This document shows positions 1-48,564 of a stretch of 48,564 nucleotides of DNA, in pieces; within the stretch, counting starts at the first letter, position 1, and the number at the start of each line of letters is the position of its first letter. A program made the position numbers and the translations under genes. Under the pieces are notes generated by a model. It had not been told where the DNA came from. It ran no database searches and saw nothing but the letters and a program-made list of their open reading frames with translations. The stretch comes from Clostridia bacterium (GTDB lineage: Bacteria > Bacillota > Clostridia > Oscillospirales > Acutalibacteraceae), in the NCBI GenBank assembly GCA_017626295.1, contig JAGAJB010000008.1:1-48564 (forward strand), given 5' to 3'.

Positions 1-390
1 ATGCTCAACGGGTGATACATCATCAATTCGCACAACAGAGCCATTGGCAACTCCCTTTACCGCATTTGCAAAATTATTATTTGCACGGCTTTTTTCTTTT
101 AATATTCCCGTATATGTGGCTTTTGCACTAGGGTACTGTTCGTCTGTGCTTTCTTCAGTAATTTCGGTTACTTTGTTTGCGGTTTGTTCTGCTTTAGCTT
201 GCAAAGTTGCATTTAAAAAATTGAAAACCGCTTTTGCCGAAGGATATTTTTCATCTGAATCCTTGTTATCTTCAACAGACTTTACTTTGTTTATAAGTAA
301 TTCACTTTTTTTGGTCAGAGCACTTACGAATCCCTTAATAGGCTCTATCAACTCGTCAAGTATCAACTGATACTTATCTTTTTCCGTCAC
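1..390 (-). CDS. Phage tail fibre/baseplate-like protein, N-terminal part (runs off window)
   Basis: The minus-strand frame is open from a GTG at 390 to the window edge, giving 130 residues with no stop. An in-frame TAA lies 12 bases before the GTG, so no upstream start is possible, and AAGGCGG supplies the ribosome binding site. The protein holds two copies of a Y-P-S-A-K-A motif (KYPSAKAV near residue 50 and QYPSAKAT near residue 90), a pattern seen in N-terminal parts of phage receptor-binding or baseplate proteins. It is the last structural gene visible in the late region and has its own copy of the late promoter just upstream. Host recognition is an inference from position and motif; the C-terminal part is not visible. 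Confidence 0.6.
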   Translation of the reverse strand, partial: MTEKDKYQLILDELIEPIKGFVSALTKKSELLINKVKSVEDNKDSDEKYPSAKAVFNFLNATLQAKAEQTANKVTEITEESTDEQYPSAKATYTGILKEKSRANNNFANAVKGVANGSVVRIDDVSPVEH

Positions 391-413
391 GTTTTCACCG
401 CCTTATAAACTCA

Positions 414-439
414 AAAGCCACCCCTTACGGAGTGGCTTT
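414..439 (-). terminator. Hairpin in the leader of the fibre-like gene (terminator-like)
   Basis: On the minus strand an 11-bp stem (AAAGCCACTCC with GGGGTGGCTTT, one G-T pair) closes on a GTAA loop and is followed by only four T. It lies between the promoter-like element at 452-489 and the GTG start at 390. It therefore sits in a 5' leader as well as downstream of the giant gene that ends at 491. It could end transcription from the giant gene, or attenuate transcription from the local promoter. Confidence 0.6.
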
Positions 440-451
440 CTTCTTTTACGG

Positions 452-489
452 TTTCATTATAGCACAGAAATTTGATTTTATATGCTTAT
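452..489 (-). promoter_or_regulatory. Putative phage late promoter, copy 2
   Basis: The minus strand reads ATAAGCATATAAA, then a variable stretch, then GTGCTATAATGAAA. TATAAT (461-456) is a perfect -10, but the -35 position has no TTGACA-like hexamer. The 38-bp block matches the block at 21703-21740 at 32 of 38 positions, and both begin within a few bases of the upstream gene's stop codon. The shared upstream box suggests a phage-specific activator. Confidence 0.65.
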
Positions 490-490
490 T

Positions 491-3400
491 TTATTCGTCG
501 GAATCGAGTTTATCCAAGGCTTTTGACATATTGGAATAGTATTTATAGTAACCGGTATTCCAAATCTCAGCCTTAATACGTTCTTTTTCTGTTGGCGAGG
601 TTGCAGACTTATACTCCTCTTTGAGAACCGAAACTTCCCAACCTTTAGCAGTTTTTTCCGCATCATCGTAAAGACCTGTGGCTTCAAGTTCGGAAATAAT
701 TCTCTGTTTTTCACTTTGTGAAGACTCAACATATAATGTTTTATATTTTTCTGTGGTATAACTAAGTTCCCATTTATAAAGCGTTTCATCCAAATCGTTG
801 TACAAATTTGTACCGTCAAGAAGTTCTTTGATTTCTTCCTGCTCGTACTCGGAAGCCTCAAGGTATAACGGTTTCCAATAACTTGTTACTTGATTACGGA
901 TATTTTCTTTTGCGGTTTCTTCAGTCTTACCGTTCTGAACCGCTGCGGAAACAATATCATCTATAACGGTCTGAACGGCGCCACCTGTTTCGATAGCGTT
1001 ATTAAGATCCTCGTAGGTATACAAACTATATGCTTTGTCGGTACTTCCTTCCTCACCGTCATCCATAAGTTTATTATACACCTTATCAACTGATTTACGG
1101 ATATTCTCATTTGAGAAGCCGTCTGCAGAAAGACCTTTAACGCACTGACCGTAAAGAGTAGCGTTACCGTCGCGCCGTGCTTCTGCAGCCTGAGTAACAC
1201 GTTCATCATATTCAACAAGTCCGTTGCGGATTGCAGAATTAACTTTTTCGGAATCGCTTTCGTATTCCTCTTTAAGAAGTTTTTCGTAGGCTTTGTAGTT
1301 ACCTTGTTTTATTGCGTTATACAGTTGTTCATCTGCAGCACCGAAAAACGTTTCTTCTACAAAGTTTTTCACTTTATTAAGGAATCCCTCTGAGAATTCA
1401 TCCTTCAGCGCTTTTTTGATACCTTCTCCGCTGGTGTCCTTTATATTCTTCTGTACAGATACTTTCTCACCTTCCTCATTTTCCTTTTGGAAACCGAAGA
1501 TACCGGCACAGACGTTATAAGCAGCACGAAAATCACGCATAACATTTTTAACGGGCAGTCCTAAAAAGGCAGCAAGCGCACCTGCAGTATCCTCAACTTT
1601 ACGGTAACTTGATTTTTTATCACTACCAAGAGAATTAACCGCGTTATAAAGGTCCTGCACCAAAGACATATCGGCACGTTCAATACTGTATCCGTTAAAT
1701 ATAGAAAGCACATCTTTTACCCAGGGTAATAATGTTAACGGATTAAGGTCATTAACTATGCCACCTGCAACTGAAGAAATGTATTTTTCAACAAGTGTTT
1801 TTTCTTCGTCATCATCACGCGCGGCGGTAACAAGTGTTTTCAATATATTATTAAAGATAACGGATGCAACAAAAGCACCGATATATCTTCCACCCTGTTT
1901 TTTATCACCGTGTTTTAAATTGGCGGCGGCATCAACTAGCATATTGAGGGCAGTTGTAGGCTCTGCCATAAATGCCATTGACATTTTAGCGCCTGTATCC
2001 TTAGAACGCATATACTCGGACTTTGAGAAAACAGAATCATAAACCTGTGTGAGTTCCACTACTTCAGCAAAACGTTCTCCGCTTTTCTTAAGAAGTTCTT
2101 CACCGCTGAGTTTATATTTATCCGCTGTCTCCGCTTTTACGGCATTCCACAAGTGACACCAGGTTATTTCGTCCATCTTCTCAGGAGCCTTCGATAGAAC
2201 ATCATCTCGGAAGGAACTATCTTTTAACAGTGCCGCTGCTTTATTTTTTGCACCTTTATATTCGCGTGAAAGCAACCATTCTTTTGTAGACTGGCCTATG
2301 GAGTTATCGAAGAAACCCATAGATTTAACACGCGCTATGGGTGCATACTTTATAAGTTCATCATAATCGCGCTTAGTAAACGTGGTTTTAGCGAAATATT
2401 TGGTATCAACCTCAGCAAGGGCGCGGGCTATGGCGGAAGGCTGCTGAATGGCTACCGATGCAGAGGCAAATACCGCACCTTTTTTAAATAAAGACAAGGC
2501 TTTATTCATAACGGTAGGTGTAGCAGAAGCGTGAACACCACCGTTTACATCCTTTATAAAGTTTTCAATATATGACACTGCACCTTTACCGCAAGCAGTT
2601 TCAATACGGGATTTTACAGAGGCAGGGCTACCGTTACTGCTCCTGCAGTTAAATACTCTTGTGAAATCATCAAGGGGGAGCGCGAAAGAGTGGAACATTG
2701 CCATTTGTTGCACGTGTTCAGCCCACATATCATCGAAATTACGAAGAAGAATGGGATTATTTGCATTTTCCTGTAAATCCTTCATAACCGAAGTACTGAG
2801 AACACTGCGAACTTCAGGCTCTTTCATAGTACCATCAAGGAACTCTCGGGCAACTTTAATCGGGAAATATTTATCCTCTACAAATTTATTCATATCATAA
2901 AGTTGACGTGTAATTTCGTTACCTTTAACCGCAAGCCCCTTTGCCAAATAATCGCGCATTTCGTTAGCGTATGCTTTCTGTTCCGCTGTAAGCGTTTCAG
3001 CGAATAAATCCAAATCACTTTCGGTAAGGTGATGAGTACCTGCATCGCGTTTACGCCATGCGCGTGTTTTAGCACCTTTGGAATTGCCCTTGCGGTCCTC
3101 TATAACCTTATAGGCATCCTCAAAAACGAAACCGCCTTTCATAGAATCAGTCTTTTCTCCGCGTTTGTGGCCTATAAGATGGGGAATGTACTGTTCACGT
3201 TGAGAAGCAACATAGAGCATCATAAGTTGCTGAATGCTGAATGTAAATGTATCACCGCTTTCAAGGGTAAGTTCCTTTTTGTCATCCGCCCAGGTATCTT
3301 TATGATATTTTCCACCGATAGAAAGGATCTTCTCGCGTGCTTCGGCAATATCAACCGCCCAGGTATCTTCACCTTTACGGATATTGTTCATAAGTTCCGA

Positions 3401-6400
3401 GAATGTTTCCGAGCCTATCATACGCCAGGCGTAAACAGGTTTTAAAAACTTCCATTTTTCAAGGTCAAATTTATCAGATGTTTTATTAAGTGCATCGGTT
3501 TTATAATATCTTTTTACCTTTGCCATACCCAGTTCACCGGATATTGCTTGCGCCGTTTCTTCAACACCCTCATTTTTAGACTCGATATGTAATTCGTTGC
3601 CTCTGATTACCCTCTGCGCAACTGCTTTAACAGTTTCATCAACCAATATAAGTTCTTCCAAGGTCATATCGCCTATACTCTTATGGCGTAACTGCGTATT
3701 TAATTGATGAATCAGGTTATGCACATATTCATCGTAAGCATTTTTCAAGAACTGATTATCAGGCTCACCGTCAACACCGTCTTTACCCTCGTTAAGTGCT
3801 GCATATAATGCTTCAACTTTATTAAGGTTATCACCCAACTTTGCCTGTGATGCTCTGTTAAGTGTTATTGAATAACACAAATCACGGACGGTATCAATAA
3901 GTTTAAGGGGAATGTGTCGGGATTTAGTACCGTGGGCGAGCATATCCGACAAACGCACCATTGTTGTTTCGATACTCTTTCGTGCTTTAGCCGCCTTTTC
4001 AGATTCTAACTTTTGCTTTATTTGCAACTTATAACGTGTTTTTTCTTCAAGGGCGGTACGCTCTATATCCTCAGCATATTTTTTCTTTAGTTCGCTTATC
4101 TTCTCGGCATTTTCGCTTTTCAAACGGGCTATACGGTCATATTCCGCTGACTTTATTTTACCGACCAAAGTATCCGCTTCGGGAACCGCTGCCAAATTAT
4201 TCATTATATCCGTTGCAATATATTTGGCCTGTGAATCATACTGATAATCGTCAAATAAACCGTATTCATATTCTGTAGCAGAGAACGCTTCCACAATTGC
4301 AAGGGGTTGTTCAACTGCCGGAGTATCGGAATCGAGGAGTTCCGGAACCGCTGCACAGAGTTCGGACCAGTCGCTATCGAGATAATCCGTTGAGTTTTCG
4401 GAGAAAGAAAAACCTTTACCAAAAGTTTTCTTATGAAAATTACCGTAAGAATCGTAATGATACTCAATTTCAGCACGCATTTCGGGGGATAAGTACCATT
4501 TATGTCCTTTTACTGCAGTTGTTAATTTCTGCCGTAACTCTTTCTTTTCTGCATTGAGGTCATCAAGAACACGGCTGCTGTCAAGCATCTTCTTTGCAAG
4601 ATTAAGCGTTAAATCCGCTGCGTACTCGTAGCCTTCACTTCCCGACATTGAGGAAAGAACACTGTATATTTCTCTGAGGTCGCTTTCTATTTCAGCAACA
4701 TTCATACTGCAGGGGTTGTCCTTTTTCAACTTCGCCGCGTATTTATGTATAACCTTACCTTCGGGAACAAAGCCTTTAGTCAAACTCAACTCGTGTTGCA
4801 AATCTTGTAAAACGTTTTTCAGTTCCGGGTTTTCATCTAACGTGCGCTGTGATTTTTGGGTGAGTTTGATGGAACGGCGGTTTTGTAAATTCTCGTTGAC
4901 TTTTTCACTAGAATTGCGTATAATATTATCGGAAACTGTATCACTACTCGCCTCGGGCGTATTGATAGCGGCTTGTTCAGCTATCGGAGTGACAAGGTTT
5001 CCTTTTTTTATGCCTACATAAGCCGTTTGCACAAATAAATCAAGATGTTTATCGGAAACAACAGCAGCTATTGTCATCTTCCCGTTTATGTTCTTGGACA
5101 TATTTATAACAGGTTTACCCATGTATTGTTTAGACGATAGAACAATACTTTCGGGGGCTTGTATAACAATAGGTATGTTTATTATATCATTTTCAGTTAT
5201 CGCTCTCTGGCCTCTTAAAGCCTCTGTTTTTTCGTTTCCGTGGTCTTTGAATATTTTTCGTATCTCATAGGCTGATAAAGAACAGTTAAATCCTTCAACG
5301 TTAATTCCGGTTTTTGATTCTATCAATGTTGCAAGTTCTGTAGGAACAGCACCAAAATATAGTTTTTTATTTAATCGTTCATCTTCTAAAGCTTCTTTTA
5401 TAAAACTTCTAAATTGATTATCGTTTTCATAAATAACTATTTTTTTACTGTTTCTCCAGTTCTCCATTTGTTTATCAGAATAACGCCTCAAAGAATACCT
5501 CACACCGTCCTTTGTGGCGGTGTTTTTTGTTTTGTCGGAAAGTGTTTCTTTCATACTCTTGGTAGCAGTATCGAGGGCGGATATAAATGAGGAATTTATA
5601 TCTTCAAGAACCGTTGTCTGACTGCGCAGGGCGTTCATTTCTTCGCTTGCGTGGAAGTGATTTATCATCTCTCGAAGTTCAGAAATCAAATCAGTTAAGA
5701 AACCTTTAATCTTTTGTGCAAGTGTTCTGTTCTCTGTAACAATATCCTTGACAAACTTTTCATTTGAGAAAACATCGAACATTGAATCCGCTGCCATCTC
5801 GGAATGAATAAGAGAAAGACCGTCCGCGGTTGTTTCATCCACGCCGTAAGTTTTAGCATATCGTTTTACCTGTTCAACGTAATTATAACCTTCGCTTTGC
5901 TTGAGGTAATTTATAATCTTTTCGGTAAGTTCTGCCGCTGCTTTCGGATTCCATTCTTCGATAATATGGAAACATTCGTGGCCGGCGGTACGAAGGTACA
6001 ATTTACCGTCCGCATCAAGAGATACCGCAACTTTATTTGTTCCGGCTATCTGCAGACCGTTAAGTGCGCCGTTATTATCATCCAAACTATCGAACACAAG
6101 GAAGGAAATGCCGTATTTTTTACCCAGCAAATCAAGAACTTTTAACTGCCCTTTTTGATTTTTGCTAAGATTACGGTTTTTATAAAGTTTATTGACACCC
6201 GACTCATACACCTTATTACTTCTGCCCGCATTAAAAACACCCTCGCGCCAGGATGCAGGAAGAGAATGTGCGAATGTATAGTATTTATCCACATCGTTAA
6301 ACGAGCCGATACCTTTAAGACCTGCGTTATAGTATTCATTAAACGCAGTTCTGAAATCGGTGCTTCGGTCAAGTTTCGGGTTATATAGAGAAAGTGCTGC

Positions 6401-9049
6401 TTTCGCCTTTTCGCTTGTTTCCATACTTGAGGCGAAATTATATGCCGCTGCAGTCAAGGGGTTATCAAATTTAACATTTTTAATATCAACTTCTTTTCCG
6501 TCCGCAATAACCGTTGCGCCCTTTTCGCTGACCGTACCTATACCCTCAATTTGGGTGTTTTCACCGCCGACGACAGCAGAAGCAACAGGAATTTGGGCGT
6601 TATTTAATGTTTTAACAGTATTGTCAATACCTTTTTCGGTACTTTTAACATTACTATTGTCATTACTTTCAGCTTTACTATCGTTGTTTACAGGTTTAAT
6701 AAATCTTTTTTCTATATCCTTATAAACATTCTCGACCTTTTGCTTTGCTTCAACAACCCACTGCGGTGTGTCTTCACCGTATGAATTATATTCTTTAATT
6801 GCCTTTTCCGCTGCCTTGCTGTTTAATGCTGCTTCTCTGTATTGGTCCAAAGTTTTACCGTCCACAATGCGCATATAACTGTCGGCAATATAAAGTGCTT
6901 TGCCTCTGCTTTCGCCTAACTCTTCAATGCGGTCGGCAATTGCAGTTCTATAGATGTTATCTGCTTCATCATTAACAGTGGCGGTGATTTCTTTTTCTAT
7001 GTTAGCAATAGATTTTTTCAAATCTTTAAGCCCTGTTTCTGTTTTGGTGTTATATAAAGAAACATTTAAACCGTAAGATTTCGCGGTATCTATTATCTTT
7101 TGTTTTTCAGATTCGGTTTGCGCTTCGTCAACTGCGCCGATAAGGTTAGCAACCTTTTTAGTTGAAGGTGCTTCGCCCCAAGGACCTGCAGAGCCAACAT
7201 CAATATCCTTTTCATTCATACCAAGTCCACGGGCTTGTTCCTGCAGAGCAGTAATCTCATCTTCGGTCATATTTTTAGCCGCTGTGTTGTATGCGGATTT
7301 TTGCGCACCTGCACCGATAGCAGTACCGCCACCGCCCATAAACAGACCTTGTAACGCACCGCTGAAACCTGCTTCGCCTACTTGTTTTATCATATCAACA
7401 CGTGCTTTGGAACGTGAATCGGTATCACTGTATCCTGCAGAACGATATGCTTGATATGCCTGAGCATAAGAACCGGCGCCACCGTTCACCAGATAATCTA
7501 CTATAAGATTCGCTGCTTCTGTATTAAGTTCCTCTGAGAAGTTTATACCTGCGGACTTCAAAACATTACCTACCGCTGTCTTAAGACCGTTTTTAGAAAA
7601 CAGGTTTTTGATACCTTTTTCTTTTAAAGCGTTGAAATTACCCAGTGAGATTTTCTCCCACAACATTTCATTTACGCCGGCAAGCAACCCTGTAAGTAAT
7701 GCCTGCTCTTTACTTCCGCCGTTAAGTGCTATTTCCTGGGCAGTGTCGCTCATAGCGGAGATACCTAAAACGCTACCGCCTACCCAACCGGAACCGCCGA
7801 AAGATGAAGCAAATACAGAATCACCTGCAGACATAGCAGTACTGTATAATTGGTCGAACCAGTCAATATTTGTTATTTTTCCGTTCCAGTCATAATTATC
7901 CATAACGGTCTGACGGGTGGTATTAACATAGTCATTCATCATAAAGTACGGCGAGTTAGGATTTATGGGTGCATCACCACCCTGTAATGCACTTTCAATG
8001 GTTTTAACGCTACCCATAAACTTACCCGCTGATGCAGGGATAGTAGTAAGGGAAGATAACACAGGATGCTCGGTTGCATCCTCTTTGAAACGCTCTTTTA
8101 CAGGGCGGTAATATTCTTCATCGGAGCGAATTCTGTTATATTCCACTAACTCCTGCCAATTATCGACACCTAAAGCCTCAAGTTCCTTGGCAATTTCAGT
8201 ACGTCGGGTACTGCCTTTATCAAGGTTATAGTTACCGCTTGTCCCGGATAACTGATTTACTAAAAGCATTACGTCGTCTTCAAGGCTCTCTTCCTCTTTG
8301 GTACGGTCAAGGGCAGTATATTCGTTAATGAGGCTTTTAACATTGTCGGGAAGCGCGTCTATCTGCTTGTATTTTCGGTTATTTTTCTCGTTATTTATAA
8401 GAGAAATATCGAAATCCACATTCTGATTATGTTCCTCGTTTGATACGCCCTTGGAGTATAAATTTGTATTAGAGTTCACTTCCTGTTGAGCACCCACAAA
8501 CTTCATAGCAAAGTTAGTAAAAGCATTTCCTTTTTTACTTTCTTTAAGACGTTCAATTTCAGTTTCGAGTTCATCATCAGTCATCGAAGAATATTTCTTT
8601 CTCTTCTCTTCCTGTTCGGTCCAATAGTTATATGATTCTTCGTTTTCCCACTGACCGAAATAATCTGACTTGCTTTTAAATGCATTTATAATATTTTTAG
8701 AATCAGTATCATATGCATCAAGGTACTTAATTAAATCATTATAATCCTGTTCCGCGTATTTATCTTTATTATGATTTAAAACAGAGCGTATGCGTTTTGC
8801 ACGTGTATTAAGTTCATCAGCGATATTCTGTTTATCACCATATAAAGAACGGGCGTTGCCATATTTTAAGGTATCATAATCTTTCGAGGCTTTACTTAAA
8901 AAGCCTCGAGAATCGGATATAAAAGATTTAATATAATTATCATCAACTGAAGAACTGTAGTATTCCCCTTTTAAATTTTCATAGGACTTCTTTTCTTCAT
9001 TGTTTTCGATATTATTTTTATATTTACGCTTTAAATCTTGATAACTCAT
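491..9049 (-). CDS. Giant polyvalent virion/ejected protein (metallopeptidase-like, PBECR-like nuclease, LPD38-like)
   Basis: This is a 2852-residue protein. I chose ATG 9049 because AAGGTG lies five bases upstream; a GTG two codons earlier lacks this spacing. From the N-terminus there are charged helical repeats, then a Gly/Ala-rich segment near residue 570 (GGGGTAIGAGA). A zinc-protease-like HECFH lies near residue 1025. A region near 1210-1370 contains HGNEKTEALRGQRAI and resembles the phage Barnase-EndoU-ColicinE5/D-RelE-like nucleases carried on polyvalent proteins. A coiled coil spans about 1640-1690, and a C-terminal part near 2355 (FMAEPTTALN) resembles LPD38. Very large multidomain proteins beside the tail genes of short-tailed phages are often packaged and ejected with the DNA. 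That role is inferred, and the domain names are from memory of the families. Confidence 0.75.
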   Translation of the reverse strand: MSYQDLKRKYKNNIENNEEKKSYENLKGEYYSSSVDDNYIKSFISDSRGFLSKASKDYDTLKYGNARSLYGDKQNIADELNTRAKRIRSVLNHNKDKYAEQDYNDLIKYLDAYDTDSKNIINAFKSKSDYFGQWENEESYNYWTEQEEKRKKYSSMTDDELETEIERLKESKKGNAFTNFAMKFVGAQQEVNSNTNLYSKGVSNEEHNQNVDFDISLINNEKNNRKYKQIDALPDNVKSLINEYTALDRTKEEESLEDDVMLLVNQLSGTSGNYNLDKGSTRRTEIAKELEALGVDNWQELVEYNRIRSDEEYYRPVKERFKEDATEHPVLSSLTTIPASAGKFMGSVKTIESALQGGDAPINPNSPYFMMNDYVNTTRQTVMDNYDWNGKITNIDWFDQLYSTAMSAGDSVFASSFGGSGWVGGSVLGISAMSDTAQEIALNGGSKEQALLTGLLAGVNEMLWEKISLGNFNALKEKGIKNLFSKNGLKTAVGNVLKSAGINFSEELNTEAANLIVDYLVNGGAGSYAQAYQAYRSAGYSDTDSRSKARVDMIKQVGEAGFSGALQGLFMGGGGTAIGAGAQKSAYNTAAKNMTEDEITALQEQARGLGMNEKDIDVGSAGPWGEAPSTKKVANLIGAVDEAQTESEKQKIIDTAKSYGLNVSLYNTKTETGLKDLKKSIANIEKEITATVNDEADNIYRTAIADRIEELGESRGKALYIADSYMRIVDGKTLDQYREAALNSKAAEKAIKEYNSYGEDTPQWVVEAKQKVENVYKDIEKRFIKPVNNDSKAESNDNSNVKSTEKGIDNTVKTLNNAQIPVASAVVGGENTQIEGIGTVSEKGATVIADGKEVDIKNVKFDNPLTAAAYNFASSMETSEKAKAALSLYNPKLDRSTDFRTAFNEYYNAGLKGIGSFNDVDKYYTFAHSLPASWREGVFNAGRSNKVYESGVNKLYKNRNLSKNQKGQLKVLDLLGKKYGISFLVFDSLDDNNGALNGLQIAGTNKVAVSLDADGKLYLRTAGHECFHIIEEWNPKAAAELTEKIINYLKQSEGYNYVEQVKRYAKTYGVDETTADGLSLIHSEMAADSMFDVFSNEKFVKDIVTENRTLAQKIKGFLTDLISELREMINHFHASEEMNALRSQTTVLEDINSSFISALDTATKSMKETLSDKTKNTATKDGVRYSLRRYSDKQMENWRNSKKIVIYENDNQFRSFIKEALEDERLNKKLYFGAVPTELATLIESKTGINVEGFNCSLSAYEIRKIFKDHGNEKTEALRGQRAITENDIINIPIVIQAPESIVLSSKQYMGKPVINMSKNINGKMTIAAVVSDKHLDLFVQTAYVGIKKGNLVTPIAEQAAINTPEASSDTVSDNIIRNSSEKVNENLQNRRSIKLTQKSQRTLDENPELKNVLQDLQHELSLTKGFVPEGKVIHKYAAKLKKDNPCSMNVAEIESDLREIYSVLSSMSGSEGYEYAADLTLNLAKKMLDSSRVLDDLNAEKKELRQKLTTAVKGHKWYLSPEMRAEIEYHYDSYGNFHKKTFGKGFSFSENSTDYLDSDWSELCAAVPELLDSDTPAVEQPLAIVEAFSATEYEYGLFDDYQYDSQAKYIATDIMNNLAAVPEADTLVGKIKSAEYDRIARLKSENAEKISELKKKYAEDIERTALEEKTRYKLQIKQKLESEKAAKARKSIETTMVRLSDMLAHGTKSRHIPLKLIDTVRDLCYSITLNRASQAKLGDNLNKVEALYAALNEGKDGVDGEPDNQFLKNAYDEYVHNLIHQLNTQLRHKSIGDMTLEELILVDETVKAVAQRVIRGNELHIESKNEGVEETAQAISGELGMAKVKRYYKTDALNKTSDKFDLEKWKFLKPVYAWRMIGSETFSELMNNIRKGEDTWAVDIAEAREKILSIGGKYHKDTWADDKKELTLESGDTFTFSIQQLMMLYVASQREQYIPHLIGHKRGEKTDSMKGGFVFEDAYKVIEDRKGNSKGAKTRAWRKRDAGTHHLTESDLDLFAETLTAEQKAYANEMRDYLAKGLAVKGNEITRQLYDMNKFVEDKYFPIKVAREFLDGTMKEPEVRSVLSTSVMKDLQENANNPILLRNFDDMWAEHVQQMAMFHSFALPLDDFTRVFNCRSSNGSPASVKSRIETACGKGAVSYIENFIKDVNGGVHASATPTVMNKALSLFKKGAVFASASVAIQQPSAIARALAEVDTKYFAKTTFTKRDYDELIKYAPIARVKSMGFFDNSIGQSTKEWLLSREYKGAKNKAAALLKDSSFRDDVLSKAPEKMDEITWCHLWNAVKAETADKYKLSGEELLKKSGERFAEVVELTQVYDSVFSKSEYMRSKDTGAKMSMAFMAEPTTALNMLVDAAANLKHGDKKQGGRYIGAFVASVIFNNILKTLVTAARDDDEEKTLVEKYISSVAGGIVNDLNPLTLLPWVKDVLSIFNGYSIERADMSLVQDLYNAVNSLGSDKKSSYRKVEDTAGALAAFLGLPVKNVMRDFRAAYNVCAGIFGFQKENEEGEKVSVQKNIKDTSGEGIKKALKDEFSEGFLNKVKNFVEETFFGAADEQLYNAIKQGNYKAYEKLLKEEYESDSEKVNSAIRNGLVEYDERVTQAAEARRDGNATLYGQCVKGLSADGFSNENIRKSVDKVYNKLMDDGEEGSTDKAYSLYTYEDLNNAIETGGAVQTVIDDIVSAAVQNGKTEETAKENIRNQVTSYWKPLYLEASEYEQEEIKELLDGTNLYNDLDETLYKWELSYTTEKYKTLYVESSQSEKQRIISELEATGLYDDAEKTAKGWEVSVLKEEYKSATSPTEKERIKAEIWNTGYYKYYSNMSKALDKLDSDE

Positions 9050-9061
9050 ATACACACCTTC

Positions 9062-10276
9062 TTATATACCGTAAAATTCCCACAACCACGCTACTTCCGC
9101 ATCACCTATACGGCCATCTTCATACCATTTAGCAATACCATCTTCGATAATAGATTTATTTGCAACATTGGGCGGAAAATAACGCGTAAACAAAGTAGTC
9201 TGGTCACTGTTTTTAGGAGTAATTTTATTAGCCTCTTCTTCCTGGGCTTTCACTGTTGAACTGCTTTTTGAATTAGAACTACCGCCGGAAGATGAACGGC
9301 TGCTACCGCCACCACTACTACTCTTTGCAGCAGCCTGCAGAGCGTATGTTTTCTCCCACTGTTCATCAGAAACTTTATCGCGCTCTTTCTGATACGCCAT
9401 CTGTTCATTATACTGACGAACCGACTCATTGAAATCGCGGTCATTTTCATAATTACCCAGAGCAACTTGGTATTTCTGCCATTCTTCATCTGACAAGTCG
9501 GCTTTCTTCTGATAGAGGTAGCCAAGTTGGTTATTATAATCACTTATTTCATCACGGTACTTTGCATACTCGGCATCATCCATCTGCTGAAGCAAGGCGA
9601 GTTTTTCCAAGTCACCTTCTTTTTCTGCTAAATAAATTTGGTACTTCCTGTCATAAAACTCAGGAAGTTTATTATTAAGTTCCGTTAAATATTGCTGATA
9701 TATCTGTTGTGCCGCTGCAGTACCGTAGGAAGAATTATAACCACCTGTAAGTGCTGCCGCTTGCGCAATAGTGTCATTCATAGCAAGTTTGCCGTTCTCA
9801 ACATACATATCTTTATACTGTTGGAATAAGGGATCTTCTTTTGCGTTATATGAAAATTTTTCACCATTAAGCACTTTATCCAACATAGCATCTATATTTG
9901 CGCTATGCTCAGATACGTATGCACCGGGCTTTTTGGACTCCCATTCCTTAAGGGCTTTTTCTGCCGCAGTTAACTCGGAACTTGCAGTATATGTAGGTCT
10001 TGTGGGCGTGGGCGTTGGTTTATACGTTGCAGCATTCGCTTTAGGGACGGTATTTGCACTATTTTTAGATGTTCCCGAAAGACTTCCCCAGGTATTTGTA
10101 CCTACAACACCGTCAACACTTAAACCGTTTTTCTTTTGATAATCCTTTACGGCCGCCTGGGTTTTGCTTCCGAACTGCCCATCCACATCCAGACTGTAAC
10201 CGTTGTTATTTAAATATTCCTGTAAGGTTTTTACATCTTTTCCCGATGAACCGTAACTAATTGTTGAATATGCCAT
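9062..10276 (-). CDS. Virion protein with N-terminal peptidoglycan-binding domain
   Basis: This 404-residue protein opens with a typical PG_binding_1 repeat at residues ~7-66 (GSSGKDVKTLQEYLNNNGY, then VDGQFGSKTQAAVKDYQ and VDGVVGTNTW). A Thr/Pro-rich linker (TPTPTRPTYT) follows, then Glu/Lys/Tyr-rich helical segments, a Gly/Ser run near residue 320 and a tryptophan-rich C-terminus. It lies between the DUF859 structural gene and the giant gene, 12 bases upstream of the latter's coding start, so it is probably co-translated. No catalytic domain of a lysin is visible, so a virion-borne wall-binding or internal role fits better than lysis. GGAAGGATG precedes the ATG. Confidence 0.7.
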   Translation of the reverse strand: MAYSTISYGSSGKDVKTLQEYLNNNGYSLDVDGQFGSKTQAAVKDYQKKNGLSVDGVVGTNTWGSLSGTSKNSANTVPKANAATYKPTPTPTRPTYTASSELTAAEKALKEWESKKPGAYVSEHSANIDAMLDKVLNGEKFSYNAKEDPLFQQYKDMYVENGKLAMNDTIAQAAALTGGYNSSYGTAAAQQIYQQYLTELNNKLPEFYDRKYQIYLAEKEGDLEKLALLQQMDDAEYAKYRDEISDYNNQLGYLYQKKADLSDEEWQKYQVALGNYENDRDFNESVRQYNEQMAYQKERDKVSDEQWEKTYALQAAAKSSSGGGSSRSSSGGSSNSKSSSTVKAQEEEANKITPKNSDQTTLFTRYFPPNVANKSIIEDGIAKWYEDGRIGDAEVAWLWEFYGI

Positions 10277-10281
10277 TCATA

Positions 10282-12039
10282 TCATCCTTCCGTTATAATA
10301 TAATCCGCCAAATACATACCGTTGATGTATATGTATTTACCTGCTGTAATTTCAGTTGACGACCTGACTGTAATTTCACCTGTTTTATATCTGATATTGC
10401 ACGAAAGTTCCGCACCTTGCGAATACACCGAAAGCGGTGTAAGAAAAAGCGGGGCTTTGTTAGATACAATAGCCACAACATAATCCGTATTTGCAGGTAT
10501 AGTTTTTTCAACTGTCAAACGCAAACGGATATATACCATATCAAGACACGAATAAAATCTTGCGTATGAATACAATTCCGTTAACCCCTCGGATACCGCA
10601 ACCGGAGTCGGCTCATAAACCAACTTTCCCAAAACGTTTAAATCCCAGTAGCACATCAACTCATCATCATTAGTTGCATATCCACCGAAGGCTGCACCGT
10701 TACCGCCTTTACGAATATTAAACGATATTCCTGCAGTTGCGATAGAGCGAGTTGATTTCGCGTCTTTTCCGAGTGAATCGGTAATAACCAGTGTTACCGT
10801 ATACGCTGAACTTTTTGAAATTTCGCCTTCACCTATAATAAGCGGTGAAGGGGTTGTAACAGCAAACTCCTCTTCCGCCGCACTTCCCTGTTTACGAAAT
10901 TTAAGCATTATATCAGCATTATTATCCAAAAGGCTTTCAAACCCCGAAGAATATTCAACACGAAGATATGTACCTTCAGCATTATCTGTACCTTGTTCAT
11001 CGCAACGTTTCAAAGATAATATTTTGATTTTAGGGGGAGAATATGCGTAAACATTTATTTTGGTTTCCTCTTCGTGATAGTTTCCTCTTGTATCAGTAAC
11101 ACGAATAACTATGCTTTGTTCTCCGTAACCCAAAACATCAAAACGGGATGAGTTTACGTTCTTAGTAATACCATTGTATTTAATACTAACGCTTTTAAAA
11201 TCTGCACCGTATTTATACTCTATGTTACTGAATTTTGCTTTAAACTGACTTACACCGCTGACAAATGCATCCCATTCATCCGGGACACCGTTGTTTATTT
11301 TTTCAATAGTTATATCAAAACTCGGTGCATATTCGGTAAAATTAGGAATTGTAAACATTATATGATATTTTTTGTATCCTATAAGGTCATCACCGTCGTA
11401 CGTTCCTAAACCAATGTTTAACGTAACTGTTTTTGTATCAGTAACATAAGAAGCCCACGATTTCGGAATAGTAATACTACCTGTCATTTCGCCCACATCA
11501 CACTCAGTCATTTGTTTTGGGTTTGTACCTATTTGACAGGATATTTTATGAGAAAAAGAAGAAGAACCTATAATTGAATAGGAAAAACTGTTGCCGGGTG
11601 TTATCCAGGTTGTATCGCCTAAATCCAAAGACGAAGCACGAAGTATTCTGGTGCATCTGAAATAACCGCTGGCACTACCGGATTTAAGGCTACTATTTCC
11701 CATAGTAAAAGAACCACTGACTGCCAAAAGCAATTCACCTTTGGTATCGTGCTTAACATTACCCGTCCAGGTTGCAAGCACAACAACCGCACTGTTTCTT
11801 GTATCAATTTTTCGGGTACCGCTACTTTTCACTTCAACGCCTACGGAAAGCGAAAAATTATTATCATCTGCATTTAAGTTATACGCTGATGAAGCATAAC
11901 CATCGTTACGCTGAAGTTTTAAAGATACGGTTACATTACTTGTATTGTTCTTTAAATTTTGAGAATTTTGTGTTACATCAAGCCATACATCATACTTCGC
12001 TGCAGAATTACCCGTACAAGTACCGTTTATTTTAGCCAT
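10282..12039 (-). CDS. Phage minor structural protein, DUF859-like
   Basis: The 585-residue protein starts MAKINGTCTGNSAAKYDVWL and continues with beta-rich, Ser/Gly/Asn-rich sequence. This pattern matches DUF859 proteins, which are found among tail or distal structural genes of Firmicutes phages. The second half has repeated beta-strand patterns and a C-terminal region (NIRKGGNGAAFGGYATNDDE) of the kind found in tail-tip or fibre proteins. GGAGG stands 9 bases before the ATG, and the start overlaps the end of the neighbouring coiled-coil gene by 8 bases. Receptor or cell-surface contact is likely but inferred. Confidence 0.75.
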   Translation of the reverse strand: MAKINGTCTGNSAAKYDVWLDVTQNSQNLKNNTSNVTVSLKLQRNDGYASSAYNLNADDNNFSLSVGVEVKSSGTRKIDTRNSAVVVLATWTGNVKHDTKGELLLAVSGSFTMGNSSLKSGSASGYFRCTRILRASSLDLGDTTWITPGNSFSYSIIGSSSFSHKISCQIGTNPKQMTECDVGEMTGSITIPKSWASYVTDTKTVTLNIGLGTYDGDDLIGYKKYHIMFTIPNFTEYAPSFDITIEKINNGVPDEWDAFVSGVSQFKAKFSNIEYKYGADFKSVSIKYNGITKNVNSSRFDVLGYGEQSIVIRVTDTRGNYHEEETKINVYAYSPPKIKILSLKRCDEQGTDNAEGTYLRVEYSSGFESLLDNNADIMLKFRKQGSAAEEEFAVTTPSPLIIGEGEISKSSAYTVTLVITDSLGKDAKSTRSIATAGISFNIRKGGNGAAFGGYATNDDELMCYWDLNVLGKLVYEPTPVAVSEGLTELYSYARFYSCLDMVYIRLRLTVEKTIPANTDYVVAIVSNKAPLFLTPLSVYSQGAELSCNIRYKTGEITVRSSTEITAGKYIYINGMYLADYIITEG

Positions 12040-13012
12040 TCCATCTTACCTCCAGTCCGTTTTCGGTTACGTCAGAAGTAAACCAGCCATCTGTAGGATT
12101 ACCGAGTTTCAAGTAATCAATAACCTCTGCACGTGTAATATACAAATTACTTTCAGAAAGATATGCAACTTCGACACCGCCCTGAATAAACGAAAGCCTG
12201 TCATTGATAAAACGACCAACTATTCCGCTGTCACTTCTGCCAATTTCAATACCGTAAACGCCTTCTTCCAGTTCGCCTCGACGGATGTAAACATTGAGTT
12301 CCTCTATAAAGGTACTAACGGTTTCTTCGTTACCTACGACCTTATCCGAAATATCGATTAATTGTTTTGTAAATTCTTCCGTAGTACCCTTAACGTCTTG
12401 GATAACTTTATTTGACAGGTGTTCTTCAAGATTTTCCAGTTCAGTCTTGGAAGCAAAAGTTGCCTCAACCTGAGAAACTATTTTTTCTGCCTGCACCGAA
12501 AGTTCCGCATTATTATTTTTCTTGTATTCGGTAAGTTCGCTCTGTATACTTTCCGTTTTTTCTGCATTTAGTTTAATTGCTTCCGAATTTTGTTCCAAAG
12601 ATGTATCCGACTGATTTTTATATTTTTCAAAATCGGTTTTTGCAATATAAGTTTCACCAAATTCAGTTTTAAGCGAGGTATTACTTTCCTCAATTTTTTT
12701 CTGATACTCTTGGGTTATTTCTTCTGAGTTACGGATTATTTCGCTTTTCAGCGCATCAAAATCAGTTTTTTGATTACTTAAAATATCTGTTGCCGTATTT
12801 TTTATTTTATCGGACAGAGCATTGATGTTTTTAACCTGGTTTTTATTTAATTCCAGCGCAACATCAATAGCACTGTTTCCGCTGTTAGCCGCATTGCGTA
12901 TACTGGTTTCCACACCACCCATACACACGCGTATGGTTTCTTCTAACTGAATAAGAAGTTTATTTAAATACTCAGCGTTATTTAAACCGCCTTCTATTCC
13001 GGGATAAATCAA
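12032..13012 (-). CDS. Coiled-coil tail/fibre-associated structural protein
   Basis: This is a 326-residue protein. The start is TTG at 13012, whose bases overlap the TGA stop of the upstream gene (TTGA), with GGGGGAGAG just before. Residues ~20-225 are strongly heptad-like and rich in Glu, Lys, Asn and Ser, which suggests a long trimeric coiled coil. The C-terminal ~90 residues (VYGIEIGRSD, then LSFIQGGVEVAYLS and LYITRAEVIDYLKLG) form a compact beta domain. Similar C-termini occur at the ends of minor tail proteins in Firmicutes phages. It lies between the stabilisation-like and DUF859 genes, so a tail-spike stem or neck fibre is likely. Confidence 0.65.
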   Translation of the reverse strand: MIYPGIEGGLNNAEYLNKLLIQLEETIRVCMGGVETSIRNAANSGNSAIDVALELNKNQVKNINALSDKIKNTATDILSNQKTDFDALKSEIIRNSEEITQEYQKKIEESNTSLKTEFGETYIAKTDFEKYKNQSDTSLEQNSEAIKLNAEKTESIQSELTEYKKNNNAELSVQAEKIVSQVEATFASKTELENLEEHLSNKVIQDVKGTTEEFTKQLIDISDKVVGNEETVSTFIEELNVYIRRGELEEGVYGIEIGRSDSGIVGRFINDRLSFIQGGVEVAYLSESNLYITRAEVIDYLKLGNPTDGWFTSDVTENGLEVRWNG

Positions 13013-14775
13013 TTCAACTCTCCCCCTTCTTCAACATTGAATGTAATAGAATACAACTTCACTTCACCTGTACCGACGAATTTAATGCGAAAATGGTCAC
13101 ACCTGCGATTTTTCAAAAGAGGTAAATCTATAGCGTGAAGTTTGTTTGACGTTATAGTGTCTATTCTTTCCCACTCGCCCGAACTGTCATATTCCACAAA
13201 CACATTCATATTTGCATTTTCAGACAAATCAAGGCGCAGTATAAAACGCGAAATGTATTTATATTCGGGAATATCAAGTCCGATAAGACCCGTTTCTGCA
13301 GACCATTGAAAATCCTCTTCGACTGACCATCCGGAAAGTTCGCCTGTAAATGCGCCGTAGGGTTGCACACTATCCGCTATACTGAGAATGTTTTCTTCTC
13401 CGTTATTTGCTATAAAATATAAATTACTGTTATTCGTCGCAAATTCAGTAATGTTAATATCATCTTCTTTATGCCAGAGATTCGTGTTAAGATCATAAAC
13501 AAACAAACTGCGGTTTTCTTTATTAGTCATACAGAGGTAATATTTATCACGGAAAGCACCGCCGACTGCATCACTGTAATAAAGTGTACCGAAATTATTT
13601 GAAATAGTAATCGGCATACCGCCTTCGTAAGCACATATACCCGTAGGAGATTTATAAAAAAGCGTTTCATTAACAACGCAAAGACTGCGTTCACTGCCTT
13701 TTTGAACACCGCGGGTATAACTTGTAGATACTTGAAACGGCGGGTTAACGTTATCGTAGACTTTGTGTATACAGTTTTCTTTAAAAAACAAAGTGTAACT
13801 GCCGTACCTTACCGCACCTGTAAAATCACCGTCAGACCCTACCGTAACGGCGTAACTGTCTGATGCAATTCCCATATAGCAACGCCAGTTTTTAAAATCG
13901 CCGAGTTTACAGCAATAAATTTCATTATGCTCGGAGTTACATCCCCAAATCCTATTGGAGCCTTCACACACAAAATCCATATCGGGACATTTGCGGTTGA
14001 CTTCAAAAACGGTATTTTGGGTTTTCTCTTCATCAATGATTCCTGCAACGGTTATATAATCATCACCACAGGCCCGGATTATCATATCTGTATTATAATC
14101 TTCGATAACAGAACCGCTGATTTTAACACAGTCATATTCTTTAAAAAACTTTCCTATATTGGGTGTGGATATTCTTACATAGGTTGTTGAAATTCCGACC
14201 CACATTGATGTGCCGTCATCATATCTGTTTAACGTGTGGGGTTTTGCAGACGTATCAAGCCACATCACACCGTTCGCAGGGTCTTCGGGAGCAGTTGCAC
14301 CCGTTACGTAATTTTCGTATTTTTCGCCCTCAAGCGTACAAAGGGTGTAACTTACATTAGTTCCTTCCGCTGTTTTAAAACTCGCTTCAATGGAGCCGTA
14401 ATCAGTCAAATCATTGGTGTTTAAGTAAACTTTATCGGGGAATATAACCACATACGCACCCATAGATACCATTTTTCGCACAGAATCATATTTAGGGTAC
14501 AAATACGGAAAACCCGTTACCTTTTCACCGCCGTAATACAAAGACCCATCTCTTACATACAAAAGTTTTTCTTTGCTGTGTAAAGCGTGAACGTTACCGC
14601 GAACATCAAAAGTTGCGCGTTTGTGTCGTGATGAAAGCACCGGGAAATATGAAGATGTAAGATTCTGCATATTGTAAAATTCACCGGCGCCGATTTTCAA
14701 ACCGTGATTATAGCCGTAAAAAGTATCAATGGAGTATCTGTTTTTATTTATTACTTTTGAATCGTAACGGCCCAT
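13009..14775 (-). CDS. Tail hub/stabilisation protein of a short-tailed phage
   Basis: The 588-residue protein is beta-rich with repeated aromatic/Gly strands (YFPVLSSRHKRA, LLYVRDGSLYYGG, YTLFFKENCIHKVY, GICAYEGGMP), consistent with a beta-propeller fold. It resembles the so-called stabilisation or head-closure proteins that follow the capsid and connector genes in short-tailed phages with N4-gp56 capsids. The C-terminal ~100 residues look like a separate beta-sandwich (NMNVFVEYDSSGEWERID). AAGGAG precedes the ATG at good spacing. The exact position in the virion is inferred from gene order. Confidence 0.65.
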   Translation of the reverse strand: MGRYDSKVINKNRYSIDTFYGYNHGLKIGAGEFYNMQNLTSSYFPVLSSRHKRATFDVRGNVHALHSKEKLLYVRDGSLYYGGEKVTGFPYLYPKYDSVRKMVSMGAYVVIFPDKVYLNTNDLTDYGSIEASFKTAEGTNVSYTLCTLEGEKYENYVTGATAPEDPANGVMWLDTSAKPHTLNRYDDGTSMWVGISTTYVRISTPNIGKFFKEYDCVKISGSVIEDYNTDMIIRACGDDYITVAGIIDEEKTQNTVFEVNRKCPDMDFVCEGSNRIWGCNSEHNEIYCCKLGDFKNWRCYMGIASDSYAVTVGSDGDFTGAVRYGSYTLFFKENCIHKVYDNVNPPFQVSTSYTRGVQKGSERSLCVVNETLFYKSPTGICAYEGGMPITISNNFGTLYYSDAVGGAFRDKYYLCMTNKENRSLFVYDLNTNLWHKEDDINITEFATNNSNLYFIANNGEENILSIADSVQPYGAFTGELSGWSVEEDFQWSAETGLIGLDIPEYKYISRFILRLDLSENANMNVFVEYDSSGEWERIDTITSNKLHAIDLPLLKNRRCDHFRIKFVGTGEVKLYSITFNVEEGGELN

Positions 14776-14779
14776 AAAA

Positions 14780-15220
14780 TCACTCCTTTATAGTCGCCCT
14801 GGTAATAGGCATATACTTTCGGTTGATGTAGTTTTGAAAAGAATTATACAAACCGATGTATTTGGCAGCATAATTATTTGCACGCTCGTACTCAGCAGAA
14901 TAAAACGCCATTTTATAAAGCAGGTACAGAACATAGATTTCCTGATACTGCATCGGTATAAGAAGTTCTGTTTCCAACGTCACTTTTATATCCTCTGCAT
15001 CAGGAATATCAATGCCAAGTTCTATGTACAAAGGCGCAAATTTGCTCATTATAAACTTTATCCAGTCAGTGGTTGCTAAATCGCAGAGTTCCTCGTGTGT
15101 TGCGTATTCTTCACGAAGAATTTTTTCATCAAACTCAGCGAGCCATTCGGTTTTCTGTTCCTCGGTATAACTGTTTCTGTATAATGCATCGGCTTTTTCT
15201 ATTGCCTGTCCTATTGTCAT
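14780..15220 (-). CDS. Head-tail connector/head-completion-like protein
   Basis: This 146-residue, mostly helical protein starts MTIGQAIEKADALY, has WLAEFDEKILREE, and ends with a Tyr-rich helix (YLLYKMAFYSAEYERANNY). Size, helical content and position (after capsid, before the hub protein) match head-completion adaptors of Firmicutes phages. AGAAGGTG precedes the ATG directly after a terminator-like hairpin, so this gene is the first one downstream of that hairpin. Sequence recognition is moderate; the assignment leans on gene order. Confidence 0.6.
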   Translation of the reverse strand: MTIGQAIEKADALYRNSYTEEQKTEWLAEFDEKILREEYATHEELCDLATTDWIKFIMSKFAPLYIELGIDIPDAEDIKVTLETELLIPMQYQEIYVLYLLYKMAFYSAEYERANNYAAKYIGLYNSFQNYINRKYMPITRATIKE

Positions 15221-15233
15221 AATTTCACCTTCT

Positions 15234-15268
15234 AAAAAAGCGACGACACACTTTTAATGTATCGCCGC
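15234..15268 (-). terminator. Intra-operon terminator after the capsid genes
   Basis: On the minus strand a 9-bp GC-rich stem (GCGGCGATA with TGTCGTCGC, two G-T pairs) is followed by six T. It lies between the small gene after the capsid gene and the connector gene, whose ribosome binding site begins right after the T-run. It would lower transcription of tail genes relative to capsid genes. Confidence 0.7.
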
Positions 15269-15288
15269 CGTTTTTTTACTTGGGAGTA

Positions 15289-15588
15289 TCAAGACTGTAC
15301 ATTGTCGTTGATGTATTCCTCTGCAGTAACAGCCATTTTTTTGCTGTTTTTGAGAACTTCTGCAAAGCGTTCAGGAATTTCAACTTCTTTTCCTGTCTGA
15401 ACGAGAATTCTTTCACCGTTGACGGCAATAAAACGCTCTGTGTCGCCTCTTGACTGCTTAGGAATAAAAACGGGAACAAGTTTCTCTTCTTTTGTTTTCT
15501 TAGATTTACCGGATTTTGTTCCCTGTGTTTCAGATGTATTGCCCTGATTTTCGGGTGTATTGCCCTGTGTATTCTTATTCTCTGCCAT
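15289..15588 (-). CDS. Small capsid-adjacent protein with disordered N-terminus
   Basis: This 99-residue protein has a low-complexity N-terminal ~35 residues (NTQGNTPENQGNTSETQG, then Lys-rich). A short conserved-looking domain follows (VPVFIPKQSRGDTERFIAVNG, then KEVEIPERFAEVLKNSKK). Proteins of this shape often follow the major capsid gene in Firmicutes phages. A decoration or head-accessory role is possible but not shown. AAAGGA precedes the ATG. The gene lies 18 bases downstream of the capsid gene and just ahead of a terminator, so it should be made at capsid-like levels. Confidence 0.6.
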   Translation of the reverse strand: MAENKNTQGNTPENQGNTSETQGTKSGKSKKTKEEKLVPVFIPKQSRGDTERFIAVNGERILVQTGKEVEIPERFAEVLKNSKKMAVTAEEYINDNVQS

Positions 15589-15606
15589 TTTTTATCGTCC
15601 TTTCAA

Positions 15607-16626
15607 TTAGTTTTCTATAGCAGTACCGCTGAATGCAGAACCGCTTTCAATTCTGATAAGGTATTCTTCAACAAGTCTTTTTGCAGTTTTAAGACCTTTC
15701 CAGCCCACTGAAGAACGCTGATTAAGGGGGTCGTTACCGTAACCCTTCTGTTTAACGATATGCTCAATACCGCCACCGTTAACGCTTGTTACACCGTAAG
15801 CATCTGCACCTAAAATAAGGGTTGCAAATACAGCGCAACCATCTGCACCTTCGCGCCAGATTTTAGCCTCTGTGCTTTCAACGAAACGAACACCGCCAAG
15901 GCAACCGATTTCGCCCTTAAGCATATTTTCGGGAGTTGTGTACTTCTGTACTTCCATCCACTGATTACCCGCTTCCTGCATAAGGTCATAAGCAACGTAA
16001 GGATGGATAATACCAACATAATAACCGTCAATTTTAGGTGCATTCATAGCCTTGAGTTCTGCCGCTGCTTTGAATACATCTTTAACGCGAAGAAGAGCCG
16101 TTTTATCAATAGCACTTCTTGAAGTAACGACTGTTTCGGTACCGTTTGCAGAAACCTTGGGGCAATACATAACGTTTGTACCGCCTACAATTTCGTTTCT
16201 TACAACGGTATCCATAGTAATACCCGCCTGAGAAGCAAGTTGTTTTGTTGCCTCAACAATAGTGTTGTCAACTGCAGTAAGTTCAAGAAGGTCGGTCTGT
16301 TCAATGTAGTCACCGTACTGTTCAACAGTTGCAGTAATAGTTGATACATTGAGTTTATTACCTGTGGGTGTTACACCCTCTGTAAGAGGAGTAAGAGCCT
16401 TGGGAAGCGTAGAAAACTTACGGAACTCAATATTTTTACCGCCGTTTTTGGGAATATCGCGTTTCTGACCGAACTGGTCGTGAACGAGATAGGGCGATGC
16501 GAGTGTAATAAGAGTTTTATCGTAAAATGTTTTCATTTCCGCGGATAAACCCTCGGAACCTGTGCTGTTAACTACTTCACCTGCAGCAAAAAGCTGAAGA
16601 TTTAAAAGTTTTTTGTCTTTGTTCAT
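15607..16626 (-). CDS. Major capsid protein, N4-gp56 family-like
   Basis: This is a 339-residue protein from ATG 16626 (AAAGGTG 6 bases before); a GTG three codons upstream lacks spacing. The body matches the N4-gp56 type capsid pattern: YDKTLITLASPYLVHDQFGQ near the start, then PKALTPLTEGVTP, TATVEQYGDYIEQTDLLELT and AVDNTIVEATKQLASQAG. Residues 7-16 read LLNLQLFAAG, nearly the same as the N-terminal extension of Firmicutes ribosomal protein L27 that the protease Prp removes after the Phe. A Prp homologue lies two genes upstream, so N-terminal maturation of the capsid protein is predicted. Confidence 0.88.
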   Translation of the reverse strand: MNKDKKLLNLQLFAAGEVVNSTGSEGLSAEMKTFYDKTLITLASPYLVHDQFGQKRDIPKNGGKNIEFRKFSTLPKALTPLTEGVTPTGNKLNVSTITATVEQYGDYIEQTDLLELTAVDNTIVEATKQLASQAGITMDTVVRNEIVGGTNVMYCPKVSANGTETVVTSRSAIDKTALLRVKDVFKAAAELKAMNAPKIDGYYVGIIHPYVAYDLMQEAGNQWMEVQKYTTPENMLKGEIGCLGGVRFVESTEAKIWREGADGCAVFATLILGADAYGVTSVNGGGIEHIVKQKGYGNDPLNQRSSVGWKGLKTAKRLVEEYLIRIESGSAFSGTAIEN

Positions 16627-16631
16627 TAAAA

Positions 16632-17540
16632 TCACCTTTCAAATGTTATTCTTTGTCCGGATTCTACTTTTTTAATTATATCCAGAACGTCTTTTGAGGT
16701 GAGGTTATTAACATCTATCGTAGTCTGTGCCGCTGCCTGTGCGGTAACACCGTTTTCACTCGGGCGTGCAGCACCTGAAGCGATAGTATCAATAGTTTGT
16801 CTTTCGACAGTTTGGGCGGTTTGTTGGCGCATTTTTTCAACAAGTTCAGCGTGATGACTTCCTTCATAAGCGAATTTCATATCAGCACCTCTATGAAGTG
16901 CATCAGCAAAACTCTTATTTTTAAAAGCGGTATCCAAATCAAAGTCGGGATATATCTCTCTGAGTTTTTCTGCCTCTTGTCGCCATCCGTCAATTTTCTT
17001 TTGAATCATTGCATCTGCACGGAACCGTTCGAGTTCTGCATTATCTGCAGCACGTTTGCGTGCATCTTCCTGCTCTTGTCTGTTTTTTCGGATTTCAGCA
17101 AGAACTTCCGACTCACTTTTACCTGTTTCCATCGCCTGATGCTGAATGTACAATGAATCTTCCTCAAGGGCAGTTCCGAGAGCATTAACATCATCGATAC
17201 CGTAACGCGCCTTAAGAATATCCAATACCGGCTTAGCAGCATTGACTTCTGTTTCAAGTTCAGAAATACGGTTAGTGTTTTTCTTCGTTCTGTCCTTAAG
17301 CGCACCTTTAAAATGGTTTTCATACTGTTCTTTGTACTTACCTTTTATAAGTGCTTTAAATTCTGCATCAAGGTCTGCACCTTCTCCGCTGTCAGTGGTG
17401 AGCTGACCATCAACCTGTTGCCGGGTGGCGAAACCAGCATTTTCGGCCGTTTCATTTCCAACGCTATCACCCGGTGCACCCTCACCGCTTGCACCTTCGG
17501 CAAAAAGTTGTAAATGAAGTTTGTTTTTTAAATTATTCAT
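16632..17540 (-). CDS. Capsid scaffolding protein
   Basis: This 302-residue, mainly helical protein is rich in Glu, Lys, Gln and Ala, as is common for phage scaffolds. It lies directly upstream of the capsid gene, with its stop 6 bases before the capsid ATG. Residues 8-16 read LHLQLFAEG, at the same distance from the start as the matching motif in the capsid protein, so both are candidate substrates of the phage Prp protease. The C-terminal ~40 residues (TIDVNNLTSKDVLDIIKKVE) form a separate short helix pair that could contact the capsid protein. GGAGG precedes the ATG. Confidence 0.75.
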   Translation of the reverse strand: MNNLKNKLHLQLFAEGASGEGAPGDSVGNETAENAGFATRQQVDGQLTTDSGEGADLDAEFKALIKGKYKEQYENHFKGALKDRTKKNTNRISELETEVNAAKPVLDILKARYGIDDVNALGTALEEDSLYIQHQAMETGKSESEVLAEIRKNRQEQEDARKRAADNAELERFRADAMIQKKIDGWRQEAEKLREIYPDFDLDTAFKNKSFADALHRGADMKFAYEGSHHAELVEKMRQQTAQTVERQTIDTIASGAARPSENGVTAQAAAQTTIDVNNLTSKDVLDIIKKVESGQRITFER

Positions 17541-17571
17541 TTTTCCTCCGGCAGTCTTTCCTGCGTGTCAT

Positions 17572-17898
17572 TTATTTACTCTCGGAATAATTTCCGTGAA
17601 TATCAATATTATTCGGGTACTGCTCCGACAAAACCAAAAGACCGTTTAAAACACACTCAAAAACAACGTCAATATCGTTGTGAAGTGAATTAAACCCAAT
17701 ACATATGTTTCCGGAACTAACCCTATCTTTATAAACTCTTGCCTTTTCGGGATATTTATCGAAATAAGACAAGAGCGTGTATATAAGCATTGAAAAAGCA
17801 GAACAAACTATATCCTGACCTATGGGCGCGTATTCCGCGTGGCCACGTGCTTCGATTTCGTTAAAACAACCGCTTTTTCTTATGTAGACGTTAATCAT
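17572..17898 (-). CDS. prp: Prp-type cysteine protease (phage-encoded)
   Basis: This 108-residue protein has the length and both catalytic motifs of Prp. They are GHAEYA with His20 and QDIVCSAFS with Cys32, the 12-residue His-to-Cys spacing of the family. Prp is known to cleave the N-terminal extension of ribosomal protein L27 in Firmicutes, and it has been reported to process scaffold and capsid proteins of a staphylococcal phage carrying the same motif. Here the gene lies between portal and scaffold, overlapping the portal stop (ATGA). The scaffold and capsid proteins next to it both carry LxLQLFAxG at residues 8-16. It is therefore probably the head maturation protease rather than a host housekeeping enzyme. 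Confidence 0.88.
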   Translation of the reverse strand: MINVYIRKSGCFNEIEARGHAEYAPIGQDIVCSAFSMLIYTLLSYFDKYPEKARVYKDRVSSGNICIGFNSLHNDIDVVFECVLNGLLVLSEQYPNNIDIHGNYSESK

Positions 17899-19730
17899 TT
17901 CGGTACTGTCGCCTCGTTCGTGCGCCTGCGTGACTTTGCTTCCAAAGAATTGTCTGTTTTGGGCTCAATACCGGTAGGCGTTACGCCACTCGGTGCTTGC
18001 CCGAGAATTGCTAAAACCTCTTGTGTAAATGTTCCACCGGTATTTTCAGTATTATCTAATGCATTTGCAAGTTTAATAGCAACAGGTGCAATACTCTGCA
18101 ACTTTTCAAAAAGCATACCGTTGTTACGAATAGTTTTAAGAATTTCGTTTTTACCGTTGAAATCCATAGTGCTTATAAGTGCGTGTGCAACAGTTGCATT
18201 TTCGGGATTAAATACACCCATACCATACAACTGAATAGCAAGTTCGTTCTGGGAAAGTTTACTGTACGCCGTGTTTTTGGAAGCCTTAACATCTAAATCA
18301 AATACAGGTAATCTCTGACTTATACCGTTACCGCCTTCTTTTGTTTGCTCTTGCATTTTTATTTTTGAGTTATCGAATACAACAAAAGTATCTTCACCGT
18401 TTGCATTGGTGATTCTGAAAAATCTGCCCATTTCATAAAACTGACGTATAACTTCAATAACCTGTTCGCAAACGTCTTTAAACTTAAAATATGAGCCTTT
18501 TATCATATCTCGGGACGTTTTTCCACCCGTTTCAATAAGTGCGGCAATAGCACTTGCGGCAGTCACACCGTTAGAAGTTGCACCTTGTGAAAAATCACGG
18601 TTTCCGCTGGTTTCCTTTAATTCATCAACTTTCATGTTGCGAATATTCAAGTAAACTCCGCCAAGTGTGGGTGTAGTTATACTTCGGATACTGTCTTCAC
18701 CAAGATTACTTCCCGAAACGTGAACGAAATCTTTGTCCCAGTCTGCAAATTCTTCTTCGTTTACCGCACCGGAACTGTTTATAAAGTATCTTGTTTTTGC
18801 GGCTCTTTTAGCATTTTTTAAAATTGCTTTATCAAGTTCATCTATCTGTCTTTGCGAGCCTTTCATAATGTCAATATGACCAAAACCGCAGGGGCTTTCT
18901 TCTTCAGGATACAAAGGGTCTAAAACAAAGGGATATTTGCCGTGTTCATAAAAACCGCGTTCTGCGTATTTCTTGTCATTTTCAGAAGAATAAAGCAGTT
19001 CGCCGTTACAAATTTTGCATAAATGAACAGTTATTTTGGTCCCGTTTCGACGTTTATAATACCAGTCAATAACCGGCGTTTTATCCTTAGTATCGATAGT
19101 ATCATCGTGAATATAATGCGAAACCTGAACTGAACCTTCCCCCAGTTTTCCCGATAATTTCGGGTATTGCTGTTCAAGAAGTTTGTTATCATGGAGTTTC
19201 ACATAAAATACATTGGCACTTTTTTGTATATCAGTAATACCGGGCTCCCAATACAAAGAAAGAACGTCAATTTCCTGTATATCTACATCGCCCAGACCGT
19301 TCAACAACTCATTATTCCAAAAAATACCGTATGCACCGGTACCGCTTTTCAATTTACGCCACCAGATATTTGAATATTTTTCTTCAAATTTATTTCGTTC
19401 AAGTATGACCGGTAACACTTGAGAAAGCGTTTCGGCCGCTTCCTTGTCGCTGTTTTCTCGCGGAAGAACAGAAACCTCGGGCAAACTATCCATTGCATCG
19501 GCGTGTTTGTTTGCAAGCGAATTGAAAAGCCAAGCAGTTGAATCTTCTGAATCTTCGTTATACCTCAAACGATACCATTGGTCATTTTCGATTATTCTAT
19601 TCTCAAGATTTGCTTTACCCTCTTTGTACTTTTGGTAAATACCGAGAGCCTCGTCAACTGTTTTCTTGTCAACGTGCGGTTCAGAAGCCTTTTTATCTTT
19701 AAGGCTGATTATTTTATCTTTGTTTGCCAT
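17895..19730 (-). CDS. Phage portal protein
   Basis: This 611-residue protein lies directly after terL. An N-terminal helical region is followed by RLRYNEDSEDSTAWLFNSLANKHADAMDSLP, quoted here in two halves (RLRYNEDSEDSTAW and LFNSLANKHADAMDSLP). Then come the wing-like core and a long helix (RQIDELDKAILKNAKRAAKT) typical of portals of short-tailed and related phages. The C-terminal ~60 residues are Gly/Pro/Thr-rich and probably flexible. AAGGAG precedes the ATG. As a ring in the capsid vertex it would bind terminase and the connector. Gene order (terS, terL, portal, protease, scaffold, capsid) supports the call. Confidence 0.82.
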   Translation of the reverse strand: MANKDKIISLKDKKASEPHVDKKTVDEALGIYQKYKEGKANLENRIIENDQWYRLRYNEDSEDSTAWLFNSLANKHADAMDSLPEVSVLPRENSDKEAAETLSQVLPVILERNKFEEKYSNIWWRKLKSGTGAYGIFWNNELLNGLGDVDIQEIDVLSLYWEPGITDIQKSANVFYVKLHDNKLLEQQYPKLSGKLGEGSVQVSHYIHDDTIDTKDKTPVIDWYYKRRNGTKITVHLCKICNGELLYSSENDKKYAERGFYEHGKYPFVLDPLYPEEESPCGFGHIDIMKGSQRQIDELDKAILKNAKRAAKTRYFINSSGAVNEEEFADWDKDFVHVSGSNLGEDSIRSITTPTLGGVYLNIRNMKVDELKETSGNRDFSQGATSNGVTAASAIAALIETGGKTSRDMIKGSYFKFKDVCEQVIEVIRQFYEMGRFFRITNANGEDTFVVFDNSKIKMQEQTKEGGNGISQRLPVFDLDVKASKNTAYSKLSQNELAIQLYGMGVFNPENATVAHALISTMDFNGKNEILKTIRNNGMLFEKLQSIAPVAIKLANALDNTENTGGTFTQEVLAILGQAPSGVTPTGIEPKTDNSLEAKSRRRTNEATVPK

Positions 19731-19740
19731 ATAAAACTCC

Positions 19741-21111
19741 TTATATTCTTCGATAGGACGGATTCATATTCAACGGGTCATCACCGAAAGGCTTTTTCTC
19801 TTCTTTGATAACAGGTTTAATAGGACGAGCCATACACATATAACGAACTTCGTCTGCGATATGGTCTTCACCTGTTGTATCTAAATCTTCCGGGTTAGTA
19901 TTAGAGAACTGCAGTTCGGGCATTGTTCTTATAAAACCTTTGCAGGTATTGAAAACATACATCATAGGGATACCGTTTTCATCAAAACTCAGCCTGTAAT
20001 GGACCTGCATCCAACCGGGAATACGTGTGTTATCACCGGGTGTGAAATAAATACCGTTTCTGTTAGCCGCCTCAACAATTGGTTCTCCGCGTGATGCATC
20101 CCATATAGACGGGTCAGCAACACCGATAATGTGTTTACCTTTCAGCCATCTGTGTTCGCGTTCAATTTCCGCTATCTTTTCAAATATCTTTTCGGGCGGC
20201 CATTTCACACCCTCATTGGGAGTTTTAGTGCAACCGTAAAGTTCAAGTATTCTGTAAAGTCTTCCGTCATAATCAACCGCCCACCAGGCACATGAAAACG
20301 GCGCCGCAAAACCGAAGTCAAAAGAACGATAAATAATCCAGTCTCGCGGTATTTCAAAGGGTGCAATAACGTGCGTGTTTAACCTATCCTCATAATGTTC
20401 GGGATAATCGCGGAACTCCTCAAAGAATTGTCCGTCAAATATATCCCAATTACCGAAACGGTGCGCCTGTCTGAGTTTTTCGGGCAACGAATCAAGAACT
20501 TTGACATATTCGGGGTTGGACCTCATAAGAACGTCATTATCATCAATCGTAGCGGGTATAAATGCATAATCTTCGGGGTCTTCACCTGCTTCGTATGCCT
20601 TCTTTATAAAAAGTCTTTTAAACCAGTTGTGACCTACACCACCGGGGTTTCCCGTAAAATACATACGCGGTTTAAAATCCGTTCTTGTAGTACGGTTCGA
20701 TGTCATTAAGAACTGAATCTGCGCAAATGTAAAATGGGTGCATTCTTCCACGCCTATAACGTCGTATTCTTGCCCCTGGTACTGATAAATATCTTTTTCA
20801 GCATCGCAATAACCAAGACGAATTCGTGAGCCGTTAGGAAAAATAAACGCTCTTTCGTTTTGCTTATAAGTTGCAATGCCGTGTAACTGTGCAAGCATTG
20901 GCAAAAGATGATTTTCACGTAGTTCAGGAAGTGTTTTTCGCAAAAGCAGTAACTTCAGACCGCTGTAATTCATAGCCAAAAGAATAAATTTTGTTCTGAG
21001 CGCCCATGATTTACCTCCGCCACGTGCTCCGCCGTAGCCTATAAACCTTTTTCTGCACTCAAAAAACTGCTGTTGTTTCGGATTAGGGGTTCCTATCTTC
21101 AATACTTTCAT
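19741..21111 (-). CDS. terL: Terminase large subunit
   Basis: This 456-residue protein has a Walker A motif at residues 28-35 (GARGGGKS) and a Walker B near residue 115 (YDVIGVEECTHF). The C-terminal RNase H-like nuclease has its acidic residues in FDFGFAAPF, GVADPSIWD and DHIADEVRYM. It is the packaging ATPase and nuclease that docks on the portal. The ATG overlaps the terS stop (TAAATG) and uses GGGGCGG as ribosome binding site, so the two subunits are coupled. No truncation is seen. Confidence 0.93.
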   Translation of the reverse strand: MKVLKIGTPNPKQQQFFECRKRFIGYGGARGGGKSWALRTKFILLAMNYSGLKLLLLRKTLPELRENHLLPMLAQLHGIATYKQNERAFIFPNGSRIRLGYCDAEKDIYQYQGQEYDVIGVEECTHFTFAQIQFLMTSNRTTRTDFKPRMYFTGNPGGVGHNWFKRLFIKKAYEAGEDPEDYAFIPATIDDNDVLMRSNPEYVKVLDSLPEKLRQAHRFGNWDIFDGQFFEEFRDYPEHYEDRLNTHVIAPFEIPRDWIIYRSFDFGFAAPFSCAWWAVDYDGRLYRILELYGCTKTPNEGVKWPPEKIFEKIAEIEREHRWLKGKHIIGVADPSIWDASRGEPIVEAANRNGIYFTPGDNTRIPGWMQVHYRLSFDENGIPMMYVFNTCKGFIRTMPELQFSNTNPEDLDTTGEDHIADEVRYMCMARPIKPVIKEEKKPFGDDPLNMNPSYRRI

Positions 21112-21603
21112 TTAACCGCCCCATCCTTTACCCTCTTCGGTGGCAAACTCGATACGAATATCGTCTTTATTTTCTTTCTCGCTGCCTTTAACGGTTTTAT
21201 CAAGTGCCTCAAGGGCTTTCAAAGCATTTTTAGCATCGAATTTATACTTTCCTTTTTGCACCATTTCGTGTCTGTTATAATCCCATTCTTCAACAGGAAC
21301 AGCGCTCATACAACGCTTAACAATTTCCATGCGCTGATGGGTAACAAAATCAGAACTTAAATTTAATTTTTCGACCGCTATTTTTTGTAAAACGCGCGTG
21401 TACGCGGCAATGTTAACATTTGTTAGCAAACGTGAAGCCTGCTGACGTGCCGATTCTTTCTTATATCCTGCAGCAATTGCCGCTGCAGTACCGTTGAAAT
21501 TCAACTCAATATAATACTCACAGAACTTCCGATGTTTTGCTTTTATTACTTTTTCAAGTTCTTCTTTTTCTTTCAGTAATCCTTCAAGTACTTTTTCATC
21601 CAT
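21112..21603 (-). CDS. terS: Terminase small subunit
   Basis: This 163-residue protein has an N-terminal helix and a terminase_2-type helix-turn-helix (KHRKFCEYYIELNFNGTAAA, then AGYKKESARQQASRLLTN). A charged C-terminal tail follows. It recognises the packaging site and activates TerL. It is the first gene after the promoter and terminator elements at 21621-21740, so it marks the start of the late operon. Its ribosome binding site is a modest TTGGTG. Confidence 0.88.
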   Translation of the reverse strand: MDEKVLEGLLKEKEELEKVIKAKHRKFCEYYIELNFNGTAAAIAAGYKKESARQQASRLLTNVNIAAYTRVLQKIAVEKLNLSSDFVTHQRMEIVKRCMSAVPVEEWDYNRHEMVQKGKYKFDAKNALKALEALDKTVKGSEKENKDDIRIEFATEEGKGWGG

Positions 21604-21620
21604 AATTCACCAACTTTTTT

Positions 21621-21654
21621 GTAAAAGGAAAACCCCACCTTTTCGGGTGGGGTT
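21621..21654 (-). terminator. Intrinsic terminator in the terS leader
   Basis: On the minus strand AACCCCACC pairs over 9 bp with GGTGGGGTT, with a 6-base loop, followed by TTCCTTTT. It lies between the late promoter element (21703-21740) and the terS ATG at 21603. Transcripts starting there must pass it to express the late operon. Confidence 0.8.
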
Positions 21655-21666
21655 GGCAGAAAGAAC

Positions 21667-21697
21667 GAAGGGTGTGGGGAGTGATTTCCACACCTTC
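21667..21697 (-). other. Second hairpin in the terS leader
   Basis: The minus strand reads GAAGGTGTGG, a loop, then CCCACACCCTTC, a ~10-bp stem with one bulge and no T-run. It begins within about 5 bases of the expected transcription start. Placed just before a terminator, it could be an antitermination RNA structure, a pause or attenuation element, or a protective 5' hairpin. Confidence 0.55.
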
Positions 21698-21702
21698 ATT
21701 GA

Positions 21703-21740
21703 TTTCATTATATCACGAAAAAATGAATTTATATGCTTAT
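21703..21740 (-). promoter_or_regulatory. Putative phage late promoter, copy 1 (terS operon)
   Basis: On the minus strand ATAAGCATATAAA lies 15 bases upstream of GTGATATAATGAAA. The TATAAT at 712-707 (in 21.7 kb numbering) is a perfect -10, while the -35 position shows GCATAT instead of TTGACA. The element overlaps the stop codon of the gene at 21737 and matches the copy at 452-489 at 32 of 38 positions. The poor -35 and the conserved upstream box suggest use of a phage activator. Confidence 0.7.
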
Positions 21741-22084
21741 TTTTTGTGTTTGTTCAATTCAATAAAAAACAATTTACGGCGTAATCTGAACCCTTCGCAA
21801 TACATAGGAACGTTCATACGGTCGTAGGCCGTGCCCTCTGTTACATTTTGCAAAAGGTACTTAACTATACCAGGGCAGTCACTGCAGGCAACTTTTGCGC
21901 AATGTTCTATCAGTTCAATTTTTGTTTTTAAATCTGCCGCTTCTGTGCCGTCTTTATCCACTGCGCCGGAACCCGACAAATACTGCGCCCTGAGTTGTAT
22001 AAACTCGGAATACTGCCGAGCGAAAGCCGCTAATTCTTGATAACGAGCCTTTGACATTCCGTATTTCTTATAATTCACCTTCAT
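21737..22084 (-). CDS. Phage protein preceding the late operon, possible late regulator
   Basis: This 115-residue protein starts at ATG 22084 (MKVNYKKYGMSKARYQEL), with AGGCAGGG upstream. The C-terminal half has a Cys pair (CAKVACSDC) and a stretch YLLQNVTEGTAYDRM, ending CEGFRLRRKLFFIEL. Small proteins of this pattern often lie just before terminase genes in gut Firmicutes phages, and the region recalls a DNA-binding helix pair. Its stop codon overlaps the late promoter element. A role as late transcription activator is an inference from position only. Confidence 0.6.
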   Translation of the reverse strand: MKVNYKKYGMSKARYQELAAFARQYSEFIQLRAQYLSGSGAVDKDGTEAADLKTKIELIEHCAKVACSDCPGIVKYLLQNVTEGTAYDRMNVPMYCEGFRLRRKLFFIELNKHKK

Positions 22085-22103
22085 TATATCGTCCCTGCCT
22101 TTC

Positions 22104-22961
22104 TTAATTTTTGTACCACAAAGAGCCCTGCAGCCATTCGTCATCGTCAGGCGGCAAGTTCAGGTCTCTTGAATTTATTTTTCGTTTTACTCTATCGTCA
22201 AACTCCGCGAAAGAGGTTGAATAGAACGATAGTTCTGCATCTTTGCGACAGAGAAAAAGTCTTATGTAATCAAAACCGTTTGTTGTGTTGGTGTAGCACA
22301 GGCTATCATCAAGAACAAGGAAGTAATCATTAAAACGTCTGTCGATTAAATCCTGGCAGTTCCAGTTATCACTGTAATCGTGAACGGTTTTCGTGGTTAT
22401 AAAGTGTTCGCGCTCTTCGGGTTGCACGTGATTTCTGCTGCAACTCCATCTTTTGTACTGAAGGTGCTGTTTTTGGGTATAGTTCACCAAATCCATAACA
22501 CCGAACTCTGAAAACTGCAGACTATCAGCGTTAGCGTAACCCATACCCCAGCATTTTTCGATTTCTTCGCGTGTATATCCGCCGTTGTTTATAAAAGCGT
22601 GAATATGAAATCTGTTTGCCTCCTCAATTGAATAGGCAAACTTCAATTCAACACCATTTTTCTTGTATAAGCGTTTTAATCTTCGGGTAAAATTTATAAA
22701 GAGTCTGCGTGCATCCGCAACAGTATCGGGTAAATAAACATCCGAGAAATCAAACCCCATTTTATAATCATTACCGGTGTAATTAGCGTGAATCAGTCTT
22801 CTGAATCTGCGTTCCGCTGCCTGTTGGTTTAAAATTTCCTGCATTTCACTTGTAGGCCTGTATTTCCTTTTTCTTGCACGTGGCTTTTTGAAAGTAGGGA
22901 AAACCTCAACTTCGGCATACTGCCCTGTGAAAATTATTTTTTCTCTGTATCTTGCCGACAT
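22104..22961 (-). CDS. HUH replication initiator (rolling-circle replication-associated protein)
   Basis: This is a 285-residue protein from ATG 22961, preceded by AAAGGAGTAGGGAG; an ATG 15 codons upstream sits inside a hairpin loop. The HUH motif is RFHIHAF (His119, His121) and the catalytic-tyrosine motif is VNYTQKQ (Tyr161, Lys164), followed by RWSCSRN. This order is typical of the rolling-circle Rep proteins found in gut Firmicutes phages and plasmids. It would nick one strand at an origin and attach to the 5' end. It ends the early operon, and no helicase, primase or polymerase gene is visible in the prophage, so it is probably the main replication protein. Confidence 0.82.
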   Translation of the reverse strand: MSARYREKIIFTGQYAEVEVFPTFKKPRARKRKYRPTSEMQEILNQQAAERRFRRLIHANYTGNDYKMGFDFSDVYLPDTVADARRLFINFTRRLKRLYKKNGVELKFAYSIEEANRFHIHAFINNGGYTREEIEKCWGMGYANADSLQFSEFGVMDLVNYTQKQHLQYKRWSCSRNHVQPEEREHFITTKTVHDYSDNWNCQDLIDRRFNDYFLVLDDSLCYTNTTNGFDYIRLFLCRKDAELSFYSTSFAEFDDRVKRKINSRDLNLPPDDDEWLQGSLWYKN

Positions 22962-22991
22962 CTCCCTACTCCTTTCTGCTTTCTCTATATA

Positions 22992-23016
22992 TGCAGGGGA
23001 ACACATTTCCCCTGCA
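22992..23016 (-). promoter_or_regulatory. Hairpin upstream of the rep start
   Basis: On the minus strand TGCAGGGGA and TCCCCTGCA form a perfect 9-bp stem around a 7-base loop that holds an in-frame ATG. The stem contains AGGGGA, a possible ribosome binding site for that ATG. The downstream ATG at 22961 with AAAGGAG is the better start, so the hairpin is probably a leader element that controls rep translation. Confidence 0.55.
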
Positions 23017-23271
23017 CCCCCTTTGAATACAAAATTCTTATTATTTTAGGGAAAAAAAACGAGCTTCGCAAACAACACCTTTATTCTTCTATAAAAAATG
23101 GTTGTTAAGTTAAGTTATTCTTACAAGCCTAAAGCGGCAAGCGCCGCAATTTTAAAAAATGTATATATAATACTTATATATAGAGAATTAAAAATCTCAT
23201 TTCCGCTGTCTTCTTGAGGCAGCAGAAATCAAACTTTTAATTGTTCCCCGAGTTTCCTCGGGGATGTTTTT
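23017..23271. other. Non-coding region upstream of rep, candidate replication origin
   Basis: These 255 bases carry no gene. They hold an AT-rich core at 23160-23183 (TATATATAATACTTATATAT), a small GC hairpin at 23131-23144 (GCGGC, AAGC, GCCGC) and the direct repeat TTAAGTTAAGTTA near 23109. A hairpin at 23205-23223 has a stem of 8 pairs, including three G-T, around TCTTCTTGAG. TTCTTGA resembles the CTTGATA nick sites of pC194/phiX174-type Rep proteins. Position next to a HUH rep gene makes this the best origin candidate; the nick site is a guess. Confidence 0.45.
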
Positions 23272-23273
23272 TT
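23246..23273 (+). terminator. Plus-strand terminator-like hairpin
   Basis: CCCCGAG, a TTTC loop, CTCGGGG and then a T-rich tail (GATGTTTTTTT) form a strong intrinsic terminator on the plus strand, next to the stop codon of the minus gene at 23272. No plus-strand gene lies upstream. It may block antisense transcription into the early operon, or be part of the origin. Confidence 0.65.
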
Positions 23274-23742
23274 AATATATCTTGTTCGGGTGTCGCTGTC
23301 TGAGTTTTTCCTGCAGTTCGGGCGAAAGTTCCGAAAAAGGTTTACGGTTCCGCTGTTTTTTGTGCTTTTGGTTTTTAAAATATACCTCTTTCACAGATAC
23401 ACCACCGGGACCGATTATTGTATACTTTCTGCCGACGTTGTTTAAGCCTTCGTATATACACTTATACCAACTTATCGTGTGCTTTTCTTTATCGATAACC
23501 GCATAGTTTTCAAATTGAATCTCCCCTTCTAAACCCGGAGCCAAACATAACCCCAGTCCAAAAAGGTTAAGTGCTTCTAAAATATCTGCACCATTAACTT
23601 TATCTGTACAGGCAAGTTCTTTCATTTGCTGAGATAAAAACCTGTCCAAAAGCATTGAATTATATGTATGGTCGGTAGGATCTCTTTTTACAGCCTTCTG
23701 CACACGTTCAAGGGTAACCGTACCGAGAATATCATTACTCAT
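23272..23742 (-). CDS. Hypothetical phage protein
   Basis: This 156-residue protein is not recognised. It starts MSNDILGTVTLERVQKAVKRD and ends with a very basic tail (KNQKHKKQRNRKPF, then PELQEKLRQRHPNKIY), which suggests nucleic-acid contact. GGGGAG lies 9 bases before the ATG, and the start overlaps the upstream gene by 8 bases, so it belongs to the early operon. It is the last gene before the putative origin and rep. Confidence 0.6.
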   Translation of the reverse strand: MSNDILGTVTLERVQKAVKRDPTDHTYNSMLLDRFLSQQMKELACTDKVNGADILEALNLFGLGLCLAPGLEGEIQFENYAVIDKEKHTISWYKCIYEGLNNVGRKYTIIGPGGVSVKEVYFKNQKHKKQRNRKPFSELSPELQEKLRQRHPNKIY

Positions 23743-23929
23743 TTGTGTTTATCTCCCCTTTCAGATGCAGCAGCGACGTTCCCTCGAAATTAACCTTTAA
23801 ATCGAAAGTGAAGTTTCCTTCTGTGGGCTTGTCCGGGAACTTGCTTTGGTATATACGCTCAAAAATCTGTTTGCATATCTTATCGTGGTTATTAAACTCA
23901 GGGAGACAACGGATTTCGTTCAGTGTCAT
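23735..23929 (-). CDS. Small hypothetical phage protein
   Basis: This 64-residue protein (MTLNEIRCLPEFNNHDKICK...) has no family I recognise. It overlaps both neighbours by a few bases (4 bases with the upstream gene, 8 with the downstream gene), the pattern of translationally coupled early genes. GGTGACG precedes the ATG. Confidence 0.55.
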   Translation of the reverse strand: MTLNEIRCLPEFNNHDKICKQIFERIYQSKFPDKPTEGNFTFDLKVNFEGTSLLHLKGEINTNE

Positions 23930-24354
23930 AAGTCGTCACCGTCTGATTTAAAGTGAGAAGTAAAATTCTCATAAGTAGGATTCTCGATATAGGTTGTTAT
24001 ACTTTTTCTTACTACTGAAATACATTCCCTTAATGCATTTTTAATTTGCTCAAGTGTATCGGAATCAGAAACATCAACGTAATGTCCGAAATACGTATTG
24101 TAACAGCTTGCCATAAAACCTTTTTCGGTTGGTTGAAAAACACGTAAATGACAAAGTGCCTTGAAACCTACAGATACGCCAACAACATTTTCCTTCACCA
24201 CTATTTCTGTATCATCAACAGCAAAAATGGAGTTTTCGGTAATTTGTTGATGCCGCCGCAAATCATCAAAGGTATCTATATCTTCAAAACCTATACTGAT
24301 TTTAATTTTCTTTTGTTCTTTTTCGTTTATCCATATATCAAAGTTTCTCACCAT
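23926..24354 (-). CDS. Hypothetical phage protein
   Basis: This 142-residue protein is not recognised. ATG 24354 is taken as the start; a GTG two codons upstream is an alternative, and TAGGTG lies just before. The protein has mixed alpha/beta character with no membrane segment or cysteine cluster. The start overlaps the upstream gene by 17 bases, which is long for a phage operon and supports coupling. Confidence 0.55.
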   Translation of the reverse strand: MVRNFDIWINEKEQKKIKISIGFEDIDTFDDLRRHQQITENSIFAVDDTEIVVKENVVGVSVGFKALCHLRVFQPTEKGFMASCYNTYFGHYVDVSDSDTLEQIKNALRECISVVRKSITTYIENPTYENFTSHFKSDGDDL

Positions 24355-24895
24355 ATTCACCTACTCTCTCAACAGTACCCTCTATAACAGAAAGACACAT
24401 CGGACAACCTTTGTATTCACACTGTGCATAAGGGTCTGCATCGGTATATTCGAAACCACAGCGAGAACATTTGAATGTAACAGACGTAGAATCACGTTCA
24501 ACAATCCATTTTGCAAATTGCTTTAAATTCTCAACTTCAAGATTGGGAATCATTTTTCTGAGTTCTTTAAAAATATAATTCTTCTTTATTTTGAAAACTT
24601 TATATTTTATATGTTTAATTATTTTTTTTGCAGACTTTTTCAGTTTCAACCTTAGGCAATCTTCTTCTTGCGTATATTCCCTCCACTCTTTCTGAAACTC
24701 GCTTGAATTCTTTGAAAGGATTTCGAAAACAATGGCTGTATTTACTTGATATATCGTTTCGGGCTTTGTGATATACCAACCCTCACCGAGCAAATAATTT
24801 TTCAAGAAATATAACGCTTTCTGTGGTTCTAAAGGTGGGTCACACATCCCACAATCAACCGCTTCATTTTCAAGCCAATCTGTGAATTTCTGCAC
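24338..24895 (-). CDS. Hypothetical protein with C-terminal zinc ribbon
   Basis: This is a 185-residue protein from GTG 24895 (AAGGCGG upstream). The N-terminal half is helical and the middle is Lys-rich (KLKKSAKKIIKHIKYKVFKIKK, seen as two basic blocks). The C-terminus has CSRCGF and CEYKGCPMC, a four-cysteine zinc ribbon. Such ribbons occur in small phage proteins that bind nucleic acid or partner enzymes. The gene starts in the fragment left by the junction described at 24898-25016. Confidence 0.6.
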   Translation of the reverse strand: MQKFTDWLENEAVDCGMCDPPLEPQKALYFLKNYLLGEGWYITKPETIYQVNTAIVFEILSKNSSEFQKEWREYTQEEDCLRLKLKKSAKKIIKHIKYKVFKIKKNYIFKELRKMIPNLEVENLKQFAKWIVERDSTSVTFKCSRCGFEYTDADPYAQCEYKGCPMCLSVIEGTVERVGEYGEKL

Positions 24896-24897
24896 AA

Positions 24898-25016
24898 TTA
24901 TTCACCCGCCTTTTTATACCAAGGTTTAAAGTTTTGAATTTTTTCAAGAGGTAACTGTGAATAACACCGTCAAAATCAAATACAATTGTTTGTTTCATTA
25001 CTTTATTTTCAGCCAT
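24898..25016 (-). pseudogene. Fused remnants: HAD-like N-terminus joined to the 3' end of another gene
   Basis: From ATG 25016 (GGGAGTG upstream) the frame reads MAENKVMKQTIVFDFDGVIH, the DxD motif start of a HAD-family phosphatase common in phages, and stops making HAD sense after ~22 residues. A second frame from about 24957 to a stop at 24900 reads LPLEKIQNFKPWYKKAGE, which looks like the natural C-terminus of a different small phage protein. The two are joined near 24955. A deletion or illegitimate recombination removed the middle of both genes. The fused frame would give a 48-residue peptide with no expected activity. Confidence 0.7.
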
Positions 25017-25018
25017 AT

Positions 25019-25309
25019 TCACACTCCCAACATATTAGTGATGTAGGATAACTCCTCACATAGTTTACTAAGACGTTTGACGGTAAAACTTAATACATCG
25101 CGGAAACATTCCGGATTATTCTTATCCTCATTCATCGGTTCACCTTTTGCAAAAAGATGCTGATTAATTCTCTGTGCAATAACTAGTGCATCAGTTGATA
25201 AACACGCTGCCGTATTCATCATATCGGTTAATGATTCCGATATGGGATTCATTTCTCCGGCGCATATCATATTTTCGGTTTCTTTCATTGCATAATTTTT
25301 TTCATTCAT
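25019..25309 (-). CDS. Hypothetical phage protein
   Basis: This 96-residue protein from ATG 25309 (MNEKNYAMKETENM) has AAAGGA 8 bases before. It is helical with two Met-rich stretches and no known domain. It overlaps the end of the preceding small gene by 8 bases. Function unknown. Confidence 0.6.
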   Translation of the reverse strand: MNEKNYAMKETENMICAGEMNPISESLTDMMNTAACLSTDALVIAQRINQHLFAKGEPMNEDKNNPECFRDVLSFTVKRLSKLCEELSYITNMLGV

Positions 25310-25448
25310 AATTTTTTTCCTTTCTGCATTTATCTGCTTTTTTCCAAACTTGGTATAAAGCATAAGCAAGTGGTTTTTGTACGTATTTTAATTTTTGGGC
25401 TCTTTCATACTCGACCTGGAGCATTTCAATTGCTTGTTCAAGTGTTAT
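25302..25448 (-). CDS. Small helical phage protein, possible ATA start
   Basis: The frame reads (ATA)TLEQAIEMLQVEYERAQK and ends KADKCRKEKNYE, 48 residues. An internal ATG at 25424 gives 40 residues but has no ribosome binding site and cuts a helix that looks complete. The ATA at 25448 overlaps the stop of the upstream gene (AATAA) in the place where ATGA overlaps normally lie, with GGCAGGTG 8 bases before. No ATG, GTG or TTG is available in between. Small proteins of this type (YERAQKLKYVQKPLAYALYQ) are common in Firmicutes phages. Start choice is uncertain; coding is likely. Confidence 0.6.
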   Translation of the reverse strand: MTLEQAIEMLQVEYERAQKLKYVQKPLAYALYQVWKKADKCRKEKNYE

Positions 25449-25795
25449 TTCGTGTCACCTGCCTCATTATTCGCCTCTGTAGCAAGTGGCACTCTATAGC
25501 AGTAGTTATAATCCGCATCACGAAGAGGGTCAAAATGAAGTCTTTTATCTACACCGCAAGGTTTAACGCTCATAACAATATGACCGGGTAAACAATACTG
25601 ATCGTCATCCAGAATGTAATCGATATATACAAGACAACTACGGCCGGTATATTCTTTCTTTTCCGGGTCGTATTCATTAAGAGCCAATAAATCGTTCTCG
25701 TGAAAATCACGGTCGTTTTTTCTGATTTCGAATGTTTTCTTACCCGAAATAACATTATTAAAATGTTCCGGGTGTTCTTTAAGTGCGTGAATCAT
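25445..25795 (-). CDS. DUF3850 (ASCH/PUA-like) protein
   Basis: This 116-residue protein matches the DUF3850 pattern: HPEHFNNVISGKKTFEIRKND, quoted as HPEHFNNVISGKK and FEIRKND, then LLALNEYDPEKKEYTGR and an IVMSVKP strand. The family has a PUA/ASCH-like fold that probably binds RNA or modified nucleotides. Its role in phages is not known. GGAGTGATAAGGA precedes the ATG. Confidence 0.8.
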   Translation of the reverse strand: MIHALKEHPEHFNNVISGKKTFEIRKNDRDFHENDLLALNEYDPEKKEYTGRSCLVYIDYILDDDQYCLPGHIVMSVKPCGVDKRLHFDPLRDADYNYCYRVPLATEANNEAGDTK

Positions 25796-25809
25796 TCCTT
25801 ATCACTCCT

Positions 25810-26040
25810 TTATTTGTTTTTCTTTCTGAAATTCACGATAAATATAAAATCATCTTCATTTTCTACTAATTCATCAAGTTCAGGTTCAACAATACGGTCT
25901 TTATATGAAGTTCGTCCCGGATACGATAAATCAAATGTGTACACAACTTCGTAATCGTTAAAAGTGGTTTTTTCTACACATAAAATTTTCACTTTTAAAC
26001 CAACTTCATCACACTTTTTTTGTAAACTTTCTTTAGTCAT
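25810..26040 (-). CDS. Hypothetical phage protein
   Basis: This 76-residue acidic protein (MTKESLQKKCDEVGLKVKIL...) is not recognised. GGGGAGTG precedes the ATG, and the start overlaps the stop of the upstream HExxH gene by 4 bases (ATGA). No membrane segment or cysteine cluster is present. Confidence 0.55.
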   Translation of the reverse strand: MTKESLQKKCDEVGLKVKILCVEKTTFNDYEVVYTFDLSYPGRTSYKDRIVEPELDELVENEDDFIFIVNFRKKNK

Positions 26041-26342
26041 TTCGTATCACTCCCCTCTTTAAACATATCGGGGTTATCAACGAACACCGCATACAGAGCG
26101 TTTGCGATCTCGTCTATCTTTTTTTCATCGTGCTCACTATATCCTAAGTGCGAAAATATACCGTGTATCATTTCATGTACGAAATCGGCTTCCATTTTGC
26201 CCTTTGAAGCAGGACAAACTCTGATAATAAGGTCGTTGTATAAGATTTCACCGGAATAATTTACACTTCCCAGCGCAAGTTTGTCCGTTATTTCAACAGA
26301 ATAAATTTTTCCGCCGATTTTTATTTTTTCAGGTATCTTCAA
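26037..26342 (-). CDS. Small HExxH metallopeptidase-like phage protein
   Basis: This 101-residue protein has the zinc motif HEMIH at residues 56-60 and a third-ligand candidate Glu in KKIDEIANALY at about residue 78, the layout of short HExxH proteins related to ImmA/IrrE or SprT-like families. The start is TTG at 26342, overlapping the upstream stop (TTGA), with GAGGGGTG before it; no ATG exists in frame at the right place. Substrate unknown. ImmA-like proteins cut phage repressors, but this one lies far from the repressor and that role is only a possibility. Confidence 0.72.
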   Translation of the reverse strand: MKIPEKIKIGGKIYSVEITDKLALGSVNYSGEILYNDLIIRVCPASKGKMEADFVHEMIHGIFSHLGYSEHDEKKIDEIANALYAVFVDNPDMFKEGSDTK

Positions 26343-26713
26343 CTTTCATCACCCCTCATTTCCTTTAACTTCTGCTCGGCTTGTTCTTTGGTGAAGAATA
26401 CGGTTTTACCGATTTCTTTATAATACTCAAACCCGCCCATATCATCTTGCGGTGGGTCGTAACAACTAACGAAAAAACCTTGTGTACATACATCGGTCAC
26501 TTTGTTTTTAGAAATGAAATCGCCCTCGTCGTCTTCGCAAACAAAATACACCGTATCTCCAACCTTACAGGGAGGGCACAGAACACCATTTTCAATAAGG
26601 TAGTCGGCATTATCTAAAATAGCATCCTCATAATCTGTAATACATTTACGTTCACAATTTTCGTCCGCTTTTTTTAGTAAATCAGCCAGCCTATCTCTCG
26701 TTTCATTCACCAT
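26339..26713 (-). CDS. Conserved small phage protein (VGDTVYF type)
   Basis: This is a 124-residue protein from ATG 26713 (AAGGAG 8 bases before). The sequence CPPCKVGDTVYFV, then IGKTVFFTKEQAEQKLKE near the C-terminus, is the pattern of a common small phage protein whose function is unknown. The start overlaps the upstream Cys-rich gene by 11 bases. Confidence 0.65.
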   Translation of the reverse strand: MVNETRDRLADLLKKADENCERKCITDYEDAILDNADYLIENGVLCPPCKVGDTVYFVCEDDEGDFISKNKVTDVCTQGFFVSCYDPPQDDMGGFEYYKEIGKTVFFTKEQAEQKLKEMRGDES

Positions 26714-26969
26714 TGCCGTCACTCCTTATAATCTCAAGCGCAAGACCGGCGAGTTTAGTGGTACACACATCAATATCACCGGGAGAGAAAAGCGGGCAGT
26801 TTCCCGATTCGCAGTTGCCGGCGGTGCAACACTCCAACGCCTTTATAACATCTTCCCTTGTAAGTTCAGCGCCGCTGTTCTTTTCGGGGAAATGTGTCTG
26901 TTTCAACTCTTCGTATGTACGCTTTTTAGTTATCGGTTTTCTGCAACCGTTTGCAAGTCCTAAACACAT
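26703..26969 (-). CDS. Small Cys-rich phage protein
   Basis: This 88-residue protein has LTREDVIKALECC, then CESGNCPLF and DVCTTKLAGLALEII. This Cys pattern recurs in many small Firmicutes phage proteins of unknown function and probably binds zinc. The start overlaps the upstream stop (TAATG), with GGAGGG before. Confidence 0.65.
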   Translation of the reverse strand: MCLGLANGCRKPITKKRTYEELKQTHFPEKNSGAELTREDVIKALECCTAGNCESGNCPLFSPGDIDVCTTKLAGLALEIIRSDGNGE

Positions 26970-27541
26970 TACTTTTTCCCTCCGCTTTTTATCATATTTT
27001 CAACGCGAATATCGGTAAGTTCCGCTATGGCTTTAAGTTCTTCGGCAAACTCTTTGTTGATGCTGTTATACGGCATAAGGATAGCAACAACCTCAAGCCC
27101 GAGTTTCACAGCGAAATATAAAATACCGTCTTCGCTTCTGCGTTCAAAGACGAATAGCATATCTTCGTCCAAATCGGCAAGTGGTGCAAAATGCGCCTTA
27201 TCCAAGTACGCAATACCCTCACTTGCTTTAAACGGTATCAGGGTTTTGCCGTTCCACTGGATACCGATACCGTTAATTCGCTCAACCATATTTTCATTCT
27301 CAGTCGCATCACTGAAATTGAAACCCTTCGGAATAGGTTCACCGAATGAAAAGAGTATTTTTTCCGCTTTCTTCGATTTAATATCGAAGGCAGTACAGAA
27401 CATAGATTCAGTCAACCAGGGTATCTCTTCGGACAACACATAAAAAGCCTGTCCGTTACCGAGCCACTGCACTTCTCCCTGCTGAAGCGTACAGACCTGC
27501 TCTTCTTTAGTACATAAACTGATGATTTTCTTTATAAGCAT
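26969..27541 (-). CDS. Hypothetical phage protein
   Basis: This 190-residue alpha/beta protein has repeated short strands (GEVQWLGNGQAFYVLSEEIPW, quoted as GEVQWLGNGQAFYV) and no motif I can assign. It lies directly after the DUF3102-like gene and before small Cys-rich genes. AGGTGG precedes the ATG. The strand-rich middle recalls a DNA-clamp or replication-accessory protein, but I cannot support that. Confidence 0.6.
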   Translation of the reverse strand: MLIKKIISLCTKEEQVCTLQQGEVQWLGNGQAFYVLSEEIPWLTESMFCTAFDIKSKKAEKILFSFGEPIPKGFNFSDATENENMVERINGIGIQWNGKTLIPFKASEGIAYLDKAHFAPLADLDEDMLFVFERRSEDGILYFAVKLGLEVVAILMPYNSINKEFAEELKAIAELTDIRVENMIKSGGKK

Positions 27542-27544
27542 TGG

Positions 27545-28588
27545 TTAACCACCTATCTTTTCAAGAATTTGTTTAAGCGCGGTTTTAATTGCCGCTGTCA
27601 TATTTTCTTTTTGTTCACCCTGCATCTCCGCCATGGCAGAGAGTGCCTTATTAAGATTTTCTTGAAATGCACCGAAATAAATATTCACCTTCTGAATATT
27701 ACTGTCAGAGCCTTTTATCTGATTCTCAAGTTTTGCGTTTTCTGCCTTGAAACTTTCTATAACATTACGGAGTTCGGCATTTTCTGCCGCTGCTTCCTCT
27801 TTTGCTTTTTTAACCGCTTCATCGATTTCTTTGGACTTTTTCTCAAAAGCAGATTTTTCCGCATCGGCTTTTGCCTTTTCGATTTTTTTAGCAGTCTTTT
27901 CTTTTTCTGCTTTAACCGCCGCTTCCTTTTCAGCCTTAAATTGCTCTTTGAGTTCCGCTGTCACAGATGCTCTTATTTCTTCTATCTGTTCTTCGGAAGG
28001 TTCTGGGAATATTTCGGTGGGGCGTTCTTTAAGTTCCTTGACCTCTCGCTTCAATTGGGCAACCATCTCTTCGAGTTGCGAATTTTCCGTCTCGAAATCC
28101 TCGTTATCGTTTTTCAAGGCTTCATTTTCCGATTTAAGACTTTCGGTTTCTTCGGTTAATAACGTTAACTGCTCCGCTTGAGCCGTTGATTTTGCAACTA
28201 ACTCTTTAACTTCTTTGGTACTCATTTCCTGCACTTCTCCGCTGTCGAGCACATCAAACCTGTCAACAGGATTCATTTTTGCGAGTAAAGAAAGTTTAGT
28301 TATACCAAGAGAAGAATATTTCTCAATAACTTCACTACCCATATTTTCATATGTTTGAATATATGTATAACCCTGCCTTGCGCCGATACCTACTGCTTCA
28401 TCGCAGTACTCCCCGAAGTCTTTATATCCGAGTTCGGTATAGAGTTTTTCGTCACGCATAGTTTTTAAATCTTTGCACATCTGCACCCAAGACTGCGCAA
28501 CCATAACACCGCTTGCCATAATCTTGTTATGCAGAAGATACGCTTGTCTGTTACGCTCCTCTGTCATTGCTGTTGTAATTTCCGACAT
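27545..28588 (-). CDS. DUF3102-like coiled-coil protein
   Basis: This is a 347-residue protein from ATG 28588, 8 bases after an AGGAG in the shared AGGAGTGTTAA leader. Residues 1-130 form a helical domain (LGYKDFGEYCDEAVGIGARQ, then LGITKLSLLAKMNPVDR) like DUF3102 proteins of phages and plasmids, which resemble ParB/KfrA-type DNA-binding helices. Residues ~135-300 are a long Glu/Lys/Ala coiled coil. A plasmid-like partition, replication or structural role fits, but it is not shown. Confidence 0.7.
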   Translation of the reverse strand: MSEITTAMTEERNRQAYLLHNKIMASGVMVAQSWVQMCKDLKTMRDEKLYTELGYKDFGEYCDEAVGIGARQGYTYIQTYENMGSEVIEKYSSLGITKLSLLAKMNPVDRFDVLDSGEVQEMSTKEVKELVAKSTAQAEQLTLLTEETESLKSENEALKNDNEDFETENSQLEEMVAQLKREVKELKERPTEIFPEPSEEQIEEIRASVTAELKEQFKAEKEAAVKAEKEKTAKKIEKAKADAEKSAFEKKSKEIDEAVKKAKEEAAAENAELRNVIESFKAENAKLENQIKGSDSNIQKVNIYFGAFQENLNKALSAMAEMQGEQKENMTAAIKTALKQILEKIGG

Positions 28589-28600
28589 ATTTAACACTCC

Positions 28601-30427
28601 TTACCCTGCTATAACTTCTAACAGGTCTTTTTCTAACAAATCTATTAACAACTCACCTCTGTGGTTTCCGTAGTTTACCGTCTTTTTAGTCTTTCTCAAA
28701 TCCGCAAAGTTTTCTTCACGTAACTGTTTACTACGCATAGCAAGTTCTATATCAGACGGTGTCAATTTAGTTTGTACTTTCTTCTGCCATTCTCTGAGGA
28801 ACGGAGTAAATGCCTCTATATCCTCATCATACTGTGAATCGTTCTCAGTTCGCTTTTGTTGCACCGTACCGTTAGGCTCTGTTTCAATAACATACCAAGG
28901 CGCATCAATATCCGAATTTTTGCGAAGAAATAAAATGTAGGTTTCTCTCCGCTGTATTCTGTCAAAGTATCTGCCGTTTTCTACTCTATGAATACACATA
29001 CTCAGCGCTACGCTTTCTTTTATAATATCTTCAATGCTTTGAGGTACTATAATTGAATATTCACCATCAGAGAAACTGTATTTATCAGTTATTTCTTTAC
29101 ATATTTTTGTTACCTTGTTGAATTTCTTGTATTTCTCAACAAGACTATTTATGTACTCTTTCTCTTCTTTTGCTTTGTTTTTAGCAGCCAGTCGCCTTTT
29201 TGTTCTTAAAAGTTCATCGTGTCTTTTTTTCAAATCGTGAGGAAATAACGGAACATTTTTTAATTTTGGATTAACCGCTTTCAACATTTCTATATAATCG
29301 GACCATAAGTCGAATGCTTCTTTTGTTGTTATACCCGGGCAATGGTGACAGGAACCTGCAGAATTACGCGAAATTTTCTGAAAATAACTTATTGTGTCAA
29401 AGGCAGTTTTGCCCTCTTTTTTTGCAACAGAATTAACTTTTATAATCGCCTGATGATTTATTTTGTTACGCCAGTTCGGATACACAAAAAATGTATTTAC
29501 TGCAGTTGCTTTTTCAAAACCCTTAACACCTTTACCGCCGATGCGGTGATAAGTCTTGAGTAAATCCAAATCAGAGCCACGTTTTACATATTCATTGTAT
29601 TCACTGTGAGTAAGTCTCAATAAATCCCACGGAGTTCGAGCATCCCAGTTCAATATTTTTTTATTATCAGTGTTGTTAAACATCATTTCATCAATGATTT
29701 TTGTTTGACCGATTTTTGTTAGCATTTCAATTTGTGGATGCCGCGCATACCAACAGAGATATTTGATTTCTGAGACATTACTATAAAAGGCGTGTTGAAT
29801 GTAGTTATTAAAACCGTTATATTTCAAAAATGTGTTCGACAACCTTTTATCATCCTTATAATAGAATGAGTAATCATACTTCTCTGTATATAAACCGTGG
29901 TTCCAAGAGAACGCATCTGTAAAGGTGTGATTTTCGTAGAATTCCGTATCAAAGTAATAGTACTTCATCCACATTCGAGCCAGACCCGGCGTAAGTTTAT
30001 ATCTGAAACATTCCCATTGATTTACAAAAGGTTTTAAATCGTTTTTTTTATATTGCTTTGAAAAGTTAACACCACGAAACCATACTTCATTCTCATTCTT
30101 TATCAAAACAAACAAATATGTTTTTTCTGAATACAACTTATCAAAATTGCATTTCTTTATATTCTTAACTTCAAGCCGTTTGCCGCAACAGGGACAGGTG
30201 CAAACTTCGCCCGGAGTTGCAGTTGAAAGTTGATAATCATTTGGTGTTGAAGTTCTCAACATCACCTTTCTGCCACGTTTAAAATTTTTTCCGCAGGCCG
30301 AGCAGGTATATTTTCTTACACCGTCCTTAACAGTTTCGAAAAACAAATAATTGAGTAAACTGTTTTTCACCCATTCAATATCTTCGGATGGGATTTCCGG
30401 CATATTTTCAAAAACATTTTCACTCAT
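28601..30427 (-). CDS. PcfJ-like protein
   Basis: This 608-residue protein matches PcfJ-type proteins named after conjugative plasmid pCF10. The N-terminus has two zinc-ribbon pairs (CSACGKNFKRGRK and CTCPCCGKRLEVK), a long variable helical middle follows, and the C-terminus has ALSMCIHRVENGRYFDRI and YVIETEPNGTVQQKR. The family's function is unknown. A PcfK-like gene lies two genes upstream, as on the plasmids. The start overlaps the upstream gene by 8 bases, with AAGGAG before. Confidence 0.8.
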   Translation of the reverse strand: MSENVFENMPEIPSEDIEWVKNSLLNYLFFETVKDGVRKYTCSACGKNFKRGRKVMLRTSTPNDYQLSTATPGEVCTCPCCGKRLEVKNIKKCNFDKLYSEKTYLFVLIKNENEVWFRGVNFSKQYKKNDLKPFVNQWECFRYKLTPGLARMWMKYYYFDTEFYENHTFTDAFSWNHGLYTEKYDYSFYYKDDKRLSNTFLKYNGFNNYIQHAFYSNVSEIKYLCWYARHPQIEMLTKIGQTKIIDEMMFNNTDNKKILNWDARTPWDLLRLTHSEYNEYVKRGSDLDLLKTYHRIGGKGVKGFEKATAVNTFFVYPNWRNKINHQAIIKVNSVAKKEGKTAFDTISYFQKISRNSAGSCHHCPGITTKEAFDLWSDYIEMLKAVNPKLKNVPLFPHDLKKRHDELLRTKRRLAAKNKAKEEKEYINSLVEKYKKFNKVTKICKEITDKYSFSDGEYSIIVPQSIEDIIKESVALSMCIHRVENGRYFDRIQRRETYILFLRKNSDIDAPWYVIETEPNGTVQQKRTENDSQYDEDIEAFTPFLREWQKKVQTKLTPSDIELAMRSKQLREENFADLRKTKKTVNYGNHRGELLIDLLEKDLLEVIAG

Positions 30428-30974
30428 TTTTCAGAAACTCCTTTCCATCAGCGGTATACCATACACCGGGTTTTATTCTTTCTCCATCAGCCATCAACAC
30501 TTTTAATTTAATCTCATTCGCTGTTTTTATAACAAACCCGAGAACATCACCGACCTTTTCGGCTTTTAATTTTGGATTTTTCCCTTTTGCAATACCAAAT
30601 CCCCCGGTTGCCGCCGCTGCCATATCTTTAACACGACTATGGGTAGGTCTGTTAGGATATTTGCGAATATAAAGCAATGCCGCTGCCACAAATTCAGCAA
30701 TAGAAAGTTGTCTTATAATAGTGAGTTCGGTGCAACTGATTTTTGAGTCATACTCATCCTCATCAATATCACCGCCTGCAGAACATAAATAGATTTCGTT
30801 ACTCTCGACATCCGGATAATAATTCAAACAGTCGAGTGGATTTTCTGCGCAATGATAACCGTTCCTTCTGCAATTGGCTTTAGGGGTTTCATTAAAACCT
30901 TTCTGCAACTGAAAATTCCCTTTTTCCCCTTTTGTTGCCACAAGTCCGGGCGCCGTAATTTTATATACCAACAT
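30420..30974 (-). CDS. DUF7666-like phage protein
   Basis: This 184-residue protein has NGYHCAENPLDCLNYYPD, matching the FCENPLDVLNYY pattern of DUF7666-type phage proteins. A beta-rich N-terminus and a C-terminal strand (KVLMADGERIKPGVWY) flank it. It has the AGGAGTGTTAA start context shared by four other genes here. Function unknown. Confidence 0.7.
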   Translation of the reverse strand: MLVYKITAPGLVATKGEKGNFQLQKGFNETPKANCRRNGYHCAENPLDCLNYYPDVESNEIYLCSAGGDIDEDEYDSKISCTELTIIRQLSIAEFVAAALLYIRKYPNRPTHSRVKDMAAAATGGFGIAKGKNPKLKAEKVGDVLGFVIKTANEIKLKVLMADGERIKPGVWYTADGKEFLKNE

Positions 30975-31013
30975 TGTTTAACACTCCTATTTTTTGAAGT
31001 TGACTTCAAAACC

Positions 31014-31364
31014 TCAATTCAACAAACTTAATAAATCAAGTTCAATAATGTTGCTTTCAGTTTTCGGGGGGATAATTTTCATAGTATATTCCACCCTTAC
31101 ACCCGGCATATAATACTCAGCAGCCATTTTGTAAACTGCAAAATCACTGCAAGCCCAACGGTTTAATCCCTTTGCAATTTTATCAATACATTTTTTGAAA
31201 CTACCGCCTTCAACTACTGCTTTCGCAAAATCATCGTTTTGCCGGCAGAAATATATGAGGGCTTCCGCTGTCGGACCTGCAATTGTCTTGTCCCAGTTAT
31301 TTTGGTAAAGACTTTGGTCGCTGTCTTTTCTTAACTTCGCTTCGGCTTCAACAAAGTATGCCAT
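31014..31364 (-). CDS. PcfK-like protein
   Basis: This 116-residue helical protein contains SFKKCIDKIAKGLNRWACSD and AEYYMPGVRVEYTMKI, the pattern of PcfK-like proteins that occur beside PcfJ on pCF10-type plasmids and on many phages. Its role is unknown. It uses the AGGAGTGTTAA start context. The tRNA-like element lies 32 bases upstream on the same strand. Confidence 0.75.
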   Translation of the reverse strand: MAYFVEAEAKLRKDSDQSLYQNNWDKTIAGPTAEALIYFCRQNDDFAKAVVEGGSFKKCIDKIAKGLNRWACSDFAVYKMAAEYYMPGVRVEYTMKIIPPKTESNIIELDLLSLLN

Positions 31365-31440
31365 TGTTTAACACTCCTTTTATTTAATTTTCAAAATGGT
31401 GCAGGGCGGCGGAATTGAACCGCCACGGTTAAGGTGTTAA

Positions 31441-31446
31441 TATAAT
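31441..31446 (+). promoter_or_regulatory. Plus-strand -10 box of the mini unit
   Basis: TATAAT (31441-31446) lies 36 bases before the small ATG. The best -35-like hexamer, TTGAAC (31415-31420), is 20 bases upstream, longer than the usual 17. The box is inside the tRNA-like element but on the other strand. Confidence 0.4.
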
Positions 31447-31476
31447 GTTCGCGTTAATTTTTTCAGGAGGTACTTT

Positions 31477-31521
31477 ATGGGTCAACATAAAGACTTGTTT
31501 TTTCACCTATGCCCAAGGTAA
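31477..31521 (+). CDS. 14-codon ORF with strong ribosome binding site (leader peptide-like)
   Basis: The frame encodes MGQHKDLFFHLCPR and stops at TAA 31519-31521. CAGGAGG at 31464-31470 is a near-perfect ribosome binding site 6 bases before the ATG. A promoter-like box lies upstream and a terminator at 31551-31577 closes the unit, so the stretch looks like a complete mini gene. The ATG is the 3' part of a 7-bp stem (CTTTATG with CATAAAG), so the start codon would be masked when that hairpin forms. The unit lies antisense to the tRNA-like element. No known leader peptide is recognised. Confidence 0.45.
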   Translation: MGQHKDLFFHLCPR

Positions 31522-31550
31522 TTTAACCGCTGACCTCAACCCTGCATATT

Positions 31551-31577
31551 GCCCGTCTTTCCGGGCTGTATTTTTTA
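31551..31577 (+). terminator. Terminator of the plus-strand mini unit
   Basis: GCCCG, a 6-base loop, CGGGC and then TGTATTTTTT form an intrinsic terminator on the plus strand. It ends at the stop codon of the minus gene at 31578. On the minus strand the same hairpin precedes the tRNA-like element by 5 bases but lacks a T-run. Confidence 0.7.
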
Positions 31578-32090
31578 TTACGACGCCAACTTGTCCGCCC
31601 TGTAGGTGCTGACATAGTTTTCAATGTACTTCACTTCACGTTCGGTCAGACCGCGGGGCATACCCTCGGAATTCACCGCAACGAAAATAACGTCACCGTA
31701 GTAAATCTTCTCGGCGCGGCCGTCTGTCATACAGGGCGCCGCCTGTTTTGCGAAACTGTCGGTATCGTAGAACATCTTTATATCCATACCAATATCGACT
31801 ACACCGGGGTTTTCCGCATCAAGTTCACGGTGAATCGCCTTAAAATTGTTTGCAACATTGTGTTTACGTTCGGGCGCTCTGCCCGGAGCCTTTAAAATAA
31901 CGAACATAATACCTTTCCTTTCTGCTATGTATGCTTCCGTTGCCCACACAAAAGCACGGGCATACTTTTTAACTTTCCTTTTGACCTTACGTTCAAACTT
32001 TGCAAGGTGATCTTCCTTATATAGTGCAAACCCACCAAGGAAAATAAGGCCGACGTTAATAAAAAAATTCAAAATTGTTGCTGTACTCAT
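31578..32090 (-). CDS. Hypothetical membrane-anchored phage protein
   Basis: This 170-residue protein starts with a hydrophobic segment (ILNFFINVGLIFLGGFALY, residues ~5-23), then a basic stretch (KFERKVKRKVKKYARAF) and a soluble alpha/beta domain (IMFVILKAPGR, then KIYYGDVIFVAVNSEG). Its codon use is GC-richer than the neighbouring early genes, so it may be a later acquisition. GGGAG precedes the ATG. Function unknown; an inner-membrane anchor facing the cytoplasm is likely. Confidence 0.6.
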   Translation of the reverse strand: MSTATILNFFINVGLIFLGGFALYKEDHLAKFERKVKRKVKKYARAFVWATEAYIAERKGIMFVILKAPGRAPERKHNVANNFKAIHRELDAENPGVVDIGMDIKMFYDTDSFAKQAAPCMTDGRAEKIYYGDVIFVAVNSEGMPRGLTEREVKYIENYVSTYRADKLAS

Positions 32091-32117
32091 ATACTCCCTG
32101 CCTCCGAAAGTTTTTGA

Positions 32118-32333
32118 TTACCCTGCCTTGCAGTATTCCATAAAGTCTGATTTATTTATGCGCCACTGCTTACCGAATCGCACACCTTTTAATTCTCCGC
32201 TGTTCAATATTTTTATAATTGTCGGTTCGCTGAGATGTAAAAGGTTACACAGGTCATCTGTTCCTAAAAACAACGGCACATCATCCCAGTTGGTAAAAGT
32301 TTTTGTATATCGTGGTTTCTGACATCTCGGCAT
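32118..32333 (-). CDS. Excisionase-like helix-turn-helix protein
   Basis: This is a 71-residue protein from ATG 32333, 8 bases after AGGAG. It contains DLCNLLHLSEPTIIKILNSG and GVRFGKQWRINKSDFMEY, the helix_turn_helix_17 pattern of excisionase-family proteins: recognition helix plus a wing with basic residues. It lies in the early operon two genes from the repressor, the usual place for a recombination directionality factor or small regulator. Its own promoter region carries one copy of the repressor operator. Confidence 0.8.
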   Translation of the reverse strand: MPRCQKPRYTKTFTNWDDVPLFLGTDDLCNLLHLSEPTIIKILNSGELKGVRFGKQWRINKSDFMEYCKAG

Positions 32334-32381
32334 ATTTAACACTCCTCTACCTTAATATTTATGGTCTATTGGTTGGACGGT

Positions 32382-32402
32382 ATTATATACACATTTCGTG
32401 TA
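32382..32402 (-). promoter_or_regulatory. Promoter and operator upstream of the excisionase-like gene
   Basis: The minus strand has TATAAT (387-382 in 32 kb numbering). The 15-bp dyad TACACATTTCGTGTA (32388-32402) lies directly upstream, where the spacer would be. No good -35 is seen. The dyad matches the three operators beside the repressor gene, so this promoter is probably repressed in the lysogen. Confidence 0.55.
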
Positions 32403-32403
32403 C

Positions 32404-32607
32404 TTAATGGGTATAAAAAAGTTCCTCTATGCTCACGCCATAATAATGGGCAAGTTTTACTTTTACTTCATCCCGAGGAATTCTTTCCCCATTTTCATAC
32501 ATCGACATAGCAGAACGACTTACTTCTACGGCTTCTGCCACCTCATTTTGAGATTTTTCGCCTCTTAATCGTGTCAAATTTTGACCTATTACTTTTGCAT
32601 CTAACAT
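32404..32607 (-). CDS. Cro-like XRE regulator
   Basis: This is a 67-residue protein from ATG 32607, ten bases after AGGAG; an upstream methionine would put the start inside the promoter. Almost the whole protein is an XRE helix-turn-helix (IGQNLTRLRGEKSQNEVAEA, then VSRSAMSMYENGERIPRDEV). It is the first gene of the leftward early operon, divergent from the repressor, which is the classic place of Cro. It probably competes for the same operators. Confidence 0.82.
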   Translation of the reverse strand: MLDAKVIGQNLTRLRGEKSQNEVAEAVEVSRSAMSMYENGERIPRDEVKVKLAHYYGVSIEELFYTH

Positions 32608-32631
32608 TTGATTAACACTCCTTTTCGCTTG

Positions 32632-32727
32632 TTCACGGTTCGTGTACAAGTGAAATATAGCACACATATTTTTATTTGTCAACACTTTTTGTGAACTTTT
32701 TGTTTGACTTTTGACACGTTACGTGTT
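32632..32727. promoter_or_regulatory. Divergent lysis-lysogeny control region with three operators
   Basis: Three 15-bp dyads of the form nnCACnnTnnGTGnn lie here: TTCACGGTTCGTGTA (32632-32646), AACACTTTTTGTGAA (32681-32695) and GACACGTTACGTGTT (32713-32727). The first lies after the -10 of the leftward promoter, the second overlaps its -35, and the third lies between -35 and -10 of the repressor promoter. The layout would let one repressor shut the early operon and control itself. Confidence 0.8.
32654..32682 (-). promoter_or_regulatory. Leftward early promoter (PR-like)
   Basis: On the minus strand TTGACA (32682-32677) and TATATT (32659-32654) are separated by exactly 17 bases. It reads into the Cro-like gene and the early operon. 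Confidence 0.85.
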
Positions 32728-32732
32728 ATCAT
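32704..32732 (+). promoter_or_regulatory. Repressor promoter (PRM-like)
   Basis: TTGACT (32704-32709) and TATCAT (32727-32732) are 17 bases apart and read into the repressor gene. An operator fills most of the spacer. Confidence 0.75.
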
Positions 32733-32765
32733 TTGTTTAAAACATCAATATAAGAAGGTGATATT

Positions 32766-33404
32766 ATGTTTTCTGAAGAATTAAAAAAATTGCGAAAACA
32801 ACGAAGTCTTACTCAACAAAAATTGGCTGATGCTTTAGGTATATCAAAAAGTACCATTAGTATGTACGAAAATGGAAATAGAGAACCCGATTTTGAAACA
32901 TCGGAAGCTATAGCTGATTATTTTAATGTCAGACTTGACGACTTGCTTGGTCGAAAAAATTCTTTTTCTTCTAATATTCCCAATAATTTGCCCAACAATA
33001 TAATCCCTATTCCAAAAATGAAAAAGATTCCCCTGCTCGGCACTATTGCCTGCGGAGAACCTATACTTGCAACAGAGAATATAGACTGTTACGTAGGCGT
33101 TGACGAAAATTCTGATGCTACCTTTGCCCTTCGTTGTAAAGGTGACAGTATGATAACCGCCCGAATATTTGATGGTGACGTTGTTTATATCCGACCTCAG
33201 CCCGATGTTGAGAACGGCGAAATTGCCGCTGTACTCATTGGTAACGATGCAACATTGAAAAAGGTGTACAAAGCACCCAACAAGGTCACCCTCTCCCCCT
33301 GCAACCCTATGTACTCCGACCTGGTGTACACCGATGAACAACTTAACGAAATAAAAATACTCGGAAAAGCCGTCGCTTTTACGAGTGTGATAAGAAATTC
33401 ATAA
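32766..33404 (+). CDS. CI/LexA-like phage repressor (HTH + S24 peptidase)
   Basis: This 212-residue protein has an N-terminal XRE helix-turn-helix (QQKLADALGISKSTISMYEN). A linker and an S24 self-cleavage domain follow. The cleavage site is in LGTIACGEPI near residue 95, the catalytic Ser is in KGDSM near 127 and the Lys is in TLKKVYK near 166. It would hold the prophage silent by binding the 15-bp operators beside it and would cut itself when RecA filaments form. AAGAAGGTG precedes the ATG. All catalytic residues are present, so the prophage is probably inducible. Confidence 0.92.
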   Translation: MFSEELKKLRKQRSLTQQKLADALGISKSTISMYENGNREPDFETSEAIADYFNVRLDDLLGRKNSFSSNIPNNLPNNIIPIPKMKKIPLLGTIACGEPILATENIDCYVGVDENSDATFALRCKGDSMITARIFDGDVVYIRPQPDVENGEIAAVLIGNDATLKKVYKAPNKVTLSPCNPMYSDLVYTDEQLNEIKILGKAVAFTSVIRNS

Positions 33405-33420
33405 TTAAGGAGTTTTTGTT

Positions 33421-33870
33421 ATGTGGTATTTACCTATTGTACTTTCAGTTATTTTAACCGTTTTATTTATAATCTATTTAAATGTTTTATTCTCAAAATT
33501 AAATAAAGAATGGAAAATGTTTGGTGGTATAGGTCACATTATTAATCCTTTCAATGCTTGTTATCCTCATTTAAGTATTGGTAATAGATTTTCTAATATT
33601 ACAAGTAACATTATTTTAAAAACGGTTATATTTATTGCTATATCCTTAATCATACATTATACAGATAGCTTAACTATCACTTATATCTACGCTCTTTTCG
33701 TACTTTTGGCTTGGTGGGTCTTTAACAAGAGAAGAAAAGACCTCAATTGCCTGCCAGAAGAAAATAAAAAAATGTTTAAATCTTATGTATTCAAATCATA
33801 CATTACAATTCCCATTTTCCAAACAGTTCTCTATTTGTTATGTCATTTAACATATATGCTAAATAATTAA
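33421..33870 (+). CDS. Membrane protein, possible lysogenic-conversion gene
   Basis: This 149-residue protein has about four hydrophobic segments (residues ~3-27, ~62-80, ~85-100, ~125-147). A short charged loop (FNKRRKDLNCLPEENKK) lies before the last one. It follows the repressor by 16 bases on the same strand with AAGGAG before its ATG, so it is expressed in the lysogen. Genes in this place often alter the host surface or block superinfection. Family not recognised. Confidence 0.6.
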   Translation: MWYLPIVLSVILTVLFIIYLNVLFSKLNKEWKMFGGIGHIINPFNACYPHLSIGNRFSNITSNIILKTVIFIAISLIIHYTDSLTITYIYALFVLLAWWVFNKRRKDLNCLPEENKKMFKSYVFKSYITIPIFQTVLYLLCHLTYMLNN

Positions 33871-33879
33871 AATTGACCT

Positions 33880-34722
33880 ATGATGAGAAAATTTATTATT
33901 TTATTATTTTCTGTTTTTGTACTACTTGCTTTAAGTATCACCGTTTCAGCTCATCCGGGGCGTACAGACTCAAATGGTGGCCATTATAACAGAGATACAG
34001 GTGAATACCATTATCACAATGGAGAATACGCAGGACAAAACCAAGATAATGATACAAACGATTACTCATATTCGGAGTTTGTAGGACCAACAACATCCTA
34101 TACCTACGATTCAAACAATTTATATTCGCCAACAACCGAACAAAATGCTGACACTTCGAGTGGTTCAGATAAAGAAAATGGTGTTGGTGTATTACTTGCA
34201 TTATTTCTTGTCATTTTCGGTGTACCTATATTATGGGCGCGTTTTTTTGGATCCACCACGTCATTTGATTCTAAAGAAAAATTCACATATAAAAGTGCGC
34301 CCACTCAAACAGAGGATGATTATTTAAAATTCTTGAAACCTCAGTACGCTGAAAGAATAAAAAGACAGCAGGATGCAATACAAAACTCCAAGACACCCAC
34401 TCCAAAAAGGTTAGAACAAATTGCAGGCTTTCCTGATGGAATATACATTGACGGCTTTGTTTTAAATGATACTGAATCAAAAGAAACTTACGGCCGCGCC
34501 ACCGCTTATATAAATAAAAAAGATAAAACACTTCACCTTTTTATTGACTGTGATAATGCAAACCAACCTATAAATATGCTTTTTGATACCTACGAGATGA
34601 AGAATTTCAAACTTTGTGAAAAATGTAAACGCTCTTATAAGTATGATTTTTATAAAAACTCGGAAAGTTGGTATAAAGAATATATAAATTTAAAGATTGA
34701 TGCAGATAAGATTAAAAAATAA
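33880..34722 (+). CDS. Secreted/membrane YHYH-domain protein
   Basis: This 280-residue protein has a signal peptide (~1-25, ending VSA-HPG). A histidine-rich YHYH domain follows (HPGRTDSNGGHYNRDTGEYH, the pattern found in many Firmicutes surface proteins). Then come an Asp/Asn/Ser-rich linker, a membrane helix at ~105-127 and a cytoplasmic part with a Cys pair (LCEKCKRSY). It is downstream of the repressor on the same strand and is probably expressed in the lysogen. The histidine cluster suggests metal binding. No clear ribosome binding site is seen before the ATG, so translation may be coupled. Confidence 0.6.
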   Translation: MMRKFIILLFSVFVLLALSITVSAHPGRTDSNGGHYNRDTGEYHYHNGEYAGQNQDNDTNDYSYSEFVGPTTSYTYDSNNLYSPTTEQNADTSSGSDKENGVGVLLALFLVIFGVPILWARFFGSTTSFDSKEKFTYKSAPTQTEDDYLKFLKPQYAERIKRQQDAIQNSKTPTPKRLEQIAGFPDGIYIDGFVLNDTESKETYGRATAYINKKDKTLHLFIDCDNANQPINMLFDTYEMKNFKLCEKCKRSYKYDFYKNSESWYKEYINLKIDADKIKK

Positions 34723-34727
34723 AAAAA

Positions 34728-34821
34728 TTCACTCGGTGCTACCAACACCAAGTGAATCAATTAAACCAAACGCTCGAACTACCAAGCGGAAGGTTATAAA
34801 AATTATAGCCTTCCTCACTTG
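34728..34821 (+). repeat. Two hairpins between the YHYH gene and the integrase
   Basis: The first hairpin (about 34730-34760) pairs ATTCACT/AGTGAAT and GGTG/CACC around a 7-base loop, with a T-run only on the minus side. The second pairs GAAGGTTATA with TATAGCCTTC around 5 bases. Neither ends in a T-run on the plus strand. They may be arm-type integrase sites or mRNA stabilisers. Confidence 0.5.
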
Positions 34822-34843
34822 ACTTGTCAACGGAGGAATTTTT

Positions 34844-35968
34844 ATGGCAAAAAAGAGTAATAAAAAAAGAGCAGACGGAAGAATAGCCGTCCAAGTATAT
34901 CTTGGAACAGTTGACGGTAAAAGAAAATATAAAACCGTTTACGGCAAAACGCAAAAGGAAGCCAACGCCGCTGCCGATGCAATAAAAGCCGATTTAATGA
35001 AGGGTATTGACATTCTTTCGGGTGAAAATAAAACCTTCGACTTTTGGGCAAGGGCTTGGCTCAGAAATTTAGAAAAAACTGCAGTTCCCGAATGGCATCA
35101 CATCTGCGAAGTTCGAACTCAGCCGTGGATAGATTATCTCGGAAAAGCCGATATAACAAAAATCACTACTTATGACCTTCAGTGTTTCATTGATGACTTA
35201 GGTAAATGCAACCCTTACACGAACAAACCGACATCTAAAAAAACTTTAGGCGAATATCGCAACATAGTGTGCCGTATTTTTGAATTTTGTATTCAAAACC
35301 GTGTGTTAACATTTAACCCTGCAACTTATATTGTAGTACCTAAAACATCAAAAAAGCACGTAAGAAAACCGCTTACAAATCAACAAATAAATTATTTTTG
35401 GGAAACGCCTCATACATTACAAACCGCTTGTATCATAATGATATATGCAGGACTTCGCCGCGGTGAACTTCTCGCATTAACTTGGAATGATATAGATTTC
35501 AAGAAAAACACTATCAGTGTAAATAAATCTCTAAACTTTAAAAACAACGGTTTAATTAAGGAACCTAAAACCGCTGCAGGCAACAGAACCATAACAATGC
35601 CTAAACTTCTTGCAGATTATCTGATAACAGTACCAAAAGAAGCAATACAAGTTTGTACCTTAGGCGGTAGACCTATAACCAACTCAAATTGGAACTCACA
35701 ATGGAAATCTTATCTTAACACTATCAGAAAGAAATATAACATTGAGTTTGAAACTTCCGCGCATTGTTTAAGACACACATACTGTACCATACTTTACGAA
35801 GCGGGAATAGATGTTCTTACCGCCAAAGAACTTATGGGGCATTCCGATATTTCAACCACAATGGGCATATATACCCACCTTAGACAAGAGCAAGAAAAAC
35901 GCAGTTTAACTAAACTTGACGAGTATTTAAACGCAAATGCAAGTCAGATGCAAGTCAGCGAAATGTAA
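34844..35968 (+). CDS. int: Tyrosine recombinase (phage integrase)
   Basis: This 374-residue protein has an N-terminal arm-binding strand set (RIAVQVYLGTVDGKRKYKT), a core-binding helical domain and the catalytic domain. The active-site residues are present: Arg in GLRRGELLAL (~205), His-x-x-Arg in HCLRHTYC (~307-310), and the nucleophile Tyr in GIYTHL (~343) after LMGHSDIST. GGAGG precedes the ATG. It lies at the right end of the prophage, 17 bases before the displaced tRNA 3' end, as in most tRNA-targeted prophages. Confidence 0.95.
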   Translation: MAKKSNKKRADGRIAVQVYLGTVDGKRKYKTVYGKTQKEANAAADAIKADLMKGIDILSGENKTFDFWARAWLRNLEKTAVPEWHHICEVRTQPWIDYLGKADITKITTYDLQCFIDDLGKCNPYTNKPTSKKTLGEYRNIVCRIFEFCIQNRVLTFNPATYIVVPKTSKKHVRKPLTNQQINYFWETPHTLQTACIIMIYAGLRRGELLALTWNDIDFKKNTISVNKSLNFKNNGLIKEPKTAAGNRTITMPKLLADYLITVPKEAIQVCTLGGRPITNSNWNSQWKSYLNTIRKKYNIEFETSAHCLRHTYCTILYEAGIDVLTAKELMGHSDISTTMGIYTHLRQEQEKRSLTKLDEYLNANASQMQVSEM

Positions 35969-35985
35969 AACCTCAGTAATATCAA

Positions 35986-36032
35986 GGGTCGCGAGCGTTA
36001 ATTTACGAGTTCGAACCTCGCCATCCCTGCCA
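35986..36032 (+). other. attR-like site: displaced tRNA 3' end
   Basis: TTCGAACCTCGCCATCCCTG followed by CCA is the T-loop, T-stem, acceptor (CATCCCT), discriminator G and CCA of a tRNA, read on the plus strand; no 5' half is present. Position 72 U, 71/70 C and G73 fit tRNA-Trp. Upstream, GGGTCGCGAG would pair with CTCGC as a T-stem but is separated from TTCGAAC by 14 bases, so the crossover probably lies within the T-arm. The intact tRNA is expected left of the window. Confidence 0.75.
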
Positions 36033-36073
36033 AAAATAAAAGTCGCAAGCGTAAGTTTGCGACTTTTATTTTT
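36032..36073 (+). terminator. Terminator of the host tRNA (displaced)
   Basis: A 17-bp perfect stem (AAAAATAAAAGTCGCAA with its complement) around an 8-base loop ends in TTATTTTT. It begins directly at the CCA of the tRNA fragment, so it is the host tRNA terminator left behind by integration; the integrase transcript may use it. Confidence 0.8.
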
Positions 36074-36074
36074 G

Positions 36075-36190
36075 TATTATTCATTATTCAATATTCATCA
36101 TTCATTATTCATTTTATGACTTGCGACTTTTTAATGAATAATGAATATTGAAATCGCTTTCGCTGATGAATAATGAATAATGAATAATTA
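36075..36190. repeat. AT-rich inverted/direct repeat patch (TGAATAA units)
   Basis: About 115 bases hold many copies of ATTCATTATTC or its complement, arranged as an imperfect inverted repeat around TTGCGACTTTTTAATG. TTGCGACTTTT occurs both at 36057 and 36121, so the patch may have duplicated a piece of the terminator. It has no gene and resembles the small interspersed repeats of gut Clostridia. It is not a CRISPR array. Confidence 0.6.
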
Positions 36191-36203
36191 CTTTAATTAT
36201 ATC

Positions 36204-37166
36204 TTATTTTACCAAATCAATGGTTATTTGTATGTATTCACAGTCACCTTTAACATTCTCGCCTTTGACAAAGTTTCTTGCTGTGAACACAACTTTATCG
36301 TCGTAAACTTCGCCGTAATAACCCACACCGCAATCGGTGATACCGAAGTTATTTTCCTTTCTGTAACCGGGTATGCTAAGGGAATATACGTTATTTTCTT
36401 CATTAAGAACCTCGAATGTTTTTTCAAAAACACCGCCGTGAAGGTGTCCGTTTATAAAGAAAACATTTTTATATTTTTCCATAACGGCTCTGACGTCATC
36501 GGACTGCTCGCCCATATCCCCTGTTTTCCACACTTCCGGCAAACCGTGAGTCTCGGCAAAAGCCTGGTGGCACATAACAAAGACGGGTTTATTATCTTTT
36601 GTACCTCTTTTAATTTCTTTGTCAAGGAAATCAATTTGTTCCTGTGTGATATGAGCCTTTTCAAGAACACGTTTTTCCGTACCGATAACTATAAATGTAT
36701 AACCGTTAATATCATAGGAATAAAAACTTTTGCGGTTAGTTTTGATATTAAGATACTCTTCAGCCTTTTTCATAATAATCTTCTGATTTCTGCCGAACTG
36801 AAATCTTACATCATGGTTACCCATTGTGACGAAAAGTTTGAAATCATTTTTATATTTATCGAAAACATCAAAAAAGCGTTTATATTCGCATTTTCTGCCG
36901 TAATCGGTTAAATCACCTGCCATAAGAACGGCATCAATTTTGTTCTCAGAATTCTTTAAATCTAAAAAGAAATTGTTAAGGTTAACAGTTGCACTCTCTT
37001 TGTTAATAAGGTGAGTATCGGCAATAGAAGCGAAAGATACCCTTACATTATCACCGTCAATAAATTTAATGGGTTCTTCTTCAGAGAGAGTAAAAACCTG
37101 GTCGTAAGCAGGAAACATTGATTTTATTTGCTTTTTGTATTTATCTATAAAAATTTCAAGTGACAT
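36204..37166 (-). CDS. Calcineurin-like metallophosphoesterase
   Basis: This 320-residue protein has all metal motifs of the family in order: ADTHL, GDLTDYG, GNHDVRF, CHQAFAE and GHLHGGV. No signal peptide is seen. The substrate is unknown; such enzymes act on phosphodiesters, nucleotides or phosphoproteins. It is the first host gene outside the prophage and has an AT-rich upstream region with GGAGC before the ATG. Confidence 0.88.
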   Translation of the reverse strand: MSLEIFIDKYKKQIKSMFPAYDQVFTLSEEEPIKFIDGDNVRVSFASIADTHLINKESATVNLNNFFLDLKNSENKIDAVLMAGDLTDYGRKCEYKRFFDVFDKYKNDFKLFVTMGNHDVRFQFGRNQKIIMKKAEEYLNIKTNRKSFYSYDINGYTFIVIGTEKRVLEKAHITQEQIDFLDKEIKRGTKDNKPVFVMCHQAFAETHGLPEVWKTGDMGEQSDDVRAVMEKYKNVFFINGHLHGGVFEKTFEVLNEENNVYSLSIPGYRKENNFGITDCGVGYYGEVYDDKVVFTARNFVKGENVKGDCEYIQITIDLVK

Positions 37167-37212
37167 AAAAAGCTCCTATATTTTATTATTTATATAATAA
37201 ACAAAAATTATT

Positions 37213-38127
37213 TTAAATTCTTTCTGTAAATTTTTTAAAACCTTCAACGAGAGTCGTAATATTCCTCGTATCACAAATAGTATCGTTTTTAGTATGTATT
37301 CGACTCATATAATACCCAACAAACGATTTCCTGTTAAGTGCAGCCACAGCAACATTATTCGGAAATCCCATTTGATCAGAGGGATAAAATGTCGTTGATG
37401 CGTTTTCATGAAGAATTGTTTTATCAGAAATGACAGAAAAAACAGATTTAAGTGAATCTGAATAAAGTTTTTTTGATTTTTTAGAATAAACTAACATAAT
37501 GTTATCGCCATCGCCAACACAATCGAAATTGATAATAAGTTTTTCTTTCGCTATTTTTTTGTGTACTTTACGAAAATAAGCAGAGCCGAGGAGTCCGTTT
37601 TCTTCGTTATCAAATAAGACAAATGCACATTTTTCTCTTTGCTCATCAGTCAGAGTTTGCATTATCTCCAAAACGGTTATAACACCGGAAGTGTTATCAT
37701 TGGCTGTATGTTTATTAGGTTTTCCGAGTATAAATACCAGTAAAATAAGGGCAAATAAAAATATTACTGATGCATAATAAGAAATCAAAAAATCACATGA
37801 AAAATATTCTATAACTGAAAAAACAACACCTGTTACAAAAAAGAAAGGAATACAAATTAACACACTGTAAAGTATAGTTAATAATATATTTTTCGGCATT
37901 ATAAAATTAGGAAAAGGTAAAACTGCGCAGGTATCGTAATGAGCAGTAAAAACAATTTTAGCATTATCCAAATCACCGAAAACCAAATTGCGACTTTTAG
38001 GGATTCCGCCCTCCTCAACTTTCATTTCAGGAAAGTTGTTTTTCAAAAATTTTATAAACTCATTTTTTTGCTGTTTAGTTTTTCTCACCTGGTATTTCTC
38101 GAACAAAACGTTTGAAACATTCGTCAC
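37213..38127 (-). CDS. Membrane M28-like metallopeptidase
   Basis: This is a 304-residue protein from GTG 38127, with GGGGTG just before; an ATG at 38142 would lie upstream of the expected transcription start. The zinc motifs are AHYDT, NDNTSGV, DNEENGLLGS and NFDCVG, with a late His in RIHTKNDT. Between the first and second metal ligands lie about three hydrophobic segments (SVLICIPFFFVTGVVFSVIE region), so the enzyme is inserted in the membrane within its catalytic domain, which is unusual for M28. Substrate unknown. Confidence 0.75.
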   Translation of the reverse strand: MTNVSNVLFEKYQVRKTKQQKNEFIKFLKNNFPEMKVEEGGIPKSRNLVFGDLDNAKIVFTAHYDTCAVLPFPNFIMPKNILLTILYSVLICIPFFFVTGVVFSVIEYFSCDFLISYYASVIFLFALILLVFILGKPNKHTANDNTSGVITVLEIMQTLTDEQREKCAFVLFDNEENGLLGSAYFRKVHKKIAKEKLIINFDCVGDGDNIMLVYSKKSKKLYSDSLKSVFSVISDKTILHENASTTFYPSDQMGFPNNVAVAALNRKSFVGYYMSRIHTKNDTICDTRNITTLVEGFKKFTERI

Positions 38128-38146
38128 ATTATCACCCCGCATTGTC

Positions 38147-38175
38147 ATTATAATACATACGAAAAGAAAAAACAA
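38147..38175 (-). promoter_or_regulatory. Promoter of the M28-like gene
   Basis: TTGTTT (minus, 38175-38170) and TATAAT (38152-38147) are 17 bases apart. The transcript would start near 38140, which decides for the GTG start over the ATG at 38142. Confidence 0.7.
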
Positions 38176-38194
38176 TAAAAACAAGAAAAAGCCC

Positions 38195-38223
38195 TTGATT
38201 TATATAAAGAGTAATGCTATAAT
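38195..38223 (+). promoter_or_regulatory. tRNA-Val promoter
   Basis: TTGATT (38195-38200), 17 bases, then TATAAT (38218-38223), 12 bases before the tRNA. The spacing is ideal. Confidence 0.8.
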
Positions 38224-38235
38224 AACAAGGCTTTT

Positions 38236-38312
38236 GGAGGCGTAGCTCAGTTGGCTAGAGCACTTGCTTGACGTGCAAGGGGTCACAGGTTCGAGCCCTG
38301 TCGTCTCCACCA
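38236..38312 (+). tRNA. tRNA-Val (GAC)
   Basis: 77 bases with CCA encoded. The acceptor GGAGGCG pairs with CGTCTCC (one G-U), the D-arm is GCTC/GAGC, and the anticodon arm CTTGC-TTGACGT-GCAAG has anticodon GAC (38270-38272). The T-arm is ACAGG-TTCGAGC-CCTGT. All parts are canonical. Confidence 0.97.
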
Positions 38313-38319
38313 AAAAAGG

Positions 38320-38352
38320 AAAAGTCACTTTTGGTGGCTTTTTCTTTTTTTA
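38320..38352 (+). terminator. tRNA-Val terminator
   Basis: A 9-bp stem (AAAAGTCAC with GTGGCTTTT) around TTTTG is followed by a T-rich run. It starts 7 bases after the CCA. Confidence 0.8.
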
Positions 38353-38367
38353 TGAATTGAATTGTAA

Positions 38368-38422
38368 AGGGCTCGAACCTGTCTCGGCGAAGCCGAACAT
38401 AATCGGGTGTTCGCGTAGCGAA
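38368..38422. repeat. Inverted copy of the tRNA-Val T-arm plus two mini hairpins
   Basis: AGGGCTCGAACCTGT (38368-38382) is an exact 15-base inverted copy of tRNA-Val 38285-38299. It is followed by TCGGC-GAA-GCCGA (38384-38396) and TTCGC-GTA-GCGAA (38410-38422). The 122 bases from 38353 to 38474 hold no gene. It may be a decayed tRNA-derived or inserted element. Confidence 0.5.
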
Positions 38423-38474
38423 TGATGGGCAGTATTCATCTATATTTTTTGCCATTACACGCCTTACCCTTGTC

Positions 38475-38503
38475 TTGACACATAACAAATTTGTTGATAA
38501 AAT
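38475..38503 (+). promoter_or_regulatory. Promoter of the glycosyltransferase genes
   Basis: TTGACA (38475-38480), 17 bases, TAAAAT (38498-38503). A weak hairpin (AATTAC/GTAATT) follows in the leader. Confidence 0.8.
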
Positions 38504-38584
38504 AATTACAAAATTTTTTCGTAATTTGATAAAAATAACAACTCATATATTTTCGTACAAAGGAACATTATTGGAGGTAATTAA

Positions 38585-39591
38585 ATGTTTTTGAGTTTTA
38601 TTGTACCTGTATACAACACCGAAAAATATCTTAACGAATGTTTGAACTCACTCATTATGCAAAATATACCTTCAAAAGAATACGAAATAATATGTATCAA
38701 CGATGGTTCACAGATGGAAGTCTTCAAATTTTACGACAGTTTGAGGAAAACAACACAAACGTAACAATCATAGACAAAGCAAATGAAGGTGTTTCTGTTG
38801 CAAGAAATATTGGTTTAAGTTCTGCTAAAGGCGATTATATTTGGTTTGTCGATTCCGATGATTTAATTCAAAGTAATATTCTTATGGAGTTAAAAAATGC
38901 AACTGCAGAATGTACTGCTGATATATTTGATTTTGGAGCTTACAATTTCGAGGAAGATTTGTCAGACTCAGAAAAGCTGGCATATTCAAGAAACGAACTA
39001 CCGGTAACGAGTTATGCGAATGCTGTATTTATAACTCGCAGTATATTCAAAAATGAATTTCTTTTGCGAAATAATATTATATTTGATACTGCCCTTTCAT
39101 ATAGCGAAGATAGTATTTTCGTATGCGAATGTCTTCTGAATAATCCGGAAACACGAAAAATAAATAAGCCATATTACCTTTTCAGAAACCGAACCAATTC
39201 AGCAACCTCTCTAAATACATCAAAAAGCATCGCAAAAAAACTTATTTCATGGCAGAAAGCATCAAAAAAATTTTTAAGCTTTTATCTAAATGGCCAATCA
39301 CATTTAAAACCGATTTTTGCCGATTTACTGATGACTAATTTATGGTCTATTTTATATACACTGACGAAACTCCCATACAAAAATGCAAAACCGTATATAC
39401 AAGATTTAAAGCAAGAAAAACTTTTTCCATTAAAAAAACCGATTGAATGCAATATTGAGCGTTCGTATATGACAACGCGAACAGACATAATCGGCAAAAC
39501 ATTTGATTGGATTTATACTCATACACATACCAGAACAGGATTAATCTTAATGTATATCTGGAATCTTATTTATTCACTTATCAAAAAATAA
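38585..39591 (+). pseudogene. Family 2 glycosyltransferase with a frameshift
   Basis: From ATG 38585 (GGAGG upstream) the frame reads FLSFIVPVYNTEKYLNECLN and ICINDGS up to about 38710; the frame then stops at 38764. The rest of the enzyme (TDGSLQILRQFEENN, EGVSVARNIG, VDSDD, then the C-terminal part) is open in the next frame to 39591. INDGS must be followed by TDGS, so one A is missing after GGTTCA near 38711. Either the gene is broken or the base was lost in sequencing. The enzyme would build cell-surface polysaccharide from nucleotide sugars. Confidence 0.85.
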
Positions 39592-39652
39592 CACTAAATA
39601 AACACTCGTAAATATTAAACATTATTCTTGGAATAAAGATTGGATAATTTAT

Positions 39653-40768
39653 ATGAAAAATATTATCAGACAGTTATACCGTTATCTTAAACAGTTAGCA
39701 AAAACCATATATTTTTATATAGCCAAGCCTCTTTCAAGTAAACATATAACAGAGGATTCTAGAACTGCCAGAGAAGGGCTGTCAAAATTCAGTCCCAATC
39801 CGAACAAATCAGCATTAACAAATAATATTTTATTTACACCTTTTTATTATGAATTGCAAATTATTATCCCTGCATATAATGTTGAGGCTTACGTTAAAGA
39901 GTGCCTCGATTCAGTTTTAAATCAAAAAACCAAATATAAAATTAAGGTTATTTTAATTGATGACGGCTCGACTGACAAAACCGGTGAAATAGTTGATTCT
40001 TATTCGGACTCACGCCTGGAGGTTATCCATCAAGAAAACAGAGGGTTTTCAGGTGCGCGAAACAGAGGTTTAGAAAAGATATTCGCAAAGTACATAATGT
40101 TTCTTGATTCAGACGACAAATTGACAGAAGGATCTATTGATGCCCTATTAGATTGTGCGTTTGAGCACGATTGCGATATTGTTGAGGGCGGATATGATTT
40201 TTTAAGAGACTCAAATCAATACCACGGTTTTGCTCACAAAAATCGCTGTGCGCTGAACTCTCAATTAGATTTATACGGTTTACCCGTTGCCAAGGTATAT
40301 AAAAGTGAACTTTTTGAAAATATAAAATTCCCTCCGGATTATTGGTTTGAAGACTCTATTTGTGCCTTTCTGATATTTCCAAAGGCTAAAAACATATGGT
40401 CAATAACTGATATAGTATACATTTATCGGATGAATCTTAACGGAATCACCCATACCGCACCAAAGAAAATAAAATGCGTTGACACTTATTGGGTAACTGA
40501 AAAGTTAATGGAAGACCGTGTAATTTTGGGATTAGAAAACAACAACGAATATCAAGAAAGGTTTTACAAGCAGATAATTTTAAACGAAGCAAGAATAAAA
40601 AATATGCCTATCGAGATTAAAGAAGATATTTTTGTTTTAACTTGTGAACTGTTTGAAAAATATTTGGCGTCATATAAACCATTAAAAAAATACAAGGTGT
40701 TATACAAAACTTTAAAAACAAAAAATTATGGTGTATTTTCGCTATACGCCAAAACACACCAATCATAA
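39653..40768 (+). CDS. Family 2 glycosyltransferase
   Basis: This 371-residue protein has an extra ~65 N-terminal residues, including a basic stretch, before the GT-A domain. The motifs are IIIPAYNVEAYV, DDGSTDKT, GFSGARNRG and LDSDD. The acceptor region has YWFEDSI. It is probably cytoplasmic and membrane-associated, adding a sugar to a surface polymer such as teichoic acid or capsule; donor and acceptor are unknown. It lies 61 bases after the frameshifted paralogue with no clear promoter in between. Confidence 0.85.
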   Translation: MKNIIRQLYRYLKQLAKTIYFYIAKPLSSKHITEDSRTAREGLSKFSPNPNKSALTNNILFTPFYYELQIIIPAYNVEAYVKECLDSVLNQKTKYKIKVILIDDGSTDKTGEIVDSYSDSRLEVIHQENRGFSGARNRGLEKIFAKYIMFLDSDDKLTEGSIDALLDCAFEHDCDIVEGGYDFLRDSNQYHGFAHKNRCALNSQLDLYGLPVAKVYKSELFENIKFPPDYWFEDSICAFLIFPKAKNIWSITDIVYIYRMNLNGITHTAPKKIKCVDTYWVTEKLMEDRVILGLENNNEYQERFYKQIILNEARIKNMPIEIKEDIFVLTCELFEKYLASYKPLKKYKVLYKTLKTKNYGVFSLYAKTHQS

Positions 40769-40801
40769 CCATTATAAATCCGATAACCACCCTACTATTA
40801 C

Positions 40802-40838
40802 AAAAAGCCGCATTTGAGCGGCTTTTTGTTTTTATTTT
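40802..40838. terminator. Bidirectional terminator between convergent genes
   Basis: AAAAAGCCGC, ATTTGA, GCGGCTTTTT is a 10-bp stem with T-runs on both sides. It closes the glycosyltransferase gene from the left and the GTPase-NYN gene from the right. Confidence 0.88.
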
Positions 40839-40853
40839 CAGTTACCTGTACAA

Positions 40854-43442
40854 TTATTCAGTTTTTGTCAATAGTTCAATAAGCTCCCCTACCTTTTGCG
40901 GTCTGGGTTTGTTTATTTTTTGAAGAAAATCATCTATTATTTCATCAACCTTTTTTACTTCCCTTTCAAATTCTCGTGCGGATACTCTAAGCACACCGAA
41001 TCTTACTGCGGAAAGTTGTATAAGGTTATCCGAAGTAACTACACGGACATTTTCATTTTTGCCGATTTCCGATATAAGTTTTTCGATATAGTTATCGCCC
41101 AATTCGCGTTCTTTGGTATAAACAACGCGGATATTATTATAATTAAAACGTTTACCTTTATTCCCCGCCACTTTATAGGCATCGAAAACAAGTACTGTTT
41201 CGCACTTTGTAAAAGCGCTGTAATTACAAAGTATATCCATAAGTTTTTGTCGGGCATTTTCAAGGTTATCGTCGGCGAGTTTCTTTAATTCATCCCAGGC
41301 AAATATAACGTTATAACCGTCAACGATTACATACTTTTTTCTTTGCACAGGGTTATATTCTGCCTGAACAGGCTTTTTGGGTGTTATGTTATGGCTGTAT
41401 CTGTAATAGGGGTGTTTGTCTTTTCCGAATTCCCGTTCCATAATGGCTTCAAGTTCTTTATCGTCAATATGGAAATTACGTTTATTTAATGTAACCTCGT
41501 AAGGTGTTTTCTCCTGCGGTAAGCAAGACTCAATATGCATATATTCGGGAACTTTATCCCACTTAACATTAAAGCCTGCACCGTGTGCGCAAAAGACGGA
41601 ATCTGGGGTATTTTCTAAATCGCTTTCGGGGGAATACTTGGAATTTTCAATAACTTCCTCTGTATTATGGCAAACATCATATCCGCAAACATCAAGGAAG
41701 AGCCTTCCTCTGCCCCCTGTATAGGCTGCCACTTCACTCATATAACCGTTAAGACAAGTAACAGGCGCTTTACCCGTAAGGATAGTAACACCACCGGACT
41801 CCTCGGGAGAATCAAAAGTACCGTTTTTCATACGAATATCGTTTATGGCTCTGCCGATTTGCTCGGTAGGAACTTCTAATCTGAAATTATAATACGGCTC
41901 CAAAAGAACGGATTTTGCCTGCATAAGACCATGCCTTACGGCTCTGTAAGTGGATTGTCTGAAATCTCCGCCCTCGGTATGTTTCAAGTGGGCTCTGCCG
42001 GCTGCAAGGGTAATTTTAATATCAGTTATTGGTGAACCTGTAAGTACGCCCAAATGCTCTTTTTCGGCTAAATGCATAAGTATAAGATTCTGCCAATTCC
42101 TGTCAAGATAATCTTCACTGCATTCGGACTGTAATACTATGCCGCTTCCGCGGGGTAACGGCTCAAGAATAAGGTGAACTTCCGCATAATGTCTTAAGGG
42201 TTCATAATGACCCACACCCTCAACGGTGTTTTCGATTGTTTCTTTATACAAAACTCTGCCCGAATCTATTTCTACATCAATATCAAACCGTTCGGAAATG
42301 ATGCCTTTCAATATTTCGGTCTGAATATCACCCATAAGAGATACGTGAATTTCCTGAAGATATGTATTCCAGGAAACGTGAAGTTGCGGGTCCTCGGCTT
42401 CAAGTTGGCGTAATTTCGGTAAAAAGGTTTGTGCATCGCAATTTTCGGGCAAAACAACACGGTAATTCATAACAGGCTCAAGGTATGATTCTCCGAATGA
42501 GCGTTCGTTACCTAAACCGTCACCGCAATTTAAAGACGTAAGCCCCGTAACAGCGCAAATTCCGCCCGCTTGCATTTCATCAACCGTATTGAATTTTTGA
42601 CCCGAATAAACCCTTATACCGTTGATTTTTTCGGTTTTTCCGTTATATGAAACAGTTTCTTTGACCTTTAAACTGCCACCTGTTATTTTGAGATGTGTAA
42701 GCCTTTCTCCTTTTGCGTCGTGGGAGATTTTGAAAACTTTAGCGGAAAACTCATTACTGTAAGTTTTCACTTTAATGAACTGCGAAAGACCTTCTAAAAA
42801 CTCGTCAACACCCTGGGCTTTAAGACCTGAGCCGAAAAAACAGGGCGCTACAAGTCTTTTGGCAATAAGTTCCTTTATATCATCATTTGATATTTCCCCT
42901 GTTTCAAGGTACTGTTCAAGTAACGATTCATCACACACTGCGATGCTTTCGTTACGCTCGTCAATATTACCGGATGAAAAATCTATAATACATTCACCGC
43001 ATAAACCTTTCAAGTCGGCAAGTATATATTCTTTCGGAAGTCGGGCAAAATCCATCTTTGTTACGAAAACAAAAGTCGGGATATTATACGCTTTTAAAAG
43101 TTTCCAGAGAGTTCGCGTGTGTGCCTGTACACCGTCCGTACCGCTGATTACCAAAATAGCATAATCGAGAACTTTTAACATTCTTTCAGTTTCGGCTGAA
43201 AAATCAACGTGACCCGGTGTATCAAGCAAAGTGACTTCTAAATCACCGATATTAAACACAGACTGACCCGCAAATATAGTAATACCGCGTTCTTTTTCAA
43301 GGGTATGAGTGTCTAAGGTCGTGTCCCCGTTATCAACACGACCTATTTTTCTTATTGTGCCGGCTTTATAAAGCATTGCTTCAGCCAAAGTTGTTTTACC
43401 TGCATCAACGTGGGCAAGTATTCCTACTACAATTTTTCTCAT
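40854..43442 (-). CDS. TetM-like translational GTPase fused to a NYN (YacP/Rae1-like) nuclease domain
   Basis: This is an 862-residue protein. Residues 1 to ~690 form an EF-G-like ribosome-protection GTPase: G1 AHVDAGKTT (10-18), G2 ERGIT, G3 DTPGHVDF (74-81), G4 TKMD, and EF-G-type C-terminal domains ending PDSVFCAHGAGF. Residues ~702-840 form a NYN/PIN-like domain with VIVDGYNVIFAW, ETVLVFDAY, ERELGDNYIE and VVTSDNLIQL, the order of acidic motifs in YacP/Rae1, a ribosome-associated A-site mRNA endonuclease in Bacillus. GGAT precedes the ATG. It follows clpE after a terminator. Tetracycline resistance cannot be assumed; a ribosome-rescue or mRNA-cleavage role is an inference. Confidence 0.85.
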   Translation of the reverse strand: MRKIVVGILAHVDAGKTTLAEAMLYKAGTIRKIGRVDNGDTTLDTHTLEKERGITIFAGQSVFNIGDLEVTLLDTPGHVDFSAETERMLKVLDYAILVISGTDGVQAHTRTLWKLLKAYNIPTFVFVTKMDFARLPKEYILADLKGLCGECIIDFSSGNIDERNESIAVCDESLLEQYLETGEISNDDIKELIAKRLVAPCFFGSGLKAQGVDEFLEGLSQFIKVKTYSNEFSAKVFKISHDAKGERLTHLKITGGSLKVKETVSYNGKTEKINGIRVYSGQKFNTVDEMQAGGICAVTGLTSLNCGDGLGNERSFGESYLEPVMNYRVVLPENCDAQTFLPKLRQLEAEDPQLHVSWNTYLQEIHVSLMGDIQTEILKGIISERFDIDVEIDSGRVLYKETIENTVEGVGHYEPLRHYAEVHLILEPLPRGSGIVLQSECSEDYLDRNWQNLILMHLAEKEHLGVLTGSPITDIKITLAAGRAHLKHTEGGDFRQSTYRAVRHGLMQAKSVLLEPYYNFRLEVPTEQIGRAINDIRMKNGTFDSPEESGGVTILTGKAPVTCLNGYMSEVAAYTGGRGRLFLDVCGYDVCHNTEEVIENSKYSPESDLENTPDSVFCAHGAGFNVKWDKVPEYMHIESCLPQEKTPYEVTLNKRNFHIDDKELEAIMEREFGKDKHPYYRYSHNITPKKPVQAEYNPVQRKKYVIVDGYNVIFAWDELKKLADDNLENARQKLMDILCNYSAFTKCETVLVFDAYKVAGNKGKRFNYNNIRVVYTKERELGDNYIEKLISEIGKNENVRVVTSDNLIQLSAVRFGVLRVSAREFEREVKKVDEIIDDFLQKINKPRPQKVGELIELLTKTE

Positions 43443-43453
43443 ACTATCCTTTT

Positions 43454-43486
43454 AAAAACCGACAGAACAGTTTTTGCTCTGTCGGT
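43454..43486 (-). terminator. Terminator after clpE
   Basis: On the minus strand ACCGACAG and CTGTCGGT form an 8-bp stem around a large loop, followed by TTTTTAAAA. It separates clpE from the GTPase-NYN gene. Confidence 0.75.
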
Positions 43487-43493
43487 AATTTTG

Positions 43494-45806
43494 TTATTTA
43501 AAACTTACTGCTATTTCACCGTCAACGGCTGAAACAGTAATTTCATTTATAAGTGTACCTGCATTGTCAATAAGGATGTTTGCAACCTTATCTTCAATAT
43601 TTTTTCTTATGGTACGTCTTATATCACGGGCGCCTCTGCCACCGTCCTCGGACTTTTCGGCAACAATTTCACAAACACCGTCACCTAAAACAAGTTCAAT
43701 ACCCTTATCTTTAAGAGGCTGACGGAATTCTTCAATAAGAATTGCAGAAATTTTAATAAGTTCTTCCTTGCCTAAAGTATTGAAAACAACAATTTCATCA
43801 ACTCTGCCTAAAAACTCGGGTCTTAAGAACTCTTTAAGAGCCTTCATTGCTTTATCCTTTGAGGCTTGGTTTTTATCGCGGTTAAATCCCAATGCATTTT
43901 CGGTAACGTGACTGCCTGCATTAGAAGTCATAATAATTACCGTGTTTTCAAAACTAACCGTTCTGCCCTGTGCATCGTTTGTTTTGCCTTCGTCAAGAAT
44001 CTGAAGAAGTATATTAAGAACGTCGGGATGCGCTTTTTCAATTTCATCAAAAAGGACCACCGAATAAGGTTTTCTTCTTACTTTTTCGGTAAGTTGTCCT
44101 GCCTCATCATAACCCACGTAACCGGGAGGCGAACCGATAAGCCTTGAAACGCTGTGTTTCTCCATAAACTCGGACATATCGAGTCTTATAAGAGTTTCGG
44201 GAGTTTCAAAAAGTTCATTTGCAAGTTGTTTTACAAGTTCTGTTTTACCTACACCCGTAGGACCTACAAATATAAATGAAGCGGGTTTTCTTACTGCTGA
44301 AATCTGAACTCTGCTACGTCTTATAGCAGCGGCGAGAACCTCAACAGCCTCATCCTGACCGATTATGCGCGCTTTAAGTTTGCTTTCAAGATTTGAAAGT
44401 TTACGCATATCGTTTTCGATAATTTTAGAAGTGGGAATACCCGTCCAAAGATTGATAACCTTTGCAACGTCTTCTTCCGTAACATCATTATCATCGGCTT
44501 TGATTTTTACGTTTGCCGCTTCTTTTTCAATTGCCATTTTCTCTGCCTTAAGCATAGAAATCGCTTCATAATCGGGGCCGTTATCATCTGTAACGTTAAG
44601 AAGTTCCTCTTCCCTTTCGTTTAGATCTGCAATCTTTGCGGTAAGTTTCTGATAATCGCTGATAGCCACGTTTCTGAGGTTTGCGCAAGTACAGGCTTCA
44701 TCAAGAAGGTCAATGGCTTTATCGGGTAAAAATCTGTCGTTAATATAACGCTCGGAAAGTAAAACTGCCCTGTAAACAAGCGAATCGGAAATTTTTACTT
44801 TATGGAAATCTTCGTAATACTCTTTGATACCTAAAAGCATTTTGTAACAATCTGCAACAGACGGTTCCTCAACCTTTACAGGCTGAAAACGTCTTTCTAA
44901 CGCAGCGTCTTTTTCAATGTGTTTACGGTATTCGTTAAAAGTGGTTGCACCGATAACCTGTATCTGACCGCGTGAAAGCGCAGGTTTAAGGATATTGGCG
45001 GCGTTCATTGAGCCTTCCGCATCACCTGTGCCAACAAGGTTATGCACCTCATCAATAAAGAGGATAATATTGCCCTCTTCTTTAACTTCATCAACAAGTC
45101 CTTTAATTCTGCTTTCAAACTGACCGCGGAACTGTGTGCCTGCAACAAGTGAAGTAAGATCTAAAAGGTGTATTTCTTTATCGGCAATTCTTGCAGGAAC
45201 ATCACCTGAGGCAATTTTCAAAGCAAGACCTTCTGCTATTGCGGTTTTACCTACACCGGGTTCACCGATAAGGCAGGGGTTATTTTTAGTTCTTCTGCAA
45301 AGAATCTGTGTAACACGGTAAATCTCTGTTTCTCTGCCTATAATTCTGTCGATTTTACCCTCGCGGGCTTTTGCAGTTAAATCGGTACAGTAAGAGCCAA
45401 GGAATTTACGTTTTGTCCTGTGTTTATTTTTCTTCTTTTTTGAACCTTTTTTATCTTCTTTTTCGGGTTCTTCTTCGGTTTCAATTTCCTCTGTCGGTGC
45501 ATTATCACCTTGAGCAACAGGGGTGTTTCCACCGAATAAATTCTGCATAAATGGCATTGTACCTGCGCCGCCCAATTGGAAATCATCCATATTATCCATA
45601 ATATCGCCGAACTGTTCGCTTACAGCCTCAAGATCATCCTCGGTGATACCCATATTCTGCATCATTTGTTTTATAGGACCGATATTAAGTTCGGTTGCAC
45701 ATTTAATACAAAAACCTTCCTGTGTTGTTTTCTCGCCCTCAACGCGAGATACAAATATTACCGCAGGTCTTTTTTTGCATTTACTACATATCATTTTGTT
45801 GTTCAT
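43494..45806 (-). CDS. clpE: ClpE-like ATP-dependent protease unfoldase
   Basis: This 770-residue protein has an N-terminal four-Cys zinc finger (Cys7, Cys10, Cys33, Cys36), which marks ClpE rather than ClpC. An acidic then Lys-rich linker follows (residues ~100-135), then two AAA+ modules. The Walker A motifs are GEPGVGKT near 180 and GPTGVGKT near 514, and the ClpP-binding loop LGF (NALGFNRD) is near 638. It unfolds proteins for ClpP. It lies 20 bases after pgsA without its own promoter, so it is probably in the pgsA operon. No CtsR box was seen in the short gap. Confidence 0.88.
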   Translation of the reverse strand: MNNKMICSKCKKRPAVIFVSRVEGEKTTQEGFCIKCATELNIGPIKQMMQNMGITEDDLEAVSEQFGDIMDNMDDFQLGGAGTMPFMQNLFGGNTPVAQGDNAPTEEIETEEEPEKEDKKGSKKKKNKHRTKRKFLGSYCTDLTAKAREGKIDRIIGRETEIYRVTQILCRRTKNNPCLIGEPGVGKTAIAEGLALKIASGDVPARIADKEIHLLDLTSLVAGTQFRGQFESRIKGLVDEVKEEGNIILFIDEVHNLVGTGDAEGSMNAANILKPALSRGQIQVIGATTFNEYRKHIEKDAALERRFQPVKVEEPSVADCYKMLLGIKEYYEDFHKVKISDSLVYRAVLLSERYINDRFLPDKAIDLLDEACTCANLRNVAISDYQKLTAKIADLNEREEELLNVTDDNGPDYEAISMLKAEKMAIEKEAANVKIKADDNDVTEEDVAKVINLWTGIPTSKIIENDMRKLSNLESKLKARIIGQDEAVEVLAAAIRRSRVQISAVRKPASFIFVGPTGVGKTELVKQLANELFETPETLIRLDMSEFMEKHSVSRLIGSPPGYVGYDEAGQLTEKVRRKPYSVVLFDEIEKAHPDVLNILLQILDEGKTNDAQGRTVSFENTVIIMTSNAGSHVTENALGFNRDKNQASKDKAMKALKEFLRPEFLGRVDEIVVFNTLGKEELIKISAILIEEFRQPLKDKGIELVLGDGVCEIVAEKSEDGGRGARDIRRTIRKNIEDKVANILIDNAGTLINEITVSAVDGEIAVSFK

Positions 45807-45826
45807 TTATTTCTCCAAGTGACTAA

Positions 45827-46441
45827 TTATTTCTTTGAAAACTTTTCTTTAAACTGACGGAATGTATCGGGTAAATAACTTACAAAGGCTACAAGAGTTA
45901 GTATTGCCGAAACAACTACAAGTATCATCATAAGAGTCTTGGGAAGTTCAAACATTGCTTCTCTCAACATACCAACTTCAGGTCCGAATGCAACAATGAG
46001 AATCATAATTGCATAGAAAGCGAAAGTTGCAACTTTTCCGTATATTTCTGCCGCACCGGGACGAAGATTTAAAAGAAGCATAATTCCACCGAAAACAACC
46101 ATTACAAGTTCTTTTACAATAAATACAAGGAATACCCAACTGAAAGCCTTGAGCATTTCATCGGAAGCCTGATTAAATGACACAAATAACAATACTGCAA
46201 GAGTAATCTGTGTTAATTTATCGGCAACAGGGTCAAGAACCTTACCCAAATCGCTGACCTGATTAAATTTACGGGCAATTTTGCCGTCAAGGAAATCGGA
46301 AATACCCGAAAGTGCAAGCATAACAATTGCTAAAACCGCCTCGCCTTTTATGAAAAAATAAGCAAAAATCGGAATAACAATAATTCTTAATAAACTCAAG
46401 AGATTAGGAATAGTCCAACAACCTTTAAATAAACCTTTCAT
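45827..46441 (-). CDS. pgsA: CDP-diacylglycerol-glycerol-3-phosphate phosphatidyltransferase
   Basis: This is a 204-residue protein from ATG 46441, with GAAAGG 8 bases before. The CDP-alcohol phosphotransferase motif is complete: DGKIARKFNQVSDLG then KVLDPVADK. Around five membrane segments follow (LAVLLFVSF..., LVMVVFGGIMLLLNL, ILIVAFG, MILVVVSAILTLVAF). It makes phosphatidylglycerol phosphate at the membrane. It lies between cvpA and clpE in one operon. Confidence 0.92.
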   Translation of the reverse strand: MKGLFKGCWTIPNLLSLLRIIVIPIFAYFFIKGEAVLAIVMLALSGISDFLDGKIARKFNQVSDLGKVLDPVADKLTQITLAVLLFVSFNQASDEMLKAFSWVFLVFIVKELVMVVFGGIMLLLNLRPGAAEIYGKVATFAFYAIMILIVAFGPEVGMLREAMFELPKTLMMILVVVSAILTLVAFVSYLPDTFRQFKEKFSKK

Positions 46442-46454
46442 AACTTTCAACCTT

Positions 46455-46961
46455 TCACTTTTGAATAAAATCTATCACAGGATTATTTTCCGCTATAAAC
46501 TGATAAATATATGAATTTGAAATAATGGGTTTCAAATTTTCTGCATTATCAGAAATAACTATTAAATATGACACTGTGCATATAACATAAATTATAATTA
46601 CCGCCTTAATAAGACCCAACACACCGCCGAGAAGTGAATTTGCCGTACCAACGAGAGGAATTTTATCAAGCAGTGATGACAGCAACTTGGAAGCAAGTTT
46701 TAAAACAATTGAGAAAATAATAAAGAGGATAACAAAAACAATTACTCTTGCTATTACTGTTGCGATACTGTTAGCGATACCTGTTAAAAATGTATCGCAG
46801 AAAAAGGAAGATACAGGCGCGCAGAATTTATAAGAAGCGATACCCGCGATTAAAACCGATGCGGTTTCCAAAAGGGATGATGCAAAGCCCTTTTTAGCAG
46901 CAAATACAACTGCTAAAACTGCAATTGCAATAAGAATTAAATCGAATACTTGAATTTCCAT
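46455..46961 (-). CDS. cvpA: CvpA-family membrane protein
   Basis: This 168-residue protein has four hydrophobic segments (residues ~5-21, ~32-48, ~65-88, ~108-138) and the CvpA loop region KLASKLLSSLLDKIPLVGTA followed by LLGGVLGLIKAV. The family is linked to colicin V production and to cell-envelope function; the precise role here is not known. GAGGAAC precedes the ATG. Confidence 0.82.
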   Translation of the reverse strand: MEIQVFDLILIAIAVLAVVFAAKKGFASSLLETASVLIAGIASYKFCAPVSSFFCDTFLTGIANSIATVIARVIVFVILFIIFSIVLKLASKLLSSLLDKIPLVGTANSLLGGVLGLIKAVIIIYVICTVSYLIVISDNAENLKPIISNSYIYQFIAENNPVIDFIQK

Positions 46962-46975
46962 AAAAAGTTCCTCCG

Positions 46976-48187
46976 TTATGTACTTAGTTCAACAGATGAA
47001 TCACCATAGGAGAAACATCTTGTAATTTTATCAAGGGATACTATAAAGACGAAATCATCAGTTGGCAATAAGGAATGTGCATCCCCTTTAAAGTCGATTT
47101 CCGAAACAATATTACCGCTGAAATTATAGACTACTATGCGTTTTTCGGTAAGAGCGAATATGTATTTATCACTCATACACACGCTCTTTATCTCAAAATC
47201 TGCTGATATTGTTGTTTTAATATCGCCTTTGGGTTTAAATAATAATATTTCAAATACGTTCTCGCTGCCGTATTTTGCAAGGGAAACTATATAATTCCCT
47301 TTTCCAGAAACATCACAGGAATTAAATTCTGTGGAGTAATATTTAAGAGTTTCTTCGTATTTTTCGGCTTTTCTGTTAATGGTATAAACACCTTTATCGG
47401 TAAGAAGAGTTAAAGTATTATAAGAAGTAAACTCTAAATCAAAGGGTGAAGACCCTGTTATTTTTTGAGTATTTAAGGGTTCTTTATAATCAAAACCGAA
47501 ATACTGAACGGTCGTAAAGATTTCACCGTTTTCTGCACCCATAACGGCTGCACCTGCGTATTTGCCGTTATCGGAAAGGGCAATGGAAACTATATGCTCA
47601 TAAGCACAGTTCCACTGGAAAACGGCTTTATTATTTTTGTCAAAAACGGTCAAAGCACTTGTGGCGGTTTTAGCACGCGTACCCAATGCATAATTACCGT
47701 TTTTGCCGTATTCAGCAGAAATAAGCGTATTTTCTGCCGTGCCTTCATAGACTGTTTTTTTATCAGTCAAAAGCATAAAACCTTTGCCGCCACGGTCAAA
47801 AACCACCGCTTTATCACCGTTTACGGAAATACCGGGTTTTGCGTAAACGTGCGGTTGTGAGTAAACCATTTTACCTTTCGGTGAATATACCGCAACATTT
47901 TCGGTTGTAAGTAAAATTATGCTGTCACCGATTATATCCGTACTCAGCGTGGACTCCGTGTTTATGGTTATGGGGAACCTTTCGCTGTCACCTGATACAG
48001 ATGTTTTGGCTCTTGTTATCAGAGCATCTAAGGGGATAACACCCACAGAGGAAAGTATGTAAACGAACACGAACGCTACCAGAAGAGCGCCTGTTATTAT
48101 TGCTTTACTTCGCGTTTTAGGGGAAAAACGGGAAACTCTTTTCTCCCCTTTGTAGCCACTGTTCAGTTCAGTAAATTTAAGTTTCAT
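46976..48187 (-). CDS. DUF5711-like membrane-anchored beta-propeller protein
   Basis: This is a 403-residue protein from ATG 48187, with AGGTGAAG just before. A basic cytoplasmic start, one membrane helix (residues ~30-50, ITGALLVAFVFVYILSSVGV) and an extracytoplasmic repeat domain follow, with strands like SIILLTTENVAVYSPKGKMVY recurring about every 40 residues. This is the DUF5711 pattern (WD40-like propeller). The gene overlaps the truA end by 11 bases. Function unknown. Confidence 0.72.
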   Translation of the reverse strand: MKLKFTELNSGYKGEKRVSRFSPKTRSKAIITGALLVAFVFVYILSSVGVIPLDALITRAKTSVSGDSERFPITINTESTLSTDIIGDSIILLTTENVAVYSPKGKMVYSQPHVYAKPGISVNGDKAVVFDRGGKGFMLLTDKKTVYEGTAENTLISAEYGKNGNYALGTRAKTATSALTVFDKNNKAVFQWNCAYEHIVSIALSDNGKYAGAAVMGAENGEIFTTVQYFGFDYKEPLNTQKITGSSPFDLEFTSYNTLTLLTDKGVYTINRKAEKYEETLKYYSTEFNSCDVSGKGNYIVSLAKYGSENVFEILLFKPKGDIKTTISADFEIKSVCMSDKYIFALTEKRIVVYNFSGNIVSEIDFKGDAHSLLPTDDFVFIVSLDKITRCFSYGDSSVELST

Positions 48188-48564
48188 TTTCTTCACCTGA
48201 AAAATACACTTTATTAAGATACAAACCGTCGGGTATAGCGGTTATACCTGCCGCCGTTCTGTCTTTATTCTCTATAATATTCGGTATGTCATCGGCTTTT
48301 ATCTTTCCGTTATTAACATACAAAAGAGTGCCTGCCATAATACGAACCATATTATATAGAAAACCGTTGCCGCATACTCTGAACATTACATAATCACCGT
48401 CACGCTCAACACTTGCATCATAAATAACTCTGACCTTTGAAAGAACCTCGGCACCTGCAGCACAAAAAGCGGAGAAATCATGTTCACCGATAAAATGCTT
48501 TGAAGCCCTGTTCATTAAGTCAACGTCCATATTATATTTATAATTCATAGTGCGCCTGTAATTA
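48177..48564 (-). CDS. truA: tRNA pseudouridine synthase A, C-terminal part (runs off window)
   Basis: About 128 residues are visible and the frame stays open to the window edge. The pattern FIGEHDFSAFCAAGAE, then VMFRVCGNGFLYNMVRIMAGTLLYV, quoted as FRVCGNGFLYNM and VRIMAGTLLYV, is the second half of TruA. It makes pseudouridine 38-40 in the tRNA anticodon arm. The catalytic Asp lies upstream, outside the window. It is followed by DUF5711, cvpA, pgsA and clpE on the same strand. Confidence 0.9.
   Translation of the reverse strand, partial: NYRRTMNYKYNMDVDLMNRASKHFIGEHDFSAFCAAGAEVLSKVRVIYDASVERDGDYVMFRVCGNGFLYNMVRIMAGTLLYVNNGKIKADDIPNIIENKDRTAAGITAIPDGLYLNKVYFSGEENET

Follow-up and report, generated by a model that had tools for sequence, protein, structure and literature searches.

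A tRNA-like element without a canonical anticodon arm lies between two genes of a Clostridia prophage and has a counterpart in a distant phage

A prophage in the genome (2.4 Mb) of a Clostridia bacterium carries a tRNA-like element that is probably a real structure, because a distant phage keeps its shape and place with different letters. The element lies on the minus strand at 31397-31545 of the window, by which we mean the whole 48,564-nt stretch of DNA analysed, with which a 168-kb contig begins. Comparison of the two phage sequences supports an RNA with an acceptor helix (P1), a canonical T-arm, a short linker and a further helix (P2) placed against the T-stem, whose pairs have been kept by compensatory change. 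It likewise supports the view that P2 occupies the position of the variable region and anticodon arm of a tRNA.

The prophage has genes for a replication initiation protein, a PcfJ-like protein, a repressor-type protein and an integrase, and the long minus-strand open reading frames further left are presumably its terminase, portal, capsid and tail genes. The element sits in its leftward gene cluster, in a 213-nt gap separating two co-oriented minus-strand genes. The upstream gene (31578-32090) encodes 170 amino acids and has no Pfam or PHROG match; the downstream gene (31014-31364) encodes 116 amino acids and matches phrog_38338, a family of unknown function.

Read on the minus strand, the RNA spans 149 nt including CCA. 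Its 5′ acceptor strand, GCAGGGU (31539-31545, with G1 at 31545), pairs at all seven positions, one of them G-U, with GCCCUGC (31401-31407), which is followed by ACCA (31397-31400), that is, discriminator A73 and an encoded CCA. The T-arm GGCGG-UUCAAUU-CCGCC occupies 31408-31424. Sequence comparison places the linker UGAGGUCA at 31531-31538; together with the next bases it contains GGUCAGC (31535..31529). P2 joins GCGGUUAA (31523-31530) to UUAACCGU (31425-31432), which abuts the T-stem, through eight of eight pairs (one G-U), and is closed by a 90-nt loop (31433-31522). Directly before G1 is the leader AUAU (31546-31549), a proposed RNase P site.

A sequence-only reading of the same DNA had described a tRNA-like element here, and the 7-bp acceptor with CCA, the perfect T-arm and the roughly 90 bases in place of an anticodon arm are as it reported them. 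Its extent of 31397-31577 was too long, as the tRNA-like part ends at 31545. The D-like arm with GG that it named is present on the minus strand as AGGT..GG..ACCT, with 91 nt from ACCT to the T-stem, but it overlaps P2, the helix that covariation supports. The AGGU/ACCU stem has the same letters in both phages, so it shows no covariation, and in both it could coexist with P2 only in a pseudoknot whose first loop measures 2 nt. A 5-bp AGGUG/CACCU pairing is possible next to P2 in the window element. By eye, we saw no canonical anticodon arm in this element.

Among 22 genomes of the genus, including the window's own, DNA similar to 26-34 kb of the window was found in one other genome, G004. Homologues of 9 of the 21 window proteins tried are encoded there, with identities of 52% for the replication protein, 35% for the 170-aa protein and 43% for the 116-aa protein. 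At the corresponding locus, L048, a tRNA-like element lies between the same two genes and on the same strand (10702..10523; copy 1), and a tandem 55-nt element follows it (10519..10465; copy 2). A homologue in another phage, whose absence the sequence-only reading had named as grounds for giving the element up, therefore exists. Copy 1 has the acceptor GGGAACG/CGTTCCC and a T-arm identical to that of the window; its P2 loop measures 119 nt, and the insert is unrelated to the window's in sequence and length. Copy 2 has the acceptor TGCAGGT/ACTTGCA and the T-arm GACGG-TTCAGCT-CCGTC, with only 20 nt from acceptor to T-stem. Neither copy encodes CCA, the corresponding bases being CAAA in copy 1 and AAAA in copy 2. 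The linkers contain GGUCAGC (window), GGUUCGGC (copy 1) and GGUCGGC (copy 2), which have GGU(U)CRGC in common, a motif noted after the fact. The leader AUAU|G also precedes copy 1, copy 2 when G is taken as the start of its acceptor, and the host's own tmRNA (L259). Extra sequence and small open reading frames lie ahead of the 116-aa gene homologue in L048. The 170-aa gene has a full-length homologue in L048 only (a match in L055 was taken as the same G004 contig), and its remaining genome matches cover the N-terminal part alone.

With the acceptor and T-arm enforced, the window RNA and L048 copy 1 both formed P2, and in an identical register: its 5′ strand starts 8 nt after P1 and its 3′ strand ends 0 nt before the T-stem. 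In copy 1 the helix is GGCUUUUUU/AAAAAAGUC, largely a U-run against an A-run. A P2 this long arose in 37 of 5000 shuffles for the window and in 4 of 5000 for copy 1. We aligned the two cores over 59 columns in two rows, with register and structure chosen by us for this fold; all 40 cells were paired, and 11 of the 20 pairs had changed on both sides. These changes comprise six of the seven acceptor pairs and five of the eight in P2, while the T-stem was identical. When the partners were slid by 1-3 columns, pairing fell to 40-55%, and the observed values were reached by 2 of 500 letter shuffles. Between these two sequences the acceptor covaries, so that the want of covariation named by the sequence-only reading as a refutation does not apply to it; the T-stem, being identical, says nothing on the point. 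The suggestion of a tRNA mimic gains support from a fold that recurs at the same place in another phage with compensatory changes. In the 55-nt copy 2, P2 could have at most 3 bp, and no abutting helix of 4 was found.

Could the fold be a product of chance? Scanning for a 5-bp T-stem with a TTCRANY loop, a 7-bp acceptor and NCCA over spans of 60-260 nt returned two places in the window, the element and a tRNA-Val gene at 38236; when the complete window was dinucleotide-shuffled 150 times and both strands were scanned, it returned nothing. A looser form without CCA was matched in 1 of 4000 shuffles of the 213-nt gap. For the gap in L048, at least one element appeared in 3 of 4000 shuffles and two in 0 of 4000. 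The case rests on two phages, and a covariance model built from them has little power; against these nulls and the compensatory change at a syntenic site, we consider a chance fold hardly credible.

Standard detectors passed the element by. ARAGORN did not report it, either as a tRNA with introns allowed or in tmRNA mode. At gathering thresholds Rfam gave no match there, RF00005 matching only the tRNA-Val gene at 38236; with E raised to 10 it gave just two weak, unrelated matches at the element and none to tRNA or tmRNA. Similar mimics could therefore sit unseen in other phages.

The T-arm 17-mer was scarce in these hosts. It occurred in 3 of 300 genomes of the family (the window's own, a tRNA-Thr gene and a chromosomal hairpin; G004 lay outside this sample) and in 1 of 391 genomes of the class, again the window's own. 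With one loop base free, it was present in 2 of the 22 genus genomes, the window's own and G004, both times at this site. In the host genome it occurs once, and the element lies 3.3 kb from the integrase gene, on its inward side; we accordingly rejected the idea that a host tRNA had left it behind as an attachment-site remnant.

It is very improbable that the element is a tRNA gene that decayed, was split or carries an intron. The element does resemble a tRNA (RF00005) in its 7-bp acceptor, its T-arm with a UUCRANY loop, its CCA and the GG in its D-like loop. When the linkers were compared with 35 tRNA D-regions, only 12 of 3000 random stretches did as well as the window, which with the encoded CCA speaks for a tRNA ancestry; the corresponding figures were 878 for copy 1 and 1768 for copy 2. 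Unlike in a tRNA, however, no canonical anticodon stem-loop of 5 bp and 7 nt was seen in the element, and its P2 abuts the T-stem. The loop in L048 is unrelated and yet the P1 and P2 pairs are kept, as decay would not do, and the T-arm is found nowhere else in the host genome. The same evidence leaves without support a tRNA split by a tiny gene, as the sequence-only reading had alternatively proposed: ARAGORN with introns reports nothing at the element, the insert differs in L048 and copy 2 has only 20 nt in its place.

The sequence-only reading had also placed a complete mini transcription unit on the plus strand of the same DNA. Its parts are there: TATAAT (31441-31446), CAGGAGG (31464-31470, in which AGGAGG at 31465..31470 is a Shine-Dalgarno [SD] sequence on the plus strand and CCUCCU on the minus strand), and a 14-codon open reading frame, MGQHKDLFFHLCPR, running from ATG at 31477 to TAA (31477-31521), with the ATG inside the stem CTTTATG/CATAAAG. 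The terminator-like hairpin GCCCG-TCTTTC-CGGGC (31551-31566), followed by TGTATTTTTT, lies immediately past the stop codon of the 170-aa gene on the minus strand. Two components of the unit stood up. L048 has a hairpin, AAGCG-TCTTTC-CGCTT (10729-10744), with the same loop at the same place, three outer pairs changed, before a T-run. On both strands, the window has no AGGAGG-N4-9-start site other than this one, which was equalled in 6 of 5000 shuffled inserts. The remainder did not. TATAAT has no -35 element at 16-18 nt, the best SD in L048 does no better than chance (equalled in 1112 of 3000 shuffles), and L048 has no open reading frame similar to MGQHKDLFFHLCPR, its peptides being without similarity. 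Conservation lends the 14-codon open reading frame no support.

Nearby, the plus strand has a single promoter-like site (31368-31397, 9/12), which is separate from TATAAT, and none was found on that strand in the L048 region. Promoter-like sites in the window region numbered 4, against 2.5 ± 1.3 in shuffles, which is no excess, and terminator-like sites 1, against 1.5 ± 1.1; the L048 region had 6 terminator-like sites against 2.4 expected. A short plus-strand transcript across the element is possible. The wider proposal that the plus strand is the functional one, through a short antisense transcript or a leader-peptide minigene ending at the TCTTTC terminator, with the tRNA-like fold secondary, is nevertheless improbable. 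P1 and P2 together hold two G-U pairs in the window and one in copy 1 in the minus orientation, with one more in P1 of copy 2; these would be A-C mismatches on the plus strand, which makes the minus strand the likelier one to fold. The UUCRANY T-loop also sits on the minus strand. The sequence-only reading had taken a G-U pair as a sign of selection on the minus strand, and the pairs in both helices point the same way.

The minus-strand loop of the tRNA-like RNA contains ACCUCCU at 31465-31471. We take this to be an anti-Shine-Dalgarno sequence, which could pair with SDs in trans. No sequence similarity to the loop of L048 copy 1 was noted.

In its layout the element comes closest to the tRNA-like domain (TLD) of tmRNA (RF00023). 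The window copy and L048 copy 1 share with it the order acceptor, linker with GGU, P2 and T-arm, the window copy has CCA, and the AUAU|G leader is that of the host tmRNA; in copy 2, with its P2 of at most 3 bp, this layout is not clear. Several hallmarks of tmRNA are absent. There is no G3-U70 alanine identity pair (A3-U70 in the window, G3-C70 in copy 1) and no GGAC before the T-stem, neither pseudoknots nor, by eye, a tag frame was seen, and the tmRNA mode of ARAGORN (-m) reports none in the window. A covariance match to RF00023 was lacking at E up to 10 in both the window element and L048. On these grounds, we rejected a working tmRNA. The evidence for a tmRNA origin is mixed, since the linker likenesses differ among the copies: in a comparison with ten tmRNA D-loops, which tests for sequence of the GGUUUCGAC type in the linkers, 18 of 3000 random stretches did as well as copy 1, 1198 of 3000 as well as the window and 1617 of 3000 as well as copy 2.

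Known RNAs of this kind offer a precedent. Mycobacteriophage DS6A is reported to carry an RNA consisting almost entirely of a tmRNA TLD, and a TLD-only molecule of this sort strongly inhibits tmRNA, perhaps by titrating SmpB (PMC4131195; PMC11915505). The element resembles the DS6A RNA in being phage-borne and in having the layout of a tRNA-like domain only, without a tag or coding part, a likeness drawn from the description of DS6A; copy 2, at 55 nt, is about the size of the plastid tmRNAs of ~65 bp that lack a coding sequence. Those forms, however, are recognised as tmRNA, whereas the element has neither an RF00023 match nor G3-U70, and the window copy and copy 1 have a long P2 loop.

We tentatively favour, at a level somewhat short of probable, the reading that the element is an anticodon-less tRNA-like RNA excised by RNase P, which acts as a TLD decoy with SmpB/tmRNA as its first candidate target. 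The element would be transcribed together with its neighbouring genes, RNase P would cut the transcript at AUAU|G, and the 3′ end would be finished by an encoded or added CCA. The freed RNA of ~149 nt, whose fold is supported, may be stable, and its P2 loop appears to tolerate unrelated sequence of different length. In the weakest step, it would serve in trans as a decoy for a protein that binds the tRNA body. The layout is that of a tmRNA TLD with a P2 stub but without tag or pseudoknots, so SmpB, and with it ribosome rescue by host tmRNA, is the first target to consider; other binders of the acceptor/T-arm half are possible targets too. The synteny, layout and strand shared with a distant prophage, the compensatory changes and the DS6A analogy suggest such a decoy, and the shared leaders suit a common RNase P context. 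Its occurrence in two phages only, the want of a tmRNA or tRNA match in Rfam and the preference of the free RNA for another fold count against it. If the element does titrate SmpB or another binder of the tRNA body, it would be a phage RNA attacking ribosome rescue, for which DS6A is the only published precedent that we found.

The main rival of the decoy is a pure processing signal, in which RNase P, with tRNA 3′ processing, cuts the mRNA between the 170-aa and 116-aa genes, the upstream hairpin protects the new 3′ end and the RNA has no task in trans. We judge this unlikely on balance, though several points speak for it. In both phages the element lies between two co-oriented genes, the AUAU|G leaders are as at the host tmRNA, and the tandem minimal copy in L048 has little beyond an acceptor and a T-arm. 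RNase P is reported to act on tmRNA precursors, mRNAs and phage regulatory RNAs (PMC4919922). A processing signal, however, would need neither a conserved P2 nor a loop of 90-119 nt, and no CCA is encoded in the L048 copies. Even as a pure processing signal, the element would suggest that phages punctuate their operons by RNase P.

The C4 antisense RNA of phages P1 and P7, an RNase P substrate, is likewise a small RNA of a temperate phage, and the element would share RNase P maturation with it if the proposed cut occurs; no C4 match, however, was among the Rfam matches of the element at E up to 10. Y RNAs build their Ro-binding stem from the two ends and have the tRNA-like part inside, whereas the ends of the element can pair as an acceptor. 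Bacterial Y RNAs of the YrlA type are non-coding RNAs described as tRNA mimics and also reported from mycobacteriophages (PMC12282133). Our literature search, which covered few subscription journals, brought up no description in which we recognised the element; one may be in print elsewhere.

Left to fold freely, the window RNA pairs GGUUGAGGU with ACCUUAACC, in a structure 2.1 kcal/mol better than the enforced one; acceptor pairs 5-7 open, with probabilities of 0.28, 0.01 and 0.01. This alternative helix would suit a cis-regulator or protein-binding site, at which the fold binds a tRNA-binding protein or competes with GGUUGAGGU/ACCUUAACC and so switches the 116-aa gene, and the CCA of the element lies ~17 nt upstream of the SD of that gene and 32 nt upstream of its start codon. 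L048 fits such a switch poorly. Copy 1, when free, gains 2.3 kcal/mol over its enforced fold but keeps 7 of 7 acceptor pairs, losing the first T-stem pair (0.08), and the extra sequence and small open reading frames there come before the gene. We therefore give cis-regulation little credence. In copy 2, the free fold and the enforced fold are the same.

Decoy and plus strand could also be combined. The element would then be a new kind of phage RNA, in which the D-like stem and P2 form a pseudoknot against the T-arm and the 15-48 contact of a tRNA has grown to a helix. It would block either ribosome rescue or a different host system that reads tRNAs, and on the other strand of its loop a short antisense gene, translated and ending at a conserved terminator, would control it. 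We regard this joint reading as distinctly unlikely.

Searches for further copies covered viral contigs, phages, plasmids and cellular genomes. An exact 28-mer found no homologue in viral contigs. DNA searches of phages, plasmids and 148 genomes (including the window's own) returned, besides the window, nothing or short weak matches. With both neighbouring proteins and the PcfJ-like protein as queries, viral contigs yielded none, and the 170-aa gene found no homologue in phage records. Our scan found no element in 21 viral loci related by early-gene alignment, one of which, L230, had a weak 57-nt match that we did not count as an element; nor did it find one in the host's second prophage (L049) or in five loci with homologues of the 116-aa gene (L050-L054). 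In eight scanned sequences (152,383 nt), every match apart from the elements described was a tRNA, except for one composite of adjacent tRNAs. A D-arm/T-arm gap pattern retrieved 50 stretches, none of which gave a long-span match fixed at its two ends; what matched had the size of a tRNA or ran across neighbouring tRNAs, with one 129-nt tRNA-like place in L227.

The covariance search that the sequence-only reading had proposed could be run with a two-row model (R1), but it recovered the window copy by its T-arm only, and a stretch in G017, its best new match at 26.5 bits, scored higher than the window. Absence elsewhere is therefore weakly tested by this model. The G017 match lies inside a coding gene, which we take to be methyltransferase-like, and was treated as chance. 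The R1 matches in L240 and L241 are tRNA-Met genes, and those in L011, L032, L176 and L258 were set aside. A plus-strand match to fstAT in L048 reached 20.3 bits against a gathering threshold of 72 and was likewise treated as chance.

Several of these searches turned up other structures. T-arm-like hairpins of the form GGCGG-TKCAATT-CCG.. are present in L011 (1541..1502), L032 (155..116), L176 (1551..1490) and L258 (1501-1546). In L011, L176 and L258 the hairpin precedes a gene for a CxxC protein, presumably zinc-ribbon-like, and we take a neighbouring gene in L011 and L176 to be sigma-factor-like. The N-terminal 49 residues of the 170-aa protein (31578-32090) are 49% identical to G000:C3:11021-11167 of the same genome, which adjoins a conserved chromosomal open reading frame, as if the phage gene and the host shared a segment.

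The exact T-arm occurs at 120 or more places in viral contigs; among those listed, 53 are tmRNA-like by a simple 3′-end pattern, 36 are tRNAs by ARAGORN and 31 are neither. Two viral contigs carry identical 133-nt RNAs (L073 305..173 and L138 210..78, minus strand). The L073 RNA scores 71.9 bits to RF00023 and is by its length far too short for a tag and pseudoknots; it appears to be a phage tmRNA with little beyond the TLD, as in DS6A. Another viral contig, L096, has a permuted tmRNA at 2292..1953 on the minus strand (RF04321, 110.6 bits; RF01850, 102 bits). Viral tRNA-like places spanning ~100-270 nt and lying outside the ARAGORN (no-intron) calls were seen in L062, L127, L158, L142, L124 and L210; some may be tRNAs with short inserts and some composites of neighbouring tRNAs. 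Finally, L064 (3599-3662) contains a 64-nt tRNA-like RNA, which recurs in L093 and L129 and, with one base changed, in L163. It has an acceptor, a D-arm, a T-arm and CCA, with only 11 nt between the D-arm and the T-stem, and in L064 it scores 49 bits to RF00005.
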